Positions 1-64,000 of a stretch of 64,000 nucleotides of DNA are shown in pieces; the first letter of the stretch is position 1; each line of letters opens with the position of its first letter. The stretch is from contig NZ_CP123228.1 in assembly GCF_029855045.1 (NCBI RefSeq), forward strand, positions 5,704,001 to 5,768,000, written 5' to 3'. The position numbers and the translations under genes were made by a program. Source of the stretch: Piscinibacter sp. XHJ-5 (GTDB lineage: Bacteria; Pseudomonadota; Gammaproteobacteria; Burkholderiales; Burkholderiaceae_C). Below the pieces are notes generated by a model, which ran no database searches, was not told the DNA's origin, and was given only the letters and a program-made list of their open reading frames with translations.

Positions 1-603
1 CTGGATCTGCCCGCCCATCAAGTCGGTCAGCAGCGGGCCGCTGCCCTTGTAAGGCACGTGCAGCGCATCGACCCTCGCCTGCAGCTTGAACAGCTCCAGT
101 GCCAGATGCTGAGCCGAACCGGCGCCAGCCGAGCCGAAACTCACCTTGCCCGGCTGTGCCTTGCACAGTGCAACGACCTCCTTCAGCGTCTTCTCCTTCT
201 GCGCCGGGCCTGCGATCAGCAGGTTGGGCGTCACGCCGACCAGCACGATGGGCACGAAGTCCCGGTCGACCCGATAGCTCAGCTTGCGCTGCAGCGCAGG
301 CGCCAGCGCATGGCTGTTGATGTGCGCCATCAGCAGCGTGGTGCCGTCGCTCGGCTGCTGCGCGACGTACTCGGCGGCCAGCACGCCGGCGACGCCCGCC
401 TTGGTCTCGACGATGACTTGCTGGTTCCACATCGGCGTCAGCTTCTGCGCGACGACCCGCGCCAGCGCATCGGTGCCGCCGCCGGGCGGGAAGCCGACCA
501 CGATGCGCACGGGTCCGTTCGGCCAGGCCTGCGAGAACACCTGCGGCGCGGCGAGCGTGGCCGCGGCCGCGCCGGCGGCGTGAATGAAGGAACGTCGTTG
601 CAT
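1..603 (-). CDS. Bug-family (TctC-like) periplasmic substrate-binding protein, 3' end cut by window
   Basis: Periplasmic solute receptor of the Bug family; the gene runs off the left edge, so 201 codons of about 320 are present. The ATG at 603 follows an AGGAG ribosome site and gives MQRRSFIHAA plus an Ala-rich stretch ending near FSQA, a Tat-like or Sec signal peptide. The family hallmark loop VGFPPGGGTDALAR follows at about residue 37. Bug proteins bind carboxylates and related anions for TctAB permeases or act as orphan receptors; no TctAB partner is adjacent here. It lies 30 bp downstream of the aminotransferase on the same strand, so its ligand probably feeds that pathway (inference). 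Confidence 0.9.
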   Translation of the reverse strand, partial: MQRRSFIHAAGAAAATLAAPQVFSQAWPNGPVRIVVGFPPGGGTDALARVVAQKLTPMWNQQVIVETKAGVAGVLAAEYVAQQPSDGTTLLMAHINSHALAPALQRKLSYRVDRDFVPIVLVGVTPNLLIAGPAQKEKTLKEVVALCKAQPGKVSFGSAGAGSAQHLALELFKLQARVDALHVPYKGSGPLLTDLMGGQIQ

Positions 604-633
604 GGATCTGTCTCCTGTCGTCTTGTGTACTGC

Positions 634-1884
634 TCAGTCCGCGGATGCGGGCGTGGCTGGCGGCATCGGCGCCGGGTTCGAGGCGAAGAACGCCATGGCG
701 GCCTGCACGCCGCTGCCTGCGATCGGCACGCCGGCCAGCTTCAGCCCCATTTCCACGCCGGACAGCGCCGCCATCAGCGTGAGGTCGTTGCAGTCGCCCA
801 GGTGGCCGATGCGGAACATGCGGCCCTTGATCCTGCCCAGGCCAGTGCCGAGCGACAGATCGAAGCGCTGGTGGATGAGGCGGCGAAGCGCGTCGGCATC
901 GACCCCCGCCGGCGTGACGATGCCGGTCAGCACCGGCGAGTACACCGCCGGGTCGGCGCACTGGATGGGCAGGCCCCAGGCACGCGCCGCGTTGCGCACC
1001 CCTTCGGCCCAGCGCTGGTGGCGGGCGAACACCGCGGGCAGGCCCTGAGCGAGCAACATCTCGAGCGATTCGGACAGCCCGTAGAGCAGGTTGGTGTTGG
1101 GCGTGTACGGCCAGTAGCCGCCGCGGTTCATGTCGATGATCTCGTCCCAGGCCCAGAACGATTTCGGCAACCGTGCGCTGCGGCTCGCTTCGATGGCCTT
1201 GGGCGAGACGGCGTTGAAGCTCATGCCGGGGGGAAGCATGAGCCCCTTCTGCGACCCGCTGATCGCGACGTCGACGCCCCACGCGTCGTGGCGGTAGTCG
1301 GCGCTGGCGAGCCCGGAGATCGTGTCGACCATGAGCAGCGCCGGATGGCCCGCATCGTCGATGGCGCGGCGCACGGCGGCAATGTCGGAGGTGACGCCGG
1401 TCGAGGTCTCGTTGTGCACCACGCAGACCGCGCGGATGCGATGGCCGCGGTCCTCGCGCAGGCGCTCGCCGATCATCTCGACCGGCACGCCGCGCCGCCA
1501 TGCGTTGGGCAGGCCGGTCTCGGCATCGTTGCCGGGCCAGGCGATGAACTCGGGCTGCAGGCCGAGCCGCTCGGCCATCTTCTTCCACAGCGACGCGAAG
1601 TGGCCGGTCTCGGCCATCAGCACGGCGTCCCCGGGACTCAGCGTGTTGGCGAGCGCCGCCTCCCAAGCGCCGGTGCCCGAGGCGGGATACACGACGACCG
1701 GATGCCGCGTCTGGAAGATCTCGCGCAGACCCGCCAGGACCTTGAGGCCCAGCACGGCGAACTCGGGGCCCCGATGGTCGATGGTGGGCAGGCTCATCGC
1801 CCGCAAGATGCGATCGGGGACCGGACTCGGGCCCGGAATCTGCAAGAAGTGGCGGCCGGTGGGATGCTGGTCGAGGCTGATCAT
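634..1884 (-). CDS. Class V PLP aminotransferase (serine-glyoxylate / alanine-glyoxylate type)
   Basis: A 416-residue fold-type I aminotransferase of class V, the family of serine-glyoxylate, alanine-glyoxylate and ureidoglycine-glyoxylate transaminases. The N-terminus FLQIPGPSPVPDRILRAM is the substrate-entry segment of this family. VDTISGLAS carries the Asp (about 187) that contacts the PLP ring nitrogen, and SGSQKGLMLPPG carries the Schiff-base Lys (about 213). The length is normal and no signal peptide is seen, so it is cytoplasmic. It is transcribed away from the GntR gene and is followed by the Bug receptor gene. A TTGACA-like -35 and an AAAAAT -10 on this strand flank a repressor-type palindrome, so the GntR protein probably controls it. 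The substrate is not determinable here. Confidence 0.9.
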   Translation of the reverse strand: MISLDQHPTGRHFLQIPGPSPVPDRILRAMSLPTIDHRGPEFAVLGLKVLAGLREIFQTRHPVVVYPASGTGAWEAALANTLSPGDAVLMAETGHFASLWKKMAERLGLQPEFIAWPGNDAETGLPNAWRRGVPVEMIGERLREDRGHRIRAVCVVHNETSTGVTSDIAAVRRAIDDAGHPALLMVDTISGLASADYRHDAWGVDVAISGSQKGLMLPPGMSFNAVSPKAIEASRSARLPKSFWAWDEIIDMNRGGYWPYTPNTNLLYGLSESLEMLLAQGLPAVFARHQRWAEGVRNAARAWGLPIQCADPAVYSPVLTGIVTPAGVDADALRRLIHQRFDLSLGTGLGRIKGRMFRIGHLGDCNDLTLMAALSGVEMGLKLAGVPIAGSGVQAAMAFFASNPAPMPPATPASAD

Positions 1885-1904
1885 GATGGGATCCTTGTCG
1901 AACG

Positions 1905-1984
1905 ATTTTTTGCATACAAAATTCGTTTGTCAAGGCTCTTCACCCTACAATTGCCTTCGGATCCCGTCATGTTTTGTATGCAAA
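1905..1984. promoter_or_regulatory. Divergent promoter with paired GntR-type operator arms
   Basis: Two perfect inverted copies of TTTGCATACAAAA lie at 1909-1921 and, reversed, at 1972-1984, about 50 bp apart. Each arm is itself a near-palindrome (TTTG-YATRC-AAA) resembling the operators of FadR/FCD-type GntR proteins. On the minus strand a TTGACA (1933-1928) and an AAAAAT (1910-1905) are 17 bp apart, placing the left arm inside a candidate aminotransferase promoter. The right arm ends 15 bp before the gntR start codon, fitting autorepression. The repeats are seen directly; the regulator assignment is inference from position. Confidence 0.7.
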
Positions 1985-1998
1985 TGCGTTAAGAACGT

Positions 1999-2691
1999 AT
2001 GGCCGACATCATCTCCATCCCCCGCCAGGTGCTGCACCAGGAAGTCGCCACGCGGCTGCGCCAGCGCATCGTGGAGGGCCACATCCCGCCCGGCGCCAAG
2101 CTCAACGAGCGCGAGCTCAGCGAATCGCTGAAGGTGTCGCGCACGCCGCTGCGCGAGGCCATCCGCATGCTGGCCGCCGAAGGACTGGTCGAGCTGCTGC
2201 CCAACCGCGGCGCCGTCGCCGTGCAGCTCTCCGAGCAGGACGTGGCCGACACCTTCGAGGTGATCGGCGGGCTCGAAGGCCAATCGGGCGAGCTCGCCGC
2301 GCAGCGCATCACCGACGACGAGCTGGCCGAGCTCAAAGCCTTGCACTACGAGATGCTGGCCGCGTACACGCGGCGTGACCTCTCCACGTACTACCGCCTC
2401 AACGCGCAGATCCACACGCTGATCAACCAGGCCGCTCGCAACGCGGTGCTCACGCGGACATGGCGCACGGTGAACGCGCGGCTGCAGTCGCTGCGCTTTC
2501 GCTCCAACTTCGACGCCGACAAGTGGCAGCGCGCGGTCAAGGAGCACGACCGCATGGTGGAGCTGCTGGCCGCGCGCGACGCGACCGGCATGCGCGCACT
2601 CATGGTCCAGCACCTGCACCACAAGCGCGAGGCGGTGCTCGAGCTGATGCGCAGCGGGCGACTGCAGGCCACCGGCGAGGCCCGATCATGA
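1999..2691 (+). CDS. GntR-family transcriptional regulator, FCD (FadR-like) subfamily
   Basis: A 230-residue repressor-type regulator. The N-terminal winged helix-turn-helix (about residues 10-75) contains ERELSESLKVSRTPLREAIR, the GntR signature, followed by GLVELLPNRGAVAV. The all-helical C-terminal part, with polar residues of the FCD type that often coordinate a metal and a carboxylate effector, fills the rest. FCD regulators usually sense organic acids of the pathway they control. Its last codons overlap the dehydrogenase start (ATGA at 2688-2691), which implies translational coupling. The paired palindromes just upstream are its likely operators. Confidence 0.93.
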   Translation: MADIISIPRQVLHQEVATRLRQRIVEGHIPPGAKLNERELSESLKVSRTPLREAIRMLAAEGLVELLPNRGAVAVQLSEQDVADTFEVIGGLEGQSGELAAQRITDDELAELKALHYEMLAAYTRRDLSTYYRLNAQIHTLINQAARNAVLTRTWRTVNARLQSLRFRSNFDADKWQRAVKEHDRMVELLAARDATGMRALMVQHLHHKREAVLELMRSGRLQATGEARS

Positions 2692-5600
2692 GCGCATCGC
2701 TGCCCCTGGACGCTGCCCGCCGGAAAGACACCGAACCGGCCGCCGCTCACGCCGCCACCCCCGAAGCCGACGAGCTCGCGCGCCGCTTGCGCCGCGAAAC
2801 CGAGGGCGAGGTGATGTTCGACATCGCCGCCCGCGGGCGCTATGCGACCGACGCGTCGATCTACCAGATCATGCCGATCGGCGTGTTCGTGCCGAGCAGC
2901 ACGCGCGACGTGCAGCTCGCCATCGACATCGCGCGCGACATGAAGGTGCCGCTGCTGCCGCGCGGCGGCGGCACGTCGCAGTGCGGGCAGACCACCGGTG
3001 CAGCGCTTGTCATCGACACCACCAAGCACCTGCGCGGCATCGGCGCGCTCGACCTGCACGCGGCCACCGTGGAGGTCGAGCCGGGACTGGTGCTGGACCA
3101 CCTCAATGCCTACCTGAAGCCCCACGGGCTGTGGTTCCCCGTCGACGTGTCGACCAGCGCGCAGGCCACGCTGGGCGGCATGGCGGGCAACAACTCGTGC
3201 GGCAGCCGCAGCATCGCCTACGGCAACATGGTGCACAACGTACTCGGCATCGACGCCTGGCTGAGCGACGGCAGCAGCGTGTCCTTCGGTCCCGTGGCGA
3301 GGTTGGGCGCCCGAGAGCGCGCCTTCGCCGACTTCGTGAAGTCGCTGGCCGACAGGCATGCAGGCGACATCGACGCGAAGTGGCCCAGGCTGCTGCGCCG
3401 CGTCGGCGGCTACAACCTCGACATCTTCCGGCCGCGGAGCGAGCGTCCGTACACCGGCGACGGCAGCGTCAACCTGGCCCATCTGCTGGTGGGGGCCGAG
3501 GGCACGCTCGCGCTCACGCGGCGCATGAAGCTGCAGCTCTCCGCGCTGCCGCGTGCCAAGGTGCTGGGCGTCGTCAACTTCCCGACCTTCCACGCGGCCA
3601 TGGACTCGGCCCAGCACATCGTCAAGCTGGGGCCGACCGCCGTGGAGCTGGTCGACCGCACGATGATCGAGCTGTCGCGCGCCAACCCGGCCTTCCGGCC
3701 GGTGATCGAGAAGGCGCTGATCGGCGGGCCGGCGGCCATCCTGCTGGTGGAGTTCAGCGGCGACGATCGTGCGGCGCTGCTGCGGCAGCTTCAGGCGCTC
3801 GTCGAGCTGATCGGCGATCTGGGCCTGGCCGGGCAGGTGGTGCAGATGCCCGACGAGGGACCGCAGAAGGCGCTGTGGGAAGTGCGCAAGGCCGGCCTCA
3901 ACATCATGATGAGCCTCAAGGGCGACGGCAAGCCGGTGAGCTTCATCGAGGACTGCGCGGTGCCCCTGGAGCATCTGGCCGAATACACCGATGCGCTGAC
4001 CGAGGTGTTCACGCGGCACGGCACGCGCGGCACCTGGTACGCGCATGCGTCGGTGGGCACGCTCCACGTGCGTCCCATCCTCGACATGCGACGCGACGGC
4101 GCGTCCCGGATGCGCGCCATCGCGGAGGAAGCGGCCGAGCTGGTGCGCCGCTACCGCGGCGCCTACAGCGGCGAGCATGGCGACGGGCTGTGCCGCGGCG
4201 AGTGGATCGCCTGGCAGTTCGGTCCCCGGCTGGTGGAGGCCTTCGGCGAGATCAAGCGCCAGCTCGATCCGCTGAACCTGATGAACCCCGGCAAGATCGT
4301 CGATCCGCCGAAGATGGACGAGTCACGGCTGTTTCGCTTCCCGCCGAACTACCGGACGATCACGCTGACCCCGGTCTTCGATTGGTCGCCGTGGAACGTG
4401 CAGAACGATCCCGCGACCGAGCAGACCACCGCGCCTGGCACCGGCGGCGACACCACTGGCGGGTTCGCCAAGGCCGTCGAGATGTGCAACAACAACGGCC
4501 ACTGCCGCAAGTTCGACGCCGGCACCATGTGCCCGAGCTACCGCGTGACCCGTGACGAGCAGCACCTGACACGCGGCCGCGCCAACACGCTGCGCCTGGC
4601 CTTGTCGGGCCAGCTCGCGGAAGACCCCTTCGGCGGCGACGCGGTGGCCGAGGCGCTCGACCTGTGCGTCGGCTGCAAGGGCTGCAAGCGCGACTGCCCC
4701 ACCGGCGTCGACATGGCGAAGATGAAGCTCGAGTTCCTCGCGCAGCGCCGGCTGCGGCGCGGCAGCTCGATGAAGGACCAGCTCATCGCACGGCTGCCCG
4801 ACTACGCCCCGCTCGCGAGTCGCCTGCCGTGGTTGGCGAACCTGCGCAACCGCGTGCCGGCGCTCGCCCGCTGGAGCGAGCGCTGGTGGGGTCTGTCGGC
4901 GCAGCGCTCGCTGCCGGCGTTTCGACGCGACACCTTCGCGCGGATCGCACCCGGGTTGCCGCTGGCCTCGCGGCAAGAGGTGCTCGCGGCGGCGAAGCCC
5001 GTCGTGCTCTTCGTCGACACCTTCAACGGCAACTTCGAGACCGAGAACGCACGCGACGCGGTGCGCGTGCTGAAGGCGGCCGGCTACACCGTTCACGCGG
5101 CCGGCAGCACGGCCAACCCGCTGTGCTGCGGGCGCACCTACCTCGCCGCCGGCATGGCCGACATGGCGAAGGACAAGGCGAAGGCCTTGCTCGACGCGCT
5201 GCTGCCCTTTGCCGAGCGCGGCATCGCCGTCGTCGGTCTGGAACCCTCTTGCCTGCTGACGCTGCGCGACGAGATGCTCGCCATGGGATTCGGGGAGCGC
5301 GCGAAGACGCTCGCCGGCCACGCCTTGCTGCTCGAGGAGTTCCTGGCCCGCGAAGCTCGCGCAGGCCGCTTCGCGCCTTCCTGGCGCCCCGCCAGGCAGC
5401 CGATGCGCGTGCACGGCCACTGCCACCAGAAGGCCTTCGATGCCGTGCAGCCGGTGCTCGAGGTGCTGCGGCTGATTCCGGATGCGCAGCCCATGCTCAT
5501 CGAGTCATCGTGTTGCGGCATGGCGGGCAGCTTCGGCTACGAAGCGCGGCATCACGAAGTCTCGATGCATATGGCCGAGCTCAGCCTGCTGCCCGCGGTG

Positions 5601-5726
5601 CGCGAAGCGCCCGATGCGCTGATCGTCGCCGACGGCACGAGCTGTCGCCACCAGATCGCCGACGGCGCGGGTCGCGAGGCGCTGCACGTGGCGCGCGTCC
5701 TGGCCGATCATCTGGCTTCCACCTAA
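2688..5726 (+). CDS. YdiJ-type FAD-linked 2-hydroxy acid dehydrogenase fused to Fe-S/CCG domains
   Basis: A 1012-residue protein with the architecture of E. coli YdiJ, an FAD/Fe-S D-2-hydroxyglutarate dehydrogenase. The FAD_binding_4 domain (about 50-240) includes PRGGGTSQCGQTTG, and an FAD-oxidase C-terminal domain follows (about 270-540). Ferredoxin-like Cys groups occur near residue 599 (MCNNNGHCRKF...MCPSYR) and near 660 (LCVGCKGCKRDCP). Two CCG (heterodisulfide-reductase type) motifs are near 812 (NPLCCGRTYLA) and 940 (ESSCCGMAGSFGYE). Such proteins oxidise a D-2-hydroxy acid and pass electrons through the clusters to a membrane or soluble acceptor. The ATG at 2688 is chosen because it overlaps the gntR stop; upstream in-frame codons lie inside gntR. 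The substrate may differ from 2-hydroxyglutarate given the neighbours. Confidence 0.85.
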   Translation: MSASLPLDAARRKDTEPAAAHAATPEADELARRLRRETEGEVMFDIAARGRYATDASIYQIMPIGVFVPSSTRDVQLAIDIARDMKVPLLPRGGGTSQCGQTTGAALVIDTTKHLRGIGALDLHAATVEVEPGLVLDHLNAYLKPHGLWFPVDVSTSAQATLGGMAGNNSCGSRSIAYGNMVHNVLGIDAWLSDGSSVSFGPVARLGARERAFADFVKSLADRHAGDIDAKWPRLLRRVGGYNLDIFRPRSERPYTGDGSVNLAHLLVGAEGTLALTRRMKLQLSALPRAKVLGVVNFPTFHAAMDSAQHIVKLGPTAVELVDRTMIELSRANPAFRPVIEKALIGGPAAILLVEFSGDDRAALLRQLQALVELIGDLGLAGQVVQMPDEGPQKALWEVRKAGLNIMMSLKGDGKPVSFIEDCAVPLEHLAEYTDALTEVFTRHGTRGTWYAHASVGTLHVRPILDMRRDGASRMRAIAEEAAELVRRYRGAYSGEHGDGLCRGEWIAWQFGPRLVEAFGEIKRQLDPLNLMNPGKIVDPPKMDESRLFRFPPNYRTITLTPVFDWSPWNVQNDPATEQTTAPGTGGDTTGGFAKAVEMCNNNGHCRKFDAGTMCPSYRVTRDEQHLTRGRANTLRLALSGQLAEDPFGGDAVAEALDLCVGCKGCKRDCPTGVDMAKMKLEFLAQRRLRRGSSMKDQLIARLPDYAPLASRLPWLANLRNRVPALARWSERWWGLSAQRSLPAFRRDTFARIAPGLPLASRQEVLAAAKPVVLFVDTFNGNFETENARDAVRVLKAAGYTVHAAGSTANPLCCGRTYLAAGMADMAKDKAKALLDALLPFAERGIAVVGLEPSCLLTLRDEMLAMGFGERAKTLAGHALLLEEFLAREARAGRFAPSWRPARQPMRVHGHCHQKAFDAVQPVLEVLRLIPDAQPMLIESSCCGMAGSFGYEARHHEVSMHMAELSLLPAVREAPDALIVADGTSCRHQIADGAGREALHVARVLADHLAST

Positions 5727-5745
5727 CGCCAAACAAGGAAGACCC

Positions 5746-6516
5746 ATGCCCTCACAAGACCCGGTTCGAGCCGTCACCGATGCGCTGCTGCTCGCGCGAC
5801 GCGAGTCACGCAGCGTCGACGCCGCGCCGCTGCGCGATGCCCTGCGGGACGCCGACGCGGCTTATGCGGTGCAGGCCGCGGTGGCCGAAGCGCTCGGCTG
5901 GTTCGACGGCACGCCGCGACATTGGAAGTCGGGCGGCGCGTCGCGCACCGCCGCGCTCGCCCACTCGCCCCTCCCTCCGTCGGGCGTGTGGACCAGCCCG
6001 GCGACGGCGAGGAGCTGGCCGTTCCGGCTGCGCATCATCGAAGCCGAGATCGCGCTGCGCCTGAAGCGCGACGTCGCGGCATCGAACGCCGCATCGCTCA
6101 CGCCCGACGAGACCGCGGGCCTCGTCGATGCGATGGCGGTGTCCATCGAGATGGTCGACTCGCGCTTCACCGAAGGCGTGAGCGCACCGGCGCTGCTGCG
6201 CCTGGCGGACCTGCAGTCGCATGGCGCGCTGGTGCTGGGCGACTGGAGGCCGTATCAGCCGCGCGACTGGTCGGCGCAGACCTGCCGCGTGCGTGTCGAC
6301 GGCAAGGTGGTGGACGAGAAGACCGGCACGCATCCGCTCGGGGACCCGGCCTGGCTGGTGCCCGGCTGGCTGCGGCACGTCGCACGCGCGGGCACCGCGG
6401 TGCCGGCGGGCAGCGTGGTCACCACCGGCGCCTGGATCGTCGTGCCGGACACGCCGGCCGGCAGCTTCGTCGAAGTCGAATTCGACGGCCTCGGACTCGC
6501 CTCGATCCAGCTGTGA
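5746..6516 (+). CDS. 2-keto-4-pentenoate hydratase / fumarylacetoacetase-fold protein
   Basis: A 256-residue protein of the MhpD/XylJ hydratase-decarboxylase group. Seen are an N-terminal helical part with AYAVQAAVAEALGW, a central ...RIIEAEIALRLKRDV segment whose acidic residues bind the metal, VSIEMVDSRF and TGTHPLGDPAWLVPGWLRH, then TGAWIVVPDTPAGSFVEVEFDGLG at the end. These enzymes add water to, or decarboxylate, 2-oxo acids using Mg. It starts 19 bp after the dehydrogenase stop with an AAGGAAG ribosome site, so it is the third gene of the gntR operon. Its role as a late step acting on a 2-oxo acid made by the dehydrogenase or aminotransferase is inference. Confidence 0.85.
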   Translation: MPSQDPVRAVTDALLLARRESRSVDAAPLRDALRDADAAYAVQAAVAEALGWFDGTPRHWKSGGASRTAALAHSPLPPSGVWTSPATARSWPFRLRIIEAEIALRLKRDVAASNAASLTPDETAGLVDAMAVSIEMVDSRFTEGVSAPALLRLADLQSHGALVLGDWRPYQPRDWSAQTCRVRVDGKVVDEKTGTHPLGDPAWLVPGWLRHVARAGTAVPAGSVVTTGAWIVVPDTPAGSFVEVEFDGLGLASIQL

Positions 6517-6538
6517 GCCGCCGGTCGAAAGCTGCCCT

Positions 6539-7252
6539 TCACTCGCCGAGGTAGGCGGCCCGCACCTTGGGGTCGTTGAGCAGCGTCTTCGCGTCGCCGC
6601 TCATGGTGACTTCGCCCGAGTCCATCACGTAGCCGCGGGTGGCCAGCTGCAGCGCGCGGCTGGCGTTCTGCTCCACCAGCAGCACGGTCACGCCGCGGCC
6701 GTGGATGTCGTTCACCACCTCGAAGATCTTGTCGACCATGATGGGCGACAGGCCCATCGACGGCTCGTCCATCAGCAGCACCTTGGGGCGCGCCATCAGT
6801 GCGCGCCCCATCGCGAGCATCTGCTGCTCGCCCCCCGACATGGTGCCCGCGAGCTGGTGGCGGCGCTCCTTCAGGCGCGGGAAGATCGCGAACACCTTCT
6901 CGATGTCGTCGTCGATCTCGCGGTCCGCACGCACGAAGGCGCCCATCTGAAGGTTCTCGGTGATCGTCATCCGCGTGAAGGTGCCGCGCCCCTCGGGCAC
7001 CATCACGAGGCCCTGCTTCACCAGGTCCCAGGCGCCCTGCCCCTTGACCGGCTTGCCGAGGTATTCGATGTCGCCGGCGGCCACCGGCTGAATGCCGGTC
7101 ACCGCCTTCAGGGTGGTCGTCTTGCCGGCACCGTTGGCGCCGATCAGGCTGACCAGCTCGCCTTCGCGCACCTCGAACGAGATGCCCTTGACCGCCTGGA
7201 TGCCGCCGTACGCCACCTTGAGTCCGGTGACCTTGAGCAATGTGTTTGCCAT
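6539..7252 (-). CDS. livF: Branched-chain amino acid-type ABC transporter, ATP-binding protein LivF
   Basis: A 237-residue ABC ATPase. Walker A GANGAGKTTTLKAV, signature MSGGEQQMLAMGRALM and Walker B KVLLMDEPSMGLSP are all present, and the LivF-type C-terminus ...AYLGE is intact. The start is the ATG at 7252 (MANTLLKVTGLKVAYGG); longer upstream reading lies inside livG. It is the last gene of livHMGF and follows livG by 11 bp. With LivG it powers import of hydrophobic amino acids, or of amides or aromatic acids in many Burkholderiales paralogues, so the substrate is uncertain. It converges with the hydratase gene. Confidence 0.93.
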   Translation of the reverse strand: MANTLLKVTGLKVAYGGIQAVKGISFEVREGELVSLIGANGAGKTTTLKAVTGIQPVAAGDIEYLGKPVKGQGAWDLVKQGLVMVPEGRGTFTRMTITENLQMGAFVRADREIDDDIEKVFAIFPRLKERRHQLAGTMSGGEQQMLAMGRALMARPKVLLMDEPSMGLSPIMVDKIFEVVNDIHGRGVTVLLVEQNASRALQLATRGYVMDSGEVTMSGDAKTLLNDPKVRAAYLGE

Positions 7253-7263
7253 GTCCGTGATCC

Positions 7264-8036
7264 TTAGTGCGCGGTGTGGCTGGCGCCGAGGTAAGCCTCG
7301 ATGACCTTGGGGTCGCGCTGCACGTCGTACGGCGTGCCTTCGGCGATCTGCTTGCCGTAGTCGAGCACCGTCACGCGGTCGCACAAGCCCATCACCAGCT
7401 TCACGTCGTGCTCGATCAGCAGGATGGTGCGGCCGTCCTTGCGGATGCGGTCGATCAGCTCGCGCAGCACCACCTTCTCGGTGGCGTTCATGCCCGCCGC
7501 CGGCTCGTCGAGCGCGATCAGCTTGGGATCGGTGGCCAGCGCACGCGCGATCTCCAGGCGCCGCTGGTCGCCGTAGCTCAGCGTGCGCGCCTTGAACTCG
7601 GCGTACTTGCCGATGCCGACGTAGTCGAGCAGCTCCTGCGCGCGCTTGGCGATCGCCGCCTCCTCGTGCCTGAACCCCGGGGTGCGGAACATCGCGCCCA
7701 TCAGGCCCGAGCCGGTGCGGATGTGGCGGCCGACCATCACGTTCTCCAGGGCCGTCATCTCGGCGAACAGCCGGATGTTCTGGAAGGTGCGCGCGATGCC
7801 GGCCTTCGCGACCTCGTGCACCGCGGTGGGCTTGTACGCCTTGCCGCCCAGCTCGAAGCTGCCGGAGTCGGGCGTGTACAGGCCCGTGAGCACGTTGAAG
7901 AAGGTCGTCTTGCCGGCACCGTTGGGACCGATGAGACCGTAGACCTGCCCGGCGACGATGGTGATGCCCACATCGGACAAGGCCTGCAGGCCGCCGAAGC
8001 GCTTGGAGACACCGCTCACTTTCAGGATGGTTTCGC

Positions 8037-8040
<4 letters not shown>
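7264..8040 (-). CDS. livG: Branched-chain amino acid-type ABC transporter, ATP-binding protein LivG
   Basis: A 258-residue ABC ATPase with Walker A GPNGAGKTTFFNVLTG, signature LSYGDQRRLEIARALA and Walker B LIALDEPAAGMNATE. The PAAGMN sequence after Walker B and the C-terminal YLGASH are LivG-type. The start codon overlaps the livM stop (ATGA, 8037-8040), indicating coupled translation. It forms the nucleotide-binding dimer with LivF on the cytoplasmic face of the LivHM permease. Confidence 0.94.
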
Positions 8041-9170
<1,130 letters not shown>

Positions 9171-9186
9171 GGTGTGGTCTCCTGCG

Positions 9187-10107
9187 TCAGGCGCGGTCCG
9201 CGACGCGCTCGCCGAGCAGGCCCTGCGGGCGCAGCGTGAGCACGAGGATCAGCACGATGAAGGCGAAGATGTCCTGGTAGTGGCTGCCCAGCACGCCGCC
9301 CGTGAGCACCCCGATGTAGCCGGCGCCCAGCGACTCGATGAGTCCCAGCAGCACGCCGCCGACCATCGCGCCCGGCAGATTGCCGATGCCGCCGAACACC
9401 GCCGCCGTGAACGCCTTCAGGCCGGGCAGGAAGCCCATGGTGTGCTGCACCGAGCCGTAGTTCGCCGCATACATCACGCCAGCCAGCGCGGCCAGCGCGG
9501 CTCCGATGACGAAGGTGGCCGAGATCACCATGTCGGGCTTGACGCCCATCAGGCCCGCGACGCGCGGGTTCTCGGCGGTGGCGCGCATCGCGCGGCCCAG
9601 CTTGGTCTTGTTGACCAGGTACATCAGGCCCGCGAGGGTGATCGCGGTGACCACCAGGATCAGGATCTGCGTCGTGTTGATCACCGCGCCGAAGACGTTG
9701 AACGGCTCGCTCGGCAGCAGGATCGGGTACGGCTTGTAGTTCGGCTTCCAGATGATCATGGCGAGCGTCTGCAGCAGCAGGCTCATGCCCATCGCCGTGA
9801 TCAGCGGCGCCAGGCGCGGCGCGTTGCGCAGCGGCCGGTAGGCGATCTTCTCGATCGTGAAGTTCAGCGCTGCGCAGACCACGATGGCGGCGGCCAGCGA
9901 CACGATCATCAGGAGCCAGTCGGGCATCGTGCCGCGCAGTTCCGTGACGACCGTCCAGCTCGTCAGCGCGCCCACCATCAACACCTCGCCGTGCGCGAAG
10001 TTGATCAGGTTGATGATGCCGTAGACCATCGTGTAGCCCAGCGCCACCAGCGCATACACGCTGCCGAGCACCAGACCATTGATGATCTGTTGGATGAAGA
10101 TGTCCAT
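9187..10107 (-). CDS. livH: Branched-chain amino acid-type ABC transporter, permease LivH
   Basis: A 306-residue permease and the first gene of the liv operon. The start MDIFIQQIINGLVLGSVYAL at 10107 is preferred over an in-frame ATG 33 bp upstream, because GAGGAGACCGA lies directly before it and family members start there. The motif GYTMVYGIINLINFAHGE is the LivH signature and GRAMRATAENPRVAGLMGV is the ATPase-contact loop. No livK-type binding protein gene is beside the operon, so the receptor is encoded elsewhere. Confidence 0.94.
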   Translation of the reverse strand: MDIFIQQIINGLVLGSVYALVALGYTMVYGIINLINFAHGEVLMVGALTSWTVVTELRGTMPDWLLMIVSLAAAIVVCAALNFTIEKIAYRPLRNAPRLAPLITAMGMSLLLQTLAMIIWKPNYKPYPILLPSEPFNVFGAVINTTQILILVVTAITLAGLMYLVNKTKLGRAMRATAENPRVAGLMGVKPDMVISATFVIGAALAALAGVMYAANYGSVQHTMGFLPGLKAFTAAVFGGIGNLPGAMVGGVLLGLIESLGAGYIGVLTGGVLGSHYQDIFAFIVLILVLTLRPQGLLGERVADRA

Positions 10108-10202
10108 TCGGTCTCCTCGGTTGTCGGTCGGGCCACGCATCCCTGCGAAGCCGCTTCAGCGGGGCGAGAGATGGTCTCTCAATCGCTGGTCTCTTTCTAT
10201 TA

Positions 10203-10237
10203 GCAAAAAGCCCGCCGCAAATGTTTTGGGGCGGGCG
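10203..10237 (-). terminator. Rho-independent terminator downstream of rarA
   Basis: GCCCGCC (10210-10216) pairs with GGCGGGC (10230-10236) across a 13-nt loop, and the minus strand continues into TTTTTGC (10209-10203). It faces the rarA end of the ftsK-lolA-rarA series and insulates the liv operon, whose promoter must lie in the following 100 bp. The rest of the 240-bp gap shows only small hairpins. Confidence 0.75.
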
Positions 10238-10347
10238 TCGCTTCTTCGAAGCGCTGGTGACCGGGCGGAATTCTAGAGGCTGCGGCTTACGAAGGACATG
10301 CGGACTTTCCTAGTGGCTCCCGAACAAATCACCAAACCGACCGCACG

Positions 10348-11655
10348 TCACGTCCTTTTCTTCGCTTCCTCGTTCAGACGGCGCAATTCGACGAGGCGCT
10401 CGCCGATGCGGATCTCCAGCCCGCGCGGCACCGGCTCGTAGAACAGCGGTGCCTCCATGTCGTCGGGCCAGTAACGCTCGCCGGCCGCGAAGCCGCCTTG
10501 CTCGTCGTGCGCATAGCGATAGCCTTTGCCGTAGTCGAGGTTCTTCATGAGCCGAGTCGGCGCATTGCGCAGGCGCAGCGGCACCGCTCGGGTGCCATCC
10601 TGCGCGACGAAGGCGCGCGCGGCGTTGTAGGCGCTGTAGACCGCATTGGACTTGGGCGCCATCGCGAGATAGACCACCGCCTGGGCCAGCGCCAGCTCGC
10701 CTTCGGGCGAGCCCAGCCGCTCGTAGGTCTCGGCCGCGTCGAGCGCCATGCGCAGCGCGCGTGGATCGGCCAGGCCGATGTCTTCGCTGGCCATGCGCAC
10801 CATGCGCCTTGCCGCATAACGCGGATCGACACCGCCGTCGATCATGCGCACGAACCAGTACAGCGACGCATCCGGGTCGGAGCCGCGCACCGCCTTGTGC
10901 AGGGCGGAGATCGTGTCGTAGAACTGCTCGCCGCCCTTGTCGTAGCGGCGCAGCTGCTCGCCGAGCGACTTCTCCAGGAGCGGCTCGTCGATCTGCGTGG
11001 CGTCGCCCGCCATGTTGACCAGGTTTTCGTAGGCGTTGAGCAGGCGGCGCGCATCGCCGTCGGCGTAGCCGACCAGGCGCACAGCCGCGGCATCGGTGAG
11101 CGCCGGCGCATCGAGCAGCTGCTGTGCGCGCCCGAGCAGCGTGCGCAGGTCGCCATCGGCCAGGCTCTTCAGCACGTGCACCGTGGCACGCGACAGCAGC
11201 GCCGAGTTGACCTCGAACGACGGGTTCTCGGTGGTCGCGCCGATGAAGGTGAACAGGCCCGATTCCACATGCGGCAGGAAGGCATCCTGCTGCGCCTTGT
11301 TGAAGCGGTGCACCTCGTCGACGAACACGACGGTGCGCCGCCCGCCGGCCGCCGCGGCCTGGGCACGCTCGACCGCCTCGCGGATGTCCTTCACGCCGCC
11401 GAGCACTGCGGAGATGGGGATGAACTGCGCGTCGAACGCATCGGCCATCAGGCGCGCGAGCGTGGTCTTGCCGGTGCCCGGCGGGCCCCACAGGATCATC
11501 GAATGCAGGCGGCCGGACTGGAACGCGGCCCGCAGCGGCTTGCCTTCGCCCAGCAGGTGCTGCTGGCCGATGACTTCATCGAGGGTCTTGGGGCGAAGGC
11601 GCTCGGCGAGCGGAGGCTCGGGAGGTTCGTCCAGCGGCAAGGGGAGCGTGCCCAT
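10348..11655 (-). CDS. rarA: Replication-associated recombination protein RarA (MgsA)
   Basis: A 435-residue AAA+ ATPase related to clamp loaders that acts at stalled replication forks. Walker A GPPGTGKTTLARLMAD, Walker B VVFVDEVHRFNKAQQD and sensor-1 FIGATTENPSFEVN are all present. The C-terminal tetramerisation/MgsA part runs from about residue 260 (DTISALHKAVRGSDPDASLYW). The length matches the family (about 440). It follows lolA by 19 bp on the same strand, a widely conserved neighbourhood in betaproteobacteria, and is followed by a terminator. Confidence 0.95.
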   Translation of the reverse strand: MGTLPLPLDEPPEPPLAERLRPKTLDEVIGQQHLLGEGKPLRAAFQSGRLHSMILWGPPGTGKTTLARLMADAFDAQFIPISAVLGGVKDIREAVERAQAAAAGGRRTVVFVDEVHRFNKAQQDAFLPHVESGLFTFIGATTENPSFEVNSALLSRATVHVLKSLADGDLRTLLGRAQQLLDAPALTDAAAVRLVGYADGDARRLLNAYENLVNMAGDATQIDEPLLEKSLGEQLRRYDKGGEQFYDTISALHKAVRGSDPDASLYWFVRMIDGGVDPRYAARRMVRMASEDIGLADPRALRMALDAAETYERLGSPEGELALAQAVVYLAMAPKSNAVYSAYNAARAFVAQDGTRAVPLRLRNAPTRLMKNLDYGKGYRYAHDEQGGFAAGERYWPDDMEAPLFYEPVPRGLEIRIGERLVELRRLNEEAKKRT

Positions 11656-11674
11656 CGCCGGATTGTGTCGCAGC

Positions 11675-12283
11675 CTACTGTTCGATCACGTCGGCGCCGG
11701 GCGGCGCGGTGAACTTGAACAGCTCGGGCGCCACCCCTGCATTCGCCGCGAACTGCGAGAACTGCAGCAGCGAGCGCTGGCCGAAGCTGTCGGTGATTTC
11801 GACTGCCGACAGGTCACGGCCCTTGAAGCCGATGCGCACCGACTGGAACGCCCCGTCCTTGACCTTGGGCGTCGCTTGCACCCATTCGAGGCCGTCCTTG
11901 GCGGGCAGCGGCGACAGGGTGAAGTCCTTTTCGAGCGAACCGCCTGCCAGGATGGCCGCCGGCGTGGCCCCCAGCGCCTGCGAGAACTTGCGCACGCTGA
12001 CCTGGTTGAGATCGACGTCGTGGATCCAGACCTTCTGGCCGTCGGCGACGATCAGCTGCTCGAACGGCTTGGCATAGGCGAAGCGGAAACGGTTGGGACG
12101 CGCGAAATCGAAGCTGCCGCTCGAGGTCTTCTTCTTCGCGCCATCGGGCGAGACGACGGTCTGCGTGAAGCTGGCATGCCCCGACTTCACGTTGGTGACG
12201 AAGTCCTTCAGCGTGTCGACCGCATCGGCATGGACGGCGAAGCTGACGGCGCTGAGCAGCGCGGCGAAGAGAAGCTTGTTCAT
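11675..12283 (-). CDS. lolA: Outer-membrane lipoprotein carrier protein LolA
   Basis: A 202-residue periplasmic chaperone that takes lipoproteins from LolCDE to LolB. The signal peptide [21 protein letters not shown] is followed by [20 protein letters not shown], the typical mature start. Internal motifs [21 protein letters not shown] and [15 protein letters not shown] match the open-barrel strands of LolA. Its start codon overlaps the ftsK stop by 4 bp (ATGA at 12280-12283), so it is translated with ftsK. Confidence 0.95.
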
Positions 12284-14670
12284 TCGGCGCGGGCCGGCAC
12301 GATGATGTCCCGGTTGCCGTTGGTGGACATGGCCGATACGAGCCCGGATTTCTCCATTTGTTCCAGCAGCCGCGCCGCGCGGTTGTAGCCGATTCGTAAG
12401 TGGCGCTGCACCAGCGAGATGGAGGCCCGGCGGTGCTGCAGCACGATCGCGACCGCCTGGTCGTACATGGGATCCGATTCGCCGCTGCCGCCCCCCGGCA
12501 TGTCCGACGTCATGACGTCGCCGCCTTCGCCGTCGAGCGTGCCGCCTTCGAGGATGCCGTCGATGTAGTTGGGCTCGCCCTGGCTTTTGAGGTAGTTCAC
12601 GACTCGGTGCACCTCGTCGTCGCTGACGAATGCCCCGTGCACGCGCACGGGGATGCCGCCTCCGGGCGTGAGGTACAGCATGTCGCCCTGCCCGAGCAGC
12701 GCCTCGGCGCCCATCTGGTCGAGGATGGTGCGCGAGTCGATCTTGCTCGACACCTGGAACGACAGCCGCGTCGGGATGTTGGCCTTGATGAGGCCGGTGA
12801 TCACGTCGACGCTGGGCCGCTGCGTGGCGAGGATGAGATGGATGCCGGCTGCGCGCGCCTTCTGCGCCAGGCGGGCGATCAGCTCCTCGATCTTCTTGCC
12901 GACCACCATCATCAGGTCGGCCAGCTCATCGATCACGACGACGACGAACGGCAGGCGCTCCAGCGGCTCGGGCTGCTCGGGCGTGAGGCTGAAGGGATTG
13001 GGCAGGGTCTGGCCCCTCTCCGCTGCGTCGGCGATCTTCTTGTTGTAGCCCGACAGGTTGCGCACGCCGAGCTTGCTCATCAGCTTGTAGCGCCGCTCCA
13101 TCTCGCCGACGCACCAGTTGAGCGCGTTGGCGGCCTGCTTCATGTCGGTGACGACCGGCGCGAGCAGGTGCGGGATGCCCTCGTAGACGCTCATCTCGAG
13201 CATCTTCGGATCGATGAGGATCAGGCGCACGTCGCGCGCTTCGGCCTTGTAGAGCAGCGACAGGATCATGGCGTTGATCCCCACCGACTTGCCGGACCCG
13301 GTGGTGCCGGCCACGAGGCAGTGCGGCATCTTGGCGAGGTCGGCCACCACCGGGGCACCGACGATGTCCTTGCCGAGACCGATGGTGAGCTGCGAGGCCG
13401 CGTCGTTGTAGACCTGCGAGCCCAGGATCTCCGACAGGCGGATGGTCTGTCGCTTCGCATTGGGCAGCTCGAGCGCCATCGTCGTCTTGCCCGGAATGGT
13501 CTCGACGACGCGGATGCTGACCAGGCTCAGCGAGCGCGCCAGGTCCTTTGCCAGGTTGACGATCTGCGCGCCCTTCACGCCGGTGGCCGGCTCGATCTCG
13601 TAGCGCGTGATCACCGGCCCGGGCGACGCAGCGACCACGCGCACCTCGACACCGAAATCCTTCAGCTTCTTCTCGATGAGGCGAGAGGTCATCTCCAGCG
13701 TCTCGGGCGTCACGGTCTCCATGCGGCCGGGTGCCGCGTCGAGCAGGTCGACCTGCGGCAGCCTGGTGTCGGCCAGCTCGGTGAACAACGGCTTCTGCCG
13801 TTCCTTGACCACGCGCTCGCTCTTGGGCACCTCGACCACCGGCGCCTCGATGACGATGGGCACGTGGTCCTCCTGCAGCTGGTGCTCCGCCTCGACCACG
13901 TGCTCGCGCTCGCGCAAGGCCTGCTCGCCGAGACGAATGTCCTCGGCGCGTTCGATGCGCTCGACCCGGCGCTCGCGCAGGCTCTCGAACCAGGCGCCTA
14001 TGCCTTCGGCCACGCTCACCCAGGAGAAGCGAAATGCCATCGCGAGTCCTGCGACCAGCGCGGCGATCCAGAGCACGCCAGAGCCTGCGAAGCCGAGGAG
14101 CTTCATGCTCAGCGGCCCCAGCGTATAGCCCAGCACGCCACCCGCATGGGCGCCGGGGAGACGGGCTTCCCACTGGTACATGCGCGTCCATTCGAGCGAC
14201 GTACTCGCCGCCAGCAGCAGGACGACACCCAGCCAGAACAGCCAGCGAGGTCGTGCCGACGGCGATGTGTCGTCGCCGCGCAGCACGCGCGCGAGACCGC
14301 CCAGCCACGATCGCAGGCCGACGGCCATCAGCCACCAGGCCGAATAACCGAGCAGGAAGTACGCGAGGTCCGAGAACCAGGCGCCGAGCGCGCCGGCCTG
14401 GTTGTGCGGCAGCGGGGACTGGCCCGAGGTGGAAAAAGCCGGATCGGAAGCGTTGTGCGTGACCAACGCAAGCAGTGCCAGCAGCCACGCCACGCCGCCC
14501 ACGAGCAGCATGAGCTGCGATCTCCAACCCACGTGGTGGCCGGTGTCGGCGGGCGCGGCGGCGCTGTCGCGAGCAGCCTTGCTGCGGGTGTACGTGCCAC
14601 CGTGCGGGGCAGCCGACGAGGTGGACGAAGCCCCGGTGTCGGACCGGAGCGAACCGAGCGGAAACGTCAT
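12280..14670 (-). CDS. ftsK: DNA translocase FtsK
   Basis: A 796-residue FtsK/SpoIIIE ATPase coupling chromosome segregation to septation. Four to five membrane segments occupy about residues 50-225, followed by a short charged linker (about 225-300). The motor carries Walker [15 protein letters not shown] and Walker [17 protein letters not shown]. The C-terminal gamma winged helix, which reads KOPS sites, ends the protein ([20 protein letters not shown], then [19 protein letters not shown]). The linker is much shorter than in E. coli FtsK, which is normal for this clade. The N-terminus before residue 45 is Ser/Ala-rich and may be overcalled. Confidence 0.95.
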
Positions 14671-14707
14671 CCTTCGATTGTGGCCGAAGCGGCCTCAATC
14701 GCCTGCA

Positions 14708-15373
14708 TCAGGTGACCAGGCGCTCCTTGATGATCACCGAGCCGTTCTCCTGCGTCTCGACCATGCCGCGCTCTTCCAGGTCTTTCATCACGCGGCTGAC
14801 CATCTCGCGCGAGGCGCCGACCACCTTGGCCAGGTCCTGGCGCGAAACCTTGTTGCGGATGATCTTGATGTCGCCGTCGTTCTCGGCCATGTCGAGCAGC
14901 GTGCGTGCGACGCGTCCATAGACGTCGAGCAGAGCGAGCGATTCGATCTGGCGGTCGGCGTTGCGCAGGCGCTGCACCAGCCCTCGGAGGATGGCGTACG
15001 AGAGACTCGAGTTCTCGGGCAGGCAACGTGCGAATTCGGCACGGCCGAGGATCAGCATGTCGGTTTGCACCTCGGCGCGCACCGTGGCGGAGTGCGGCTC
15101 GTTGTCGATGAGACTCATCTCGCCCACGTAGTCTCCCGGCTGCAGCACCGCGAGGATGACCTCTCGGCCACGCGAGTCGGCGGTTAGCACGCGGGCCCGG
15201 CCAGTGAGCAGGATGAACAGCGCATTCGACTTCCGTCCGTGCTCGACGATGATCTCGCCCCTTCGGAAGCGCCGCTTGACGACGCTGTCGGCGATGCCCT
15301 GTGCCTGGTCGTTGGTGAGCATCGAAAACAAAGGCACACGGCGAATCAGATCGAGATTCGAAAGCATTGCCAT
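14708..15373 (-). CDS. Crp/Fnr-family transcriptional regulator
   Basis: A 221-residue regulator with an N-terminal cyclic-nucleotide-binding fold (about 15-130, including GEMSLIDNEPHSATVRAEV in the phosphate-cassette position) and a C-terminal winged helix (SRQDLAKVVGASREMVSRVM). It lacks the N-terminal Cys cluster of FNR, and the cassette departs from the canonical cAMP-binding GELALxxxxPRAATV (no Arg beside ATV), so cAMP binding is doubtful. It lies 37 bp upstream of ftsK on the same strand and divergent from trxB, a conserved arrangement in Burkholderiales. Its targets are unknown. Confidence 0.9.
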   Translation of the reverse strand: MAMLSNLDLIRRVPLFSMLTNDQAQGIADSVVKRRFRRGEIIVEHGRKSNALFILLTGRARVLTADSRGREVILAVLQPGDYVGEMSLIDNEPHSATVRAEVQTDMLILGRAEFARCLPENSSLSYAILRGLVQRLRNADRQIESLALLDVYGRVARTLLDMAENDGDIKIIRNKVSRQDLAKVVGASREMVSRVMKDLEERGMVETQENGSVIIKERLVT

Positions 15374-15493
15374 ACGAGGAGCTCCAGTCAGTCTTTATTG
15401 GGATTGCAGGGCGTGACCCAGGCAAATTTCACGTTTCCTACAATTTCGCTATTGTCACCATTGCCGGCGTTGACGCCAGCGCGAGAGAACCCC

Positions 15494-16494
<1,001 letters not shown>

Positions 16495-16506
16495 TCCCGG
16501 GGGCGG

Positions 16507-16534
16507 TGGACCCACCCCGAAATCTGGCTATAAT
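16507..16534 (+). promoter_or_regulatory. Predicted sigma70 promoter for rpmB-rpmG
   Basis: TGGACC (16507-16512) and a perfect TATAAT (16529-16534) are separated by 16 bp, 88 bp before the rpmB start. A strong -10 fits a ribosomal protein operon. The rest of the trxB-rpmB gap is the presumed leader. Confidence 0.6.
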
Positions 16535-16621
16535 CGCGGTCTTTGCCGGATTGCTCCTGGGCAGCTTTGCCCCAGCCACACGCACCGGCGCTTTGGCAAT
16601 CAGATTCACCGGAGAAGCGTC

Positions 16622-16855
16622 ATGGCACGCGTCTGTCAAGTCACGGGCAAGCGCCCGATGGTGGGGAACAACGTCTCCCGCGCAAACAACAAAACGAAGC
16701 GCCGCTTCCTGCCCAACCTGCAGTACCGCCGCTTCTGGCTCGAAACCGAGAACCGCTGGGTGCGCCTTCGCATCAGCAACGCAGCGTTGCGCCTGATCGA
16801 CAAGGTCGGCATCGACCAGGTCGTCGCCGATCTGCGTGCCAAGGGCGCGCTGTAA
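16622..16855 (+). CDS. rpmB: 50S ribosomal protein L28
   Basis: A 77-residue protein starting [20 protein letters not shown], the invariant L28 N-terminus, followed by the basic [13 protein letters not shown] segment. The length is usual for proteobacterial L28. The start is the ATG at 16622; upstream in-frame codons are non-conserved leader. It is the first gene of rpmBG. Confidence 0.97.
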
Positions 16856-16871
16856 ACCCTAGGAGCAGATC

Positions 16872-17039
16872 ATGGCAAAAGGTGGACGCGAAAAGATCAA
16901 GCTGGAATCCAGCGCCGGCACCGGTCACTTCTACACGACCGACAAGAACAAGAAGACCACGCCGGAAAAGCTGGAGATGATGAAGTTCGACCCGAAGGCT
17001 CGAAAGCACGTGATGTACAAGGAAACCAAGCTGAAGTAA
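16872..17039 (+). CDS. rpmG: 50S ribosomal protein L33
   Basis: A 55-residue protein reading [20 protein letters not shown] and ending [14 protein letters not shown], the classic cysteine-free (C-minus) form of L33. It starts 16 bp after the rpmB stop behind a TAGGAG ribosome site. The C-minus form does not need zinc, so its expression is not expected to depend on zinc supply. A strong terminator follows 21 bp later. Confidence 0.97.
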
Positions 17040-17060
17040 TTCGGCCTGGTTTCGAGAAGG

Positions 17061-17092
17061 CCCGCCCGACCTTTCGTCCGGCGGGTTTTTTT
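17061..17092 (+). terminator. Rho-independent terminator of rpmBG
   Basis: CCCGCC (17061-17066) pairs with GGCGGG (17080-17085), with an additional GAC/GTC pairing inside, and is followed by seven T residues (17086-17092). Confidence 0.9.
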
Positions 17093-17115
17093 GCGCCCGC
17101 CGTTCTCGCAAAGCA

Positions 17116-17139
17116 AAAGGCCCGCAGTGGCGGGCCTTT
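17116..17139 (-). terminator. Terminator downstream of the acyl desaturase (potentially bidirectional)
   Basis: AAAGGCCCGC (17116-17125) and GCGGGCCTTT (17130-17139) form a perfect 10-bp stem with a 4-nt loop. On the minus strand the stem is followed by TTTTGCTTT, so it terminates the desaturase gene that ends at 17159, and it may also back up rpmBG termination. Confidence 0.8.
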
Positions 17140-17158
17140 AGTGGGTGGGGCGAAACGC

Positions 17159-18382
17159 TCAGGCGTGCGCGGCGCGCAGCTTCAGCGCGAAGTCCTGCAG
17201 GGCAGCGATACCGCTCTCCTCGGCCTTCTTGCACCAGGCCTGCAGGTCGGCCACGAGTTGCTCGGCCGACACGTTGGTGCGCGTCCAGAGCAGGCGCAGC
17301 TCTTCGCGCATGGCGACCAGCTTGGCGAGCGCGGCGTTCTGCGCGCAGACGTTCTCCACGTGCTTCTTCACGTCCTGCGGGATCTTGTCCTCGTCGCGGT
17401 GCAGCCAGCGCTTGGCCAGGTGCATTTCCTTCCACTTCGCGGTGTTCTGCGCACCTTCGGCCTTGAGACGAGCCAGCTCGGCACCGCAGGCCTGCTTGAG
17501 GTGCTTGGCGTACTTGGCCATCACCTCGTAGCGATTGGCGATCACGGCTTCAAGCGTCTGCGAGTCGGCCACCGGCTTGATGCTGCCGAGCTTGAGCATC
17601 GGCGGCGTCTTGCGCACCTTGGCCCAGCCCAACATCTCGAGGCCGCGGATGTACGCCCAGCCGATGTCGAACTCGTACGGCTTGACCGACAGCTTGGCCG
17701 AGGTGGGATAGGTGTGATGGTTGTTGTGCAGCTCTTCGCCGCCGATGATGAGACCCCACGGCGACACGTTGCGTGAGGCATCGGGGGCTTCGAAGTTGCG
17801 ATAGCCCCACCAGTGCCCGATGCCGTTGATGATGCCGGCCGCGGTGATCGGGATCCACAGCATCTGCACGGCCCATACGGCCAGGCCGATGGCGCCGAAA
17901 AGCATCACGTCGATGATCAGCGCGATGCCCACGCCTTGCCAGGTGTAGCGGCTGTACAGGTTGCGCTCGATCCAGTCGTCAGGGGTGCCGTGGCCGAACT
18001 TGCTCAGCGTCTCCTGGTTCTTCGCCTCGGTGCGATACAGCTCGCTGCCCTCGAGCAGGACCTTCTTGATGCCGTAAGTCTGCGGGCTGTGCGGATCGTC
18101 GACCGTTTCGCACTTGGCGTGATGCTTGCGGTGGATGGCGACCCACTCCTTGGTCACCATGCCGGTGGTCAGCCATAGCCACAGGCGGAAGAAGTGGGAA
18201 GGAATCGGGCCGAGATCCAGCGCCCGGTGCGCCTGGGCGCGGTGCAGGAAGATGGTGACCGAAGCGATCGTGAAGTGGGTGGTGACCAGCGTGAACAGCA
18301 GAACCTGCCACCACGACGCATCCACCAGGCCATAGGCCAGCCAATTGATCAGGCCGTCCCAAACCGACATCAAACCGTTCAT
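17159..18382 (-). CDS. Membrane acyl-CoA/acyl-lipid desaturase (delta-9 type)
   Basis: A 407-residue di-iron membrane desaturase that puts a double bond in saturated acyl chains. The three histidine boxes are complete: HRAQAHR (residues 47-53), HRKHH (about 83-87) and EELHNNHHTYP (about 216-226). Hydrophobic segments flank the first two boxes and a further pair lies at about 150-190. The C-terminal 120 residues are Lys/Glu-rich and helical, longer than in minimal desaturases but common in Burkholderiales. A TACAAT at 18424-18419 on this strand could be its -10. It stands alone between convergent rpmG and the rRNA methyltransferase. Confidence 0.93.
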   Translation of the reverse strand: MNGLMSVWDGLINWLAYGLVDASWWQVLLFTLVTTHFTIASVTIFLHRAQAHRALDLGPIPSHFFRLWLWLTTGMVTKEWVAIHRKHHAKCETVDDPHSPQTYGIKKVLLEGSELYRTEAKNQETLSKFGHGTPDDWIERNLYSRYTWQGVGIALIIDVMLFGAIGLAVWAVQMLWIPITAAGIINGIGHWWGYRNFEAPDASRNVSPWGLIIGGEELHNNHHTYPTSAKLSVKPYEFDIGWAYIRGLEMLGWAKVRKTPPMLKLGSIKPVADSQTLEAVIANRYEVMAKYAKHLKQACGAELARLKAEGAQNTAKWKEMHLAKRWLHRDEDKIPQDVKKHVENVCAQNAALAKLVAMREELRLLWTRTNVSAEQLVADLQAWCKKAEESGIAALQDFALKLRAAHA

Positions 18383-18508
18383 TAATTTGCCTTCTGGCCG
18401 TCACACGGCGAATAGCGGATTGTAAGTGACACCCCTGTGAAATGCCCCTCGGAAACTACGGTGTTCCGGGTGGGAAATTCACCGGATTTGTGGTGGATCA
18501 GGAAAAGT

Positions 18509-19768
18509 TCAACGGCGTTCCCACACTGCGGCGAAGAATCCGTCGGTACCGTGACGGTGCGGCCACAAACGCAGGAATTCCTCACGAACCAAGGCATTCG
18601 GCGTGCCCACATGCGCCTTGGCCAGCGCGTCGGCGGCGGGCAGCGGCACGAACTCACGGGCGTGCTCGGCGGAAAAAGCGCGGGCGATCGCCTCGTCCTC
18701 GTCCTCGAGCAGGCTGCAGGTCGCGTACACGAGGCGTCCACCCGGCTTCACCAGGCGGCAGGCGCTGGCCAGAATGGCCGTCTGCTTCTCGCGCAATTCG
18801 GCCACGGCCTGGGGCGACTGGCGCCATTTCATGTCGGGGTTGCGGCGCAGGGTGCCCAGCCCGGAGCACGGCGCGTCGACCAGTACACGATCGATCTTGC
18901 CTGCCAGCCGCTTGATTCGCTCGTCGCGTTCGTGGGCGATCTGCACCGGGTACACGTTCGACAGCCCGCTGCGAGCCAGCCGCGGCTTGAGCGCCGCCAG
19001 CCGGTGGCCCGAGGTGTCGAAGGCGTACAGGCGCCCCGTGTTGCGCATCGCCGCGCCCAGGGCCAACGTCTTGCCGCCGGCGCCAGCGCAGAAGTCGACG
19101 ACCATCTCCCCGCGCTTCGCGTCGGTCAGCAGGGCCAGAAGCTGGCTGCCTTCGTCCTGCACCTCCACGTCGCCTTTGGTAAAGACATCGAGCTTGTTCA
19201 GCGCGGGCTTGCCTTCGATGCGCAGTCCCCAGGGTGAATACGGCGTGGGCGTCGCGTCGATACGGGCGTCGGCAAGCGCCGCCTGGACGGCTTCGCGCTT
19301 GGACTTCATCGTGTTGACGCGCAGGTCGAGCGCCGCCGGGGCGTTGAGACTGTCCACCAGCGGCCAGAACTCTTCGCCCAGCTGCGCGTGCAGCGGCTCG
19401 GCCAGCCATTCCGGCAGGTTGTGACGCAGCTTCTCCGGCAGCGCCTCGCGATCGACTGCCTGCACCTTCTGCAGCCACTGCTGCTCCGCCTCGCTCAAAG
19501 CGGCGCGCAGGAAGCCCTCGTTGCCTTGCCAGCCCAGGATGGCCAGCCGGCGCTCCATCTCGCCCTTGCCCGACTGGGCGAGGTGCTGGAACAGCGCACG
19601 GTGGCGCAGCACGTGGTAGACCGTTTCGGCCAGCGTGTGCCTTTCGCGTGAGCCCAGCAGGCGGTGCTGGCGAAAGAAGTTCGAGACGACGCCGTCGGCC
19701 GGCGCGTCGAAGCGCATCACCTGGTGCAGCAGGTCGGTGGCGAGCTCCAGCAGCGCGTTGGGATGCAT
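18509..19768 (-). CDS. RsmB-like RNA (cytosine-C5) methyltransferase
   Basis: A 419-residue SAM-dependent RNA m5C methyltransferase of the NOL1/NOP2/Sun family. The SAM-binding motif is VVDFCAGAGGKTLALGAAM. The two catalytic cysteines are in DAPCSGLGTLRRNPD (motif IV) and VYATCSLLEDE (motif VI). The N-terminal helical region resembles a reduced NusB-like domain. Homologues are usually annotated 16S rRNA methyltransferase RsmB, but the target nucleotide is not shown by sequence. It lies directly downstream of purN on the same strand with a 6-bp gap. Confidence 0.9.
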   Translation of the reverse strand: MHPNALLELATDLLHQVMRFDAPADGVVSNFFRQHRLLGSRERHTLAETVYHVLRHRALFQHLAQSGKGEMERRLAILGWQGNEGFLRAALSEAEQQWLQKVQAVDREALPEKLRHNLPEWLAEPLHAQLGEEFWPLVDSLNAPAALDLRVNTMKSKREAVQAALADARIDATPTPYSPWGLRIEGKPALNKLDVFTKGDVEVQDEGSQLLALLTDAKRGEMVVDFCAGAGGKTLALGAAMRNTGRLYAFDTSGHRLAALKPRLARSGLSNVYPVQIAHERDERIKRLAGKIDRVLVDAPCSGLGTLRRNPDMKWRQSPQAVAELREKQTAILASACRLVKPGGRLVYATCSLLEDEDEAIARAFSAEHAREFVPLPAADALAKAHVGTPNALVREEFLRLWPHRHGTDGFFAAVWERR

Positions 19769-19774
19769 GGCCGC

Positions 19775-20401
19775 TCAGGTCAGCAGCTGCGACTCGCCGC
19801 CGATGTGCGTGACGACGCCGTTCTCCTCGCGCAGCAGGCCTTGGACGATCCACTGCACCGCCCGCGGGTACATCTGGTGCTCGCGCGACAGCACGCGCGC
19901 CGACAGCGTCGCCTCGGTGTCGCCGGGCAGCACCGGCACGATGGCCTGGGCGACGATCGGGCCGTTGTCGAGGTCCTCGGTCACGTAGTGCACGGTCGCG
20001 CCGGCCACCTTGCAGCCCGTCTCGATCGCGCGCCGGTGCGTGTCCAGCCCGGTGAATGCCGGCAGCAGGGAAGGATGGATGTTCACGATGCGGCGGTGAA
20101 AGCGCTGGATGAACGCCGGCGTCAACAACCGCATGAAGCCTGCCAGCACGATGAGATCCGGGGCGAAGCGGTCGATCGTCGCGGCCAGCTCCGCATCGAA
20201 GGCGTCGCGCGTGGGGTAGGCCTTGTGATCTACCACTGCAGTCGCGATGCCGCGCTCGTTGGCGAACGCGAGCCCGGCCGCTTGAGGACGGTTGCTCACG
20301 ACCGCCGCGACTCGCGCATCCCAGCTTTCGGTCGTGCAGGCGCGCACGATGGCTTCCATGTTGGAGCCACGGCCGGAGATGAGGATCACGATGTTCTTCA
20401 T
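19775..20401 (-). CDS. purN: Phosphoribosylglycinamide formyltransferase PurN
   Basis: A 208-residue GAR transformylase, third step of purine synthesis, using 10-formyl-tetrahydrofolate. The N-terminus MKNIVILISGRGSNMEAIV binds the GAR phosphate. The catalytic Asn and His are in VNIHPSLLPAF and the Asp in YVTEDLDNGPIVAQ. The ATG at 20401 is chosen because the family starts MKNIVILISG; an upstream ATG would add eight residues. It is divergent from trpS. Confidence 0.95.
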   Translation of the reverse strand: MKNIVILISGRGSNMEAIVRACTTESWDARVAAVVSNRPQAAGLAFANERGIATAVVDHKAYPTRDAFDAELAATIDRFAPDLIVLAGFMRLLTPAFIQRFHRRIVNIHPSLLPAFTGLDTHRRAIETGCKVAGATVHYVTEDLDNGPIVAQAIVPVLPGDTEATLSARVLSREHQMYPRAVQWIVQGLLREENGVVTHIGGESQLLT

Positions 20402-20457
20402 GGCGGGCGAAAGTGTAGCGGCCACCTACAATTCGACCCTTCACCTGCGAGCCCACG

Positions 20458-21666
20458 ATGAACCAGCGAGTCCTCTCAGGCATGCGCCCCACCGGCGCAT
20501 TGCACCTCGGCCACTACCACGGCGCCCTGAAGAACTGGGTGCGTCTGCAGGCCGATTACGAGTGCTTCTATTTCGTGGCCGACTGGCACGCGCTGACCAC
20601 CCACTACGAAGAGCGCGACACCATCGAGAAGTCCGTCTACGACATGGTCGTCGACTGGCTGGCCGCGGGCCTCGACCCTGAGAAGTCCACCATCTTCATC
20701 CAGAGCCGGCTGCCCGAGCACGCCGAGCTCTTCACGCTGCTTGCCATGGGAACGCCGCTCGGCTGGCTGGAGCGCGTGCCGACCTACAAGGACCAGATCG
20801 AAAAGCTGAAGGACCGCGACCTCGCGACCTACGGTTTCCTGGGCTATCCGCTGCTGCAGGCCGCCGACATCCTCATCTACAAGGCTGCCTACGTGCCGGT
20901 GGGCGAGGACCAGGCCTCGCACGTCGAGCTCACGCGCGAGGTGGCCCGCCGCTTCAACCACCTGTACGGCCGCATGCCCGGCTTCGAGGCAAAGGTCGCG
21001 GCGGCGCTCGCCAAGCTGCCCAAGGACGACGCCCGCTACCTCGAGAAGCAGCGCCGTGACTACCAGCAAGCCGGCAAGGCGGAAGCGCTCGCCAAGGGCG
21101 AGGCGATGGTGCAAAAGGCCGCGTCAAGCGCGCCCGGGTGGACGCCGGACGACAGCGAGCTTCTGCTCGGCCACCTCAAGGGCACCGGCAAGACAGTCCT
21201 CACCGAGCCGGCCGCGCTGCACACCGAGGTCACCAAGCTGCCGGGCCTCGACGGCACCAAGATGAGCAAGAGCTACGGCAACGCCATCGCCATGCGCGAA
21301 GAGCCGGCCGAGGTCGAGCGCAAGATCCGCCGCATGCCCACCGATCCGGCGCGGGTGCATCGCACCGACAAGGGCAACCCGGAGCGCTGCCCGGTGTGGC
21401 AGTTCCATCAGGTGTTCACTGACGAGCCGACTCGCCAGTGGGCGTGGCAGGGCTGCACCACCGCCGGCATCGGCTGCCTGGATTGCAAGCAGCCGGTGAT
21501 CGACGCGATCAAGAAGCAGCAGGAGCCGTGGCGCGAGCGTGCCGAGGCTTACCTGAGCAACCCGAAGCAGGTGCACTGGATCGTCGAGGTCGGCACCGAG
21601 CGGGCCCGCACGGTGGCGCGCGAGACCATGCGCGACGTGCGCGAGGCGATGGGGCTGGTGTACTGA
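20458..21666 (+). CDS. trpS: Tryptophanyl-tRNA synthetase
   Basis: A 402-residue class Ic synthetase. The HIGH-like motif is HLGHY at residues 16-20 and the KMSKS motif is in GTKMSKSYGN near residue 270. It is longer than the 330-residue E. coli enzyme because of an insertion between the motifs, starting near residue 190 (RYLEKQRRDYQQAGKAEALA), as in many betaproteobacteria. A TACAAT at 20427-20432 is a likely -10 box 26 bp before the ATG. It converges with the LysR gene with 2 bp between them. Confidence 0.95.
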   Translation: MNQRVLSGMRPTGALHLGHYHGALKNWVRLQADYECFYFVADWHALTTHYEERDTIEKSVYDMVVDWLAAGLDPEKSTIFIQSRLPEHAELFTLLAMGTPLGWLERVPTYKDQIEKLKDRDLATYGFLGYPLLQAADILIYKAAYVPVGEDQASHVELTREVARRFNHLYGRMPGFEAKVAAALAKLPKDDARYLEKQRRDYQQAGKAEALAKGEAMVQKAASSAPGWTPDDSELLLGHLKGTGKTVLTEPAALHTEVTKLPGLDGTKMSKSYGNAIAMREEPAEVERKIRRMPTDPARVHRTDKGNPERCPVWQFHQVFTDEPTRQWAWQGCTTAGIGCLDCKQPVIDAIKKQQEPWRERAEAYLSNPKQVHWIVEVGTERARTVARETMRDVREAMGLVY

Positions 21667-21668
21667 CC

Positions 21669-22637
21669 CTACGCGGCCTTGCGCGTCGGGGTGCGATGGG
21701 CCTTCTTGATGGCGTCCACTTCGTCGTTCACCCGCCGGCACTGCGGACCCGAGAACGAGGCCTCGATCGCGTCGAGGAAGACGCGCGTGCGCGCCGGCAT
21801 CAGCCGGCGTCCCGGAAAAACCGCCCACGCCGACGCAGCCGGCAAGGTCCACTCGTCGAGCACCGGCATCAGCTCGCCACTGCGCACATAAGGCATCGCG
21901 AAATGGTCGTTCACCGTCGCGATGCCGGCTCCCGCCCGCGCGAGGCGGCCCAGCAGTTCGGGTGAATTGACGGTCGCGCGGCCGGGCGGGATGCCTTCCC
22001 AGCGCTCGTCGCCTCGATGCAACTGCCACGGCAGCGGGTCGCCGTTGCGCTGGAGCAGGCGCAGGGCATCGTGCTCCATCAGGGCTTCGGGCTCCGTCGG
22101 CATGCCTCGCCGCTTCAGGTAGCCCGGCGATGCATACAGGCCCACCGACATGGTCGCGAACTTGCGGGCGGTGAGCGACGAATCGTCGGCCAGCTCGCCC
22201 ATGCGAAGTGCCAGGTCGAAGTTCTCGCCGATCAGGTCGACGCGCCGCGGGGTGAGATCGAGCTCCAGCGAGATGGCCGGATGCCGCTCGATAAAGTCGG
22301 CCAGCATCTGGCTCAGCACGACATTGGCGAAATCCGCGGGCATCGAAATGCGCAGCCGACCGCTGGGCTCGATCTGCCGATGCTGGGCGAGCGACGCCGC
22401 CGCCTCCACTTCGGCTGCCACTTGGCGCGCATGGTCGAGCACGCTGTGGCCGAAGTCGGTCACGGTGAGCTTGCGCGTCGTGCGCAGCAGAAGACGCTCG
22501 CCGAGCTGCGACTCGAGCGTGGCAATACGCCGCGACACCGTCGATTTGGGCAGGCCGACGCGGGCGGCGGCACGGCTGAAGCTGCCTTCGTCGGCGACGC
22601 GCGCGAACAGCATCAGGTCATTGGGCTCCAGGTTCAT
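21669..22637 (-). CDS. LysR-family transcriptional regulator (CrgA/DsdC-like group)
   Basis: A 322-residue LysR protein. The N-terminal winged helix reads NDLMLFARVADEGSFSRAAARVGLPKSTVSRRI, and the rest is the two-lobed effector domain. It is divergent from azoR and pirin, the usual arrangement when a LysR protein controls a quinone or electrophile stress pair. The C-terminal tail after about 300 is basic and less conserved. The effector is unknown. Confidence 0.92.
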   Translation of the reverse strand: MNLEPNDLMLFARVADEGSFSRAAARVGLPKSTVSRRIATLESQLGERLLLRTTRKLTVTDFGHSVLDHARQVAAEVEAAASLAQHRQIEPSGRLRISMPADFANVVLSQMLADFIERHPAISLELDLTPRRVDLIGENFDLALRMGELADDSSLTARKFATMSVGLYASPGYLKRRGMPTEPEALMEHDALRLLQRNGDPLPWQLHRGDERWEGIPPGRATVNSPELLGRLARAGAGIATVNDHFAMPYVRSGELMPVLDEWTLPAASAWAVFPGRRLMPARTRVFLDAIEASFSGPQCRRVNDEVDAIKKAHRTPTRKAA

Positions 22638-22706
22638 GGCGGCGCCTCCACTGTCTCACAGACGGAACAATGTAATCCGTTTGATCGTCTTCCGGACTGA
22701 TATCGG

Positions 22707-22722
22707 GACAACTAGATTTGTC
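22707..22722. promoter_or_regulatory. Inverted repeat between LysR gene and azoR
   Basis: GACAA (22707-22711) and TTGTC (22718-22722) form an inverted repeat with 6-bp spacing, centred 39 bp before the azoR start. An ACGGA...TCCGT pairing lies nearer the lysR start (about 22662-22680). Their placement fits LysR-type binding sites; binding is inference. Confidence 0.45.
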
Positions 22723-22753
22723 TGGTCAGCCCACCACATCACCCGAGGACCCC

Positions 22754-23356
22754 ATGAACATCCTGCAACTCAACTCCAGCGCCCGCGCCGAGAACTCGCA
22801 ATCCAGCCGCCTGGCGACCTCCATCGTCGAGCGCGTGCGCGCCGCCCATCCCGACGCCACCCTGACCGTGCGCGATTTGTCGCGCACGCCGCATCCGGCG
22901 CTCGACGAGGCCGCGCTGGGCGCCCTGTTCACGCCGGCCGGCCAGCGCACTCCCGAGCAGCAGGCTCGCGTCGCGCTCGACGATGCGCTGATCGCCGAAC
23001 TGATGGCCGCCGACGTCATCGTGCTGGGCGTACCGATGTACAACTTCGGCGTCCCCGTGCAGTTGAAGCACTGGATCGACGCCGTCGCCCGCGCCGGCGT
23101 GACCTTCCGCTACACCGACACCGGCCCGGTTGGCCTGGTGCAGGGCAAGAAGGTCTATGTCGCGCTGACCCGCGGCGGGCTGTACCGAAACACGCCGGCC
23201 GACTCGCAGACGCCGTATCTCAAGACCTTCCTGGCCTTCATCGGCATGACCGACGTGCAGTTCATTTTCGCCGAAGGCCTGGCGATGGGTCCGGAAGCGG
23301 AGCAGAAGGCGCTCGCCTCGGCGCAGTCACAGATCGAAGAGGCTCTGCCGGCCTGA
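22754..23356 (+). CDS. azoR: FMN-dependent NADH-azoreductase / quinone reductase
   Basis: A 200-residue flavodoxin-fold reductase. [21 protein letters not shown] is the N-terminal FMN-phosphate loop, [20 protein letters not shown] the conserved central block, and [20 protein letters not shown] the AzoR-type second FMN loop. It reduces quinones and azo compounds by two electrons with NADH and probably protects against electrophiles. The ATG at 22754 is used; an in-frame ATG 36 bp upstream is not conserved. It is followed by the pirin gene, so the two form a stress operon controlled by the divergent LysR gene. Confidence 0.93.
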
Positions 23357-23418
23357 GCTTGTCGAAGGAGCCTGATCCTCGCACCACGTTCGATCCAAAA
23401 TTACCAAGGAGCACTGAC

Positions 23419-24297
23419 ATGACCACCACCACTCTCGACCTGACCCCGGAAACGGTTGCCCGGCCGCGCGCGGTCGAGCGGCTGGTGGCCGGCACGCCCA
23501 CCTCCGACGGCGCCGGCGTCAAGCTCACCCGCGTGCTGACGCAGACGCTGCAGCGCCGGCTGGATCCGTACCTGATGCTTGACGCCTTCGGCACCGACCG
23601 GCCGGAGGACTACATCGGTGGCTTTCCTGATCATCCGCACCGCGGCTTCGAGACGATCACCTACATGATTGCCGGCCGCATGCGTCACCGCGACAGCGCC
23701 GGTCATGAAGGGCTGCTGCAGAACGGGGGCGTGCAGTGGATGACCGCCGGCCGCGGCGTGATCCACTCCGAACTGCCCGAGCAGGAGGAAGGCCGGATGG
23801 AGGGCTTCCAGCTCTGGCTCAACCTCGCGGCGGGCGACAAGATGCAGGCGCCGTGGTATCGCGACATCCAGGCCACGGAGATCCCGCAGTTCGTCACGCC
23901 CGACGGCGTGACCGCGAGCGTCATTGCCGGCGCCAGCCATGGCGTGGCCGGCGCGGTTCAGCGCGCGACCACCCAGCCGCTGTACCTCGACCTGCATTTC
24001 GATGCCGGGTCGCACTTCGCCCAGGCGCTGCCGGACCTGCACAACGCTTTCGTCTACGTGTACCGCGGCGAGCTGCGCGTCGGGGACACGCCGGTGCCGG
24101 CGCAGCGCATGGCGATCCTGCGAAACGAGGGCGACGGCCTCGTGCTCCATGCGGATGCACCGGCGCGCGCCCTGCTGATCGCCGGTCGACCGCTCAACGA
24201 GCCGATCGTGCAGTACGGCCCGTTCGTGATGAACAGCAAGGACGAGATCTTCCAGGCGGTGCAGGACTTCCAGGCGGGACGTTTCGCCGCGACTTGA
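23419..24297 (+). CDS. Pirin family protein
   Basis: A 292-residue bicupin. The N-terminal cupin carries DHPHRGFETITYMIAGRMRHRDS, the pirin signature with metal-binding His residues, and then GGVQWMTAGRGVIHSELPEQ with the remaining ligands. The C-terminal cupin (about 170-285) has LYLDLHFDAGSHFAQALPD. Bacterial pirins such as YhhW show quercetin dioxygenase activity or act in redox regulation. It lies 62 bp after azoR and is followed by a hairpin terminator. The cellular substrate is unknown. Confidence 0.9.
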   Translation: MTTTTLDLTPETVARPRAVERLVAGTPTSDGAGVKLTRVLTQTLQRRLDPYLMLDAFGTDRPEDYIGGFPDHPHRGFETITYMIAGRMRHRDSAGHEGLLQNGGVQWMTAGRGVIHSELPEQEEGRMEGFQLWLNLAAGDKMQAPWYRDIQATEIPQFVTPDGVTASVIAGASHGVAGAVQRATTQPLYLDLHFDAGSHFAQALPDLHNAFVYVYRGELRVGDTPVPAQRMAILRNEGDGLVLHADAPARALLIAGRPLNEPIVQYGPFVMNSKDEIFQAVQDFQAGRFAAT

Positions 24298-24317
24298 CAC
24301 ATCCTCGGGGCGAAGCG

Positions 24318-24343
24318 AAGGGCGCTATCCTTGGCGCCCTTTT
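24318..24343 (+). terminator. Terminator after the pirin gene
   Basis: AAGGGCGC (24318-24325) pairs with GCGCCCTT (24334-24341) over an 8-nt loop and is followed by a short T tract (TTTT, 24340-24343). It separates the azoR-pirin unit from the DUF1289 gene, whose start is 8 bp further on. Confidence 0.6.
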
Positions 24344-24351
24344 CCCTTCGC

Positions 24352-24819
24352 ATGGCCGGCATCCACATCACCGACATCGAGTCCGCCATCAACTGGTGGC
24401 GCGACCGGCATCCCTCGCCTGACGGCATCACGGCGTGCGCCGAGGTGCGCGCGCTTGCCGAGGTGTACGCGCTGATGGTGTATTACCACGAGAGCATCTG
24501 CGACGAGGAGTCCATGCCCGCCAAGGCGCGCGATGCGTGGCTCGCCTGGTACGCCACCACACCCGACGCGCCATGCATCGCGATCTGCTCCACCAGCCAG
24601 GGCGACAACGTTTGCAAGGGCTGCGGTCGCACCTTCGATGAAGTGCAGCATTGGCCCGTGATGACGCCGGCCGAGAAGCGCGCCACCTGGCGCCGCATCA
24701 CGATGGAGGGCACCGCCTGGCGCTTCAACCGCTATGCCGAGCGGGCGCGCGAAGCCACCGGCGTCGACCACCCGCCCCCCGAAAGCCTGGAGAAACACCC
24801 GGCGGAGCGCACGGCTTGA
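24352..24819 (+). CDS. DUF3717 / DUF1289 domain protein
   Basis: A 155-residue protein of unknown function. The N-terminal half (ITDIESAINWWRDRHPSPDG) is a DUF3717-type segment found in Burkholderiales. The C-terminal half carries the DUF1289 cysteine pattern CIAICSTSQGDNVCKGCGRT, probably a small metal site, followed by W..MTPAEKRATWRRI. The ATG at 24352 is preferred because the one at 24331 lies inside the terminator stem region. The stop overlaps the MATE start (TTGA). Cytoplasmic; role not known. Confidence 0.8.
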   Translation: MAGIHITDIESAINWWRDRHPSPDGITACAEVRALAEVYALMVYYHESICDEESMPAKARDAWLAWYATTPDAPCIAICSTSQGDNVCKGCGRTFDEVQHWPVMTPAEKRATWRRITMEGTAWRFNRYAERAREATGVDHPPPESLEKHPAERTA

Positions 24820-26216
24820 GCGCAGTCGTCCCCCTCGCGGCGCGGCCCGGTCTGCTGCGCGATGCCCGACGCATCGCCGCGCTCGCCTGGCCGCTGTTCT
24901 TCGGACAGCTCGCGGTATTGGCCTTCAGCACCGTCGACACCGTGATGACGGCGCGCCATTCCGCCGTCGACCTGGCGGCCCTGGCCGTCGGCGGCGCTGT
25001 CTACATCTCGGTGTTCGTCGGCTTCATGGGTGTGGTGCTGGCGGTCGGTCCGATCGCCGGGCAGCTGTTCGGCGCGGGCAAGCTGATCGACGCCGGCCGC
25101 CAGCTGCACCAGGCGATGTGGCTGGCGCTCGGCCTGTCGGTGCTGGGCTGTTCGCTGCTGCTGTTTCCGCAACCGTTCCTCGTGCTGTCGCATGCCGAAG
25201 GCCAGGTGGCCGACAAGGTGCGCGACTACCTCTTCGCGCTGGCCTTCGCGCTGCCGTCGGCTCTGCTGTTCACCGCCTTCCGGGGCTTCAACACTGCCGT
25301 CTCGCGGCCCAAGATCGTCATGGCGCTGCAGTTCGGCGCGCTGCTGCTGAAAGTGCCGCTGAACGCGCTGCTCGTCTTCGGCTTCGAGGCCCGTGCGATC
25401 AGCATCCCGGCCTTCGGCGCCGCCGGCTGCGGCATCGCCACCGCGATCGTCATGGGGGTGCAGTTGGTGGCCGCATGGACGCTGCTGCGCCGCGATCCGC
25501 TGTACCGGCGCTTCGGCCTGCACGAGCGGCACATCAGCCCGCCCGACCGCGCCAGCCTCGCCGGCCTGCTGCGGCTCGGCATCCCGATGGGTCTGTCGAT
25601 CGGCATCGAGGTCACCGGCTTCACGTTCATGGCGTTCTTCATCGCACGCCTGGGCGCGACGCCGGTCGCCGGCCACCAGATCGCGGTCAACATCGTCTCG
25701 GTGCTGTTCATGATGCCGCTAGCACTGGCCAACGCGACGAGCACGCTGGTCGCGCAGCGCTTGGGCGCGGAGGACTGGCGCGACGCGCGACGCATCGGCT
25801 GGCACGGTTTGCAGCTGGCGGTCGCGATCGCCGCAGCGATGGGCGCAGCCGTGTACCTGACGCGCGAGGGCCTGATGCGCGCGTACACCCACGACACGGT
25901 GATCATCGCGGCCGCGATGCCGCTGCTCGCCTGGGTGATGCTCTTTCACATCGCCGATGCGGCGCAGACCGTCGCGTCGTTCACCCTGCGCGCCTACAAG
26001 ATCGCCACCGTGCCGGTCATCATCTATGCCTCGGCCATCTGGGGCGTGGGGCTCGGCGGCGGCTACCTGGTCGCCTTCGACGTGGCCGGGCTCACGCCCG
26101 ACTGGCTGCTCGGCGCGCCCGGCTTCTGGGCGGCGTCGACCGCGGGCCTGACGGTCGCAGCGGTGGCGCTGGTCGGTTTTCTGACCTGGACGCTGAAGGC
26201 GCTGAAGCACGCCTGA
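24816..26216 (+). CDS. MATE-family multidrug/Na+ or H+ antiporter (NorM-like)
   Basis: A 466-residue, twelve-helix exporter. The start is inferred to be the TTG at 24816, which overlaps the preceding stop and gives the N-terminus MSAVVPLAARPGLLRDAR; no ATG lies in the gap. Family features are IAALAWPLFFGQLAVLAF in helix 1, the duplicated six-helix bundles (about 15-230 and 245-460) and GHQIAVNIVSVLFMMPLALA in helix 8. It may expel cationic compounds. No regulator gene is adjacent. It converges with the next gene with 3 bp between the stops. Confidence 0.9.
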   Translation: MSAVVPLAARPGLLRDARRIAALAWPLFFGQLAVLAFSTVDTVMTARHSAVDLAALAVGGAVYISVFVGFMGVVLAVGPIAGQLFGAGKLIDAGRQLHQAMWLALGLSVLGCSLLLFPQPFLVLSHAEGQVADKVRDYLFALAFALPSALLFTAFRGFNTAVSRPKIVMALQFGALLLKVPLNALLVFGFEARAISIPAFGAAGCGIATAIVMGVQLVAAWTLLRRDPLYRRFGLHERHISPPDRASLAGLLRLGIPMGLSIGIEVTGFTFMAFFIARLGATPVAGHQIAVNIVSVLFMMPLALANATSTLVAQRLGAEDWRDARRIGWHGLQLAVAIAAAMGAAVYLTREGLMRAYTHDTVIIAAAMPLLAWVMLFHIADAAQTVASFTLRAYKIATVPVIIYASAIWGVGLGGGYLVAFDVAGLTPDWLLGAPGFWAASTAGLTVAAVALVGFLTWTLKALKHA

Positions 26217-26219
26217 TCA

Positions 26220-27527
26220 CTAGACCAGGCTGAAGGTGATGCCCGCTTCGCGCAGTGCGCCCACGGCCTCCAGCCCCAATCCGCTGGCCGGCGTGACGAT
26301 GCCGTAGTGCGAGGTGTGACCCAGTGTGCCGCGGGCCAATCCGACCGCCGCGGTCACCGCCATCTCGGGCGTCGAGCGGTAGCCCGGATGGCCTTGCGCC
26401 TCCATGCGCGCGCGCAGCTTCCGCCCGCTGGCCGACAACGCGAAGATGTCGAACGCATAGCCGGTGTTGACCAGCGCCTCGTCGCTCGGACCCTGGCCGG
26501 ACTTCGGCGCGATCCAGTCGACCAGCTTTCGCAGTGGCTGCCGCTCGAACTTGAGCGGTCCGGCCAGCGCTGCGCTCAGGTTGGCCAGAGGTGCAGCCAG
26601 CGAGGCAGCGGCAGCCCACTGCAGCGGCAAGGTCGATGCATCGGGCAGGAAGGACACGCTGGGCACCAGGCTCTTCATGTTCATCGCCTCGCTGTAGCGG
26701 AAGTCGCCGGTGAACCAGCCCGACCCCGCCATCAGCGCCTGCGAGCGCAGCACGATGGGCGGATTGACGAAGGGCGCCGGAATGGTCGGTGCGGTGACGG
26801 CCTGCACGTCGTCGTCGTAGTGCGGGACGAAGCGGTAGGCGTTGCGCTGTGCCGTCTCGGTGGCGGTGAGCGCATCGGCGGGCAGCAGGCAAGCGGGGTT
26901 CTTCACGCAGTCGGTGGTGTCGTATTCGAGCAGGCTGCGCAGCGACGCGACCGTGCCGCCACTCACGGCATCGGCGATGCTGGTGATGCGCTTGCCGGTG
27001 AAGCTGACGATGATCTTCACTTCGCGGCAGGGCTCGCCGAAGCGCTCGTGCACCTGCTGGGCGATCCACGCGGTGCCCAGGTCGAACGGCATGGCCTCGT
27101 AGCCGCACGAAGCGATGACCTTCACCTGCGCCGCCTTCGCCGCGCGGTGATGTCGCGCGATGAGCTGCTGCACCCAGAAGGTCTCGCCGGTGAGATCGAG
27201 GTGGTGCGTGTTGTTGGCGATGCAGGCCTGGACCACGCTCTCGCCGTTCAGCGCATACGGCCCGGCGAGGTTGAGCACCACGGTGGCCTGCGCCGCCATC
27301 GCGTGCAGGGACTCGACATTGTTGGCATCGGCGACCACCACGCCCGGCTGCTCGCTCATCGCGGGCACCTGCTCGGCGACCATGGACTTGAGCTTGTCGC
27401 CGTGACGTCCCGCCACTGCCCAGCGCAGGGGCTGGGTCGCCGCCCGGTGCACCATCGCCTGCACCGCCTGGCGTCCGGTGTAGCCGGTGGCGCCGAACAC
27501 GATCACGTCAAAGGGCTTGTCGGCCAT
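26220..27527 (-). CDS. Saccharopine dehydrogenase-like NAD(P)-binding protein (enoyl-reductase-like)
   Basis: A 435-residue protein with an N-terminal Rossmann domain, FDVIVFGATGYTGRQAVQAM (residues 4-23), of the saccharopine dehydrogenase-like family that includes eukaryotic SCCPDH and mycobacterial trans-acting enoyl reductases. Further matches are ANNTHHLDLTGETFWVQQ and ASCGYEAMPFDLGTAWIAQQ. True saccharopine dehydrogenase function is unlikely. No pathway neighbours are present. It is predicted to be cytoplasmic or membrane-associated, and its substrate is unknown. Confidence 0.85.
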   Translation of the reverse strand: MADKPFDVIVFGATGYTGRQAVQAMVHRAATQPLRWAVAGRHGDKLKSMVAEQVPAMSEQPGVVVADANNVESLHAMAAQATVVLNLAGPYALNGESVVQACIANNTHHLDLTGETFWVQQLIARHHRAAKAAQVKVIASCGYEAMPFDLGTAWIAQQVHERFGEPCREVKIIVSFTGKRITSIADAVSGGTVASLRSLLEYDTTDCVKNPACLLPADALTATETAQRNAYRFVPHYDDDVQAVTAPTIPAPFVNPPIVLRSQALMAGSGWFTGDFRYSEAMNMKSLVPSVSFLPDASTLPLQWAAAASLAAPLANLSAALAGPLKFERQPLRKLVDWIAPKSGQGPSDEALVNTGYAFDIFALSASGRKLRARMEAQGHPGYRSTPEMAVTAAVGLARGTLGHTSHYGIVTPASGLGLEAVGALREAGITFSLV

Positions 27528-27598
27528 GGCGCCTCACCTCCGGTTGTCGCGGGCGCCCTAGCTTATCCCCAACCGCTTGCGCGAAGCGGCCGGCACCC

Positions 27599-27874
27599 TC
27601 ACGCACTGTCGACGGCCCGCAGTCGGGGCTGGGACCGCATGTCGTCCGGCATCTCGAAGTCATAGCGCGCAGCGCCGCGCATCTCCTGCACCGGCAGCGG
27701 AAAGCCTCGGCGCCCGCTGTAGTCGCGCACCGGATGCAGCGCCCTGTGATGCCGCTGCCGCGAGCGCACCGCCATGCGCAGCGCGACGACGCCGGCGATC
27801 GCGGCGAGCCCGATGCCCATCCACAGCAAGCCCTGGGTGCGCCGCGTATTGGATCCGAATCCGTGCATGTCCAT
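27599..27874 (-). CDS. Small single-pass membrane protein of unknown function
   Basis: A 91-residue protein with one hydrophobic helix (about 16-36: LLWMGIGLAAIAGVVALRMA) followed by a basic patch (VRSRQRHHRALH) and a polar tail. It starts 10 bp after the alcohol dehydrogenase stop on the same strand, which supports it being a real gene of that operon. The N-in topology follows from the basic cytoplasmic flank (inference). No family is recognised. Confidence 0.6.
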   Translation of the reverse strand: MDMHGFGSNTRRTQGLLWMGIGLAAIAGVVALRMAVRSRQRHHRALHPVRDYSGRRGFPLPVQEMRGAARYDFEMPDDMRSQPRLRAVDSA

Positions 27875-27884
27875 CGCGGGCTCC

Positions 27885-29054
27885 TCAGGGCTTCATGACG
27901 ACCTTGACGCAGCCGTCTTCCTTGTCGCGAAACGTCTTGTACATCTGCGGCCCCTGCTCGAGCTTGACGCTGTGCGTGACGACGAACGAGGGGTCGATCT
28001 GCCCTTCGATGATCCGCCGCAGGAGATCGTCGGCCCAGCGGTTGACGTGCGTCTGGCCGGTGCGCACCGTCAGGCCCTTGTTCATCAGCGCCCCGAACGG
28101 GATCTTGTCGACCACGCCGCCGTACACGCCAGGCACCGACAGCACCCCGCACGGACGGCAGGCGTAGATCATTTCGCGCAGCACGTGCGGCCGATCCGTC
28201 TCGAGCATCACCGCCTGCTTGGCGCGGTCATAGGCCGAATCGATGGAGCGGGTGGCATGCGCCTCCATGCCCACGGCGTCTATGCATTTTTCGGGACCCT
28301 TGCCGCGCGTGAGCTGCTTCAGGCGCTCGAGCACGCTCTCCTCGTCGAAGTTGATGGCCGTGGCCCCGCCGGCCTTGGCCATCGAAAGCCGTTCCGGGAC
28401 GTTGTCGATGACGATCACCTGCGCGGCGCCGAGCAGCACGGCGCTGCGCACGCAGAACTGGCCGACCGGGCCGGCACCCCATATCGCCACGGTATCGGTG
28501 GGCTGGATGTCGCACTGCACGACCGCCTGCCAGCCGGTCGGAAAGATGTCACCGAGGAACAGCGCTTGCTCATCGGTCAGCTCTTCAGGAATCTTGACAG
28601 GGGCGACGTCAGCGAAGGGAACTCGCACGTATTCGGCCTGCCCCCCGGCATAGCCGCCCGACAGATGCGTGTAGCCGAACAAGCCTGCGGTCGTGTGCCC
28701 GAAGGCCTTCTGCGCGAGGTCCTTGTTGCGATTGGTCGTTTCGCACACCGACCAGTTGCCGCGCCGGCATTGCTCGCACTCGCCGCAGCAGATGGTGAAC
28801 GGCACCACGACCCGGTCACCAACGCGCAGCTTCTTGTTGCCCGCGCCGACTTCCATCACCTCGCCCATGAACTCGTGGCCGACGATGTCGCCGGACTTCA
28901 TGCCGGGCATGGCGCCGTCGAAGAGGTGCAGGTCGGAGCCGCAGATGGCGCAGCTGGTCACCCTGATCACCGCATCACGCGGGTCCTCGATCTTCGGGTC
29001 CGGCACCGTGTCGTAACGAATGTCTTTCTTGCCGTGCCAGCAAAGGGCTTTCAT
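27885..29054 (-). CDS. Zinc-dependent alcohol dehydrogenase (formaldehyde-dehydrogenase-like)
   Basis: A 389-residue medium-chain dehydrogenase. Catalytic zinc ligands are in [13 protein letters not shown] (Cys near 38) and VGHEFMG, and the structural zinc loop is [16 protein letters not shown]. The NAD-binding motif is [14 protein letters not shown]. It is longer than typical ADH (about 345) because of an insertion after the structural lobe ([20 protein letters not shown]), matching the group loosely annotated as glutathione-dependent formaldehyde dehydrogenases. The substrate is not certain. Its gene is the first of a pair with the small membrane protein. Confidence 0.9.
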
Positions 29055-29109
29055 GCGCAGCTCCGTGAATGCGGATCGCCACGGACGGCAATCCGCGTTC
29101 CTGCGCGGG

Positions 29110-30447
29110 TCAGGATGCGGCGGGAAGCGCCAGCACGAAGCAGCTGCCGCCGCCTTCGCGTGGCTCGCACCGCACGCGCCCGCCGTGTCGCTCGGCGATC
29201 TGCCTGACCAGGCTCAGCCCGAGGCCGACTCCGCCCGCCTGCTCGGCATGGCCGGGCAGACGGTAGAACGGCTCGAAGATGCGCTCGCGCTGCCCGGCCG
29301 GCACCCCGGGACCGCGGTCGCACACCCGCAGCAGCACCCGGCCGGACTCGCGCCGCGCGTCCACCGTGACCTCGTCGCCGCCATAGCGCTTGGCGTTTTC
29401 GAGCAGGTTGCGCAAGGCCCGCCGCAGCAGCCTTTCGTCGCCGGTGACCGCGATCGGCATGCCGTCCTGGGTAGGCTCGAGCGCGGCATCGACCCGTGCC
29501 GCTTCCTCCGCGGCCAGGCCCAGCACATCGACCCGCTCGGGCCGCTCGAGGTCGCGCAGCGCGTCGAGCCGGCTGGCCAGCAGCACCTCTTCGACCAGCG
29601 CGTCGAGCTCGGCAATGTTGGTGTCGATCTCGCGCTTCAGCCGCTCCCGCTGCGCCGGCGGTGCGTCCTCGATCAGGGACACCGCCATCTTCATGCGAGC
29701 CAGCGGGGAGCGCAGCTCGTGGCTGGCATTGGCCAGCAGCGACTGGTGCGAGCGCACAAGCGCCTCGATGCGCGCGGCCGCCTGGTTGAAGCTGCCCGCC
29801 ACCGCCGCGACCTCGTCGCGACCGTTGACCTCCACGCGATGGCTGAGCTGGCCCGCGCCGAAGGTCTCCATGCCCTTTTGCAGCGCCTGGAGCCGCCGCG
29901 TGAGACGGCGCACCACCGGCCAGGCGCCCACCGCGACGGCAACGAAGAGCACGACGAGAGCGACGGCCAAGCCAACACCGCGCTGCCAGCCGGCCGGCAC
30001 GAACGGCAGCACCGGCGCACCGGGCGGCCCCGCGCCATCGCCGCGTGGACCGCCCGGGGGACGCAGCATGCCGGGGCGCATCACCCACAGCGTGCGGCCA
30101 TCTTCCAGGCGCACCGGCAGACCGCGCGCCACGCCTTCGGCCTGGCGGCGCAAAAAGGAGTCGGACGCCGCGACACGCTCGCCCGACGGGCTGTCCAGCG
30201 CCAGCGGCAGCCGCAGGCGCTGCGACCACTCGCGCAGCGCTGCGGCCTGATCGGCGACCGGCGCATCGGCACCGGGCAGCGAACGCTGGATCAGCTCGCC
30301 CCACGCAGCCATGCGGTCCGAGATGACCGACTCGGCACGCGTACGCTCCTGCTCGATGCTGCGCTGGAAGACCCACCCGGACGCGAAGGCGAAAAAGGCC
30401 AGGACCGCGACGACGGTCAGGTAGATGCGCAGGGTGAGGGTCTTCAC
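29110..30447 (-). CDS. Sensor histidine kinase, CpxA-like
   Basis: A 445-residue kinase. The GTG at 30447 is the chosen start because it overlaps the regulator stop (GTGA) and gives [19 protein letters not shown], a first membrane helix. A periplasmic loop of about 120 residues rich in Gly/Pro near the second helix (about 150-170) follows, then HAMP (about 170-225), the phosphoacceptor [16 protein letters not shown] and the ATP-binding [21 protein letters not shown] and [10 protein letters not shown] boxes. With the CpxR-like partner it probably senses envelope stress (inference from similarity and the Spy-like target). Confidence 0.9.
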
Positions 30448-31157
30448 TCCTGATCGGCGTCCTGCTTCTTGGCGAACACGTAGCCCGCGCCGCGCACGGT
30501 CAGCACGCGGCGCGGCATCTTGGGATCGTCCTCGATCACCGCGCGGATGCGCGAGATGTGCACATCGATCGAGCGGTCGAAGGCCTCCAGCGGATGGCCC
30601 TTCAGCGAGTCCATGATCTGATCGCGCGACAGCACGCGTCCGGGACTCTGCGCCAGCACCACCAGCAGGTCGAACTGATGGCTGGTCAGGTCGCAGGGCT
30701 TGCCGTCGAGGCGGGCGACCCGCTCGCCCAGATCGATTTCCAGACGACCGAAGCGCATGACCTCGTCGTCGTTCGGCGTCGGGGATGCGCGGCGCAGCAA
30801 GGCCTTCACGCGCGCCAGCAGCTCGCGTGGTTCGAACGGCTTGGGCAGGTAGTCGTCGGCGCCGAGCTCCAGGCCGACGATGCGGTCCAGAGGCTCGCCG
30901 CGCGCGGTGAGCATCAGCAGCGGCAGGTGACGGGTGCGTGGCTGGGAACGCAGCTCCCGGCACAGGTCCAGACCGTCGCCGTCGGGCAGCATCAGGTCGA
31001 GCACCAGCGCCTCGTACTGGCCGCCGGCCAGTCGTTCGCGGCCCGCCGCGAGCGTGCCCGCGGTGTCAACCTCGAAGCCTCCCGAGCGCAGGTAGTCGCC
31101 CACCATCGCGGAAAGGCGGGCATCGTCATCGATCAGCAGGACGCGGGAAGAGGACAT
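30444..31157 (-). CDS. OmpR-family response regulator, CpxR-like
   Basis: A 237-residue regulator. The receiver domain has the acidic DDD pocket (residues 10-12), the phosphorylatable Asp in ALVLDLMLPDGDG (about 54), and LMLTARG with GADDYLPKPFEPRELLAR including the conserved Lys. The C-terminal winged helix includes LTSHQFDLLVVLAQSPGRVL and SIDVHISRIRAVIEDDP, closest in feel to CpxR/RstA. It overlaps the kinase gene by 4 bp. A GTAAA-N5-GTGTC box lies 114 bp upstream and a GC-rich hairpin lies in between. Confidence 0.92.
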   Translation of the reverse strand: MSSSRVLLIDDDARLSAMVGDYLRSGGFEVDTAGTLAAGRERLAGGQYEALVLDLMLPDGDGLDLCRELRSQPRTRHLPLLMLTARGEPLDRIVGLELGADDYLPKPFEPRELLARVKALLRRASPTPNDDEVMRFGRLEIDLGERVARLDGKPCDLTSHQFDLLVVLAQSPGRVLSRDQIMDSLKGHPLEAFDRSIDVHISRIRAVIEDDPKMPRRVLTVRGAGYVFAKKQDADQE

Positions 31158-31174
31158 GGCGGTGGGGATTGAAC

Positions 31175-31212
31175 ACCAAAAAGAACGCCCCGCGGCCAGG
31201 GGGCGCGGGGCG
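31175..31212 (-). terminator. GC hairpin with T-rich tail between tctDE and the CpxR-like gene
   Basis: CGCCCCGC (31186-31193) and GCGGGGCG (31205-31212) form an 8-bp stem with an 11-nt loop; on the minus strand TTCTTTTTGG follows. It is 87 bp beyond the tctE stop and 18-55 bp before the CpxR-like start. It can terminate tctDE transcription or act in the leader of the regulator. Confidence 0.6.
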
Positions 31213-31270
31213 AAGGCCGTTGATCGCGATCCATGCTGGCCGCAGGGGGTGAAGCAGGCATCGCTACAGA

Positions 31271-31285
31271 GTAAAGATATGTGTC
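31271..31285. promoter_or_regulatory. CpxR-box-like site upstream of the CpxR-like gene
   Basis: The sequence is GTAAA-GATAT-GTGTC. It shares GTAAAGATNTGTG with the site upstream of the Spy-like gene at 37189 in the same orientation relative to the gene. The E. coli CpxR consensus is GTAAA-N5-GTAAA. Confidence 0.45.
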
Positions 31286-31298
31286 GGCGGCACGGGCC

Positions 31299-32693
31299 TC
31301 ATCCCCGCCGAGGGAAGACGACCTGCGCATCGAGCCCGTTCGGATCCCGTGCCCGCAGCGTCAGGCGCGCGCCGAGCGCATCGCAGATGCTGCGGCAGAT
31401 CGCCAGGCCCAGCCCGCTGCCTTCGGTCGGATGGCCCGTGTGAAACGGCTCGAACAGCTGCTCTGCCTGCTCCGGCGCGATGCCGGGACCACTGTCTGAA
31501 ACACGCAGCACCGGCGCGCCGTTGTCGATGCCGACGAACACCAGCAGCCATCCGCCCGCGGGCGTCTCGCGCACGGCGTTGGCCATCAGGTTGCGCGTGA
31601 GCTCACGCAGCATCCAGTCGTGTGCCAGCACGTCCAGGGGCGCCGCCTGCAGCTCGAAGTCGAGCCCTTTGGCGGCGATGAGCGGCGACAGATCCAGGGC
31701 GACCTGGCTCACCGCGTCGGCCAGCGCGACCGGCGCCAGCGGCCCTTGCGCCTGCACCTGCTCCACCTTGGCCAGGGCGAGCATCTGGTTGGCCAGCTGG
31801 GTGGCGCGTTCGACCGTGATGCTGATCTCCTGCAGCGCCTGCTGCGAGGGCACGTCGCCGCGCAGCGCCGACTGCACCTGCGTCTTCAGCACGGCGAGCG
31901 GCGTGCGCAGCTGATGCGAGGCGTCACGCACGAAGCGCTTCTGGTGCTCCAGCAGGCGCGACAGCCGCGCCATGACCTGATTGGTCGCATCGACCAGCGG
32001 CAGCAGCTCGCGCGGCGCATCGGGCGCAGCGATGGCTGCGAGATCGCTCTCGCGGCGCGTGCCGAGCTGATGGCTGAGCCGGCGTACCGGCTGCGTGGCG
32101 CGCTGCACCACCCACACGACGACGATCACGATCACGATCACCAGCGCGACCTGCCGCCACAGCGTGGCCAGCAGGATCTGCTGGGCCAGCGTGCGGCGCA
32201 GCTCGAGCGTCTCGGCCACCTGGATCGTGGCAATGCCCTGCCCCGCGACGCCGGCCACCGGCTGCAACAGCACTGCCACGCGCACCGGCTCGTCGCGGTA
32301 GCGGTCGTCGTAGAAGTCGACCAGCGCGGCATAAGGCCCCTTGGCCGGCACCTTGCCGCGCCACACCGGCAGGTCGGCGAAACCGGAAACCATCTCGCCG
32401 GCGAATCCGGTCACGCGGTAGAAGATGCGGCTGCGGTTGTCGGCCTCGAAGGCCTCGAGCGCCGAATACGGCACCGCGGCCCGCAGCTGAGCCTGGTCGC
32501 CGGCGCCGGAGACCTCGAGCTGCTCGCCGATCGACTTGGCCGAAGCCAGCAAGGTGCGGTCGTAGGCGGTGTCGGCAGCGCGCAGTGCCTGCCGGTAGAG
32601 GCTGACGGTGTTGATCGAGACGATGGCAACCACCGGCACCAGGATGCCCAGCATGAGCTGGCGGCGCATCGACCGTCGGCGCGGACCGCTCAT
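31299..32693 (-). CDS. tctE: TctE-like sensor histidine kinase
   Basis: A 464-residue kinase with a first helix at about residues 14-30, a periplasmic sensor region to about 170 with the TctE-type FYRVTGFAGEMVSGFADLP, a very Val/Ile-rich second helix (about 176-195), a short HAMP, the H box VRDASHQLRTPLAVLKTQ and ATP-binding NLMANAVRETPAGG, SDSGPGIAPEQ and GSGLGLAICRSI. TctE proteins sense tricarboxylates and control tct transport genes. Its start overlaps the tctD stop by 4 bp. The adjacent divergent tctCBA operon supports the assignment. Confidence 0.9.
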   Translation of the reverse strand: MSGPRRRSMRRQLMLGILVPVVAIVSINTVSLYRQALRAADTAYDRTLLASAKSIGEQLEVSGAGDQAQLRAAVPYSALEAFEADNRSRIFYRVTGFAGEMVSGFADLPVWRGKVPAKGPYAALVDFYDDRYRDEPVRVAVLLQPVAGVAGQGIATIQVAETLELRRTLAQQILLATLWRQVALVIVIVIVVVWVVQRATQPVRRLSHQLGTRRESDLAAIAAPDAPRELLPLVDATNQVMARLSRLLEHQKRFVRDASHQLRTPLAVLKTQVQSALRGDVPSQQALQEISITVERATQLANQMLALAKVEQVQAQGPLAPVALADAVSQVALDLSPLIAAKGLDFELQAAPLDVLAHDWMLRELTRNLMANAVRETPAGGWLLVFVGIDNGAPVLRVSDSGPGIAPEQAEQLFEPFHTGHPTEGSGLGLAICRSICDALGARLTLRARDPNGLDAQVVFPRRG

Positions 32694-33367
32694 GCAGCCT
32701 GCGCCTTCAGCAGGTAGCCGAGTCCGCGCAGGGTGACGAGCTGCGCACCCGTGTCGGCGAGCTTCTTGCGCAGGCGGTACACCACGACTTCGATCGCTTC
32801 GTACTGAACATCCGATTCGCCGGGAAAGACGAGCTCGAAGAGGCGCTCCTTGGCGACGGCGTGGCCCGGTTTGGCGAGCAGCGCGCGCAGCAACGCACCC
32901 TCGCGGGGCGCCAGCTCCATCGGCTGCCCGTTGAAATAGACCGCGCCGCTGTCATGGTCGCAACGCATGCCGCAAAAGATGGCCGTTTCGCCGGGCATCT
33001 CGTTCGGCGCCCCGCGGCGCGCGAGAGCGCGGATGCGTGCTTCGAGCTCATCCAGGTCGAACGGCTTGGCCAGGTAATCGTCAGCCCCGGTGTTCAGCCC
33101 GAGGATGCGGTCGCCCACCGCGCCGCGCGCGGTGAGGATGAGAACCGGCGCGTGCAGCTGCTCGGCCCGCGCCTGCTCCAGCACCTGCAGGCCGTCGAGG
33201 CCCGGCAGGCTGAGGTCGAGCACGACCACGTCGGGGACCGTGGCGCGCCAGCGGTCCAGCGCCCGGGCACCGTCTGCGCAGGCCACGACCTGCATGCCGC
33301 GGCGGGTCAGCGTACGCTGCAACGTCGTCTGCATCGCGGGATCGTCCTCGACCAGCAACAGTTTCAT
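32690..33367 (-). CDS. tctD: TctD-like response regulator
   Basis: A 225-residue OmpR-family regulator. MKLLLVEDDPAMQTTLQRTL carries the acidic pocket, VVVLDLSLPGLDGLQ the phosphorylated Asp (about 51) and GADDYLAKPFDLDELEARI the conserved Lys. The winged helix contains LAPREGALLRALLAKPGHAV and AIEVVVYRLRKKL. It is divergent from tctC. A pair of GACAGCC direct repeats, 11 bp apart, lies between the two genes and is a plausible binding site. Confidence 0.92.
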   Translation of the reverse strand: MKLLLVEDDPAMQTTLQRTLTRRGMQVVACADGARALDRWRATVPDVVVLDLSLPGLDGLQVLEQARAEQLHAPVLILTARGAVGDRILGLNTGADDYLAKPFDLDELEARIRALARRGAPNEMPGETAIFCGMRCDHDSGAVYFNGQPMELAPREGALLRALLAKPGHAVAKERLFELVFPGESDVQYEAIEVVVYRLRKKLADTGAQLVTLRGLGYLLKAQAA

Positions 33368-33399
33368 GCCGATGACATTAGCATTTGTCCTGATGAGTT

Positions 33400-33418
33400 G
33401 GACAGCCGACTGACAGCC
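33400..33418. promoter_or_regulatory. Tandem GACAGCC repeats, likely TctD binding site
   Basis: GACAGCC occurs at 33401-33407 and 33412-33418, an 11-bp period typical of OmpR-family dimers binding one face of DNA. A TGTCC...GGACA inverted repeat (33386-33404) overlaps the first copy. The site lies 50 bp before tctC and 33 bp from the tctD start. Confidence 0.45.
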
Positions 33419-33468
33419 AGGGCACGGAAGATGCCGGTAGCAGTTCCAGGCATAACAGGAGACAAGCC

Positions 33469-34428
33469 ATGCGTCGCGACACGTTCCTGAAGTCCCTCGC
33501 CGCTCTCGCCGCCGCGGGAGCCCTGCCGCTCGATGTACTCGCTGCGGCCAACATCAAGATGATGATCCCCGCCAACCCCGGCGGAGGCTGGGACACCACC
33601 GGCCGCGCCCTCGGCAAGGCGCTGCAGGAGTCCGGGGCCGCTTCGTCGGTCACCTTCGACAACAAGGGCGGCGCCGCCGGCGCCATCGGCCTCGCGCAGT
33701 TCGTCAACGCCAGCAAGGGCGATCCCAACGCAATGATGGTGATGGGCGCGGTGATGCTGGGCGGCATCATCACCGGCAAGCCGCCGGTCACGCTGTCACA
33801 GGCAACGCCGCTCGCACGCCTGACCAGTGAGTACAACGTCTTCGTGCTGCCGGCCACCTCGCCGCTGAAGACGATGAAGGACGTGGTCGAGCAGATGAAG
33901 AAGGATCCCGGCAGCGTGAAGTGGGGCGGCGGCTCGCGCGGCGCCACCGAGCACATCGCCGCGGCCATGATCGCGCGTGAAGTCGGCGTTGACCCCGCCA
34001 AGATCAACTACGTGCCGTTCCGCGGAGGCGGCGAAGCCACCGCAGCCATCCTGGGCGGCAACGTGACCGTCGGCGGAAGCGGCTACAGCGAGTTCGCGCA
34101 GTACATCGAGAGCGGAAAGATGAGGCCGATCGCCGTCACGTCGGCCACGCGCCTCAAGGGCATCGACGTGCCAACGCTCAAGGAGCAGGGCATCAATGTC
34201 GAGATCGGCAACTGGCGGGGCGTGTACGGCGCCCCCGGCATCACGCCCGACCAGCGCAAGGCGCTGACCGACATGGTGCTGAAGGCGCTGAAGACCAAGT
34301 CGTGGGCCGAGGCGATGGAGAAGAACGCCTGGACGCCGGCGGTGATGGCAGGCAAGGAATTCGAGGAGTTCGTGGACCGCGAATTCGCCAGCCTGCGCGC
34401 CACCATGGTCAAGGCCGGGATGGTCTGA
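33469..34428 (+). CDS. tctC: Tripartite tricarboxylate transporter receptor TctC (Bug family)
   Basis: A 319-residue periplasmic receptor. MRRDTFLKSLAALAAAGALP is a signal peptide with a Tat-like RRDTFLK, cleaved near LAAANIK. The ligand-binding loop is IPANPGGGWDTTGRALGKAL; GGAAGAIGLAQF and VKWGGGSRGATEHIAA are also typical. It delivers citrate or another carboxylate to TctAB. It heads tctCBA, has an ACAGGAGA ribosome site, and is the only binding protein here with its permease beside it. Confidence 0.94.
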   Translation: MRRDTFLKSLAALAAAGALPLDVLAAANIKMMIPANPGGGWDTTGRALGKALQESGAASSVTFDNKGGAAGAIGLAQFVNASKGDPNAMMVMGAVMLGGIITGKPPVTLSQATPLARLTSEYNVFVLPATSPLKTMKDVVEQMKKDPGSVKWGGGSRGATEHIAAAMIAREVGVDPAKINYVPFRGGGEATAAILGGNVTVGGSGYSEFAQYIESGKMRPIAVTSATRLKGIDVPTLKEQGINVEIGNWRGVYGAPGITPDQRKALTDMVLKALKTKSWAEAMEKNAWTPAVMAGKEFEEFVDREFASLRATMVKAGMV

Positions 34429-34499
34429 GCTTTCGCAACACGACAAGCCAGGGCGGGAGGCGCGACCTCCACGCCCTCTTTCCGCTTCGGAGGGGATCC

Positions 34500-35012
34500 A
34501 TGTCCGACTCACCTGCTTCGTCTCTTCACCAGACGCTGATCGGCATCGGCGCGATCGTCCTCGCCGTTGCCATGGCCTGGGGCGCCTCCTCGATCTCGTC
34601 GACGGCCGGGTATTCCGGCGTCGGCCCCAACTTCCTGCCGTGGGTCGTGGCGATCGTCCTCGCGGTCTGTGGCGCCTGGCTGGTGTGGGAAGCACGCAGC
34701 GGCGGCTTCCGTGAAGTGGAGCCGCCGTCGGGCGCGGAACGCGCCGACTGGACCGCCTTCGCGTGGCTGTCGGCGGGCGTGCTGGCAAACGCCGCGCTGA
34801 TCACGACGATCGGCTTCGTGCTGAGCTGCACCCTGCTGTTCGCGCTGGCGGTTCGCGGCCTGCGCTACTCCGAGGGCAAGCCCTCGGGCGGCGCGCGCCA
34901 GACGCTGCTCGATGTCGTCACCGGCATGCTGATCTCGGCGCCGGTGTTCTGGCTGTTCACCAAGCTGCTTGCGATCAACCTGCCGGGACTCACCGGCACC
35001 GGCTGGCTCTGA
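34500..35012 (+). CDS. tctB: Tripartite tricarboxylate transporter small membrane subunit TctB
   Basis: A 170-residue protein with four hydrophobic segments (about 12-30, 36-55, 80-115, 135-160). [19 protein letters not shown] is the TctB signature near residue 36. The start is the ATG at 34500, preceded by GGAGGGGATCC; upstream in-frame reading belongs to tctC. TctB supports TctA in sodium- or proton-driven carboxylate uptake. It is 13 bp before tctA. Confidence 0.92.
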
Positions 35013-35025
35013 CGGGAGAACACGA

Positions 35026-36549
35026 ATGGACCTCTGGACCCAGCTTCTGAACGGCTTCGCGACGGCCGGCACGCCGATCAACCTGTTGTGGGCCTTCCTC
35101 GGCTGCGCGATCGGCACGGCGATCGGCGTGCTGCCCGGCCTCGGCCCGGCCGTCACGGTGGCGATGCTCCTGCCGATCACGGCGCAGGTGGAGCCCACCG
35201 CCTCGATGATCTTCTTCGCCGGCATCTACTACGGCGCGATGTACGGCGGCTCGACCACCTCGATCCTGCTCAACACGCCGGGGGAGACCGGCACGATGGT
35301 GACCGCGCTCGAAGGCTTCAAGATGGCCAAGAACGGCCGCGCCGGCGCGGCGCTGGCCACGTCGGCCATCGGATCCTTCGTCGCGGGCACGCTGGCCACG
35401 GTGCTGGTGACGACTTTCGCGCCGCTGGTCGCCGACTTCGCGGTGAAGCTCGGGCCGCCGGAGTATTTCTGCCTGATGCTGCTTGCCTTCACCACCGTCA
35501 GCGCGGTGCTCGGCAAGAGCACCCTGCGCGGAATGACGGCGCTGTTCCTCGGCCTGGCGATGGGCTGCGTCGGACTCGACCAGATCAGCGGCCAGGCACG
35601 CTACAACATCGGCGTCCCGGAGCTGCTCGACGGCATCGAGGTGGTGCTGATCGCAGTCGGCCTGTTCGCCGTCGGCGAGGCCTTCTACACCGGGATGTAC
35701 GAAGGCCGCAGCGAAGCGTCGATGAACCGCATGGACAAGGTCCACATGACCCGCGAGGAGTTCCGCCGCTCCTGGCCAGCGTGGCTGCGCGGCACCGCGC
35801 TCGGCTTTCCGTTCGGCACCATTCCCGCCGGCGGCTCGGAGATTCCGACCTTCCTCAGCTACGGCGTCGAGCGCAAGCTCTCCAAGCACAAGGAAGAATT
35901 CGGCACCGTCGGTGCGATCGAAGGCGTCGCCGGCCCGGAGGCGGCCAACAACGCGGCGGTGACGGCGACGCTGGTGCCGCTGCTCACGCTCGGCATCCCG
36001 ACCTCGGTCACGGCGGCCATCCTGCTCTCGGCGCTTCAGAACTACGGCATCCAGGCCGGGCCGCAACTGTTCCAGACCTCGTCGACACTGGTGTGGGCGC
36101 TGATCGCGTCGCTGTACATCGGCAACGTGATGCTGCTCATCCTCAACCTGCCGCTGGTCGGCCTGTGGGTGAAGCTGCTGAAGATTCCGCGCGCCCAGCT
36201 CTACGCCGGCATCCTCATCTTCGCCACGGTCGGCGTCTATGGCATGCGCCAGAGCGCCTTCGATCTGTTCCTGCTGTACGGTGTCGGCCTGCTCGGCGTG
36301 CTGATGCGGCGCTTCGACTTCCCGACCGCGCCTGTCATCGTCGGCCTCATCCTCGGGCCGCTCGCGGAAGCGCAACTGCGCAACGCGCTGTCCATCGGCG
36401 AAGGGCGCTGGACCGTGTTCATCGAGCGTCCGATGGCGATGGTTCTGCTCGCCATCGTGCTGCTGATCCTGATCCTGCCGCGCGTGCTGAAGCTCAAGAA
36501 AGAACCGGCGCTGCCGCAGGCGGCAGCGCCGGGGAACGGCGTTCGGTGA
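35026..36549 (+). CDS. tctA: Tripartite tricarboxylate transporter large permease TctA
   Basis: A 507-residue permease with about twelve helices. The family block [21 protein letters not shown] is near residue 35 (quoted in part), [21 protein letters not shown] near 68 binds substrate, and [21 protein letters not shown] mirrors it in the second half. The length is typical. It ends the tctCBA operon and converges with the Spy-like gene with 6 bp between the stops. The substrate class is carboxylates; the exact ligand is not evident. Confidence 0.95.
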
Positions 36550-36555
36550 AGGGTC

Positions 36556-37107
36556 CTACTTCTGCGGATGCTCGCGCTGCATGCGTTCCTGCATGCGCTG
36601 CTGGCGCTGTTTCACGTGCTCGGCGACTTTCGCGCGCTGCTCGGGGGTCAGCACGCGGCTGATGTCGAGCATGGCCTGCAGCATGCGACGGCTGGAAGCG
36701 TCGTGCTGGGCCAGCATCTGCTGGCGCACCGACTCGGCGGCCGCGGCGTCGACCGTCGGCGCCGTGAAGATCTGCATCGACTTGTCGCGCAGCGTGCGAG
36801 CCGTCTCGCGCTGTCCCTTGAGGTCGTCGGCCGCCTGACGCGCGATCTGCTTGATCTGCGAGCGCTGCGCGTCGGTCGCGTTGAGCCCGTCGAGCAGGTG
36901 ATCGACGCCCCGGTCGATGCGCTCGGGCGAGCCCATGAACAGGCCGGGGCCGCCCATTGCGCCACCATGGTGTCCGCGCGGCTGCGCCCAGGCCGACAGG
37001 GCGACGGTCGCCGAGACCGCCAGCACCACGCCCGCCATCATCAGGCGGAGCCCGCGGCGCGTCGCGCCCGCCATCTTCTCGTCCACCGTCATCGTGCTAC
37101 TGCTCAT
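36556..37107 (-). CDS. Spy/CpxP-like periplasmic LTXXQ-type chaperone
   Basis: A 183-residue exported helical protein. The ATG at 37107 (MSSSTMTVDEKMAGATRRGL) follows an AGGAG; an in-frame ATG 45 bp upstream lacks one. A hydrophobic signal segment (LMMAGVVLAVSATVALSAWA) ends near AQPRGHHGG. Two LTxxQ-like repeats are visible, DGLNATDAQRSQIKQIA and DISRVLTPEQRAKVAEHVKQ, and the tail is Gln/Arg/Met-rich. Spy and CpxP bind unfolded periplasmic proteins, and CpxP damps CpxA. A CpxR-like box 82 bp upstream links it to the CpxRA-like pair at 29-31 kb. Confidence 0.85.
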   Translation of the reverse strand: MSSSTMTVDEKMAGATRRGLRLMMAGVVLAVSATVALSAWAQPRGHHGGAMGGPGLFMGSPERIDRGVDHLLDGLNATDAQRSQIKQIARQAADDLKGQRETARTLRDKSMQIFTAPTVDAAAAESVRQQMLAQHDASSRRMLQAMLDISRVLTPEQRAKVAEHVKQRQQRMQERMQREHPQK

Positions 37108-37188
37108 CACATGCTCCTGTTGAACACGGGGTTTGGCCCCGCTGGAAAGCATGGTCGCGAGTCGCGGTGAAGGCGGCTTGGCGCAGGG

Positions 37189-37203
37189 GTAAAGATCTGT
37201 GAA
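37189..37203. promoter_or_regulatory. CpxR-box-like site upstream of the Spy-like gene
   Basis: GTAAA-GATCT-GTGAA matches the CpxR consensus GTAAA-N5-GTAAA at nine of ten defined positions. It lies 82 bp before the start codon and matches 12 of 13 bases of the site at 31271-31283. Confidence 0.55.
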
Positions 37204-37257
37204 TGCCCGAGTCGGCGGGTCGATGTGGGCGGCCCCGTGAACCGCCGTTGAGAAAGC

Positions 37258-38061
37258 TCAGGACTTGCGGCGCGACCGCGTCAACCAGGCGACCAGGCCG
37301 AATCCGCTCAAGAGCATCGCAAAGGACGCGGGTTCGGGAACCGGCGTCATCACGCTCGTGCTGCTGATCAGGCTGGCAGCATCGGTGCTCAAGCTGCGCA
37401 CATGGATGCCGGCCGCAAGGGCGCCGTCGTCGATCGAATTCATGTTGGCACCGAGGATGCGAAACGTGGCGGTCTCGCCCTGGTTGATGCCGTATTGCGT
37501 GCTGCCGCGGGCGTCCGAGTCGAAGCTTGCGTCGGACGTGAATCCGGCGCTGTTCCCGCCAGGAAGCGCGCCGGGTTGAGCGCCTTCGCTGAAGAGGACG
37601 GTGCCGGTGCCGCCCAGGAAGCTGGCCGACATGCCGCTTCCCAGATTGAAATAGACCTCGGCCACATACCCGCTGCCGGCGTTGAAGACGGTGAAGTCGA
37701 GCCCGTTCCAATCCCAGGACAGCGTCGACGCGGCGAGCGCACAGTCGCCGGACGTACCGGAGATGCAGCTGAACGTGCCCGCCTGCGCGAAGGCCGACGC
37801 ACCCGCCAGCGCTGCCGCGAGGAAAACGCGCGGCAACGCCCTCGTCCCCACGGACGTACGAGACCCTCGTGCGATGGCCGGACGATACCCGGCAGCGCGG
37901 CAGAGGAGGCTGGTTTTCTTCACGTCACGCGCAGTCGACGCGGACGCTGCGGGCGTCGCTCGAAAAGCGTCTTCGTCCATGCCGGCCCCTCCCAACTCGT
38001 GCATGAGGAAGTAGTCGAGGATCTCCTGGTCGGAAGGCAGGTGGTACTTCGTGCTGGGCAT
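37258..38061 (-). CDS. PEP-CTERM sorting domain protein with N-terminal extension
   Basis: A 267-residue exported protein ending in a PEP-CTERM tail: VPEPASFAMLLSGFGLVAWL plus basic TRSRRKS, the signal recognised by exosortase (EpsH/XrtA types). The middle (about 95-240) is Gly/Ser/Asn-rich beta sequence. The ATG at 38061 has GAGGGG 7 bp upstream. The signal-peptide-like VFLAAALAGASAFAQAGTF begins only near residue 75, so either the first 64 residues (MPSTKYHLPSDQEILDYF...) are a real extension or translation begins at an internal GTG (SVGTRALPR, about 37852). No exosortase gene is in the window. Extracellular or surface location inferred. Confidence 0.7.
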   Translation of the reverse strand: MPSTKYHLPSDQEILDYFLMHELGGAGMDEDAFRATPAASASTARDVKKTSLLCRAAGYRPAIARGSRTSVGTRALPRVFLAAALAGASAFAQAGTFSCISGTSGDCALAASTLSWDWNGLDFTVFNAGSGYVAEVYFNLGSGMSASFLGGTGTVLFSEGAQPGALPGGNSAGFTSDASFDSDARGSTQYGINQGETATFRILGANMNSIDDGALAAGIHVRSLSTDAASLISSTSVMTPVPEPASFAMLLSGFGLVAWLTRSRRKS

Positions 38062-38264
38062 GTGCGGACCCCTCGTTGGACATGGAGCCCACTGTAAAAA
38101 CTTCGCTGTGCACTGCCATGGGAACACGAGGTCATCCGGGGTAGTCAGCTGCTCCCTGGTGATCCGGGATGAAGCGCCCCCCGCAATCCGGGGATGGCCC
38201 GCGGGTTTCCGATCGTCTTGGCGTGGGTCGAACCGTCTTGCACGTGATCGCAGTGCAGACTGGC

Positions 38265-38355
38265 TGGCGGAGAGGGTCGGATTCGAACCGACGGTACGGT
38301 ATGACCGTACACCGGATTTCGAGTCCGGCGCATTCGACCACTCTGCCACCTCTCC
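38265..38355 (-). tRNA. tRNA-Ser(CGA)
   Basis: A 91-nt tRNA with encoded CCA (38265-38267). The acceptor GGAGAGG (38355-38349) pairs with CCTCTCC. The anticodon stem GGACTCGAAATCC shows CGA in the loop. A long variable arm (TACGGTCATACCGTA) and T-arm GGTTCGAATCC identify a class II serine tRNA reading UCG. It lies 42 bp downstream of serS on the same strand. Confidence 0.96.
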
Positions 38356-38397
38356 GGAATTCTGCGGCTTCGGCAGGTCGCTGCCGAGCCCGGAATT

Positions 38398-40006
<1,609 letters not shown>

Positions 40007-40027
40007 TTCTACAACCTCGTCACTGCG

Positions 40028-40504
40028 CTAACTGATGTCGCCGATCTGCGACTGCAGGTAGTTCTCGAGACCCACCTTGCCCAGCAGATCGATCTGCGTT
40101 TCCAGGAAATCGATGTGTTCCTCGGTGTCGTCGAGGATGTCCTGCAGGATGTCGCGCGACACGTAGTCGCGCACCGACTCGCAATACGCGATCCCGTCCT
40201 TGATGGTGCCCTGCGCGCCGCGCTCGGACTGCAGATCGCAGTCGAGCACCTCGGGCACGTTCTCGCCGATCAGCAGCTTGCCCAGGTCCTGCAAATTGGG
40301 CAGCCCGTCGAGCATGAAGATGCGCTCCATGAGCCGGTCGGCGTGCTTCATCTCGCCGATCGATTCCTCGTATTCCTTCTTCGCCAGCCGCTGAAAGCCC
40401 CAGTGCTTGAGCATGCGGTAGTGCAGGAAGTACTGGTTGGTCGCGGTGAGCTCGTTCTTGAGCTGCGCATTCAGGTGCGCAATGACTTGCGGGTCGCTCT
40501 TCAT
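40028..40504 (-). CDS. bfr: Bacterioferritin Bfr
   Basis: A 158-residue ferritin-like subunit of a 24-mer iron store. Ferroxidase ligands Glu18, Glu51, His54, Glu94 and His130 are present, and Met52 is the axial heme ligand shared between subunits. Position 127, a bridging Glu in E. coli Bfr, is Thr here (DDTEEH, counting back from His130). The Bfd-docking region is intact by eye. It is divergent from the Feo operon across a Fur-box-like sequence and precedes bfd. Confidence 0.94.
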   Translation of the reverse strand: MKSDPQVIAHLNAQLKNELTATNQYFLHYRMLKHWGFQRLAKKEYEESIGEMKHADRLMERIFMLDGLPNLQDLGKLLIGENVPEVLDCDLQSERGAQGTIKDGIAYCESVRDYVSRDILQDILDDTEEHIDFLETQIDLLGKVGLENYLQSQIGDIS

Positions 40505-40642
40505 GGTGATGCTCCTCTGGCTGCTCGTTCAATGGCGACGACCGCATCGGGAGTGACGCGGCGGGCGGCAGCCATTGTGGGCGAAGCGACAGCGTTTGCA
40601 TCGGATGAGCAACCGGCGGATTGCGCGCGGTCTGTGGCTGCG

Positions 40643-40670
40643 ATTATGATTGAAAACCGTTCTCATTTGC
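40643..40670. promoter_or_regulatory. Fur-box-like site between bfr and the Feo operon
   Basis: ATTATGATTGAAAACCGTTCTCATTTGC resembles the Fur consensus (GATAATGATAATCATTATC) best over ATGATTG and GTTCTCATTTGC. It is the only AT-rich patch in this 228-bp divergent region and sits 63 bp before the barrel gene and 139 bp from the bfr start. Fur control is inference from sequence and from the iron genes on both sides. Confidence 0.55.
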
Positions 40671-40732
40671 AATACTTCGATCCGAGGCCTTTTTCACGGT
40701 GTCTTGCCGTGGCCTTCCCACCCGCTCATCCC

Positions 40733-41626
40733 ATGAAACTCGAAAAAATAGTCCTGATCACCGGCTTGGCCCTGGCCGCCGGCACCCCGGCTCTCGCAGA
40801 CGAGAACCTCTTCGGCTACGTGCGCGGCGCCGAGACGCTGCCGCAGGGCAGCAAGGAGGTCTACCAGTGGCTCACCGTGCGCCGCGACAAGGGCACGGGC
40901 AGCTACCGCGCGGTCGACTCCCAGACCGAGTTCGAATACGGCCTCACCGACCGCCTGTCGCTGTCGGCAGAGGTCAAGGCCATGTCGCTGAACACCAGCG
41001 GCCTCGTGATCGACGGCTACCTGCCCGGCGACAACAAGTTCGGGCTCAAGTTCTCGGGTGTGGGCTTCGAGGCCAAGTACAACTTCCTGAGCCCGGCCAA
41101 GGACGACTTCGGCCTGTCGGGCACCGCCGGCTTCGACTACCAGACCATCGATCCGCACTCGGGCCGCAAGAAGAACACCACCAGCTTCGAGTTCGGCCTG
41201 CAGGCGCAGAAGTACTTCCTCGACGGCCAGCTCGTCGTGGTGGGCAACGCCGCCCTCGAAGCCACCTATGCCAAGCGCAAGCCGCTGGCCACCCTGCCGA
41301 CGCCCGAATTCGACTGGCCGCTGGGCGCCGAGATGGAGATCGAGCCGACGCTGGGCGCCGGTGTGAGCTATCGCTTCGCACCGGGCTGGTTCCTCGGCGC
41401 CGAAACCGTCTACCAGACCGAGTTCGAGACCGAGGTCGGCCAGGAGCGCTGGTCGCTGTTCGGTGGCCCCACGCTGCACTACGCCAGCAAGGACTGGTGG
41501 GCGACGCTGACCTACTTCCACCAGATCCGCGGCGGCGGCGAGAAGTACGACGGGCAGCCGGACCACCTGCACCTGATCGAGAAGACGCGCAACGAGCTGC
41601 GCCTGAAGGTCGGCTTCAACTTCTGA
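40733..41626 (+). CDS. DUF6662-type outer-membrane beta-barrel protein
   Basis: A 297-residue exported protein. The signal peptide MKLEKIVLITGLALAAGTPALA is cleaved before DENLFGYVRGAETLPQGSKE. The rest is alternating amphipathic strands ending RLKVGFNF, an outer-membrane-barrel C-terminus with terminal Phe. The family resembles DUF6662 proteins, which occur near flavinylation and iron genes (recalled, not searched). Role unknown; it may admit iron or be a redox-linked porin. It is the first gene of the six-gene iron operon, 8 bp before the FMN-binding gene. Confidence 0.75.
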   Translation: MKLEKIVLITGLALAAGTPALADENLFGYVRGAETLPQGSKEVYQWLTVRRDKGTGSYRAVDSQTEFEYGLTDRLSLSAEVKAMSLNTSGLVIDGYLPGDNKFGLKFSGVGFEAKYNFLSPAKDDFGLSGTAGFDYQTIDPHSGRKKNTTSFEFGLQAQKYFLDGQLVVVGNAALEATYAKRKPLATLPTPEFDWPLGAEMEIEPTLGAGVSYRFAPGWFLGAETVYQTEFETEVGQERWSLFGGPTLHYASKDWWATLTYFHQIRGGGEKYDGQPDHLHLIEKTRNELRLKVGFNF

Positions 41627-41634
41627 GCATCGCC

Positions 41635-42180
41635 ATGCGCCGTCCCCTCGACCTGTCCGCCTTCCTGCTGCCGGCGATCGCCTGCGTCAGTCCCGCCCAT
41701 GCGGTCGACTACCTGACGGTGCAGCAGGCGCAGACGCTGCTGTTCCCCGCGGCCAAGACCTTCGCGGAGCGGCCGCTGCAGTTCAGCAGCGAGCAGCGCG
41801 ATCGCATCAAGGAGCTGTCCGGCGTGCGCCAGCGCGCCGAGCGGCAGGAGGTGTGGCGCGCCGAGCGCGACGGCCAGCTGCAGGGCTGGTTCTTCGTCGA
41901 CGAGGTGGTGGGCAAGCACGAGTTCATCACCTACGCCGTCGGCGTGTCGCCGCAAGGCGAAGTGCTCGGCGTCGAGGTGATGAGCTACCGCGAGACGCAT
42001 GGCGGCCAGATCCGGGATGCCGCCTGGCGCAAGCGCTTCGTCGGCAAGACGCTGGCCGACCCGTTCAAGCTCGACAAGGACGTGCCCAACATCAGCGGCG
42101 CCACGCTGTCGTGCCGCAATGTGCTCGACGGCGTCAAGCGGCTTCTGGTGCAGCACCAGCTGTTCCTCGCCCACGGCTGA
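41635..42180 (+). CDS. Exported FMN-binding domain protein (flavinylation substrate)
   Basis: A 181-residue periplasmic protein. A signal peptide (MRRPLDLSAFLLPAIACVSP, cut near AHA) precedes a domain of the FMN_bind type. The flavinylation motif is DVPNISGATLSCRNVLDGV with Thr157 as the expected residue for phosphoester-linked FMN. Such domains in RnfG, NqrC and extracytosolic electron-transfer proteins pass single electrons. Here it sits immediately before its presumed modifier apbE and in a Feo operon, so I infer that it reduces Fe3+ or relays electrons to a ferric substrate in the periplasm. Confidence 0.85.
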   Translation: MRRPLDLSAFLLPAIACVSPAHAVDYLTVQQAQTLLFPAAKTFAERPLQFSSEQRDRIKELSGVRQRAERQEVWRAERDGQLQGWFFVDEVVGKHEFITYAVGVSPQGEVLGVEVMSYRETHGGQIRDAAWRKRFVGKTLADPFKLDKDVPNISGATLSCRNVLDGVKRLLVQHQLFLAHG

Positions 42181-42188
42181 GCGACGCC

Positions 42189-43031
42189 ATGATCCTGGTC
42201 AAGCGCATGCGTCCCCTGCTGGGCACCTATGTCGAGGTGGGGGCGCGCGCCGGGTCGGGGGCGGCCGCCGAACGGGCCGTCGACGCCGCGTTCGAGGCGG
42301 TCCGGACCGTGCACGGGCGGCTCAGCTTCCACGCCCTCGACAGCGACTTGACGCGCCTCAATCGCGCCGGCGGCGAAGCCGTCGAGCTGCAGCCGCTCAG
42401 CCTGCGCGTGCTGCGGCTCGCACAGGCGATGATGGTCGCGACCGCAGGCCTGTTCGACATGACCGTCGGCGGCGCGCTGGTGCGCCGTGGCGCCTTGCCC
42501 GACCTGGGCGGCCCGGCCCCGCTGGCGCGCGGCGAAGCGGGCGATCTGCAGCTCGGGCGCGGCTGGGCGCGCCTGCTTCGCCCCGTGCGCATCACGCTCG
42601 ACGGCATCGCCAAGGGGTATGCAGTCGATCTGGCGGTGAGCGCGATGCGCGCGCATGGCGCCACTTCCGGATGGGTCAATGCGGGCGGCGACCTTCGCGC
42701 GTTTGGACGGCATGCCGTGCCGGTGCACCGGCGCGAAGCGGACGACACGCTGGTGCCGCTGGGCGCGCTGCGCGACGCCGCCATTGCCACCTCGCACGCA
42801 CGCGCCCCCGACGCCGCCTGGGATGCCGGCCGGCCTGCGCTGATCGTTCCCCTGTCCCCTGCGCAGCCGATGGCCGGAGTGTTCAGCGTGCTGGCGCGCA
42901 AGGCCTGGCGCGCCGACGCGCTGACCAAGGTCGCCTGCCAGATGGCCGGCGCGCCGCGCGAGGCGATGCTGCGCCGCCTGGGCGGCGTGCTGGTGCTGCC
43001 CGCAGCGGCCGACGCGGGAGCGCCAGCATGA
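42189..43031 (+). CDS. apbE: FAD:protein FMN transferase (ApbE family), lacking a signal peptide
   Basis: A 280-residue flavin transferase that moves FMN from FAD onto Thr/Ser of FMN-binding domains. Seen are LSFHALDSDLTRLNRAGG, FDMTVGGAL, ITLDGIAKGYAVD, WVNAGGDLRAFG, IATSHARA and ADALTKVACQMAG, covering the FAD- and Mg-binding regions. It is shorter than typical ApbE (about 330) and begins MILVKRMRPLLGTYVEV with no signal peptide or lipobox, whereas most ApbE acting on periplasmic targets are exported lipoproteins. It overlaps the FeoA-fusion start (ATGA at 43028-43031). Confidence 0.88.
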   Translation: MILVKRMRPLLGTYVEVGARAGSGAAAERAVDAAFEAVRTVHGRLSFHALDSDLTRLNRAGGEAVELQPLSLRVLRLAQAMMVATAGLFDMTVGGALVRRGALPDLGGPAPLARGEAGDLQLGRGWARLLRPVRITLDGIAKGYAVDLAVSAMRAHGATSGWVNAGGDLRAFGRHAVPVHRREADDTLVPLGALRDAAIATSHARAPDAAWDAGRPALIVPLSPAQPMAGVFSVLARKAWRADALTKVACQMAGAPREAMLRRLGGVLVLPAAADAGAPA

Positions 43032-43750
43032 AGGGTTATCCGCCGCGCTTTCCGGCGCTGCTCTGGACGGCCTGCGCGACAGCGTTCGCCAGCGGGCTGC
43101 TGCTGGCGCCCACCACGCTTGCGATGCGCGTCGGCTGGCCCGTGCCGTGGCGCCTGCCGTCCGACGCGCGGCTGCTCGCCGCCGCGTCGCACGCCGCCGC
43201 CTCGTTCGTGCTGCTGATGGTCGTGGGCGCCCTGTGGACCATCCACATGCGGGTGGGCTGGCGGCGCGGCCGCCAGCGGGTCACCGGCGCCACGCTCGTG
43301 AGCGGTGTCGCCGGCCTGGTGTTGAGCGCACTTGGCGTCTATTACCTCGGCGACTCGGAGCTGGCCGGCGACGTGGCGCTGGTGCATGTGTCGCTGGGCG
43401 TCCTGCTCGCGCTACCGCTCGCGGTCCACGCCACGATCGGCAAGCAGCAGCGCCTGCAACGCAGCGCCGGAGCAGGTCCCGACCCGCAGCCGCGGTTCGC
43501 GGGCACGGTGCTGCTCGCCGATCTGCCCGAAGGCGCCTGCGCCACTGTCGCTGCCGTGGCCGCCGCCTCGCCCGACGTCGATGCGCTCGTGCTGCGCCGC
43601 CTCGGCGAGCTCGGCTTCATCCCCGGCGAGCCCGTCGAGCTGCTGCGCCGAGGTCCCGGCGGACGCGAGCCGATCGCCGTGCTGGTCGGCGAGACGCTGT
43701 TCGCGCTGCGGCTGCTCGAAGCCCAATGCATCGCGGTGCACCCGCTCTGA
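43028..43750 (+). CDS. Four-helix membrane (b-cytochrome-like) domain fused to FeoA
   Basis: A 240-residue fusion. The N-terminal part has four hydrophobic segments (about 10-30, 50-72, 88-107, 115-137). Four His residues sit in or at the edges of two of them: His55 and His73 in the second, His120 and His134 in the fourth; the latter are spaced H-x13-H as in b-type cytochromes. After a linker (about 140-155) a FeoA/SH3-like domain runs to the end: LADLPEGACATVAAV, RLGELGFIPGEPVELLRRGP and LVGETLFALRLLEAQCIAV. FeoA binds and activates FeoB on the cytoplasmic side. Heme binding is inference. It is 7 bp before feoB. Confidence 0.8.
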   Translation: MKGYPPRFPALLWTACATAFASGLLLAPTTLAMRVGWPVPWRLPSDARLLAAASHAAASFVLLMVVGALWTIHMRVGWRRGRQRVTGATLVSGVAGLVLSALGVYYLGDSELAGDVALVHVSLGVLLALPLAVHATIGKQQRLQRSAGAGPDPQPRFAGTVLLADLPEGACATVAAVAAASPDVDALVLRRLGELGFIPGEPVELLRRGPGGREPIAVLVGETLFALRLLEAQCIAVHPL

Positions 43751-43757
43751 GACATCC

Positions 43758-45656
43758 ATGGCTTCCGCCCACATCCTGCCCGCCCCGCCTGCCACGTCGT
43801 GGAGCGTCGCGCTGGTCGGCAATCCGAACTGCGGCAAGACGGCGCTGTTCAACCTGCTGACCGGCGCACGCCAGAAGGTCGCCAACTACGCCGGCGTCAC
43901 CGTCGAGCGCAAGGTCGGCATCGCACGCCTGTCCGGCGGCCGCACGCTGTCGGTGGTCGACCTGCCCGGCGCCTACAGCCTTACGCCTGCCACGCCGGAC
44001 GAGCAGGTGACGCTCGAGGTCATCGAAGGGCGCCGACCCGGCGAAGCCGCACCTGACGCGATCGTCGCGGTCGTCGACGCGACCAATCTGCGCATGAACC
44101 TGCGCCTGGTGCTGGAGCTGCGCCGCCTGGGGCGGCCGATGATCGTCGCGCTGAACCTGGCCGACGTCGCCCGCTCGCAGGGCCTGGCGATCGATGCGAC
44201 GCGCCTCTCGCGCGAGCTCGGCTGCCCGGTGGTGGAGACGGTGGCCGTGCGGCACGACGGACATGCGCAGCTGCTGGCCCAGCTGGAAAGCGGCTTCGGC
44301 CCGGGACCGGCCACCGCGGGCGGCCTCGCACCGCACGAGCCGGCGACGCCGTCCGAGCTGCAACGCGAAGTGCGGCGCATCCTCGCGGCCGCTGCGCCGG
44401 CGGCCCTCAGTGGCGCGTTCGCAGCCAGGCGCTTCCAGCGCCGCATCGACGCGGTCGCCATGCATCCGGTTTGGGGCCTGGTCGTGCTGGCCGCGCTGCT
44501 GTTCCTGATCTTCCAGGCGGTGTTCACCTGGGCGGTCGTTCCGATGGACGCGATCAAGGCCGCCATGGCCGGCCTCGGCGACTGGGTGACGGCGCACATG
44601 GCCGAAGGGCCGCTGCGCAGCCTGCTGGTCGACGGTGTCATCGCCGGCGCCGGCGGTGTCATCGTCTTCCTGCCCCAGATCCTCATCCTGTTCTTCTTCA
44701 TCCTGCTGCTCGAGGACTCGGGCTACCTGCCGCGCGCGGCCTTCCTGCTCGACCGGGTGATGGGCCGCGTCGGACTGTCGGGGCGTGCCTTCATCCCGCT
44801 GCTGTCGAGCTTCGCCTGCGCGGTGCCGGGCATCATGGCCACGCGCACCATCGCGAACTGGAAGGACCGGCTGGCCACCATCATGGTGGCGCCCCTGATG
44901 ACATGCTCGGCGCGGCTGCCGGTCTATGCGCTGCTCATCGGCGCCTTCGTGCCGGCGCGCGAAGTCGGGCCGTTCAACCTGCAGGGCCTGACGCTGTTCG
45001 TGCTGTATGCGGCGGGCGTGCTGGCGGCAATGGGCGTGGCATGGGTCTTCAAGCGCGCCTGGATGAAGAGCGCCTACCAGCCGCTGATGCTCGAACTGCC
45101 GCCGTACCGCATGCCGGGCGTGCGCAACCTGCTGCTCGGCCTGTGGGAACGCGCGCGGATCTTCCTGCGCCGTGTCGGCACGATCATCTTCTCGCTGATG
45201 GTGCTGCTGTGGTTCCTCTCGAGCTATCCGGCCCCGCCGGAGGGCGCGACCGGACCGGCCATCCAGTACAGCATCGCCGGCTGGCTGGGACAAGGCCTGC
45301 AGCACCTCTTCGCGCCGATCGGCTTCAACTGGCAGATCTCCATCGCGCTGGTGCCGGGCCTGGCCGCACGCGAAGTGGCGGTCGGCGCGCTGGGCACCGT
45401 GTATTCGCTGTCGGCGGCAGGCGATGCGGTGGCCGACACGCTCGCCCCGGTCATCGCGCAAGGCTGGTCGCTCGCCACCGCCTTCGCGCTGCTGGCCTGG
45501 TATGTGTTCGCTCCGCAGTGCATCTCCACGCTGGCGGTGGTGAAGCGCGAGACCAATTCGTGGCGCTATCCGGTGGCGATGGCGACGTATCTCTTCGTGC
45601 TGGCGTACGTCGCCGCGTTCGTCACCTACCGCGTGACGCTGTGGCTGGGAGGATGA
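43758..45656 (+). CDS. feoB: Ferrous iron transporter FeoB
   Basis: A 632-residue GTPase-permease. The N-terminal G domain has GNPNCGKTALFNLLTGA (G1), VDLPGAYSL (G3) and ALNLAD (G4, usually NMxD). The membrane core carries the conserved Cys gates SSFACAVPGIMATRT and MTCSARLPVYALLI, and FAPQCISTLAVVKRE near the end. It is shorter than E. coli FeoB (773) because the cytoplasmic tail is absent, which is usual when a separate small partner is present. It moves Fe2+ into the cytoplasm. It follows the FeoA fusion by 7 bp and overlaps the next gene by 4 bp. Confidence 0.96.
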   Translation: MASAHILPAPPATSWSVALVGNPNCGKTALFNLLTGARQKVANYAGVTVERKVGIARLSGGRTLSVVDLPGAYSLTPATPDEQVTLEVIEGRRPGEAAPDAIVAVVDATNLRMNLRLVLELRRLGRPMIVALNLADVARSQGLAIDATRLSRELGCPVVETVAVRHDGHAQLLAQLESGFGPGPATAGGLAPHEPATPSELQREVRRILAAAAPAALSGAFAARRFQRRIDAVAMHPVWGLVVLAALLFLIFQAVFTWAVVPMDAIKAAMAGLGDWVTAHMAEGPLRSLLVDGVIAGAGGVIVFLPQILILFFFILLLEDSGYLPRAAFLLDRVMGRVGLSGRAFIPLLSSFACAVPGIMATRTIANWKDRLATIMVAPLMTCSARLPVYALLIGAFVPAREVGPFNLQGLTLFVLYAAGVLAAMGVAWVFKRAWMKSAYQPLMLELPPYRMPGVRNLLLGLWERARIFLRRVGTIIFSLMVLLWFLSSYPAPPEGATGPAIQYSIAGWLGQGLQHLFAPIGFNWQISIALVPGLAAREVAVGALGTVYSLSAAGDAVADTLAPVIAQGWSLATAFALLAWYVFAPQCISTLAVVKRETNSWRYPVAMATYLFVLAYVAAFVTYRVTLWLGG

Positions 45657-45907
45657 GCATGCAGGCGTTCATCGTGGCCCTCATCGTGATCGGCTGCACC
45701 GCTTATGCGGTGTGGACCCTGATGCCCTCGGCAGCGCGCCGCGCGCTGGCGCAGCTGCTGCTGCGGGTCCGCTGGCCGGACCGCATCGCCAGGGTGTGGC
45801 GCCGCGAGGCGGCCTCCACGGGCGGATGCGGCGGCTGCGACAGCTGCGGCGACGCCGTGCCGCGCGACTCGCACACGATCAAGGTGCACCGCCGCCTGCC
45901 GCGCTAG
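45653..45907 (+). CDS. FeoB-associated Cys-rich small membrane protein
   Basis: An 84-residue protein with one N-terminal helix (MQAFIVALIVIGCTAYAVW) and a basic cytoplasmic region followed by the cysteine cluster GGCGGCDSCGD near residue 58. This matches the idea of small Cys-rich proteins encoded with feoB (FeoB-associated family) and may occupy the FeoC position. The cluster could bind iron or an Fe-S centre. The start overlaps the feoB stop (ATGA), so expression is coupled to feoB. It ends the operon, 12 bp before the convergent ispH. Confidence 0.8.
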   Translation: MSMQAFIVALIVIGCTAYAVWTLMPSAARRALAQLLLRVRWPDRIARVWRREAASTGGCGGCDSCGDAVPRDSHTIKVHRRLPR

Positions 45908-45919
45908 CGCCGGCGTCCG

Positions 45920-46855
45920 CTACTTGAGCCCCTTCGGCAGCGGGAAGTGCGTGGTCTCCTCCACGCCCTTCATCTTGCGCACGGACACGGCCCCCAGAGC
46001 GCGCAGGCGCTCGATCACCTGCTGCACCAGCACGTCGGGCGCCGACGCGCCCGCAGTGAGCCCGACGCGCTTCTTGCCCTCGAACCAGGCGGGGCGCAGA
46101 TCCTCGGGCGCGTCCACCATGTAGGCCTCGGTGCCCAGCCGCTGTGCGAGCTCGCGCAGCCGGTTGCTGTTGGAGCTGGTGGGGCTGCCGACGACGACCA
46201 GGACGTCGACCTGCGGCGCCAGCACCTTGACCGCGTCCTGGCGGTTCTGCGTGGCGTAGCAGATGTCCTGCTGCTTGGGCTCGCGCACGCGGGGGAAGCG
46301 GCGCTTGACCGCCGCCAGGATCTCGGCCGCATCGTCGACCGACAGCGTGGTCTGCGTGACCACGGCCAGCCGCTCGTCCTGCGCCACCTGCAGGTGCTCG
46401 ACGTCCTGAACGTCCTCCACGAGGTGGATGCCCTCGCTGAGCTGCCCCATCGTGCCCTCGACCTCCGGATGACCCTTGTGGCCGATCATGATGAAGTCGT
46501 AGCCCTCCTTGTGCAGCTTGGCCACCTCGACATGGACCTTGGTGACCAGCGGGCAGGTGGCGTCGAACACACTGAAGCCGCGCTGCGCGGCTTCCCGGCG
46601 CACTGCCTGCGACACGCCATGCGCGCTGAACACCAGCGTCGCGCCGGGCGGCACGTCGGCCAGGTCCTCGATGAAGATCGCGCCCTTGGCCTTCAGGTCG
46701 TTGACGACATAGGTGTTGTGCACGATCTCGTGGCGCACGTAGATCGGCGCGCCGAACTTCTCGAGCGCACGCTCCACGATCTCGATCGCGCGATCGACGC
46801 CGGCGCAGAAGCCCCGCGGCTCGGCCAGAACGACCTCGTCCAGCGGGCCGCTCAT
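45920..46855 (-). CDS. ispH: 4-hydroxy-3-methylbut-2-enyl diphosphate reductase IspH
   Basis: A 311-residue [4Fe-4S] enzyme making IPP and DMAPP, the last step of the MEP isoprenoid pathway. The three cluster cysteines are in [26 protein letters not shown] and [12 protein letters not shown]. The conserved [13 protein letters not shown] and [10 protein letters not shown] bind the diphosphate. The ATG at 46855 overlaps the FKBP stop by 4 bp, as expected for fkpB-ispH. The enzyme needs iron-sulfur clusters, which fits its neighbours but is probably coincidental. Confidence 0.96.
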
Positions 46856-47295
46856 AACACGCCGATCACGTGGACTTCGAACGTCACCGGCTGGCCCGCC
46901 AGCGGATGATTGAAGTCGAACAGCAGCGACTCGTCGGCGATCTCGCGCACGACGCCGGCATACGCGCCCTGCCCGTCGGGCGTCGGGAACTGCACGACGT
47001 CGCCGACGTGGTACTGCTCGTCCGGGTCGCCCAGCTCGTCGAGGAGGCCGCGCTTCACCCGCTGCAGCAGCTCGGGATTGCGTGCGCCGAACGCTTCGCC
47101 GGGGGCCAGCTCGAAGGTGGTGCGGGTGCCTTCGGGCAGACCCATCAGCCGCGACTCCATCGCCGGCGCGAGCTCGCCGGTGCCCAGCGACAGCGTGGCC
47201 GGCTTGTCGGCGAAGGTGTTGATGATGTCCGCGCCGTCGGGCCCGGCGAGGCGGTAGTGCAGGGTCAGGAACGACCCTCTTTGGACGGAATTCAC
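46852..47295 (-). CDS. fkpB: FKBP-type peptidyl-prolyl isomerase, FkpB/SlpA-like
   Basis: A 147-residue cytoplasmic isomerase with FKBP and inserted-flap (IF) parts. [19 protein letters not shown] opens the fold, [23 protein letters not shown] is the active-site stretch, and [17 protein letters not shown] the flap junction. No signal peptide. It is paired with ispH as in many gammaproteobacteria and betaproteobacteria. It probably assists folding of cytoplasmic proteins. It is divergent from radC. Confidence 0.9.
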
Positions 47296-47366
47296 GACAG
47301 ATGCCCGTTGCTAGACTGGTCCTCGATTTTACGAGCCGGCACCCTGCCCGCCCGCCCACCTCCGAC

Positions 47367-48041
47367 ATGGCCCTGAAGGACATCCCGGCCGCCGCCCGGC
47401 CCCGCGAAAAGCTGCTCGCCCACGGCCCGTCCGCGCTCGCCGACGCAGAGCTCGTCGCGCTGCTGCTGCGCACCGGCCTCAAGGGCACGTCGGTGCTGCA
47501 GCTGGCCGAGCGCACGCTGCATGGCTTCGGCGGGCTGGCGGGCCTGCTGCAGGCGCAGGCGGCCGACCTCGCGTGCATCAAGGGGCTCGGTCCGGCCAAG
47601 CGGGCCGAGCTCGGGGCGGTGATGGAGCTCGCGCGCCGCTCGCTGGCGCAGCAGCTGGCCGAGCGGCCGGTGTTCGATTCGCCGCAGCGGGTCAAGGACT
47701 ACCTGCGCCTGAAGCTGGCGGCGCACGAGCACGAGGTCTTCGCGGTGCTGTTCCTCGATGCGCAGCACCACCTGATCCGGCTGGAGGAAATGTTCCGCGG
47801 CACCTTGTCGCAAACGAGTGTCTACCCGCGCGAAGTGGTCAAGCGTGCTCTGCAGCTGCATGCGGGAGCGGTGATCCTCGCCCACAACCATCCGTCCGGC
47901 GTCGCCGAGCCCTCGCGCGCCGACGAGTTCCTCACCCGCACGCTGGCCGCTGCGCTGCAGATGATCGATGTGCGCGTGCTCGACCACCTGGTGGTCGGCA
48001 AGGCAGAGGTCGTCTCCTTCGCCGAACGGGGGCTGCTGTGA
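47367..48041 (+). CDS. radC: RadC/YsxA-family JAMM-domain protein
   Basis: A 224-residue protein. The N-terminal helix-hairpin-helix part ([37 protein letters not shown]) is followed by a JAMM/MPN metalloprotein domain with [21 protein letters not shown], whose His, His and Asp are zinc ligands. Despite the RadC name, a DNA repair role in E. coli has been questioned. The ATG at 47367 ([16 protein letters not shown]) is the family N-terminus, and an upstream in-frame ATG would add 22 residues not typical of RadC. The stop overlaps the Smr start (GTGA). Confidence 0.93.
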
Positions 48042-48691
48042 CCCGCCGCGCGAACAGCCTGCAGGACCTCGCTGCACTCAAGCAGGCGCTGCAGGAGCAC
48101 GCCGCCGAAACGGCGCGCCGCGAGGCGCAGGCGCGCGAGGCGGCTGCGCGCGACCAGCGCGAGCGGGAACTCTTCGCCCGTACGGTAGGCCCCGTGGTGC
48201 CGCTGCGCCACGCGGTGAAGGCAGCGGTGGAGCGCCCGCGGCCGCACCCGCTGCCACGTCAGCGCGAGCGGGACGAAGCGGCAGTGCTGCACGAGGCCAT
48301 CTCCGACGAATTCGATGTCGAGACCCTGCTCGAGACCGACGACGCCCTCTCGTTCCGCCGTCACGACATCGGCCCCGAGGTCGTGCGCAAGCTGCGCCGC
48401 GGCGCTTGGGCCATCCAGGCTCAGATCGACCTTCATGGGCTGCGCCGTGAACAGGCGCGCGAGCAGCTCGCCGCCTTCCTGCGCGAAGCCGATCGGCACG
48501 GCTTGCGCTGCGTGCGGGTGGTGCACGGCAAGGGCAACGGCTCGCCGGGCAAGGAGCCGGTGCTCAAGTCCAGGGTGAAGAGCTGGCTGGTGCAAAAGCG
48601 CGAGGTGATTGCCTTTGCGCAGGCGCGCGCGTCCGACGGCGGCCACGGTGCGCTGCTGGTGCTGCTGCGGCCGCGTCACGCGCCGCGTTGA
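48038..48691 (+). CDS. Smr (small MutS-related) domain protein
   Basis: A 217-residue protein with an N-terminal Arg/Glu-rich coiled coil (about 5-60) and a C-terminal Smr domain (about 130-215) holding [19 protein letters not shown] and [19 protein letters not shown]. Smr domains nick or bind branched nucleic acids or, in newer work, act on stalled ribosomes. The GTG at 48038 is used because it overlaps the radC stop; in E. coli the similar protein is SmrA/SmrB. It converges with the PAS kinase with 6 bp between. Confidence 0.88.
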
Positions 48692-48697
48692 CAGGCC

Positions 48698-50599
48698 CTA
48701 GCCTCGTTCCCCGGACTCGACCGGCAGCGAGACCGTGAACTCGGTGCCCAGGCCCGCGCCGGCGCTGGTGGCCGTGACGGTGCCGCCGTGCAGCTGCACG
48801 ATGCGCTTGACGAGCGTGAGCCCGATGCCGAGGCCGCCCTGCGAGCGGTCCAGCGTGCGGTCGCCCTGCACGAACAGGTCGAAGGCCGAGTCGATGAGCT
48901 GCTTGGACATGCCGACGCCGTTGTCGACGACATGCAGGTGCGCGGCGGCGCCCCGCTGCTCCAGCCACACGCGCACCAGTCCGCCGTGCGGCGTGTACTT
49001 CGCTGCGTTGGTCACGAGGTTCACCACCACCTGGGTGAGGCGCGTCGGATCGCCTTCGAGCCTTACCGGCTCCTCGGGCAGCGACACCTCCAGCGCATGG
49101 CCGGCATCGGCCACCAGGGGACGCACCGATTCCAGCGCGTGGGCCACCAGCCCGCCCAGCTCGATGGGCTCGTGGCGCACCTGGATCTTGCCGCTGGTGA
49201 TGCGGCTCACATCGAGCAGGTCGTCCACCAGCCGCGCCAGGTGCTTCACCTGGCGGCCGATGAGCTTGGCGCACCAGTCCAGCTCGGGAGTGGTGCCCAG
49301 CCGCTCGAGCAGCCCCACCGCATTGCCGATGGGCGCGAGCGGATTGCGCAGCTCGTGCGCCAGCATCGCGATGAATTCGTTGATGCGCTGGCCCTCGGTC
49401 TCGAGCTCCTGCACGCGCCGGCGCTCCGAGAGGTCGCGGGTGACCTGCGCGAAGCCGCGCGGCAAGCCGTCGCGGTCGCGCAGCGCGGTGATGGTCACGT
49501 CAGCCCAGAAGCGCGTACCGTCGCGCCGCATGCGCCATCCGACGTCTTCGGAGGAGCCGGTGGAGCGGGCGATGGCGAGCTCGGTGAGCGGCTTGTTGGC
49601 GGCGTTGTCCTCCTCCGTGTGGAACATCGCCGCGCTGCGGCCGATGACCTCGTCGGCGCTGAAGCCATGCATGCGCTCGGCGCCGGCGTTCCAGCTCAGC
49701 ACGATGCCGTCGGTGTCGAGCAGGAAGATCGCATGGTCCTTCACGCCCTCGACCATCAGGCGGAAGTTCTCCTCGCTTTCCTTGAGCTGCTGCTCGCGGC
49801 GGCGCTGGTCGGTGAGGTCGCGCGTGATCTTGGAGTAGCCGCGCAACACCCCGCTCTTGTCGCGCACGGCCGTGATGAGAACGTTGGCCCACAGCAGCGA
49901 GCCGTCCTTGCGCACGCGCCACCCCTCGTCCTCGAAGCGGCCGTTCTTGGCGGCGGTGAGCAACTCGTATTGCGGCCAGCCGCGCAGCACGTCCACCTTG
50001 CGATAGAAGACCGAGAAGTGCTGGCCGATGATCTCGGTGGCGCTGTAGCCTTTGATGCGCTGCGCGCCGACGTTCCAGCTGCTGACGATGCCGTCCGGAT
50101 CGAGCATGAAGATCGCGTAGTCCTGCACGCCCTCGACGAGCTGGCGAAAGACCTCCTCGCTGCGCCGCAGTTCCTCCTCGTGCTGGCGCCGCTCGGTGAG
50201 GTCGCGCGTGATCTTCGAGTAGCCGGCCAGGTCCCCGCCGGACGAGCGCAGCGCGGTGATGATCACGTTCGCCCAGAAGCGCGTGCCGTCCTTGCGCAGC
50301 CGCCATCCTTCGTCCTCGAAGCGCCCGTCCCGGGCAGCGCGTCGCAGCTCTTCCTGGGGCCAGCCGCGGTCGCGTGCGTCCTGCGCGTAGAAGACCGAGA
50401 AGTGCTGGCCGATGATCTCGGCCGCTCGGTAGCCCTTGATGCGCTCCGCGCCCGTGTTCCAGGTCGCGATGTGGCCGTCCGGCGTGAGCATGAAGATCGC
50501 GTAGTCGCGCACGCCTTCGACCAGCGCGCGAAAGGCTTCGTCGCGGTGCAGATCGAGCGGCGCCGAGGCGCCGCTCGGTGGAGCGGGCTTCGCACTCAA
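48698..50599 (-). CDS. Sensor histidine kinase with three tandem PAS domains
   Basis: A 633-residue soluble kinase. Three PAS/PAC units (about 24-140, 150-265, 275-390) share VEGVxDYAIFxLxxDG, AERIKGY, GQHFSVFY (in the first two) and GRFEDEGWRxRKDG. A coiled linker leads to the H box MLAHELRNPLAPIGNAVG (about 413), then VTNAAKYTPHGG, VVDNGVGMSK and GGLGIGLTLVK. No transmembrane helix or receiver domain is visible. No response-regulator gene is adjacent, so it is an orphan. It is divergent from dinB. Confidence 0.92.
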   Translation of the reverse strand: MSAKPAPPSGASAPLDLHRDEAFRALVEGVRDYAIFMLTPDGHIATWNTGAERIKGYRAAEIIGQHFSVFYAQDARDRGWPQEELRRAARDGRFEDEGWRLRKDGTRFWANVIITALRSSGGDLAGYSKITRDLTERRQHEEELRRSEEVFRQLVEGVQDYAIFMLDPDGIVSSWNVGAQRIKGYSATEIIGQHFSVFYRKVDVLRGWPQYELLTAAKNGRFEDEGWRVRKDGSLLWANVLITAVRDKSGVLRGYSKITRDLTDQRRREQQLKESEENFRLMVEGVKDHAIFLLDTDGIVLSWNAGAERMHGFSADEVIGRSAAMFHTEEDNAANKPLTELAIARSTGSSEDVGWRMRRDGTRFWADVTITALRDRDGLPRGFAQVTRDLSERRRVQELETEGQRINEFIAMLAHELRNPLAPIGNAVGLLERLGTTPELDWCAKLIGRQVKHLARLVDDLLDVSRITSGKIQVRHEPIELGGLVAHALESVRPLVADAGHALEVSLPEEPVRLEGDPTRLTQVVVNLVTNAAKYTPHGGLVRVWLEQRGAAAHLHVVDNGVGMSKQLIDSAFDLFVQGDRTLDRSQGGLGIGLTLVKRIVQLHGGTVTATSAGAGLGTEFTVSLPVESGERG

Positions 50600-50696
50600 G
50601 GCTGGAGCCTGTCGGGATTCGTGCGGGTTTGCATGCTGCCTGGTGACTTTCGCTGTGCGTTCGCGAGGCCGCTTGCCCGGCGTGCCGACGCCATGT

Positions 50697-50716
50697 TACT
50701 GTCGATCCATACAGCC
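50697..50716. promoter_or_regulatory. LexA (SOS) box upstream of dinB
   Basis: TACTGT-CGATCCAT-ACAG, i.e. CTGT-N8-ACAG at 50699-50714, matches the LexA consensus (CTGT-N8-ACAG). It is 109 bp before the dinB ATG and 98 bp before the PAS kinase start on the other strand. A second CTGTACAG at 50740-50747 lies downstream. Confidence 0.7.
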
Positions 50717-50822
50717 TTCCCTCGGCACCGCGCAAGCCCCTGTACAGCATAGCCGTTCGGGTTGGTGCGCCCCAGAGACCGCTTTGGCGAAACGTCCATT
50801 GCCGATCGACCGCGACCTCGCC

Positions 50823-52052
50823 ATGTCCTGTCCGCCGCCACGCCTGATCGCCCATCTCGACATGGATGCGTTCTATGCCTCGGTGGAGCTGTTGCGCTAT
50901 CCCGATCTGCGCGGCCACGCCGTGGTCATCGGCGGCGGGCGTGCGCACGCGCCGGTGCGGCTCGCCGACGGCACGCGCCGCTACGCGCGGCTGCGCGAGT
51001 ACACCGGTCGTGGCGTGATCACCACCGCCACCTATGAGGCGCGCGCCCTGGGCGCGCACTCCGGCATGGGCGTGATGAAGGCCGCGCAGCTCGCGCCCGA
51101 CGCCGTGCTGCTGCCGGTGGATTTCGACGAGTACCGCAAGTACTCACGCCTGTTCAAGGCCGCGGTGCGGACGGTCGCGCCGCTCGTCGAAGACCGGGGC
51201 ATCGACGAGATCTACATCGACCTCACCGATGTGCCGGGCGCGCAGGCCGATGCCGGCCTGGCTGCGGCGCGGGCGCTCAAGAGCGCCGTGCGCGACGCCA
51301 CGGGGCTCGCCTGCTCCATCGGCGTCACGCCGAACAAGCTGCTGTCCAAGATCTGCTCCGACCTCGACAAGCCCGATGGCCTCACGCTGCTCTCGATGGC
51401 GGACATCCCCACGCGCATCTGGCCTCTGCCGGCGAAGAAGATCAACGGCATCGGTCCCAAGGCCACCGAGAAGCTGTCCGGTCTCGGCATTCACACCATC
51501 GGCGACCTCGCCGCCGCCGATCCGTCCTTCCTGGTCGCGCAGTTCGGCAAGAGCTACGGCGCGTGGATGCACGAGGCCGCGCACGGACGCGACGACCGTC
51601 CGGTGGTCACCTACAGCGAGCCCAAGTCCATCAGCCGCGAGACGACGTTCGAGCGCGACCTGCACGCGGTGCGCGACCGTGCCGCGCTCGGGGCCATCTT
51701 CACCGAGCTGTGCGTGGAGCTGGCCGGCGACCTGTCGCGCAAGGGCTATGCGAGCAAGACCATCGGCATCAAGCTGCGCTTCGACGACTTCAGGATCGTC
51801 ACGCGCGACCTGACCCTCGCGGCGCACACCATGGACGCCCGCACCATCCGGCGCGCCGCCGGCGAGTGCCTCAAGCGGGTCGACCTCTCGCGCCGTCTGC
51901 GCCTTCTGGGCGTACGCGCCGGCACGCTTGCGCGGCTGGCCGACCTGGTGGCGCCCCACCCGCAGGAAGAGCCGCCCGCTGCACAGGCGCAGGAGGAACC
52001 GCCGCTGTACGGGCTGCCGCTGTTCGATGCGCCGCCCGAACCGGGTTCGTGA
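50823..52052 (+). CDS. dinB: DNA polymerase IV (DinB)
   Basis: A 409-residue Y-family lesion-bypass polymerase. The catalytic carboxylates lie in HLDMDAFYASVE (near residue 13) and GIDEIYIDLTD (about 128), the latter a variant of SIDEAYLD. SIGVTPNKLLSKICSDLDKPDG and the helix-hairpin-helix INGIGPKATEKLSGLGI are intact, and a little-finger domain follows. The end is Pro/Glu-rich and finishes LYGLPLFDAPPE, a possible beta-clamp motif (PLF). SOS control is suggested by the upstream LexA box. Confidence 0.94.
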   Translation: MSCPPPRLIAHLDMDAFYASVELLRYPDLRGHAVVIGGGRAHAPVRLADGTRRYARLREYTGRGVITTATYEARALGAHSGMGVMKAAQLAPDAVLLPVDFDEYRKYSRLFKAAVRTVAPLVEDRGIDEIYIDLTDVPGAQADAGLAAARALKSAVRDATGLACSIGVTPNKLLSKICSDLDKPDGLTLLSMADIPTRIWPLPAKKINGIGPKATEKLSGLGIHTIGDLAAADPSFLVAQFGKSYGAWMHEAAHGRDDRPVVTYSEPKSISRETTFERDLHAVRDRAALGAIFTELCVELAGDLSRKGYASKTIGIKLRFDDFRIVTRDLTLAAHTMDARTIRRAAGECLKRVDLSRRLRLLGVRAGTLARLADLVAPHPQEEPPAAQAQEEPPLYGLPLFDAPPEPGS

Positions 52053-52156
52053 CATATCCCCGAAAGCGGACAGCGGCCCGCATCCGAGGCCGCGCGGCGT
52101 GCGTACACCGCAGCGGATCGCCTTGATCATCGCGAACAACCAGAACGAGGGAACCG

Positions 52157-53086
52157 ATGCGCCACCCGCGACGACGAGCCGCCATCGCCTGCGTGTGGGC
52201 CCTGGCGGCCGGGACTGTATGTGCCCAGGCAGGACCGGCGCCTGCGCCTTTCGGCCATGGCAGCGGCAAGCTGCTGCTCACCGGCGGGGTCGGCAGCATC
52301 GACGGCGCGGCCGGCGGCGGGCTCACGCCCTGGGCGGTGATCGGCAGCTACGCCACCGAGCGCCAGGTCGGCGCCACAGCACACCTGACGCGCGCGAGGA
52401 CGAAGGACTATGCCCTGACGGCCGGCGGCGCCGTGGTGGGCATCGCCGATCGCGTGGAGCTGTCGCTGGCTCGCCAGGAGCTCGACACCGGCCCGGCCGG
52501 CGCGGCGCTGGGCCTGCCCGGCCTGCGCCTGAAGCAGGACATTGCCGGCGTGAAGTGGCGTGTCGCGGGCGACGCCGTGCTCGACAGCGACAGCCCGATG
52601 CCACAGATCGCGCTGGGCCTGCAGCACAAGCGCACCGGCGCGGGCGATCTCGCGCCGACGCTTGCCCTGCTGGGCGCGAAGACGCACGGCACCGATGTCC
52701 ATGTCAGCGCAACCAAGTTGCTGCTGGCGCAAGCCCTGCTGCTCAACGGCACGCTGCGCGCGACCCGGGCCAACCAGAACGGCCTGCTGGGCTTCGGCGG
52801 AACCGTCCGCACGGGCTACTCGTTCCAGCCCGAGCTCTCGGTGGCGTGGCTGCTGCGCAGAGACATCGCGATCGGCGCCGAGTACCGCGCCAAGCCCGAC
52901 AACCTCAACCCGTCGGTGCTCGGCGATGCGCTGAAAGAAGACGACTGGGCTGATGTGTTCGTCGCCTGGGCGCCGTCCAAATACCTGTCGCTGACGCTGG
53001 CGTACGTGGACCTCGGGCGCGTCGTGCCGGGCATCGTCGCGCGGCGCCAGACCGGCACCTATGCGTCGTTGCAGCTCGCGTACTGA
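52157..53086 (+). CDS. DUF3034-type exported protein, probably outer-membrane barrel
   Basis: A 309-residue protein with signal peptide MRHPRRRAAIACVWALAAGT and cleavage near CAQA. The remainder is beta-rich (LLLTGGVGSIDGAAGGGLTPW, then SLARQELDTG, and a last strand TGTYASLQLAY ending in Tyr), as in DUF3034 outer-membrane proteins. Function unknown. It is followed 22 bp later by the exported hemoglobin, so it belongs to a three-gene set. Confidence 0.75.
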   Translation: MRHPRRRAAIACVWALAAGTVCAQAGPAPAPFGHGSGKLLLTGGVGSIDGAAGGGLTPWAVIGSYATERQVGATAHLTRARTKDYALTAGGAVVGIADRVELSLARQELDTGPAGAALGLPGLRLKQDIAGVKWRVAGDAVLDSDSPMPQIALGLQHKRTGAGDLAPTLALLGAKTHGTDVHVSATKLLLAQALLLNGTLRATRANQNGLLGFGGTVRTGYSFQPELSVAWLLRRDIAIGAEYRAKPDNLNPSVLGDALKEDDWADVFVAWAPSKYLSLTLAYVDLGRVVPGIVARRQTGTYASLQLAY

Positions 53087-53108
53087 CCAGGCCGTTGCAA
53101 GGAGCCGC

Positions 53109-53570
53109 ATGAAACCGAAGACCTTCCTCTGCGCCTGCGCCGTCAGCCTGGGCGTGCTGACGACGACACCGGCCTGCGCGCAGGCCCTGTACAAGCCGGC
53201 AGTTCCCGCCGACGACTCGCTGTACCGCCAGCTCGGCGGCCAGCCGGGCCTGGTCAGGCTGATGGACGACTTCATGCAGCGCCTTCTTGCCGACGCGCGC
53301 ATGCGACCCTTCTTCAAGGACGTCGACCAGGCGCATGTGAAGGAGCAGCTCGTGACGCAGTTCTGCGAGGTGTCCGGCGGTCCCTGCAAGCTGCAGGGAC
53401 CCGACATGAAGCAGGTGCACGACGGCTTCGACATCGACCGTGCCGGCTTCAACGCGCTCGTCGAGGTGCTGCAGCAGGCGATGGACGCGCAAGGGATCGC
53501 CTTCAGCGCGCAGAACCGCCTGCTGGCGCAACTCGCGCCCATGCACCGCGACATCGTCAACGTGAAGTAA
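53109..53570 (+). CDS. Exported group I truncated hemoglobin
   Basis: A 153-residue protein. A signal peptide (MKPKTFLCACAVSLGVLTTT, near PACAQA) is unusual for truncated hemoglobins. The globin part shows LYRQLGGQPGLVRLMDDF, FFKDVDQAHVK, the SGG turn and the proximal His104 in MKQVHDGFDID. Aligned by eye with mycobacterial GlbN, B10 Tyr is Met56 and E11 Gln is Leu, so the distal pocket is non-polar. Cys86 and Cys93 flank the turn and could form a disulfide. It sits between the DUF3034 and copper-protein genes. Confidence 0.85.
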   Translation: MKPKTFLCACAVSLGVLTTTPACAQALYKPAVPADDSLYRQLGGQPGLVRLMDDFMQRLLADARMRPFFKDVDQAHVKEQLVTQFCEVSGGPCKLQGPDMKQVHDGFDIDRAGFNALVEVLQQAMDAQGIAFSAQNRLLAQLAPMHRDIVNVK

Positions 53571-53599
53571 CCCACCCCTTCCAGCGACATCGGACCACC

Positions 53600-54295
53600 A
53601 TGATCAAGCCTCTGCTCCTCCTCCTGGCCAGCGGCCTCGCCGCCGGCGCCGCTCACGCCGGCCAGATGAACGTCAGCGTCACCGACAAGGACGGCAAGCC
53701 GACGCCCGACGTCGTCGTGCTGATCGACACCGCCAGCAAGGTGGCGCCCAGGCCGGCCGCGGCCCCGGTCGTCATCGCGCAGGAGAGCCTGAAATTCGCG
53801 CCCTTCCTGACCATCGTGCCGGTGGGCAGCACGCTGCGCTTCGTCAACAAGGACGGCTATGACCACCACGTGCGGTCGACGCCGAGCGGACCGCTGGGCA
53901 GCATGCCGGCGGTGAAGAGCTTCGAGCTGCGGCTGGACGCCGCGGAAGGCGCCGCGCCGACCGTGGTCGACGACTACAAGGTGACGCCCTACCGCAAGAA
54001 GTCGGGCACGACCTCGGTCGACGTCAAGGTCGACCAGCCCGGCCCGATCGGCCTAGGCTGCCACATCCACTCGTCGATGCGGGGACAGGTCTACGTGAGC
54101 GCCACGCCCTTCTTCGCGAAGACCGACGCCAACGGCATCGCGACCATCGACGGCGTGCCCGACGGCGCGATCGAGCTGAACCTGTGGCATCCCGACCAGT
54201 TGCAGGAGCAGGCCACCCAGCGCTTGCAAATGGGTGCCGCGCCCGTGAATGCGAGCGCGCAGCTCAACTTCACGCCTCGGCGGCGGCGCAGCTAG
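53600..54295 (+). CDS. Periplasmic cupredoxin-like protein (methylamine-utilization type)
   Basis: A 231-residue exported protein with signal MIKPLLLLLASGLAAGAAHA. A cupredoxin domain contains a likely type-1 copper site: His in GYDHHVRS, Cys-His...Met in GCHIHSSMRG. The remainder (about 165-231) is an FKTDANGIATIDGVPDGA-like Ig fold. Annotated relatives are called methylamine utilization proteins, but no methylamine dehydrogenase is present. It is 29 bp after the hemoglobin gene; a redox partnership is inferred. Confidence 0.8.
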   Translation: MIKPLLLLLASGLAAGAAHAGQMNVSVTDKDGKPTPDVVVLIDTASKVAPRPAAAPVVIAQESLKFAPFLTIVPVGSTLRFVNKDGYDHHVRSTPSGPLGSMPAVKSFELRLDAAEGAAPTVVDDYKVTPYRKKSGTTSVDVKVDQPGPIGLGCHIHSSMRGQVYVSATPFFAKTDANGIATIDGVPDGAIELNLWHPDQLQEQATQRLQMGAAPVNASAQLNFTPRRRRS

Positions 54296-55197
54296 GGACT
54301 CACCGCGCCGGGCAAGGTCGACAGGTAGCCCCGCAGCGCCTCGATCGCCACCTTCACCTTTGCCGGCTGCGCGTCGCGCTGCGGCGTGACGGCCCAGACA
54401 TCGAGCAGCGGAAGCCGCCAGTCGGGCAGCAGCGCCACCAGCCGCCCGGCGGCGAGCTCGTCGGCCACGTCGACGCGCGCGAGGCGCGCCAGCCCCAGTC
54501 CCGCCATGCACATCTGCTGGATCGAAAGCTGGTTGTTGCTGGTGATGCGCGCCTCCAGGCGCAGGCTGCGGCTTTCATGTTGCGGGCCGGCGAGCTCGAG
54601 GTGAAGCTGGCGGCCCTCGCGGGCGAAACCGAGCCAGGGCGCCGACAGCAGATCGTCCGGGCGGTGGGGCTCGCCATGCGCGGCCAGCCAATCGGGCGAC
54701 GCGCACAGCAGCCACTCGAAGCCGCACAGGCGCCGCGCCGCCCACGATGAATCAGGCAGCCGGCCGAAACGCACAGCCAGATCGATGCGCGCCTCGATCA
54801 GATCGATGCGGGCATCGTCCACCAGCAGCGTCAGCAGGAGCGCCGGATGGGCACCGAGCACGCCGCCCAGTGCCGGCGCCACATGGCGCGCGAAGCCGAC
54901 CGGCGCGGACAGCCGCAGCTCGCCGGATGGCGAGTCGCGGGACTGGGCCAGCTGCTGCTGGGCGCGACGCGCCGCCGCGACCATGGCGGCGCAGCCGTCG
55001 TAGAACTGCTCGCCCGCCGCGGTCAGCGTCAGCTTGCGCGTCGAGCGGTGCAGCAGGGTCACGCCGCTCGCCCGCTCGAGCTGGCGCACCTGCTGGCTGA
55101 CGGCGGAGGTGCTCATCGCCAGCAGGCGGGCCGCCGCGCTCATCGAGCGCTGCTCGACGACCGTGGCGAACACGGCCATGCGCTTGAGTTCGTCCAT
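54292..55197 (-). CDS. LysR-family transcriptional regulator
   Basis: A 301-residue LysR protein with N-terminal winged helix MDELKRMAVFATVVEQRSMS and AARLLAMSTSAVSQQVRQLE, then an effector domain (about 90-290). It is divergent from the NAD(P)-binding protein. Its start codon overlaps the first of two GTCCATTGTGAAG direct repeats. The gene converges with the copper-protein gene (4-bp overlap of the ends). Effector unknown. Confidence 0.92.
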   Translation of the reverse strand: MDELKRMAVFATVVEQRSMSAAARLLAMSTSAVSQQVRQLERASGVTLLHRSTRKLTLTAAGEQFYDGCAAMVAAARRAQQQLAQSRDSPSGELRLSAPVGFARHVAPALGGVLGAHPALLLTLLVDDARIDLIEARIDLAVRFGRLPDSSWAARRLCGFEWLLCASPDWLAAHGEPHRPDDLLSAPWLGFAREGRQLHLELAGPQHESRSLRLEARITSNNQLSIQQMCMAGLGLARLARVDVADELAAGRLVALLPDWRLPLLDVWAVTPQRDAQPAKVKVAIEALRGYLSTLPGAVSP

Positions 55198-55256
55198 TGT
55201 GAAGGTCTGCTTAACAGTGTTGCCGCCGTCTGCCAGCTAGTCGGTCCATTGTGAAG
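55192..55256. promoter_or_regulatory. Two 13-bp direct repeats in the lysR / oxidoreductase promoter
   Basis: GTCCATTGTGAAG occurs at 55192-55204 and 55244-55256, 52 bp apart (about five helical turns). The first copy covers the LysR start codon. LysR dimers often bridge two spaced sites, so these may be its operators. The repeats are seen; binding is inference. Confidence 0.5.
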
Positions 55257-55296
55257 CCCCTATCGTCACCAGCCTCCCATCAACGAGAAACGCTTC

Positions 55297-55935
55297 ATGA
55301 AGATCGCACTCATCGGCGCCACCGGCTTCGTCGGCTCCAAGGTCCTGGGCGAAGCCCTCCAGCGCCGGCACCAGGTCACCGCTCTCGCGCGCACGCCGGG
55401 CAAGCTTGCGGCCCGACCGGGTCTCGAGGTGCTCGAGGCAGACGCAGGCGATGTGGACCAGGTGGCGCACGCCATCGAAGGGCATGACGCGGTGGTGAGC
55501 GCCTACAACGCGCGCGGCACGCCCGACTTTCGCGCACGCTATCTGGCCGGTCTGCGTGCCCTGCTCGACGGTGCCAAGCGCGCGGGCGTCAAGCGCGTGC
55601 TGTGGGTCGGCGGCGCGGGCAGCCTGTACGTGGCGCCGGGCGTGCAGCTCGTCGACACCCCGCAGTTCCCGGCCGAATACAAGACCGAGGCACAGATCGC
55701 GCGCGACGCACTCGACCTGATCCGCGAGGAGCAGGCGCTCGACTGGACCTTCGTGTCGCCCGCTCCGCTGCTGCAGCCGGGGCCGCGCACCGGGCGCTTC
55801 CGGCTCGGGGGCGACGAGGTGCTCATGGACGGCGCCCAACCCGGCCGCATCTCCGTGGACGATCTGGCCGTGGCCATCGTCGACGAGCTGGAGAAGCCCC
55901 GGCACGTGCGGCAGCGCTTCACGCTGGCCTATTGA
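55297..55935 (+). CDS. NAD(P)-binding atypical short-chain reductase (NmrA/YwnB-like)
   Basis: A 212-residue protein with N-terminal GATGFVGSKVLGEALQRRHQ, the dinucleotide-binding loop, and RVLWVGGAGSLYVAPG. The usual SDR YxxxK is replaced by a Tyr-Lys (AEYKTEAQ), as in atypical SDRs of the YwnB/NmrA type that act as redox sensors or reductases. It is divergent from LysR, which probably regulates it. Cytoplasmic. Substrate unknown. Confidence 0.85.
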   Translation: MKIALIGATGFVGSKVLGEALQRRHQVTALARTPGKLAARPGLEVLEADAGDVDQVAHAIEGHDAVVSAYNARGTPDFRARYLAGLRALLDGAKRAGVKRVLWVGGAGSLYVAPGVQLVDTPQFPAEYKTEAQIARDALDLIREEQALDWTFVSPAPLLQPGPRTGRFRLGGDEVLMDGAQPGRISVDDLAVAIVDELEKPRHVRQRFTLAY

Positions 55936-56057
55936 TCGTCAGGCGGCGAGGCGGCTGGTGCAACCAAGCGAAACAGCCGGGCCGACCGGCATCCATGGGG
56001 TTTTCGAAACCTGACGCCAAGCTTACAGTGGAGCACCGCTCGCACCGGAGGCTCCAC

Positions 56058-56321
56058 ATGACGCTCCATCAGTTCCATGCCCTCAAGTTGTGGCACACGC
56101 GTCATCGCGAGCACCCGCTGGAGAGCACCGTCTGGGACGCCGTGCTCACCCTCTGGATGATCGGCTGGGTCGGTCTTCCGGCAGCCCTGCTGGTCGGCGG
56201 ATTCTGGTCTCCGCTGGTGTGCCTGAGCCTGGTCTTCGTGCCCGGCGCCTATGTGTCATGGCGCAAGCGCATGCACCGCAGGGGCCGGCTGCGCTGCGAC
56301 TGGATCACTGCTCTTCGGTGA
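56058..56321 (+). CDS. Small two-helix membrane protein, unknown function
   Basis: An 87-residue protein with two hydrophobic segments (about 27-47 and 49-67) joined by a short turn, and basic ends (KLWHTRHREH; WRKRMHRRGRLR). It has GGAGG 6 bp before its ATG. The extra in-frame ATG at 55996 is upstream and lacks this site. No family is recognised. Its last 17 bp overlap the convergent DUF1801 gene. Confidence 0.6.
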   Translation: MTLHQFHALKLWHTRHREHPLESTVWDAVLTLWMIGWVGLPAALLVGGFWSPLVCLSLVFVPGAYVSWRKRMHRRGRLRCDWITALR

Positions 56322-56709
56322 GCGCCCCGGGCGCCGTGCGCGGCACCTGTTCCATCAGCTCGACGCACGCCTGCACGGCCTGCTGCACGAGTTCCTCGTC
56401 CACCGGATACCGATAGCGAAACCGCAAGTGGCGCACGCCGCGGCCGGTGCCCTCGAGTTCGGGAAAGCGGTCGATCAAGGCCGCGCCGTTGAAGATCTGC
56501 AGGTTGGCGTGGTCCTTGTGCATCACGATGGCCACTGCGTGGGTGCCTTCGTAGGTGAACATCAGGTTTCCCCACTTCACCGAGCTCTGCAGCTCCGGCG
56601 CAGCTGACGTGACCAGCTCGCGAAGGCGTCGCGCCAAGTCCTTCTGCTCGGGACGCAGGGTGTCGAACCAGGTCTCGATCAGGGCTGCGGGGCGAAGAAT
56701 GGAACGCAT
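56305..56709 (-). CDS. DUF1801 / YdhG-like protein
   Basis: A 134-residue cytoplasmic protein of the YdhG/YdeI-like DUF1801 group (WFDTLRPEQKDLARRLREL, SSVKWGNLMFTYEGTHAVAI, FPELEGTGRGVRHLRFR). No catalytic residues are known for the family. It is followed on the same strand by nothing and preceded 7 bp by the metallopeptidase end. Function unknown. Confidence 0.8.
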   Translation of the reverse strand: MRSILRPAALIETWFDTLRPEQKDLARRLRELVTSAAPELQSSVKWGNLMFTYEGTHAVAIVMHKDHANLQIFNGAALIDRFPELEGTGRGVRHLRFRYRYPVDEELVQQAVQACVELMEQVPRTAPGALTEEQ

Positions 56710-56716
56710 GGCAGGC

Positions 56717-57580
56717 TCACAGATCGCGCGCCTCGAAGGTGTTGCACTGGTTCACGCTGCCACTCTGGAGGCCCCGCTTGAACCAGCTCACGCGCTGCGC
56801 GCTGCTTCCATGGGTGAAGCTTTCCGGCACGATGGTTCCCTGCGAGCGGCGCTGCAGGGTGTCGTCGCCGATCTGCGAGGCGGCGTTCAGCGCCTCCTCC
56901 ACGTCGCCCTGCTCGAGAATCTGGCGCGTCGCCTGCGCGTCGTGGGCCCACACGCCGGCGAAGCAATCGGCCTGCAGCTCCAGCCGCACGCTCAGCGCGT
57001 TGCCCTGGGCCTGGCTGACGCGGCCCCGCATGCCCTCGACCTTGTCGGTGATGCCCATCAGCCGCTGCACGTGATGCCCCACTTCGTGAGCGATCACATA
57101 GGCCTGCGCAAAGTCGCCCGGCGCGCCGAGCCGAGACTTCATCGTTTCGTAGAAGCGCAGGTCGATGTAGACCTTTTCGTCGACCGGGCAATAGAACGGT
57201 CCCATCGCCGACTGTCCCTGCCCGCACGCGGTGGGCGTGGCGCCGCGAAAGATCACCAGCTTGGGTTCACGGTAAGTCTGACCGGACTGTCGGAACTTCG
57301 CGCGCCAGACGTCCTCGGTGTCGGCCAGCACGGTGGACACGAAACGCGCCATCTCGTCGTCGGCCGGCGGCTTGTGGCCGACCGGCGCTTCCTGCGTCGT
57401 GCCCCCGCTCATCAAGCCGAGGATGGTCAGCGGGTTGATGCCGAAAAGCCAGCCCGCGACGACGGCAATGGCCACCGAGCCGAGGCCGATGCTTCCGCCG
57501 CCCAGGCGAAAGCCGCCACCGCCTCCGGCGTCTCGCACGTCCTCGACGTTGTCACTCTGGCGGTTGCCTTGCCATCGCAT
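56717..57580 (-). CDS. Neutral zinc metallopeptidase, YpfJ-type
   Basis: A 287-residue membrane-anchored protein of the neutral-zinc-metallopeptidase (YpfJ) family. A hydrophobic anchor (about 32-58) follows a Gly-rich N-terminus. The zinc motif is AYVIAHEVGHHVQRLMG (HExxH, near residue 172), with LELQADCFAGVWAH supplying the third ligand. Four Cys are present, perhaps in disulfides. The ATG at 57580 follows GAGGAGACTGTC. The gene is between DUF1801 and dcd. Substrate unknown. Confidence 0.9.
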   Translation of the reverse strand: MRWQGNRQSDNVEDVRDAGGGGGFRLGGGSIGLGSVAIAVVAGWLFGINPLTILGLMSGGTTQEAPVGHKPPADDEMARFVSTVLADTEDVWRAKFRQSGQTYREPKLVIFRGATPTACGQGQSAMGPFYCPVDEKVYIDLRFYETMKSRLGAPGDFAQAYVIAHEVGHHVQRLMGITDKVEGMRGRVSQAQGNALSVRLELQADCFAGVWAHDAQATRQILEQGDVEEALNAASQIGDDTLQRRSQGTIVPESFTHGSSAQRVSWFKRGLQSGSVNQCNTFEARDL

Positions 57581-57659
57581 GACAGTCTCCTCACGGGCGT
57601 CGAAGAAATCTCCGGCCCGAACGCTCAGGATGGACCGGCAACCGGCGTGCCCGCCCGGC

Positions 57660-58229
57660 TCAGGTCTTGGGCAGGGTGACGCCGCGCTGGCCCTGGTATT
57701 TGCCGCCGCGGTCCTTGTAGCTGGTCTCGCAGACCTCGTCGCTCTCGAAGAAAAGCACTTGGGCGCAGCCTTCGCCCGCATAGATCTTGGCCGGCAGCGG
57801 CGTCGTGTTGCTGAACTCGAGCGTCACGTAGCCCTCCCACTCGGGCTCGAACGGCGTCACGTTGACGATGATCCCGCAGCGGGCGTATGTGCTCTTGCCG
57901 AGGCAGATCGTGAGCACGTTGCGCGGAATGCGGAAGTACTCCACCGTTCGCGCCAGCGCGAAGCTGTTCGGCGGAATGATGCAGACGTCGGACTCGATGT
58001 CGACGAAGCTCTTCTCGTCGAACGCCTTGGGGTCGACGACCGTGCTGTAGATGTTGGTGAAGACCTTGAATTCGGGCGCGCAGCGGATGTCGTAGCCGTA
58101 GCTCGACGTGCCGTAGCTGACGATGCGATGGCCGTCGGCCGCGTGACGAACCTGGCCCGGCTCGAACGGCTCGATCATCCCGTGCTGCTCGGCCATTCGG
58201 CGGATCCACCTGTCGCTCTTGATCGTCAT
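57660..58229 (-). CDS. dcd: dCTP deaminase
   Basis: A 189-residue trimeric enzyme converting dCTP to dUTP for thymidylate synthesis. The N-terminus is [40 protein letters not shown] and [21 protein letters not shown], which includes the catalytic Glu and Arg-bearing region, and [15 protein letters not shown] at the end are all typical. The start at 58229 is the family start; upstream in-frame reading is intergenic. It is divergent from the Mpo1-like gene. Confidence 0.95.
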
Positions 58230-58383
58230 GCGTCGTTCCTCGGAAGTTCCGGCGATTCTAGGTACCGACGAAGCCGGTGCCTCCTCGGAGTCTCGGTGGT
58301 GTCCGCATTTTGACAGCGGCCATCGCCTGTGCTGCACTAGCATCGAGACAACTCCCAAGAGGATTCCTGCAAGGAGCTGAGCC

Positions 58384-58908
58384 ATGCGCAACGCCACCGA
58401 ACTGATGGTGCAGTACGCGGCCTATCACCGCGACCGCCGCAACATCACCACCCACTTCATCGGCATTCCGCTGATCGTCTTCGCGATCGGCATCCTGCTG
58501 TCGCGGCCCGAGTTCGCCGTCGGCGGCCGCACGCTCACACCGGCGTGGCTGGTCTGGGGCGCGGCGACGCTGTGGTACCTGACGCGCGGCAATTTCGTGC
58601 TCGGCGCCGCCGTCAGCTTCGTCAATTTCGTGCTGATCCTGCTGGCCCACCAGGTGCCCGCGGCCAGCACCGGCGCATGGCTGAGCTGGGGCGTCGGCGT
58701 GTTCGTCGTCGGCTGGATCCTGCAGTTCATCGGCCACTACTACGAAGGGCGCAAGCCCGCCTTCGTCGACGATCTCGTCGGGCTGCTGGTCGGGCCGATG
58801 TTCGTGACCGGCGAGTTCCTGTTCGGCCTGGGCTGGGGCAAGAGCCTGCTCGACGAGATCGAGCGCCGCGTCGGCCCGACGATGCTGCGCGACCTCGCCC
58901 ATCCCTGA
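58384..58908 (+). CDS. Mpo1/DUF962-like membrane protein
   Basis: A 174-residue four-helix membrane protein of the DUF962 (yeast Mpo1) family. [20 protein letters not shown] is its first conserved stretch, with His residues that in yeast Mpo1 bind Fe2+. [22 protein letters not shown] is the second, holding a further His. Mpo1 is a 2-hydroxy fatty acid dioxygenase in yeast; whether the bacterial members act likewise is unknown. It is 3 bp upstream of the MBL hydrolase gene, so they are probably cotranscribed. Confidence 0.85.
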
Positions 58909-58911
58909 ACG

Positions 58912-59889
58912 ATGCGCCGCGCCGTCCTGGCGCTGCTGGCGCTCATCGCGCTGGCGGTGCTGTATGTCGCGGTGCAGGCCAGCCGTCATCCCTCGCTCGA
59001 TCCCTATCGCCACCTCATATTGCCGCCAGCGCCCGCGACGGCGCGTGGCGTGCGCGTCACCTTCGCGGGCAACACGACCTTGCTGTTCGACGACGGCGAG
59101 ACGGCGTGGATGACCGACGGGTTCTTCACCCGACCGCCGGTGTCGTCGCTCATCGGCCGCATCGCCCCCGATCCGGCAACCGTCGATCGCATGCTGAGGC
59201 GGCTCGAAGTCACGCGGCTCGCCGCCGTCGTGCCGGTGCATTCGCACTACGACCACGCGATGGACGCGCCCGTCGTTGCCGATCGGACCGGCGCCCTGCT
59301 CGTGGGCTCGGCCTCCACGCTGAACATCGGCCGCGGTGCGGGGCTCGCCGAGAAGCAGATGCGCGAAGTGAAGCCCGGCGATACCTTGCCACTGGGCCGC
59401 TTCACGCTCAGCTTCGTCGCATCGCGCCACAGCCCCACGCCGTTCACCGATGGCATGACGCCCGACCCGGTCGCCGCCCCGCTGGTGCCGCCGGCCCGCG
59501 CCACCGCCTGGCGGGAAGGCCAGACGTGGTCGATCTTCGTGGAGCACCCCAGCGGATTCAGGGCTTTGGTGCAAGGCAGCGCGGGCTTCATTCCCGGCGC
59601 GCTGTCGGGCCGGCGCGCCGACATCGTGTTCCTCGGCGTCGCGACGCTGGGCAAGAAGGACGAGGCCTACCGGACCGACTACTGGAACGAGGTGGTCAAG
59701 CGGGTCGGCGCCAAGCGCGTCATCCCCATCCACTGGGACACGTTCTGGCGCTCGCTCGACGAGCCTCTGGTCCCCATGCCGCTGCTGGCGGACAACTTCG
59801 GCGTCGCGATGGACGACCTGCTGAAGCGCGCGGGGCCCGACCATGTGGAGGTGCGGCTGCCGCCGCCGCTCACGCCGTTCGTTCCGTAG
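58912..59889 (+). CDS. Metallo-beta-lactamase fold hydrolase
   Basis: A 325-residue exported or anchored protein with a hydrophobic N-terminus (LALLALIALAVLYVAV). The metal motif is VPVHSHYDHAMDAPV (HxHxDH); further ligands probably lie in FVASRHSPTP and RVIPIHWDTFW. The HxHxDH Asp-His pair fits the broad family of lipid- or phosphate-ester hydrolases. Cotranscribed with the Mpo1-like gene. It converges with fdhD and overlaps it by 20 bp. Confidence 0.85.
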   Translation: MRRAVLALLALIALAVLYVAVQASRHPSLDPYRHLILPPAPATARGVRVTFAGNTTLLFDDGETAWMTDGFFTRPPVSSLIGRIAPDPATVDRMLRRLEVTRLAAVVPVHSHYDHAMDAPVVADRTGALLVGSASTLNIGRGAGLAEKQMREVKPGDTLPLGRFTLSFVASRHSPTPFTDGMTPDPVAAPLVPPARATAWREGQTWSIFVEHPSGFRALVQGSAGFIPGALSGRRADIVFLGVATLGKKDEAYRTDYWNEVVKRVGAKRVIPIHWDTFWRSLDEPLVPMPLLADNFGVAMDDLLKRAGPDHVEVRLPPPLTPFVP

Positions 59890-60730
59890 GGGCAACGGCG
59901 GACGGCAGCGGCTGCGCGTCGAAGCGCTCGAAGCCGCAATAGCAGATGAAGTGCTTGTTCGTTGCCCGGCCGAACAGGCAAAGTCCCAACTTGCTCGCCA
60001 CCTCGTAGCCCATCTGCGTGATGCCGCTGCGCGAGACGATGATGGGCACGCCGATCTGCGCCGACTTGATGACCATCTCGCTGGTCAGCCGCCCGGTGGT
60101 GTAGAAGATCTTGTCGGCGCCTTCCATCCCGTGCAGCCACATCCAGCCGGCGATGGTGTCGATCGCGTTGTGGCGGCCGACGTCCTCGACGAACATCAGC
60201 AGCTCGTCCTGGCGGAACAGCGCGCAGCCGTGCACCGAGCCGGCCGACTTGTACGTGCTCTCCTGCAGACGCATCGCGTTGAGCAGCCCGTAGAGCGTGG
60301 CCTGCGAGAGGCGCGCATGGGGCTCGTCGACGCGCGGCAGGCGCAGCGTCTCGAGCTCGCTCATCATGTCGCCGAACACCGTGCCCTGGCCGCAGCCGGT
60401 GGTGACGACCCGCCTGGCGGTCTTCTCGTCGAAGCGCTCGATCCCGGCGCGGGTCTTCACCGCCGCCGCCTCGACGTCCCAGTCGACGGTGATCGAATCG
60501 ATGTCGGTCACCGAGTCGACCAGGCGTTGGTTGCGCAGGTAGCCCAGCACCAGCAGCTCGGGCGCCGCGCCCAGCGTCATCAGCGTGACCAGCTCGCGGT
60601 TGTCGACGAACACGGTCAGCGAGCGCTCGGCCGGGATGGTGATGGTGCGGCGCGCGCCGAACTCGTCGAGGACCTCGACGTCGCGGGTCAGCGGGGCACG
60701 GGCTTCGGTGAGGCGCGGGACGAGAGACAT
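59870..60730 (-). CDS. fdhD: Formate dehydrogenase accessory sulfurtransferase FdhD
   Basis: A 286-residue protein that transfers sulfur from IscS to the molybdenum/tungsten cofactor of formate dehydrogenases. The active-site loop reads VVTTGCGQGTVFGDMM, with one Cys where E. coli FdhD has a Cys pair (C121, C124). The conserved SAGSVHGCALFRQDELLMF and EDVGRHNAIDTIAGWM segments are present. It is the last gene of the formate dehydrogenase cluster, 30 bp after the small secreted protein gene. Confidence 0.93.
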   Translation of the reverse strand: MSLVPRLTEARAPLTRDVEVLDEFGARRTITIPAERSLTVFVDNRELVTLMTLGAAPELLVLGYLRNQRLVDSVTDIDSITVDWDVEAAAVKTRAGIERFDEKTARRVVTTGCGQGTVFGDMMSELETLRLPRVDEPHARLSQATLYGLLNAMRLQESTYKSAGSVHGCALFRQDELLMFVEDVGRHNAIDTIAGWMWLHGMEGADKIFYTTGRLTSEMVIKSAQIGVPIIVSRSGITQMGYEVASKLGLCLFGRATNKHFICYCGFERFDAQPLPSAVAPTERTA

Positions 60731-60760
60731 GGAAGCGATTGTCTCGCCTCCCGGTGCGGC

Positions 60761-61153
60761 CTACTTCTTGGCGCCCTGCAGCTGGGTCTGCGTGGCCGGG
60801 CTCACGCTCGGCGGCGTGGCCGCCGTCGACGGCGGCGAATGCGCGCCGGAGGCTTCGATCGGCTTGCTGCCGGCCGGCGCGGCCGCCACGAAGGCACCCG
60901 GTTCGGCGCACGGCGGCGTCGGCGTCGCCGGCTTCGTCTCCTTGCCGGCGGCCTTGGCGCTCTGGCGGTACGACTCGGCGACCTTGTCCATCGATCGGCA
61001 CAGCTGGAAGGCGGCCACCTTGTCGCTCCAGGCGGCCTTGGCCTTGGCTTCGTCGGCCTTGGCCTGCGCGTCGGGCGACAGCGGCGGCAGCTTGGCCTGC
61101 GCGAACGGCGTGATCAGCATCAGCACGAGCAGCGTCGGGGCAAGCGGCTTCAT
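60761..61153 (-). CDS. Small secreted protein of the formate dehydrogenase cluster
   Basis: A 130-residue protein with signal MKPLAPTLLVLMLITPFAQA and a helical Lys/Ala-rich part (PDAQAKADEAKAKAAWSDKV) followed by a low-complexity Pro/Ala/Ser/Thr tail. Only two Cys are present. The start at 61153 is the ATG beginning the signal; upstream frame lies inside the gamma subunit gene. Its place between gamma and fdhD implies a role in maturation or stability of the enzyme, but no family is recognised. Confidence 0.65.
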   Translation of the reverse strand: MKPLAPTLLVLMLITPFAQAKLPPLSPDAQAKADEAKAKAAWSDKVAAFQLCRSMDKVAESYRQSAKAAGKETKPATPTPPCAEPGAFVAAAPAGSKPIEASGAHSPPSTAATPPSVSPATQTQLQGAKK

Positions 61154-61167
61154 TCGGACGATTCCTC

Positions 61168-62289
61168 TCAAGGTTGGATGACGGGCTCGGCCGGCGGCGC
61201 CTGGCGCGAGCGCTGCGCCGGGATCTTGCCGGCTTCGATGTCCTGGTGCCACAGGGCGTGGTGCTCGCGTGCCCACTCGTCGTCGACATAGCCGTCGCGC
61301 ATGGCGCGGTAGGCGCCGCGCATGCCGGCCGTGCCCAGGTAGATGTGCCCCAGCAGCAGCACGATCATGAACACGGCAGCGACGGCATGGACCATGTGCG
61401 CCACCTGCATGTCGCTGCGCAGGTAGTCCAGGCCGGGAAGCAGCTTGTCGAGCACCAGCCCCGAGCCGACGACGATGAGGCCCAGCAGCACCGCGCCGCC
61501 CCAGAACAGCAGCTTCTCGCCGGCGTTGAAGCGGTGCGATGGCACTTCCTCGCCGCCCAGCATGCCGCCGCCCTTCTTGATCCACGTGAGGTCGCCGCGC
61601 CGCGGCAGCTCGTCACGCACGAAGGTGACGATGACGATCACCAGCGACACCGCGAACAGCGGTCCGAAGAAGTTGTGCGCCGTCTTCAGGAGATAGCTGA
61701 TCCAGCCGAACAGCAGGTGGCCGGTGATCGGCAGCAGGAAGAACTTGCCGAAGGCCATCACGATGCCGGAGATGCCCAGCACGCAGAAGGCGACGGCGTT
61801 GGTCCAGTGCGCGGCGCGCTCGAAATACGTGAAGCGCTCGATCGTCCCGCCGCGGTTCTCGGCGTGGCCGATCGGCCCCTTGCGCCAGTGGAACAGCGCG
61901 ATGGCGACCAGCACGATGACCAACAGCGCGCTGCCGTAGGGGATGATCCAATCGTTGCGCACCTGGCGCCACGCCTCGCCGGCGTTGGTGTAGCGCGAGC
62001 CCGGGTACTGGACGAAAGGCTGCACCAGCACGCCTTTCTCGGCTCCCGGCAGCGACGTGATGCCCGCCTTGGTGCCCGACTCATGCACCTGGCGCCAGAA
62101 CGGCGCGTTGTTGCCGGGCTGGCTCTTCGCGCGCAGGGCATTTGTGTCGTCGGGCTTGGGCTCGGGCGCGGCGACCGTGCTGGCCGGCGCGGCGAAGCGC
62201 GGTGCCGTCGGTTCCTGCTGCGCCGACGCGGCGCCGCCGAAGGCGAGCGCGAGGCCCAGCAAGACGATTCGGATCAGGCCATGATGCAT
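61168..62289 (-). CDS. Formate dehydrogenase gamma subunit (cytochrome b556)
   Basis: A 373-residue membrane subunit. A signal-like MHHGLIRIVLLGLALAFGGA and a periplasmic region of about 120 residues precede four helices (about 120-140, 170-190, 215-240, 265-285, 300-325 region). Histidines near FTYFERAAHWTNA, GHLLFGW and MVHAVAAVFMIVLLLGHIYLG are candidate heme b ligands. It takes electrons from the beta subunit to quinone. The N-terminal domain is longer than E. coli FdnI. The ATG at 62289 is preferred to an in-frame reading from 62412. Confidence 0.88.
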   Translation of the reverse strand: MHHGLIRIVLLGLALAFGGAASAQQEPTAPRFAAPASTVAAPEPKPDDTNALRAKSQPGNNAPFWRQVHESGTKAGITSLPGAEKGVLVQPFVQYPGSRYTNAGEAWRQVRNDWIIPYGSALLVIVLVAIALFHWRKGPIGHAENRGGTIERFTYFERAAHWTNAVAFCVLGISGIVMAFGKFFLLPITGHLLFGWISYLLKTAHNFFGPLFAVSLVIVIVTFVRDELPRRGDLTWIKKGGGMLGGEEVPSHRFNAGEKLLFWGGAVLLGLIVVGSGLVLDKLLPGLDYLRSDMQVAHMVHAVAAVFMIVLLLGHIYLGTAGMRGAYRAMRDGYVDDEWAREHHALWHQDIEAGKIPAQRSRQAPPAEPVIQP

Positions 62290-62305
62290 GCGCACTCCTC
62301 GGACG

Positions 62306-62521
62306 TCACTTCGTCTTCGCGTACTCGTTCTGCGTCTGCGCGCGGGTGCGGATCTGCTCTTCCCAGCTCGTCTTGTCGCCGGCCTTCCAGCCCGGAGCGA
62401 CATACGGATCATTGGCGCCCTGCCAGGCCAGCGTGTCCGACCTGCGCGGATTGGCGGTCTGCGGGCGCTCCGAGCAGGCGGCGAGCCCCATCACCACGGC
62501 GATCAGCATCAGGCGCCTCAT
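62306..62521 (-). CDS. Small lipoprotein within the formate dehydrogenase operon
   Basis: A 71-residue protein with lipobox LMLIAVVMGLAACSERPQ (Cys16), so it is probably anchored in the membrane by its N-terminus and faces the periplasm. The rest is polar (TANPRRSDTLAWQGANDPYV). The start overlaps the beta-subunit stop (ATGA at 62518-62521). It is a short gene placed between beta and gamma; function unknown. Confidence 0.7.
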   Translation of the reverse strand: MRRLMLIAVVMGLAACSERPQTANPRRSDTLAWQGANDPYVAPGWKAGDKTSWEEQIRTRAQTQNEYAKTK

Positions 62522-63153
62522 GACTTGGTGGGCTCCTTGGCTTGCGGCGCGGCCGGCGCGCCCTGCGTCGGCTTGCCGTAGGCGGTGCCCCAGCCCCAGA
62601 CCTCGCTGCCCTTGCCACGGTTGAGCACGCGGGTGCGGAAGATGTCGGCCACCACGTCCCCGTCGCCGCCCAGCAGCGCCTTGGTCGAGCACATCTCGGC
62701 GCAGGCCGGCAGCTTGCCTTCGGACAGGCGGTTGCGGCCGTACTTCTCGAACTCCGTCTGGCTGCCGTTGGCCTCGGGACCTCCGGCGCAGAAGGTGCAC
62801 TTGTCCATCTTGCCCCGCAGCCCGAAGGTGCCGTTGGTCGGGAACTGCGGCGCGCCGAACGGGCATGCGTAGGAACAGTAGCCGCAGCCGATGCAGACGT
62901 CCTTGTCGTGCAGCACCACGCCTTCCTCGGTGCGGTAGAAGCAGTCGACCGGGCAAACCGCCATGCACGGCGCGTCGCTGCAGTGCATGCAGGCCACCGA
63001 GATGCTGCGCTCGCCCGGCACCCCGTCGTTCAGCGTGACGACGCGGCGGCGATTGACGCCCCACGGCACCTCGTTCTCCTGCTTGCAGGCGGTGACGCAA
63101 CCGTTGCACTCGATGCAGCGCTCGGCGTCGCAGATGAATTTCATTCGTGCCAT
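62518..63153 (-). CDS. Formate dehydrogenase beta subunit (4Fe-4S ferredoxin type)
   Basis: A 211-residue iron-sulfur subunit with four cluster motifs: CDAERCIECNGCVTACKQE, CMHCSDAPCMAVCPVD, CIGCGYCSYACPFGAP and the later C..C (KCTFCAGG ... CAEMC). It lacks the C-terminal membrane anchor of E. coli FdnH and is shorter (294), so the complex probably attaches to the membrane only through gamma. It lies 19 bp after the alpha gene. It passes electrons from the molybdenum subunit to cytochrome b. Confidence 0.93.
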   Translation of the reverse strand: MARMKFICDAERCIECNGCVTACKQENEVPWGVNRRRVVTLNDGVPGERSISVACMHCSDAPCMAVCPVDCFYRTEEGVVLHDKDVCIGCGYCSYACPFGAPQFPTNGTFGLRGKMDKCTFCAGGPEANGSQTEFEKYGRNRLSEGKLPACAEMCSTKALLGGDGDVVADIFRTRVLNRGKGSEVWGWGTAYGKPTQGAPAAPQAKEPTKS

Positions 63154-63172
63154 GTCAGGCTCCTGAGGATGC

Positions 63173-64000
63173 TTAGGCGGTCTTCTCGACCTGGCACAGC
63201 GTGGTCTTGGTCTCTTGCATCATCGTCACGCTGTCGTAGCCGTAGGTGGTCGCCGTGTTGATCGCCTCGCCGCGGATCACCGGTGCGGACCCTTCGGGGT
63301 AGTAGGGCTTCAGGTCGACCCCCTGCCAGCGACCCGAGAAGTGGAACGGCAGGAACACCGTGCCGCGGTCGACCCGCTCCGTGACCAGCGCGCGCACGTT
63401 CAGCTTGGCGCCCGTGGGCGTCTTCACCCACACCATCTCGCCGTTGCGGATGCCGCGGTCGTTGGCGGCCGCCGGGTTGATCTCGACGAACATGTCCTGC
63501 TGCAGCTCGGCCAGCCAGGGATTGGAGCGCGTCTCCTCGCCGCCGCCTTCGTACTCGACCAGGCGTCCCGAAGTCATCACCAGCGGGAACTGCTTGGAGA
63601 TCTCCTTGTTCTTCTCCTGCACGCTCTTGTACAGCGTGGGCAGTCGCCAGAAGGCCTTCTTGTCGTCGTGCGTCGGGTACTTGTCGACGAGGTCGGGGCG
63701 CGGCGAATAAAGCGGCTCGCGGTGCTGCGGCACCGGATCGGGGAAGTTCCACACCACGGCACGCGCCCTGGCGTTGCCCCAGAAGTGGCAGTTGCGCGCC
63801 ATGGCCACGCGCTGGATGCCGCCGGACAGGTCGGTCTTCCAGTTCTTGCCCTCGGCCGCCGTCTTCTCGGCCTCGGTGAGATCGTCCCACCAGCCCAGCT
63901 TCTTGAGCAGGATGTGGTCGAACTCCGGATAGCCGGTCGTCAGCTCCGAACCCTTGGGGAAGGAGCCGTCGGCGGCCAGCAGGCTGACGCCGTCGCGCTC
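63173..64000 (-). CDS. Formate dehydrogenase alpha subunit, N-terminal part cut by window
   Basis: The C-terminal 275 residues of a molybdopterin-containing subunit; the reading frame is open to the right edge at 64000. Features are VMTSGRLVEYEGGGEETRSN, EINPAAANDRGIRNGEMVWV and RGTVFLPFHFSGRWQGVDLKP, the cofactor-dinucleotide-binding domain of FdnG/FdoG-type enzymes. The active-site Cys or Sec region is outside the window, so selenium use cannot be judged. It heads the visible gene order alpha, beta, lipoprotein, gamma, small protein, fdhD. Confidence 0.9.
   Translation of the reverse strand, partial: ERDGVSLLAADGSFPKGSELTTGYPEFDHILLKKLGWWDDLTEAEKTAAEGKNWKTDLSGGIQRVAMARNCHFWGNARARAVVWNFPDPVPQHREPLYSPRPDLVDKYPTHDDKKAFWRLPTLYKSVQEKNKEISKQFPLVMTSGRLVEYEGGGEETRSNPWLAELQQDMFVEINPAAANDRGIRNGEMVWVKTPTGAKLNVRALVTERVDRGTVFLPFHFSGRWQGVDLKPYYPEGSAPVIRGEAINTATTYGYDSVTMMQETKTTLCQVEKTA

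Follow-up and report, generated by a model that had tools for sequence, protein, structure and literature searches.

A candidate Fur-linked envelope electron-transfer cassette joined to the Feo iron transporter genes in Piscinibacter sp. XHJ-5

The sequence analysed here, referred to as the window, is a stretch of 64,000 nt from Piscinibacter sp. XHJ-5 (GCF_029855045.1, NZ_CP123228.1, positions 5,704,001-5,768,000, forward strand). Six open reading frames (ORFs) are arranged co-directionally in it and are separated by gaps of 8, 8 and 7 bp or overlap by 4 bp at two places (Table 1). The original prediction had described this compact run and a bacterioferritin gene diverging from it across a Fur-like site; the ORF coordinates and the Pfam and NCBIfam matches bear out the former, and the latter is likewise present. 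The six genes form two modules: module 1, hereafter the cassette, comprises the DUF6662 barrel, the FMN protein, the ApbE-like protein and the membrane protein, while module 2 comprises feoA, feoB and the gene of a Cys-rich protein.

Table 1. Features of the bfr-feoB region, in window coordinates.
Feature	Position	Strand	Evidence
bfd-like [2Fe-2S] bacterioferritin-associated ferredoxin	39788..40006	-	PF04324 37.1 bits
bfr (bacterioferritin), divergent from the operon	40028..40504	-	TIGR00754 234.6 bits; 94% identity with congener L063
Fur-like 7-1-7 site TGAAAACCGTTCTCA, between bfr and cassette	40651..40665		14/15 to the 7-1-7 consensus
DUF6662 outer-membrane barrel	40733..41626	+	Pfam 339.2 bits
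Exported FMN-binding protein, RnfG/NqrC-like domain	41635..42180	+	PF04205 44.8 bits; SGAT Thr157 codon 42103-42105
Divergent ApbE-like protein, no visible signal peptide, no HxxDP	42189..43031	+	PF02424 94.8 bits
Membrane domain and FeoA, single ORF	43028..43750	+	PF04023 53.5 bits, residues 162-238
Four-helix membrane domain, residues 1-148, candidate two-heme cytochrome b	43028..43471	+	Invariant His, predicted structure
In-frame junction	43472..43510	+	Frame 0 stop-free; in-frame GTG at 43508
FeoA domain	43511..43741	+	PF04023; sole FeoA match of the genome
FeoB	43758..45656	+	TIGR00437 482.8 bits
FeoB-associated Cys-rich small membrane protein (DUF6587)	45653..45907	+	PF20228 41.8 bits

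Module 2 encodes a Feo ferrous iron transporter, in which FeoB has the G domain and the gate domains (additional matches to PF02421, PF07670 and PF07664) and FeoA lies nearby. This FeoB was the only FeoB-grade match in a genome-wide search (183.5 bits, next match 46.2). The Cys-rich protein scores 22.6 bits against PF12669 (FeoB_associated), below the cut-off of 27, and a Cys-rich gene also follows feoB in the congeners L063-L066. The order of the locus in the genus is serS-bfd-bfr-slot-feoAB-ispH, with bfd beside bfr in L063, L064, L065, L039 and L129, and the two modules meet at the slot. One relative has nothing in the slot, others have a cassette of another type (type B) there, and in the window it is occupied by a type A cassette, fused to FeoA. 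Quick trees, which for ApbE and the membrane protein were built from 43 chosen rows each, place the cassette genes of the window among those of type A, and its FeoB among those of its own genus; on these trees the ancestry of the window cassette differs from that of the cassettes of its congeners.

The membrane domain is modelled as four helices, mostly with pLDDT above 90, and its charge pattern places both ends inside, the side on which FeoA works. Residues H55, H73, H120 and H134 (codons starting at 43190, 43244, 43385 and 43427) are invariant in all 42 aligned membrane proteins, window included. Cytochrome b561 (PF01292) is matched by 8 of 30 aligned rows (best E 2.7e-6) and DUF4405 (PF14358) weakly by 5 of the 30 (best E 0.002), the window itself matching neither; identity with the DUF4405 cytochromes was rejected on this missing PF14358 match and on the presence of four helices against the six transmembrane helices expected. 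A Foldseek search with the model of the complete membrane-FeoA protein returned nothing under E 0.001. In a second structural comparison diheme cytochromes b ranked high, and PepSY structures such as FoxB were absent from the 50 rows listed; neither PF03929 nor PF16357 (PepSY_TM) is among the matches listed for the membrane-protein profile A2 (25 of 27 families). The conserved histidines thus make the membrane protein a candidate two-heme cytochrome, in which heme would be held by the membrane domain.

The FMN protein resembles the RnfG/NqrC subunits in having an FMN_bind domain with SGAT, and its profile (A1) matches the RnfG chain 9eri_G with E 1.1e-9. It differs from them in being small, exported and standalone; the six genes include no further Rnf/Nqr member, and its top NCBIfam score, 40.6 bits, falls short of the cut-off (102). 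T157 of the SGAT, to which the original prediction had drawn attention, is present and invariant in 24/24 aligned sequences (window included; chosen among the sequences at hand), and the motif [ST]GA[ST] is found in 121 of 123 cassette FMN proteins. The Asp of the fuller motif D-x-x-[S/T]-G-A-[S/T] lies two residues further upstream in the window (D149-V-P-N-I-S-G-A-T157); an Asp-to-Ala change at the flavinylation motif is described in a review as having minor effects only (PMC12052999). Covalent attachment of FMN is plausible from the SGAT. Export through the Tat pathway, suggested by the MRRP of the window protein, was discarded as most of 26 starts have no twin Arg.

According to the same review, the active-site triad of ApbE consists of Ser, His (in HxxDP) and Asp. 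The ApbE of the window keeps the Ser and the Asp and is devoid of the His motif; HxxDP is present in 2 of 123 cassette ApbEs. By a crude hydrophobicity test, a signal peptide or lipobox is not seen in the window protein and is detected in 1 of the 123. On both counts the cassette ApbE is non-canonical. The lack of both a signal peptide and the active-site His had escaped the original prediction, and it tempers the case for covalent FMN.

Whole-genome searches, together with a scan of genomes, supplied the relatives; scanning with the membrane-FeoA protein alone had turned up none. Among the 80 best-matching named loci (of at least 532 candidates), which span Proteobacteria, Verrucomicrobia and others, the cassette is complete in 73, and a recount found it complete at 41 of 45 places. 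These 80 loci are biased to type A because the profile that ranked them is headed by the window's own protein. L134, with a weak FMN match, was left out of the 123-row cassette counts, and the G107 fragment was also left out. Within the stretch fetched, feoB occurs at 8 of the best 80 and a bfr match at 10; of the 45 places examined for the window's family, 7 have FeoA immediately 3' of the membrane protein. The co-occurrence of all six genes as one conserved set, as originally envisaged, is therefore not fixed. The broader claim of an envelope electron-transfer module tied to iron fares better and is supported, at the level of sequence, by the conserved cassette, the Fur-like sites, the recurrent nearness of feoB or bfr and the four invariant His.

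The site upstream of the operon matches the 7-1-7 Fur consensus TGAKAAYNRTTMTCA at 14 of 15 positions, and the genome has two FUR-family matches. The congener L063 carries the identical 15-mer, L065 differs from it at two positions and L064 more strongly; the block around the site is conserved in both L063 and L065 despite different downstream genes. A second Fur-like site, present before feoA in congeners, is gone in the window. Of 117 cassette upstream regions, 113 had at least 150 bp and were counted; sites of at least 13/15 to this consensus occur in 48 of these 113 regions, which belong to related loci, as compared to a mean of 1.4 and a maximum of 36 for 315 shuffled motifs. Such sites precede cassettes of both types. 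Fur would bind at these predicted sites, and the cassette looks iron-controlled from its upstream sequences; its link to iron as such is well supported.

Gene clusters of flavinylation systems (PMC8238504, PMC11334425) are similar in that a membrane cytochrome rich in His accompanies ApbE and a flavinylated protein. The cytochromes described there are PepSY-like, MsrQ-like or DUF4405/FezC; iron reduction or assimilation has been proposed for such clusters and some PepSY clusters are Fur-repressed. The window differs in its four-helix membrane protein with weak cytochrome b561 likeness, its DUF6662 barrel, FeoA fusion and non-canonical ApbE, and in having FeoAB as the partner instead of VIT1, P19/FTR1 or TonB receptors. 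In the main text of PMC8238504 'Feo' appears once, in a reference title, and DUF6662 never; the main text of PMC11334425 has neither. The periplasmic ferric-siderophore reductases FoxB and FsrB are comparable in that FsrB of Bradyrhizobium reduces iron in the periplasm before FeoAB imports it (PMC10760861), but FsrB belongs to the COG3182 family, and that account, as far as consulted, speaks of no flavoprotein cassette and of no FeoA fusion. Tethering of FeoA within a multidomain protein is known from FeoA-FeoB fusions, and removal of FeoA in that of B. fragilis raises GTP hydrolysis about 50-fold (PMC8980893, PMC8749426); in the window the membrane protein that bears FeoA is not FeoB. FeoA proteins with 'an additional domain' are noted in PMC8749426, whose main text does not contain the word 'cytochrome'. 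In the open-licence literature, supplements aside, the six-gene or fused arrangement seems to be undescribed and no published name for the cassette was found.

FeoB requires Fe(II). We propose, with a probability of about 0.55, that the locus encodes a Fur-controlled periplasmic Fe(III) reductase supplying FeoB, in which the slot is taken by a type A cassette whose membrane protein carries FeoA. Under iron limitation Fur would release the six-gene operon, and the DUF6662 outer-membrane channel would let in iron or small iron complexes. The four-helix cytochrome, with two bis-His hemes, would take electrons from the quinol pool, or from a donor in the cytosol, across the inner membrane to the periplasmic FMN protein, which would reduce Fe(III) to Fe(II) for import by FeoB. 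With the cassette occupying the bfr/feoA slot, every copy of the membrane protein would bear a cytosolic FeoA at its C-terminus, since no stop codon precedes FeoA, and this tail would put the electron supply next to FeoB. The gene order, the reading frame, the conserved His and Thr, the enrichment of Fur sites, the empty or alternative slots and the single FeoA are observed; heme, FMN, the direction of electron flow, iron as the acceptor, Fur binding and a benefit of the fusion are what we infer.

The electrons may have another destination. In an envelope defence against peroxide or oxygen their acceptor would be oxygen or a peroxidase of the periplasm instead of Fe(III), and Fe(II) import would thereby be shielded from Fenton chemistry. 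The adjoining bfr and a di-heme CCP/MauG lipoprotein encoded upstream in 27 type B loci fit such a role, but none of the 27 is of the window's type A and Fur-like sites precede both types, which makes it improbable here. A flavin-based electron-transfer branch that replaces cytochrome c carriers during iron shortage, with Fur control serving to save iron and the closeness to feoAB incidental, would explain why 72 of the best 80 named cassettes (of at least 532 candidates) have no feoB in the fetched stretch, and substitution of flavins for cytochromes in iron-poor settings has been discussed (PMC8238504). The membrane partner is, however, likely a heme protein itself, feoB or bfr recurs near the cassette in several groups, and no terminal reductase apart from the type B CCP was seen among ten scanned neighbour ORFs, a small sample; we consider this branch unlikely. 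Crude gene calling around the cassettes was swamped by shadow ORFs in the GC-rich DNA, and recurrent ORF clusters served better, although several were shadows too. Among the ten representatives, GGDEF, AMP-binding, TonB_C and ribosomal S2 ORFs were set aside as unrelated on their Pfam matches, and four (L106:10963, L106:11629, L201:5916 and L188:12009) were dropped for want of a Pfam match.

The fusion calls for separate weighing. Frame 0 of the membrane-protein gene contains no stop before 43748, so that complete translation of the membrane protein always yields the fusion, and the FeoA within it is an intact domain and the only one found in the genome. Both facts tell against regarding the fusion as a neutral accident of the cassette's placement before feoA, with a separate FeoA translated from GTG 43508 and an inert tail on the membrane protein. 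That GTG nevertheless aligns with the FeoA ATG of relatives (VLLADLPEG against MLLTDLPDG and similar), and the relatives compared are, like the window, without a clear ribosome-binding site before FeoA. Moreover, no second fusion was found among the relatives examined, and L190 and L210 have the same gene order unfused. A neutral origin is hence a serious contender, though we lean somewhat against it. Positioning of FeoB next to the electron source by a fused FeoA does not hold as a general mechanism, and the fusion as a general design is rejected, because among the genomes examined it was found in this one alone, a restriction that the original prediction had missed. It appears doubtful to us that a widespread Fur-regulated cassette, with an ApbE of cytosolic type, is the missing periplasmic ferric reductase of Feo, a block swappable at the slot, whose FeoA tail physically couples the electron supply to FeoB gating.

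The proposed periplasmic Fe(III) reductase would bear on a wider question, as aerobic bacteria rely on FeoB without a known reductase (cf. PMC10760861, PMC7376174). In Bradyrhizobium, according to PMC10760861, an as yet unknown ferric reductase has to handle inorganic iron, and no vciB-like gene was reported for a Sphingobium using FeoB (PMC7376174). The Fur-linked cassette, found in several phyla, offers a concrete and deletable candidate reductase for FeoB. With an empty slot, a type B cassette and a fused type A cassette available within one genus, its contribution could be tested across close relatives.

The six genes are real as originally described, being co-directional and tightly packed with spacings of 8, 8, -4, 7 and -4 bp between the window ORFs, and every one of them has Pfam or NCBIfam support. 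Divergent bfr and bfd-like genes lie upstream. The genome, a single contig of 6.65 Mb, contains the fused copy as its only FeoA match and one FeoB-grade match (183.5 bits; the next scores 46.2).

Co-occurrence of the whole set, whose absence would have counted against the original prediction, held for the cassette (DUF6662 barrel, FMN protein, ApbE and four-helix membrane protein) but not for feoB. Among the named loci, the best 80 of 532 candidates from a scan favouring the window's own form, 73 carry the block FMN protein-ApbE-membrane protein headed by DUF6662 (type A), whereas feoB is within the fetched stretch in eight (L180, L182, L190, L201, L206, L209, L210 and L212). A ninth possible feoB locus, L161, has a weak match (82 bits), and bfr is matched in 10 of the 80. 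L190 and L210 have an unfused type A-feoA-feoB order, their feoAB being a more distant one. DUF6662 is missing from L204, L208 and L211; L193 lacks it in place and also lacks the membrane protein, which is missing from L144, L148 and L153 as well (the contigs of the last two stop shortly after the ApbE start). By record titles, type A taxa include Shewanella, Methylotenera, Novosphingobium, Thiobacillus and Verrucomicrobia. A neighbour cluster recurs at L111, L150, L190, L206, L209 and L212, its one scanned member having a TonB C-terminal domain.

Within the family, 45 of 299 genomes, counting the window's, encode a relative of the FMN protein at an E-value of 0.001 or better; 45 of 46 match places were inspected, a fragment in G107 being left out. 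FMN protein, ApbE and membrane protein occur together on the same strand at 41 of these 45, the others being L107, L109, L128 and L134. Type A occupies five places (the window, L098, L099, L105 and L122), and FeoA follows immediately 3' at seven (L037, L040, L063, L065, L119, L129 and the window). The sister form, type B, is without DUF6662; a Porin_O_P-like barrel takes this position in one example (L048), and a di-heme CCP/MauG lipoprotein (two CxxCH) lies farther upstream in 27 type B loci, each Pfam assignment being made on one example. Among 398 genomes spread across the phylum, 79 contain a match to the FMN profile with an E-value no higher than 0.001; in 13 of them, the window's genome being one, it falls below 1e-40.

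Coordinates of features in the window and in compared loci and genomes
Sequence	Position	Feature
Window	40733-45907	Six-gene operon
Window	42189-43031	ApbE; with other cassette ApbEs, a subfamily without visible signal peptide or active-site His, beside exported FMN proteins
Window	43028-43748	Frame 0 without stop codons
Window	43508	GTG aligned with FeoA ATG of relatives
L039	8369-10132	Slot: membrane protein and ApbE, inverted
L063	3180-4436	CCP/MauG-like lipoprotein, also in 26 other family loci; long ORF between it and the FMN gene
L150	14727-15503	Recurrent neighbour cluster
L196	9980-11060	Tandem FMN-binding matches within a single cassette
G000 (window's genome), C1	1160552-1166011	FUR-family, PepSY_TM and ApbE matches within 6 kb; possible second flavinylation/iron cluster

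The order serS-bfd-bfr-[slot]-feoA-feoB-cys-ispH-fkpB-radC recurs in the genus and its neighbours. In the window a type A cassette fills the slot; L063, L065 and L129 have type B there, as L067/L066 apparently does across a contig break. The L039 slot is filled differently (see table); the single FMN match of that genome (G046) is on a different contig (L109), without ApbE. The L064 slot is empty, and no FMN match was found in its genome (G062; 95% complete, 670 contigs). FeoB of the window is 84-85% identical to L063, L065 and L066 and 82% to L064, and FeoA and Bfr are 76-80% and 88-94% identical to congeners; the FMN protein is 77% identical to that of Aquabacterium L150 and 45-48% to congeners. 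In quick trees, the five FeoB proteins of the genus form a single clade (support 92), the FMN protein nests inside type A (98), and ApbE (96) and the membrane protein (95) fall in groups without congeners (43 chosen rows each). Cassette and feoAB therefore differ in history. Replacement of a type B cassette and insertion into an empty slot both fit.

Since no stop codon interrupts frame 0, every membrane protein bears FeoA; with the GTG matching the ATG position of relatives, free FeoA may also be made. No further fusion was found in 118 loci carrying the membrane protein, and no other unbroken match across both domains in overlapping draws of 60 family, 5 genus, 399 order (among the matches listed) and 369 class genomes, scoring in the order and class sets being limited to 7 candidates for each genome. 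The clearest other two-domain match (L037, in G045) has its two genes separated by TAA, and weak, stop-broken matches in G434 and G518 from the order search extend beyond the junction.

The FMN protein has a signal-peptide-like N-terminus and SGAT; [ST]GA[ST] is found in 121 of 123 cassette FMN proteins, and RnfG and NqrC chains are among the hits of the profile. Crude motif tests on 123 cassette ApbEs pick out a start resembling a signal peptide in one and HxxDP in two, while the active-site Ser is kept in 119 and the Asp in 116. Two further ApbEs of the genome (L001 and L003) keep HxxDP. Passages of an ApbE review (PMC12052999) describe an Asp-Ser-His triad and an H257G mutant with reduced activity, and note that some ApbEs are cytosolic. 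That nearly all cassette ApbEs lack a signal-peptide-like start and HxxDP speaks against a simple flavinylation story, and the acceptor-motif Asp is shifted as well in the window's FMN protein, so that FMN is at most a candidate covalent cofactor.

Iron control was scored with the Fur 7-1-7 consensus in 113 regions of 300 bp upstream of cassettes (shifted at CCP loci). Matches of at least 12/15 occur in 67 regions (315 shuffled palindromes: average 10.1, maximum 61) and of at least 13/15 in 48 (average 1.4, maximum 36, the latter from TKAGAAY, a close copy of the Fur motif); these loci are mutually related and the sites could serve divergent genes. Against random windows from the same locus, p<0.05 was obtained in 59 of 113 (35/74 type A, 21/27 type B with CCP, 3/12 others), about half of the regions having no such site. 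TCTCATTT occurs once in the window's 64 kb, counting both strands. Congeners have a second Fur-like site immediately before feoA, e.g. AAATGAGAGACAATCTCATTTGC, which is absent in the window.

It is likely that the cassette serves iron-linked electron transfer in the envelope, and a predicted ferric reductase supplying FeoB is the best single reading.
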